This document shows, piece by piece, positions 1-5,288 of a stretch of 5,288 nucleotides of DNA. The position numbers and the translations under genes were made by a program. Source of the stretch: Cellulomonas sp. (GTDB lineage Bacteria > Actinomycetota > Actinomycetes > Actinomycetales > Cellulomonadaceae); NCBI GenBank assembly GCA_027451305.1, contig DAIDJQ010000079.1, forward strand, positions 1-5,288. Reading direction: 5' to 3'. Each line of letters opens with the position of its first letter. Position 1 is the stretch's first letter. The notes beneath the pieces were generated by a model. That model searched no databases. It worked only from the letters and a program-made list of their open reading frames with translations, and was not told the DNA's origin.

Positions 1-642
1 GCCGGCGAGGCCGTGGTCCTGTTCGGCGACGGGTCGAAGTCCGGCGACGCGACCGGGCTCGTGGCAACGCGGATCAGCGACGGTCACACGCAGGTGCTGC
101 ACGTCCAGCAGCCCAAGGCGGGCCAGGTTGTCGACCGGGAAGCCTATGACCTAGCGGTCGTCGAGGCGATGGCGACGTTCAAGGTGAGGGCGTTCTGGTT
201 CGACCCGTCGCATGCCAAGGACGACGACTCCGAGGACGACAACCGCTTCTGGTGGCCGCTGTGCGACGAGTGGTCGACGCGGTACGGCAAGCACCTCAAG
301 TGCTGGCCGGTGAAGACCGGGCCTCGCACTCATGCGGTGGAGTTCGACATGGCGCTGGGTACCTCGCAAGCGCTGTTCGTCCCGGCGTGCGAGCAGGTCG
401 CGGGCGAGCTCGTCAGCGGCACGGTGACGTTCACCGAGTCGGCATGGCTCCGTGAGCACCTGGTGAACGCCAAGCTCGCGCCCACGAAGTACGGGGTGAG
501 CGTCCGCAAGGAGAACCGCTCCAGCCGCCGAAAGATCGACCTGGCCGTGTGCCTCATCGGCGGCCGGATGCTCCGGCGGATCTACCTGTTGAGCACCAAG
601 CAAGGCACGCCCGGCAAGGGGCGCGCGATCCTGCTCGACTGA
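1..642 (+). CDS. Terminase large subunit, C-terminal nuclease domain (5' partial)
   Basis: The frame is already open at base 1, and the last 213 residues are present. The large terminase subunit is the ATP-driven packaging motor; its C-terminal RNase H-like domain cuts concatemeric phage DNA. Three acidic positions expected of that domain are visible: Asp in FGDGS (bases 28-30), Asp in FDPSH (202-204), and Asp in KIDLAV (538-540), the last within the typical closing stretch SRRKIDLAVCLIGGRM. The ATPase domain with Walker motifs must lie upstream of the window. A GTG at base 13 is in frame but falls inside a beta strand of the domain, so it is unlikely to be the true start. The portal gene follows after 12 bases, the usual order for tailed phages. 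Family assignment is from motifs and context; confidence is high. Confidence 0.9.
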   Translation, partial: AGEAVVLFGDGSKSGDATGLVATRISDGHTQVLHVQQPKAGQVVDREAYDLAVVEAMATFKVRAFWFDPSHAKDDDSEDDNRFWWPLCDEWSTRYGKHLKCWPVKTGPRTHAVEFDMALGTSQALFVPACEQVAGELVSGTVTFTESAWLREHLVNAKLAPTKYGVSVRKENRSSRRKIDLAVCLIGGRMLRRIYLLSTKQGTPGKGRAILLD

Positions 643-654
643 GAGGGGTGCCTG

Positions 655-2244
655 GTGGACGCAAACGGCCTCTCTCCGCTGTTCATGGCTCCGACCGCCG
701 CCATCCCGACCCTGCCGTCGATCGGCCTGTCCGACGTCGAGGCGACGACCGCGAACTGGCTGGGGATGCGGCTGTTCGAGCAGCGCCCCTACCTGGAGCT
801 GCGGGGCCTGTACTACGACGGCATGCAGAAGATGCAGGACCTCGGGATCAGCATCCCGCCGTCGCTGGTGGGCCTGCGCACGGTCGTCGGGTGGCCGCGG
901 ATCGGCATCGATGCCCTGGACAACCGGTGTGTCATCGAGGGGTTCCGCTTCCCTGGCGCCTCCGATGTCGACGAGGACCTGCAGGGCATCTGGCAGGCGA
1001 ACAAGATGGACGGCGAGTCCCGCCTGACGCACCTGGACACCCTGGTCTACGGGCGGGCGTACAACATCGTCGGCCCTGGCGACGACAGCACGGCAGGTCA
1101 GCCGCTCATCACGTCCGAGTCGCCGCTGAACATGATCGCGACGTACGACGCCCGGATGCGCCGGGTGTCGGCGGCGCTGCAGATGTACCTGGACACCGAC
1201 TTCACGTCGGACATGTACGGCCAGGAGGTCGCGGCGCTGTACCTGCCGGACCGGACCATCTTCATGGCGCGTCAGTCGCCCACCGGCAACCCGACCGCCG
1301 TCAAGTGGGAGATCGTCCAGCGCGACGACCACGGTCTCGGCCGCGTGCCGGTCGTCCGGATGGCGAACCGGCAGCGACTGTCGAACCGCTCAGGCACGTC
1401 CGAGATCAGCGCGGCCTGGATGAACACGACGGACTCGGCCTGCCGGACCATGCTCGGCATGGAGGTGGGGCGCGAGTTCTTCTCCGCGCCCCGCCGGTAC
1501 GCGCTTGGTGTGGCCGAGGAGGCATTCCAGAAGCCGGACGGGTCGGCCGTGTCCGCGTGGGACACCTACCTGCACAAGGTCTGGATGCTGGAGCGCGACG
1601 AGGACGGCAACCTGCCGACGATCGGCGAGTTCAAGGCCAGCGACCCGTCCGTGCACACGAAGCTGATGGACGAGTACGCGCAGATCATGGCCGGGAACAT
1701 GGGCGTCCCCCCGCACTTCCTCGGCATCTACACCCAGGGCAACCCGGCCTCCGCCGACGCGATCCGGTCGGGCTACGAGGAGCTGACCTCCCGTGCGCTG
1801 CGCAAGCACGTCGCCTTCTCCGACGACTGGGAAGAGACGATGTGCCTGGCCCTGCTGATCCGTGACGGGTCGCTGCCGGACAACGCCTACTTGCTGGAGA
1901 CCGACTGGCGCGACCCTGCGCCGCAGACCCTCGCCGGCACGTCGGACGCGGTCACGAAGCAGATCGCCGCGGGTGCGGTCCCGGCGACGTCGGACGTCAC
2001 GCTCAAGCGCCTCGGGTACTCCGCCGTGGAGCGCGCCCGTCTGGAGCAGGACCGCTCGGTCGATCAGGGCCAGTCGATGCTCATGGAGATCGCGCACTCG
2101 CTGGAGGCGAAGGCGCTGCGGGTGGACAAGGCGGTCAACGCCGACGCTTCCGCCCTGGCCGCTCCGACCCTGGCCGCGGGTGGCACGCCGACGCCGGACG
2201 TGATGCCGAAGAAGGTCCCCGTCAGTGCCCCCGTCAACGGTTGA
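655..2244 (+). CDS. Phage portal protein (SPP1 gp6-like)
   Basis: 529 residues, close to the usual length of gp6-like portals. The portal forms the dodecameric ring at one capsid vertex through which the terminase pumps DNA and to which the tail connector attaches. Features seen: an N-terminal segment LRGLYYDGMQ, a central RSGTSEIS segment near residue 248, and a segment near residues 350-375 with PPHFLGIY followed by NPASADAIRSGYEEL, typical of this family. The C-terminus is Ala/Pro-rich and probably flexible. The chosen start is GTG at 655, because GAGAGGGG (641-648) sits about six bases upstream; an in-frame ATG at 685 is possible but has a weaker site. The terminase lies upstream and the MuF gene overlaps its 3' end by 20 bases, suggesting translational coupling. 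Confidence 0.9.
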   Translation: MDANGLSPLFMAPTAAIPTLPSIGLSDVEATTANWLGMRLFEQRPYLELRGLYYDGMQKMQDLGISIPPSLVGLRTVVGWPRIGIDALDNRCVIEGFRFPGASDVDEDLQGIWQANKMDGESRLTHLDTLVYGRAYNIVGPGDDSTAGQPLITSESPLNMIATYDARMRRVSAALQMYLDTDFTSDMYGQEVAALYLPDRTIFMARQSPTGNPTAVKWEIVQRDDHGLGRVPVVRMANRQRLSNRSGTSEISAAWMNTTDSACRTMLGMEVGREFFSAPRRYALGVAEEAFQKPDGSAVSAWDTYLHKVWMLERDEDGNLPTIGEFKASDPSVHTKLMDEYAQIMAGNMGVPPHFLGIYTQGNPASADAIRSGYEELTSRALRKHVAFSDDWEETMCLALLIRDGSLPDNAYLLETDWRDPAPQTLAGTSDAVTKQIAAGAVPATSDVTLKRLGYSAVERARLEQDRSVDQGQSMLMEIAHSLEAKALRVDKAVNADASALAAPTLAAGGTPTPDVMPKKVPVSAPVNG

Positions 2245-4081
2245 GGCTCCCCCGCGGCCGGCTGACGAGCACCAGGCGGGCCAGGCCGCTCTGGTCTCGC
2301 TGATCCCATCGGTACTGCGGGAGGCGTGGCCGCTGCTGGACCTGCACAACCTGCAAGCCACCATGCCGCAGTTCACGGCGGCGGTCGAGGCCATCGTCAG
2401 GCGGTACGGCAAGGCGGCGGCGGTCGGTGCGTTGACCTACTACCAGGCCGAGCGCCGGACGGCAGCTGTACCCGGCAGGGCGCCGACCATGCTCGCACCG
2501 GCACCTGCGGATGCGGTCATCGAGTCGGCGGTGTCGTGGGCTACGACGGACCTGTACGGCCCTGTCTCGCAGGAGACGACGGCAGCGGCGATGGACCGGC
2601 TGGACGAGTCGGTGGCGCAACTGGTCCTCGACCAGGGGCGCCAGACGATCATCGGTGCCGTCCAGCACGACAAGTACGCGAAGGGCTGGGCGCGAGTCAC
2701 CGAGCCGGGCGCGTGCTCGTTCTGCACGATGCTCGCGCTGCGTGCCGGCGTGGGGCTCCTGTACTACAAGAAGTCCTCGGCCGACTTCTCCGCGCACAAC
2801 AACTGTGTGATCGGCTCAACGTTGGTGAACGGTCCGACGACGGAGGTCGCCTACCGGCGCTGGTATGAAGGGGAACTCGTCGTCCTCCGCACTTCCAGCG
2901 GCAATGAGCTCTCCATCACCCCGAATCACCCGGTACTCACGAGTCGCGGCTGGGTGGAGGCTGGCCTCCTTCGCGAAGGTGATGACGTAGTCGAGCGCTC
3001 CGGCGCCGATCTTGCATCGCTTGGTGTCCCACACGAACACGATGTGCCAACCCGCATTCAGGACGTATGGGGTGCGTACGGCGTGGATTGGCTTCGCGCG
3101 ATGCCAGTTGCCGCCGAGGACTTCCACGGCGACGGGGCTGGCACTGAGGGCGACGTCGAGGTTGTAGCGGCCAACAGCCTTCTCGCGGGTGTGATCGATG
3201 CCGAGATGGGCAAGCTCTCGACAGAGCCAGTCCGTCCCGGCGCTGGTGGGCCCCCCATAGCCGGAAAGTTCCCGACCGAGGGCGATCCGGCGGCGATGTT
3301 CCTCGCTCTGTTCCACGCCGCGAACAGCGTCGTGGGCGGCCCGGGCAAGATCGGAGCGCTCTGCCGGGCTCATGCGGCTATACCGCACGTCCAGCGCCTC
3401 GCTGCGATCTCGGGGATTCTCTCCAGCTTCGATGAGCCAGCGACGAACGACGGCCCGGGCAACACCGTGGGCGGCAGCGAGGGCCTTGACGGACTCTCCA
3501 GCCCGGTAGGCGTCCGCGATGCCCTCCGGGGCGGCGATTCGGTTGTGCCCCCCAGTTCGGGGTCTCGCTTCGATCCCCCGGCGACGCAGAGCGACGCGGA
3601 GCGACTCCGGGTCCATGCCGACCTCGGCTGCGCACTCCTTGAACGTCTTTCCGGAGGCGTACAACTCAGCCGCGTGGTTGATCTTCGCCGGGTCGATTAT
3701 GCGGGGCATGTGTTCAATCTCCAGACTGCCGAGGGTTGGTATGACGCCTCCAGCATAGTCGTCTCCAACTGCCGGTGTCACGCCGAGCCGGTGTTCACCG
3801 CCTACGAGCCGTCCGCGCGCATGCGTGAGGCGCAGAAGATGTGGGCCGAGGCGACGCGCGGCCGGTCTGGTGCCGACGCCCGTCTGGCGTTCCGGCAGGC
3901 GCTCGAGGGTCGCCCGGTGACGGGCACGACGGGTGCCAAGAAGAAGGCGGCCACGCTCGGCAGGTCGAGCCTGACCCGCGCGCAGGCCGAGCACCTGCTC
4001 ACCGTCACGCAGGGCCTCAAGGACTCCCCGTATCGCACGGGAGAGATCGCCCGGCTGCAGCGGCTGCTCGCCGGCAAGTAA
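2225..4081 (+). CDS. MuF-like minor head protein interrupted by an intein
   Basis: 618 codons: 193 of N-terminal extein, a 322-residue intein (bases 2804-3769), and 103 of C-terminal extein, giving a spliced host protein of 296 residues. MuF-type proteins are minor head or head-morphogenesis proteins, encoded beside the portal and incorporated in the procapsid. The N-terminal part is mostly helical. The conserved core is WARVTEPGACSFCTML (residues 155-170, Cys164 and Cys167), then FSAHNN joined after splicing to CRCHAEPVF. The two cysteine pairs suggest a metal site, which is an inference. The C-terminal tail is Lys/Ala-rich. The start is GTG at 2225 inside the end of the portal gene, with AAGAAGG (2209-2215) nine bases upstream. 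Unless the intein is removed, the core motif is broken, so splicing is probably required for a working protein. Confidence 0.88.
   Translation: MPPSTVEAPPRPADEHQAGQAALVSLIPSVLREAWPLLDLHNLQATMPQFTAAVEAIVRRYGKAAAVGALTYYQAERRTAAVPGRAPTMLAPAPADAVIESAVSWATTDLYGPVSQETTAAAMDRLDESVAQLVLDQGRQTIIGAVQHDKYAKGWARVTEPGACSFCTMLALRAGVGLLYYKKSSADFSAHNNCVIGSTLVNGPTTEVAYRRWYEGELVVLRTSSGNELSITPNHPVLTSRGWVEAGLLREGDDVVERSGADLASLGVPHEHDVPTRIQDVWGAYGVDWLRAMPVAAEDFHGDGAGTEGDVEVVAANSLLAGVIDAEMGKLSTEPVRPGAGGPPIAGKFPTEGDPAAMFLALFHAANSVVGGPGKIGALCRAHAAIPHVQRLAAISGILSSFDEPATNDGPGNTVGGSEGLDGLSSPVGVRDALRGGDSVVPPSSGSRFDPPATQSDAERLRVHADLGCALLERLSGGVQLSRVVDLRRVDYAGHVFNLQTAEGWYDASSIVVSNCRCHAEPVFTAYEPSARMREAQKMWAEATRGRSGADARLAFRQALEGRPVTGTTGAKKKAATLGRSSLTRAQAEHLLTVTQGLKDSPYRTGEIARLQRLLAGK
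2816..3709 (-). CDS. Antisense-encoded Vsr/EDxHD-like homing endonuclease nested in the intein
   Basis: 297 residues, starting at ATG 3709-3707 and ending at TGA 2818-2816, wholly inside the intein on the opposite strand. Domains in order: a helix-turn-helix at about 11-46 (ELYASGKTFKECAAEVGM), a second similar one at about 62-96 (DAYRAGESVKALAAAHGV), a linker with MSPAERSDLARAAH (113-126), and a nuclease core at about 158-232. The core contains RYNLDVAL (Asp185), VAVEVLGGNWHR (Glu196, His203), RTPYVLNAGWHIVFVWDTKR, resembling the Vsr-like fold used by EDxHD homing endonucleases. The tail has DYVITFAKEAS, EYRVIRGDGELIAAGS and DDEFPFIP. A GGAGA site lies eight bases before the ATG, and a promoter-like pair lies further upstream. 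The likely role is cutting intein-free MuF alleles so that the intein is copied in. The frame stays open upstream to 4375, but the start site and domains support 3709. Nuclease type is inferred from motifs. Confidence 0.82.
   Translation of the reverse strand: MPRIIDPAKINHAAELYASGKTFKECAAEVGMDPESLRVALRRRGIEARPRTGGHNRIAAPEGIADAYRAGESVKALAAAHGVARAVVRRWLIEAGENPRDRSEALDVRYSRMSPAERSDLARAAHDAVRGVEQSEEHRRRIALGRELSGYGGPTSAGTDWLCRELAHLGIDHTREKAVGRYNLDVALSASPVAVEVLGGNWHRAKPIHAVRTPYVLNAGWHIVFVWDTKRCKIGAGALDYVITFAKEASLHPAATREYRVIRGDGELIAAGSAEDDEFPFIPAPVGDLRRRTVHQR
3718..3722 (-). promoter_or_regulatory. Ribosome binding site of the antisense endonuclease
   Basis: On the minus strand the bases read GGAGA, eight bases before the ATG at 3709. 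This is a good Shine-Dalgarno match at the right spacing. It fixes the start of the 297-codon gene in a frame that would otherwise stay open far upstream. It lies in the codons for the block F segment of the intein. Confidence 0.65.
3752..3781 (-). promoter_or_regulatory. Candidate sigma-70-type promoter for the antisense endonuclease
   Basis: On the minus strand, GTGACA (3781-3776, five of six matches to TTGACA) and TATGCT (3757-3752, four of six matches to TATAAT) are separated by 18 bases. Transcription would start near 3745, giving a leader of about 36 bases that contains the GGAGA site. The -10 lies in the intein, while the -35 lies in the host codons for Arg-Cys-His of the MuF CRCH motif. 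Chance matches are possible, and actinobacterial promoters vary, so this is a prediction only. Confidence 0.4.
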
Positions 4082-4086
4082 CAGCC

Positions 4087-4103
4087 TCCCGCCTGGTGCG
4101 GGG
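4087..4103 (+). other. Short hairpin after the MuF gene
   Basis: TCCCGC (4087-4092) can pair with GCGGGG (4098-4103, one G-T pair at the base) around a five-base loop CTGGT. No T-rich tract follows, so it is not a convincing intrinsic terminator. It may modestly affect transcript stability or read-through between the MuF gene and the small gene downstream. Confidence 0.3.
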
Positions 4104-4135
4104 AAGTCACACAACCGTCCCTGGAGGACACCGTC

Positions 4136-4306
4136 ATGACCGAAACCAACCAGATCACCACCGGCGGAGCACTCGCCCAGTTCTACAAGGACTTGCTCGA
4201 AGGTGGAATCCCGCAGGACATCTCGGAGCGGGCAGTCCTCATCGCCGCCGAGGCGCTGGTCCGCGGCGAAGGTGAGCTCGTGGTCTCGAGCGGGGTGTCC
4301 GCATGA
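4136..4306 (+). CDS. Small phage protein of unknown function, 56 residues
   Basis: The start is ATG with a strong GGAGG site (4123-4127) eight bases upstream; the stop is TGA at 4304-4306. The ATGA overlap with the next gene's start indicates translational coupling. The protein is soluble-looking, with no signal peptide or membrane segment. It contains a predicted helical segment ALAQFYKDLLEGG followed by an Ile/Val/Ala-rich helix around residues 29-44. I do not recognise a family. Similar small open frames often sit between the MuF and scaffold genes in actinophages, so a head-assembly accessory role is possible but unproven. Coding status is supported by the ribosome site, the exact overlap and GC-rich third positions. 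Confidence 0.7.
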   Translation: MTETNQITTGGALAQFYKDLLEGGIPQDISERAVLIAAEALVRGEGELVVSSGVSA

Positions 4307-4986
4307 CCGCCGTGGAGGGGGCCGTGGTTCCCACCGAGCCTGCCGCCACACCCGCAGCGCCGGAAGCAACGACACCGCCCGCGGCGCCCGCCGCGGCCCC
4401 GGTGGTCACCCCCGAAGCCCCCAAGGTGAACCCGTGGGACAACCCCGAGGTCGCCAAGGCGGAGATCGAACGCCTCCGCAAGGAGAACGGCGCCAACCGC
4501 ACCAACGCCAAGGCACAGGCTGCCGAGGAAGCGCGTAGCGCGATGGCGCAGGAGATCGGCAAGGCCCTCGGCCTGATCAAGGACGACGAGCCCGCCGACC
4601 CGGTCAGGCTCACCGAGCAACTGACCGCCGCCGGGGCCGACGCCCGTCAGGCGAAGCTCGAACTGGCCGTGTACCGCGCTGCGCAGGCGACGGACGCGGA
4701 CCCGAACGCTCTGCTCGACTCCCGCGTCTTCCTGGCGAAGCTCGCGGACGTTGGCCCCTCGGACACGGCGGCCGTCACGGCCGCCATCACCGAGGCCGTC
4801 ACCGCGAACCCCCGCCTCGGCAAGGTCGAGGCGCCCACCCCGGGCATGAGGCCCAACCCCGCTCAGGGCCGCTCGGCGTCCGCGCCGCTCGGCCTCGCTG
4901 AGCAGATCGCCGCAGCCGAGAAGGCCGGCGACGCGAAGGCAACCATCCGGCTCAAGGCCGCGATGGCGCTCAACAACTCCAACTGA
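4303..4986 (+). CDS. Capsid scaffold-like protein
   Basis: 227 residues, placed directly before the major capsid gene, the usual site for a scaffold. Scaffolds guide shell assembly and leave the procapsid before or during DNA packaging. The first 40 residues are Pro/Ala-rich and probably disordered. A charged helical, probably coiled-coil region follows, from NPEVAKAEIERLRKEN (about 44-60) through the Ala/Glu-rich stretch to about residue 125. The C-terminal part has a GMRPNPAQGR linker and ends in a helix, LGLAEQIAAAEKAGDAK, a typical capsid-binding type of tail (inference). The ATG at 4303 overlaps the TGA of the small gene. No protease motif is visible. The assignment rests on composition, length and position rather than on a catalytic signature. 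Confidence 0.78.
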   Translation: MTAVEGAVVPTEPAATPAAPEATTPPAAPAAAPVVTPEAPKVNPWDNPEVAKAEIERLRKENGANRTNAKAQAAEEARSAMAQEIGKALGLIKDDEPADPVRLTEQLTAAGADARQAKLELAVYRAAQATDADPNALLDSRVFLAKLADVGPSDTAAVTAAITEAVTANPRLGKVEAPTPGMRPNPAQGRSASAPLGLAEQIAAAEKAGDAKATIRLKAAMALNNSN

Positions 4987-5032
4987 GGCACGGCGTCGCC
5001 CGGCCCGGTTACGACAACGATAGGAGCCGATC

Positions 5033-5288
5033 ATGGCTGCAGTGGCTGGGCAGGGCACCACCTACTCCCTCCCGAACTACCACGGTGAACTGTTCACCGT
5101 CACCCCCACCGAGACCCCGCTCCTGTCCGCCATCGGCGGCCTCGGCGGCGCGAAGTCGACGACCGCCACCCAGTTCGAGTGGCAGACGATCGACCGCCGC
5201 TCCTCGAGCACGAACAACGTGGCCCTCGAGGGCGCGAGCGCTCCGGCCGGCGCCGAGCGTGCCCGCGGGAACGTCACGAACGTCGTGG
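5033..5288 (+). CDS. Major capsid protein, SU10-like (3' partial)
   Basis: Only the first 85 codons are present; the gene runs off the window. The start is ATG at 5033, preceded by TAGGAG (5021-5026) at good spacing. The N-terminus reads NYHGELFTVTPTETPLLSAI, then a Gly-rich turn, then TQFEWQTIDRRS, and later VALEGASAP. This matches the pattern of SU10-like (DUF5309-type) HK97-fold capsid proteins as I know them, in which this stretch is the N-terminal arm. Its position straight after the scaffold gene supports the call. The 46-base gap before it holds the ribosome site and no clear promoter or terminator. Confidence 0.85.
   Translation, partial: MAAVAGQGTTYSLPNYHGELFTVTPTETPLLSAIGGLGGAKSTTATQFEWQTIDRRSSSTNNVALEGASAPAGAERARGNVTNVV

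What the first reader, a model, noticed from the sequence alone, without database searches (positions are those of the whole stretch)
2804..3769. Homing endonuclease gene nested antisense inside an intein
A full intein on the + strand and a complete 297-codon endonuclease-like gene on the - strand occupy the same bases (894 of the intein's 966). Usual inteins carry the endonuclease in frame on the same strand, as an insert in the Hint fold, or it sits free-standing beside split inteins or introns (for example the EDxHD enzymes). Here both functions are separate genes sharing one stretch of DNA on opposite strands, giving a very compact mobile unit. Both are supported independently: the sense protein by splicing blocks and exact extein repair, the antisense protein by tandem HTH repeats, a nuclease core, a ribosome site and a sensible start. 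I do not know of a description of this layout, but I cannot search for one.
Basis: partly seen in the sequence, partly recalled or inferred. Interest (0 to 1): 0.93.

Follow-up and report, generated by a model that had tools for sequence, protein, structure and literature searches.

The report
Endonuclease gene hidden antisense in intein
In many phages the DNA of a likely self-splicing protein insert (an intein) in a head gene also carries, codon for codon on its opposite strand, a conserved gene for a predicted DNA-cutting enzyme that would spread the insert, so one stretch of DNA holds two genes at once.

Summary
Confirmed, and far wider than the window. The MuF head gene (2225-4081, +) holds an intein at 2804-3769; the other strand holds a 297-codon gene (3709-2816) in exact codon register. 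Its product models well (pLDDT 91): two HTH domains plus a Vsr/DUF559/I-Bth0305I-type nuclease. The sense filler between the Hint halves does not fold. The layout was complete in 76 of 80 nuclease-found and 79 of 80 intein-found viral contigs (overlapping sets of best hits; the other five show the N half only) and in 19 of 20 fetched phage loci. In 38 of 38 pairs filler substitutions follow antisense codons; exteins follow sense codons in 38 of 38. Antisense start codon, ribosome site and, in many loci, a sigma70 promoter lie opposite splicing blocks F and G far above synonymous-codon expectation (perfect promoters 13 of 142, expected 0.03). Near-identical Gordonia phages have the MuF site empty or occupied. 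Most likely this is a mobile intein whose homing endonuclease is a separate antisense gene. For the window alone, openness (P 0.064) and promoter (9 of 12) are weak. Cleavage, splicing and expression are untested. Ten literature searches found no description; one relevant preprint could not be read.

The parts
2225..4081 (+). MuF-type minor head protein gene (GTG start) with in-frame intein, 618 aa
   Evidence: Pfam VG15 7.9e-33, PHROG head protein / head maturation protease; lies between portal (655-2244) and SU10-like capsid gene (5033-)
2804..3769 (+). intein, 322 aa, inserted as ...SAHNN|CRC...; Cys1, Asn322, Cys+1
   Evidence: Intein_splicing 2.6e-5, below its curated cut-off; AF2 Hint halves pLDDT about 90 or more; best Foldseek hits are inteins, E 1.2e-4
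2918..2941 (+). intein block B, TPNHPVLT (residues 39-46)
   Evidence: T39 N41 H42 P43 T46 invariant in 54 aligned inteins
3122..3136 (+). FHGDG motif of the intein (residues 107-111), its Phe opposite the nuclease's Glu196
   Evidence: F107 H108 D110 invariant in the 54; FHGD in 106 of 142 distinct inteins, His codon CAC in 105 of these 106
2969..3619 (+). stretch between the Hint halves (residues 56-272), mostly antisense-type substitution pattern
   Evidence: codon-position map; residues 125-254 mostly pLDDT below 50
3707..3727 (+). intein block F, HVFNLQT (residues 302-308); its complement gives SD and ATG
   Evidence: His codon CAT in 102 of 129 relatives, 46 expected
2816..3709 (-). antisense gene, 297 aa, predicted homing endonuclease
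3581..3691 (-). first helix-turn-helix (residues 7-43)
   Evidence: AF2 helices; profile match of the two HTH to 2lvs 1.4e-8
3428..3520 (-). second helix-turn-helix (residues 64-94)
   Evidence: HTH_28 4.9e-7; AF2
2894..3253 (-). Vsr/DUF559-like nuclease domain (residues 153-272) with Y182 N183 D185 E196 R212 invariant in 90 relatives
3719..3722 (-). Shine-Dalgarno-like GGAG, 9 nt before the antisense ATG
   Evidence: sequence; SD in 113 of 142 relatives vs 32.2 expected
3752..3781 (-). candidate promoter of the antisense gene, GTGACA-18 nt-TATGCT (9 of 12), weak
   Evidence: 2 such sites found in 2600-4200, mean 0.1 in shuffles

Best explanation
The 966-base stretch 2804-3769 carries two genes on opposite strands: an intein in the MuF head gene that is predicted to splice itself out, and a conserved 297-codon Vsr/DUF559-like gene, read codon for codon on the other strand, that is predicted to be the intein's homing endonuclease. 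Shown by sequence: both frames open, exact register, conservation of the antisense protein in diverse phages, antisense-type evolution of the filler, expression signals opposite blocks F and G, occupied and empty MuF sites. Inferred: the antisense gene is transcribed from its own promoter (strong in many relatives, weak in the window), its two HTH domains bind the intein-less MuF site (HPN|CRC region), the nuclease domain cuts it, and repair copies in the whole intein with both genes, while splicing restores MuF. The likely history is that a nuclease gene came to lie backwards in the Hint loop in the one register in which both frames easily stay open; the sense filler would then be a passenger reading of a nuclease gene.
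Against: No activity, splicing or RNA data. The window's own antisense promoter is weak (9 of 12; extein control windows reach 9 in 14 of 417) and its open frame alone is not significant (P 0.064). The window has Thr at position 159, where 86 of 90 relatives have Glu. 10 of 142 loci have no start codon at the block F position. Loci are related, so resampling counts are not independent events. The family profiles were built partly from the loci they were then used on. In most pairs listed nuclease and extein similarity rise together; discordant pairs are few. Foldseek alone gave no match below E 0.001, and next in the Z list come two mitoribosomal proteins at 9.0 and 8.8. Near full-length copies were seen in only 2 of 197 actinobacterial genomes.
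Confidence: 0.88

Rival explanations
1. The antisense ORF is a by-product: GC-rich DNA in codon register leaves long spurious antisense frames, and its apparent conservation is a shadow of the conserved intein.
For: In the window alone the open frame has P 0.064, and other long spurious ORFs occur in the window.
Against: The filler evolves by antisense codons in 38 of 38 pairs while exteins do not; the frame is open in AT-richer loci, for example 24.8 stops expected in L024 (44% GC) and 21.3 in L120 (36% GC); the antisense protein models at pLDDT 91 with invariant D185 and E196 and matches known nucleases; start, SD and promoter exceed synonymous expectation; a free-standing relative exists whose opposite register has 12 stops.
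Confidence: 0.02
2. The antisense gene is a real nuclease, but its job is not homing: for example it excludes competing phages or regulates late genes, and the intein merely shelters it.
For: Tandem HTH domains could regulate; Vsr itself is a repair nuclease; no cleavage site is known. No PADLOC model matches it, which speaks for neither side.
Against: Tight link to an intein at a conserved site, empty and occupied alleles in near-identical phages, and related nucleases in dissimilar MuFs are what homing predicts.
Confidence: 0.07
3. The antisense gene was once a homing endonuclease but is now mostly a relic held open by the intein.
For: Nuclease loss occurs (L006/L186, half in L193); the window has Thr159 instead of Glu.
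Against: Antisense-type pattern in all 38 pairs, including one of 87.5% identity; D185, E196 and R212 in 90 of 90 and H203 in 83 of 90 relatives; start signals in most members.
Confidence: 0.05

Closest known systems
Large mobile inteins with an in-frame endonuclease (PI-SceI type; PMC3943268, passages read)
   Same: Hint splicing domain, insertion at a conserved site of a host protein, homing by a nuclease carried within the element (inferred here)
   Different: There the endonuclease is part of the same polypeptide; here it is a separate gene on the opposite strand and the sense insert is predicted unfolded
Antisense homing endonuclease genes in nuclear group I introns (I-DsqI of Didymium; PMC9548176, abstract and section list read)
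   Same: Endonuclease gene runs antisense within a self-splicing mobile element; expressed and active there
   Different: The host element is a ribozyme intron in rDNA, so the other strand is not protein-coding; here both strands of the same codons are coding
ShiLan and Pacc40 out-of-frame HNH insertions in phage methylases (PMC11855218; abstract, discussion and passages read)
   Same: Hidden endonuclease overlapping an in-frame insertion in a phage gene, with homing-like spread
   Different: ShiLan: other frame of the same strand, HNH family, no splicing domain and no ribosome site found by the authors
I-Bth0305I (EDxHD homing endonuclease, PDB 3r3p); also split-intein-associated EDxHD genes (recalled; papers not held)
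   Different: Intron-encoded or free-standing (recalled), not overlapping the splicing element
Free-standing relative in Acinetobacter phage BUCT629 (L019; the same protein in IME285 and P1068, layout there not inspected)
   Same: Same nuclease family, same orientation relative to the head gene
   Different: Lies just after an uninterrupted head gene, convergent with a 7-nt overlap, with 12 stops in the opposite register

Membership tests
Intein (Hint) | Nucleophile Cys1, block B TxxH, terminal Asn, Cys/Ser/Thr +1 | tested here: met
   Cys1, TPNH, N322, C+1 in the window; C1, T39, H42, N322 invariant in 54; Cys+1 in 139 of 142 by pattern. The penultimate residue is Ser, not His, in the window
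Intein (Hint) | Hint fold | tested here: met
   AF2 termini pLDDT about 90 or more; best Foldseek hits are inteins, E 1.2e-4
Intein (Hint) | Score over Pfam's and NCBIfam's curated cut-offs | tested here: not met
   Intein_splicing 24.5 of 35.8 bits; intein_Nterm 23.5 of 24.5
Intein (Hint) | Protein splicing | not testable with these tools
   no experiment
Large intein with in-frame endonuclease | Endonuclease in the same reading frame as the Hint domain | tested here: not met
   no endonuclease family in the sense filler, which is largely below pLDDT 50; PADLOC's homing endonuclease model matches only Hint residues 217-258 of MuF
Homing endonuclease | Nuclease domain plus DNA-binding domains | tested here: met
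Homing endonuclease | Lies in a mobile element with occupied and empty alleles at one site | tested here: met
   Vividuovirus, Jerseyvirus and Kagunavirus comparisons
Homing endonuclease | Cuts the empty allele and drives conversion | not testable with these tools
   no experiment
Vsr / I-Bth0305I fold group | Fold of Vsr and I-Bth0305I | tested here: met
EDxHD homing endonucleases | Full E-D-x-H-D residue set (motif recalled) | tested here: inconclusive
   D185 in 90 of 90, H203 in 83 of 90, Glu159 in 86 of 90 but Thr in the window; mapping to I-Bth0305I residues not resolved
Pfam DUF559 / MTES_1575 | Score over the curated cut-off | tested here: not met
   window 14.2 and 14.8 bits against 20.6 and 38.2; 24 and 71 of 90 relatives match at E 0.01

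The most novel reading that the evidence does not exclude
A widespread, undescribed class of mobile intein in which the splicing protein and its homing endonuclease occupy opposite strands of the same codons: promoter opposite block G, ribosome site and start codon opposite block F, HTH domains opposite a passenger filler, active site opposite the FHGDG motif, tail opposite blocks A and B. It would be among the most complete natural cases of two unrelated proteins written on complementary strands.
Probability: 0.78. Interest if true: 0.95.

Novelty: new variant of a known kind. Interest (0 to 1): 0.92.

Why it matters
Homing endonucleases are known inside inteins in frame, or beside splicing elements. 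Here the same bases would encode the splicing protein on one strand and the enzyme that spreads it on the other, including promoter, ribosome site and start codon in the complement of the splicing blocks. If true it adds an architecture to mobile inteins, gives a natural, replicated system for antisense gene overlap with strong evolutionary contrast between segments, explains why many phage head genes carry large inteins with no recognisable endonuclease, and warns gene callers: one record calls the nuclease and others only the head gene. It makes direct questions testable: how two opposed genes are timed, how dual coding constrains an active site, and how such overlaps arise from free-standing genes like the one in Acinetobacter phage BUCT629.

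Tried and rejected
Rejected: chance antisense ORF; in-frame endonuclease in the sense filler. Fruitless or weak: window nuclease against PDB by single sequence, no hit; window nuclease alone in viral contigs, 5 stretches, no relative (its pattern method reaches only close relatives); L006 mini-intein in viral contigs, only itself and one more locus; Foldseek against PDB without match below E 0.001 for the nuclease. Empirical control with cellular inteins: 30 loci were fetched from actinobacterial genomes; my Hint profile recognised 1, a pattern 9; of these 9, none had a start codon opposite block F, SD or TATAAT, but 9 is few and their block F lacks the His. A TGnTATAAT box occurs exactly in 26 of 142 loci vs 1.1 expected and in 0 of 417 control windows. 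No description of the layout was found in ten searches of the held library. The preprint Gosselin et al. 2025 (doi 10.1101/2025.01.02.630785, title on non-canonical architecture of actinobacteriophage inteins, seen only as a reference in PMC11855218) is not held; if it describes antisense endonucleases, the novelty falls.

Full report
What is there. The window is a phage head module on the + strand: terminase end, portal, MuF-type head protein, scaffold-like gene, capsid gene. The MuF ORF 2225-4081 holds a 322-residue insert at 2804-3769 with Cys1, TPNHPVLT, HVFNLQT and ...VVSN|C. On the other strand an ORF runs from ATG 3709 to a stop at 2816 (297 aa), codon on codon with the intein (antisense residue i opposite intein residue 303-i).

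The insert is an intein by sequence and fold. Curated cut-offs are missed narrowly (intein_Nterm 23.5 of 24.5 bits, Intein_splicing 24.5 of 35.8), but an AlphaFold2 model from 54 sequences gives two confident Hint halves (residues 1-69 and 286-322, mostly 90 or more) and a filler mostly below 50 from 125 to 254, and Foldseek's best hits are inteins, the RecA intein first at 1.2e-4.

The layout is widespread. tblastn with the window's antisense protein hits 115 of 50,697 phage records. I fetched 20 phage loci that hit the nuclease or the intein: in 19 the nuclease lies opposite an ORF with both Hint halves, in register (the profiles were built partly from these loci). The exception, Acinetobacter phage BUCT629, is informative: its annotated head gene is uninterrupted, the nuclease gene lies convergent just after it with a 7-nt overlap, and the opposite register has 12 stops. 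In viral contigs the alignment of nucleases found 414 relatives, 80 kept: 76 full layout, 4 with only the N half seen (3 cut by the contig end). The intein alignment found 567 in a capped list, 80 kept: 79 full, 1 cut. The two sets overlap. 178 of 178 evaluated loci have the same register. In bacterial contigs 14 of 15 intein hits carry it (one only half), among them contigs labelled Chloroflexota-type MAGs, Paenibacillus, Planctomycetes, Rhizobium, Nonomuraea and Rhabdochlamydiaceae; the exception is an archaeal intein. In 197 actinobacterial genomes only 2 had a near full-length copy, one of them checked and antisense in an intein.

The antisense frame is what evolves as a gene. In 38 non-overlapping pairs of 50-97% nuclease identity, filler differences fall on sense codon positions 1/2/3 as 3606/1756/2454, upstream extein as 1972/1699/2936; position 1 exceeds 3 in the filler in 38 of 38, position 3 exceeds 1 in the extein in 38 of 38. 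Hint N and Hint C segments look sense-coded (position 3 highest). Alignment by sense protein (37 of 38) or nucleotides (38 of 38) does not change this. Along the intein the pattern is sense up to about residue 55 and from 296, antisense from 56 to 271 in most blocks, and low at all three positions at 104-115, the FHGDG motif opposite Glu196: a doubly constrained spot.

Expression signals are written into the splicing blocks. Among 142 distinct inteins the codon opposite the block F His reads ATG 102, GTG 27, TTG 3, other 10 times; where the residue is His, CAT is used 102 of 129 times against 46 expected from extein usage. SD-like motifs occur in 113 (32.2 expected under synonymous resampling, 0 of 300 resamplings as high) and TATAAT in 59 (6.1). 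A TTGACA-N16-18-TATAAT promoter of at least 11 of 12 occurs in 28 (1.10 expected), perfect in 13 (0.03); 417 extein control windows have none of 10 or more and 14 of 9 or more (14.0 expected). The -10 box sits mostly 32 nt before the start, so that promoter lies opposite block G. The relatives are not independent, so these are not counts of separate origins. The window itself has GTGACA-18-TATGCT (9 of 12), one of 2 sites where shuffles give 0.1. Conversely the His of FHGD is CAC in 105 of 106 cases, which gives Val195 on the other strand; no usage expectation was computed for that motif, and 36 of 142 inteins lack FHGD, many with Leu for Phe.

The element moves or has moved. In Vividuovirus MuF one codon junction has three states in phages whose flanks are about 94-98% identical: empty in Geodirt, intein A in Vivi2, Angelicage and Fosterous, intein B in Sedona, whose nuclease is 29% like Vivi2's although the exteins are 99% alike. 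19 phage names in the 40 rows listed span the junction in one piece at 95% or more. Jerseyvirus SETP7 and Kagunavirus phiEc3 are empty where VSe101 and KMB36 are occupied (flanks 87-90%). KMB36 and Sejanus inteins sit at other MuF positions than the CxC site. Some related nucleases lie in MuFs without detectable similarity (L061/L071) or about 25% alike (L083/L103), though in most pairs the two go together. A mini-intein without the nuclease (L006/L186) and a half-nuclease (L193) exist.

Mechanism. Most likely the antisense gene is expressed, its HTH domains find the intein-less MuF site, the Vsr-like domain cuts, and repair copies the intein. Shown: coding constraint, signals, fold, alleles. 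Inferred: transcription, binding, cutting, conversion, splicing.

Novelty. I saw antisense endonuclease genes described in group I introns (PMC9548176, abstract), out-of-frame same-strand HNH genes in phage methylases (PMC11855218, parts), and MuF inteins noted in passing without the antisense gene (PMC11162368 and PMC7468147, passages). Ten searches found no description of this layout, but the library lacks most subscription papers and the preprint named above.

Noticed in passing
L019 (Acinetobacter phage BUCT629) 2501-3394: Free-standing relative of the nuclease just after an uninterrupted head gene: possible intermediate or escape form. The same protein is in IME285 and P1068.
   Followed up: partly
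L006/L186 4001-4498 of L006; L193: Mini-intein of 166 aa without the nuclease that keeps FHGDG, and a shortened intein with only the C-terminal half of the nuclease: natural deletion states.
   Followed up: partly
L021 (Escherichia phage KMB36), L023 (Mycobacterium phage Sejanus): Antisense-nuclease inteins at two further insertion sites in MuF-type proteins, so the class is not tied to one site.
   Followed up: no
L009-L011, L022, L203: Three allele states (empty, intein A, unrelated intein B) at one codon junction in near-identical Gordonia phages; a ready-made test cross.
   Followed up: partly
window 3122-3136 and relatives: FHGDG-like motif in the Hint domain, kept in a nuclease-free mini-intein; its role in splicing is unknown to me.
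   Followed up: no
L013 (Edwardsiella phage MSW-3) 470-2330: Several small annotated ORFs run in the nuclease's direction upstream of it; could be an antisense operon or over-annotation.
   Followed up: no
PHROG phrog_15127: The 'head protein' family matches residues 1-137 of the intein, so it seems to have absorbed an intein (and with it the antisense gene's shadow).
   Followed up: no
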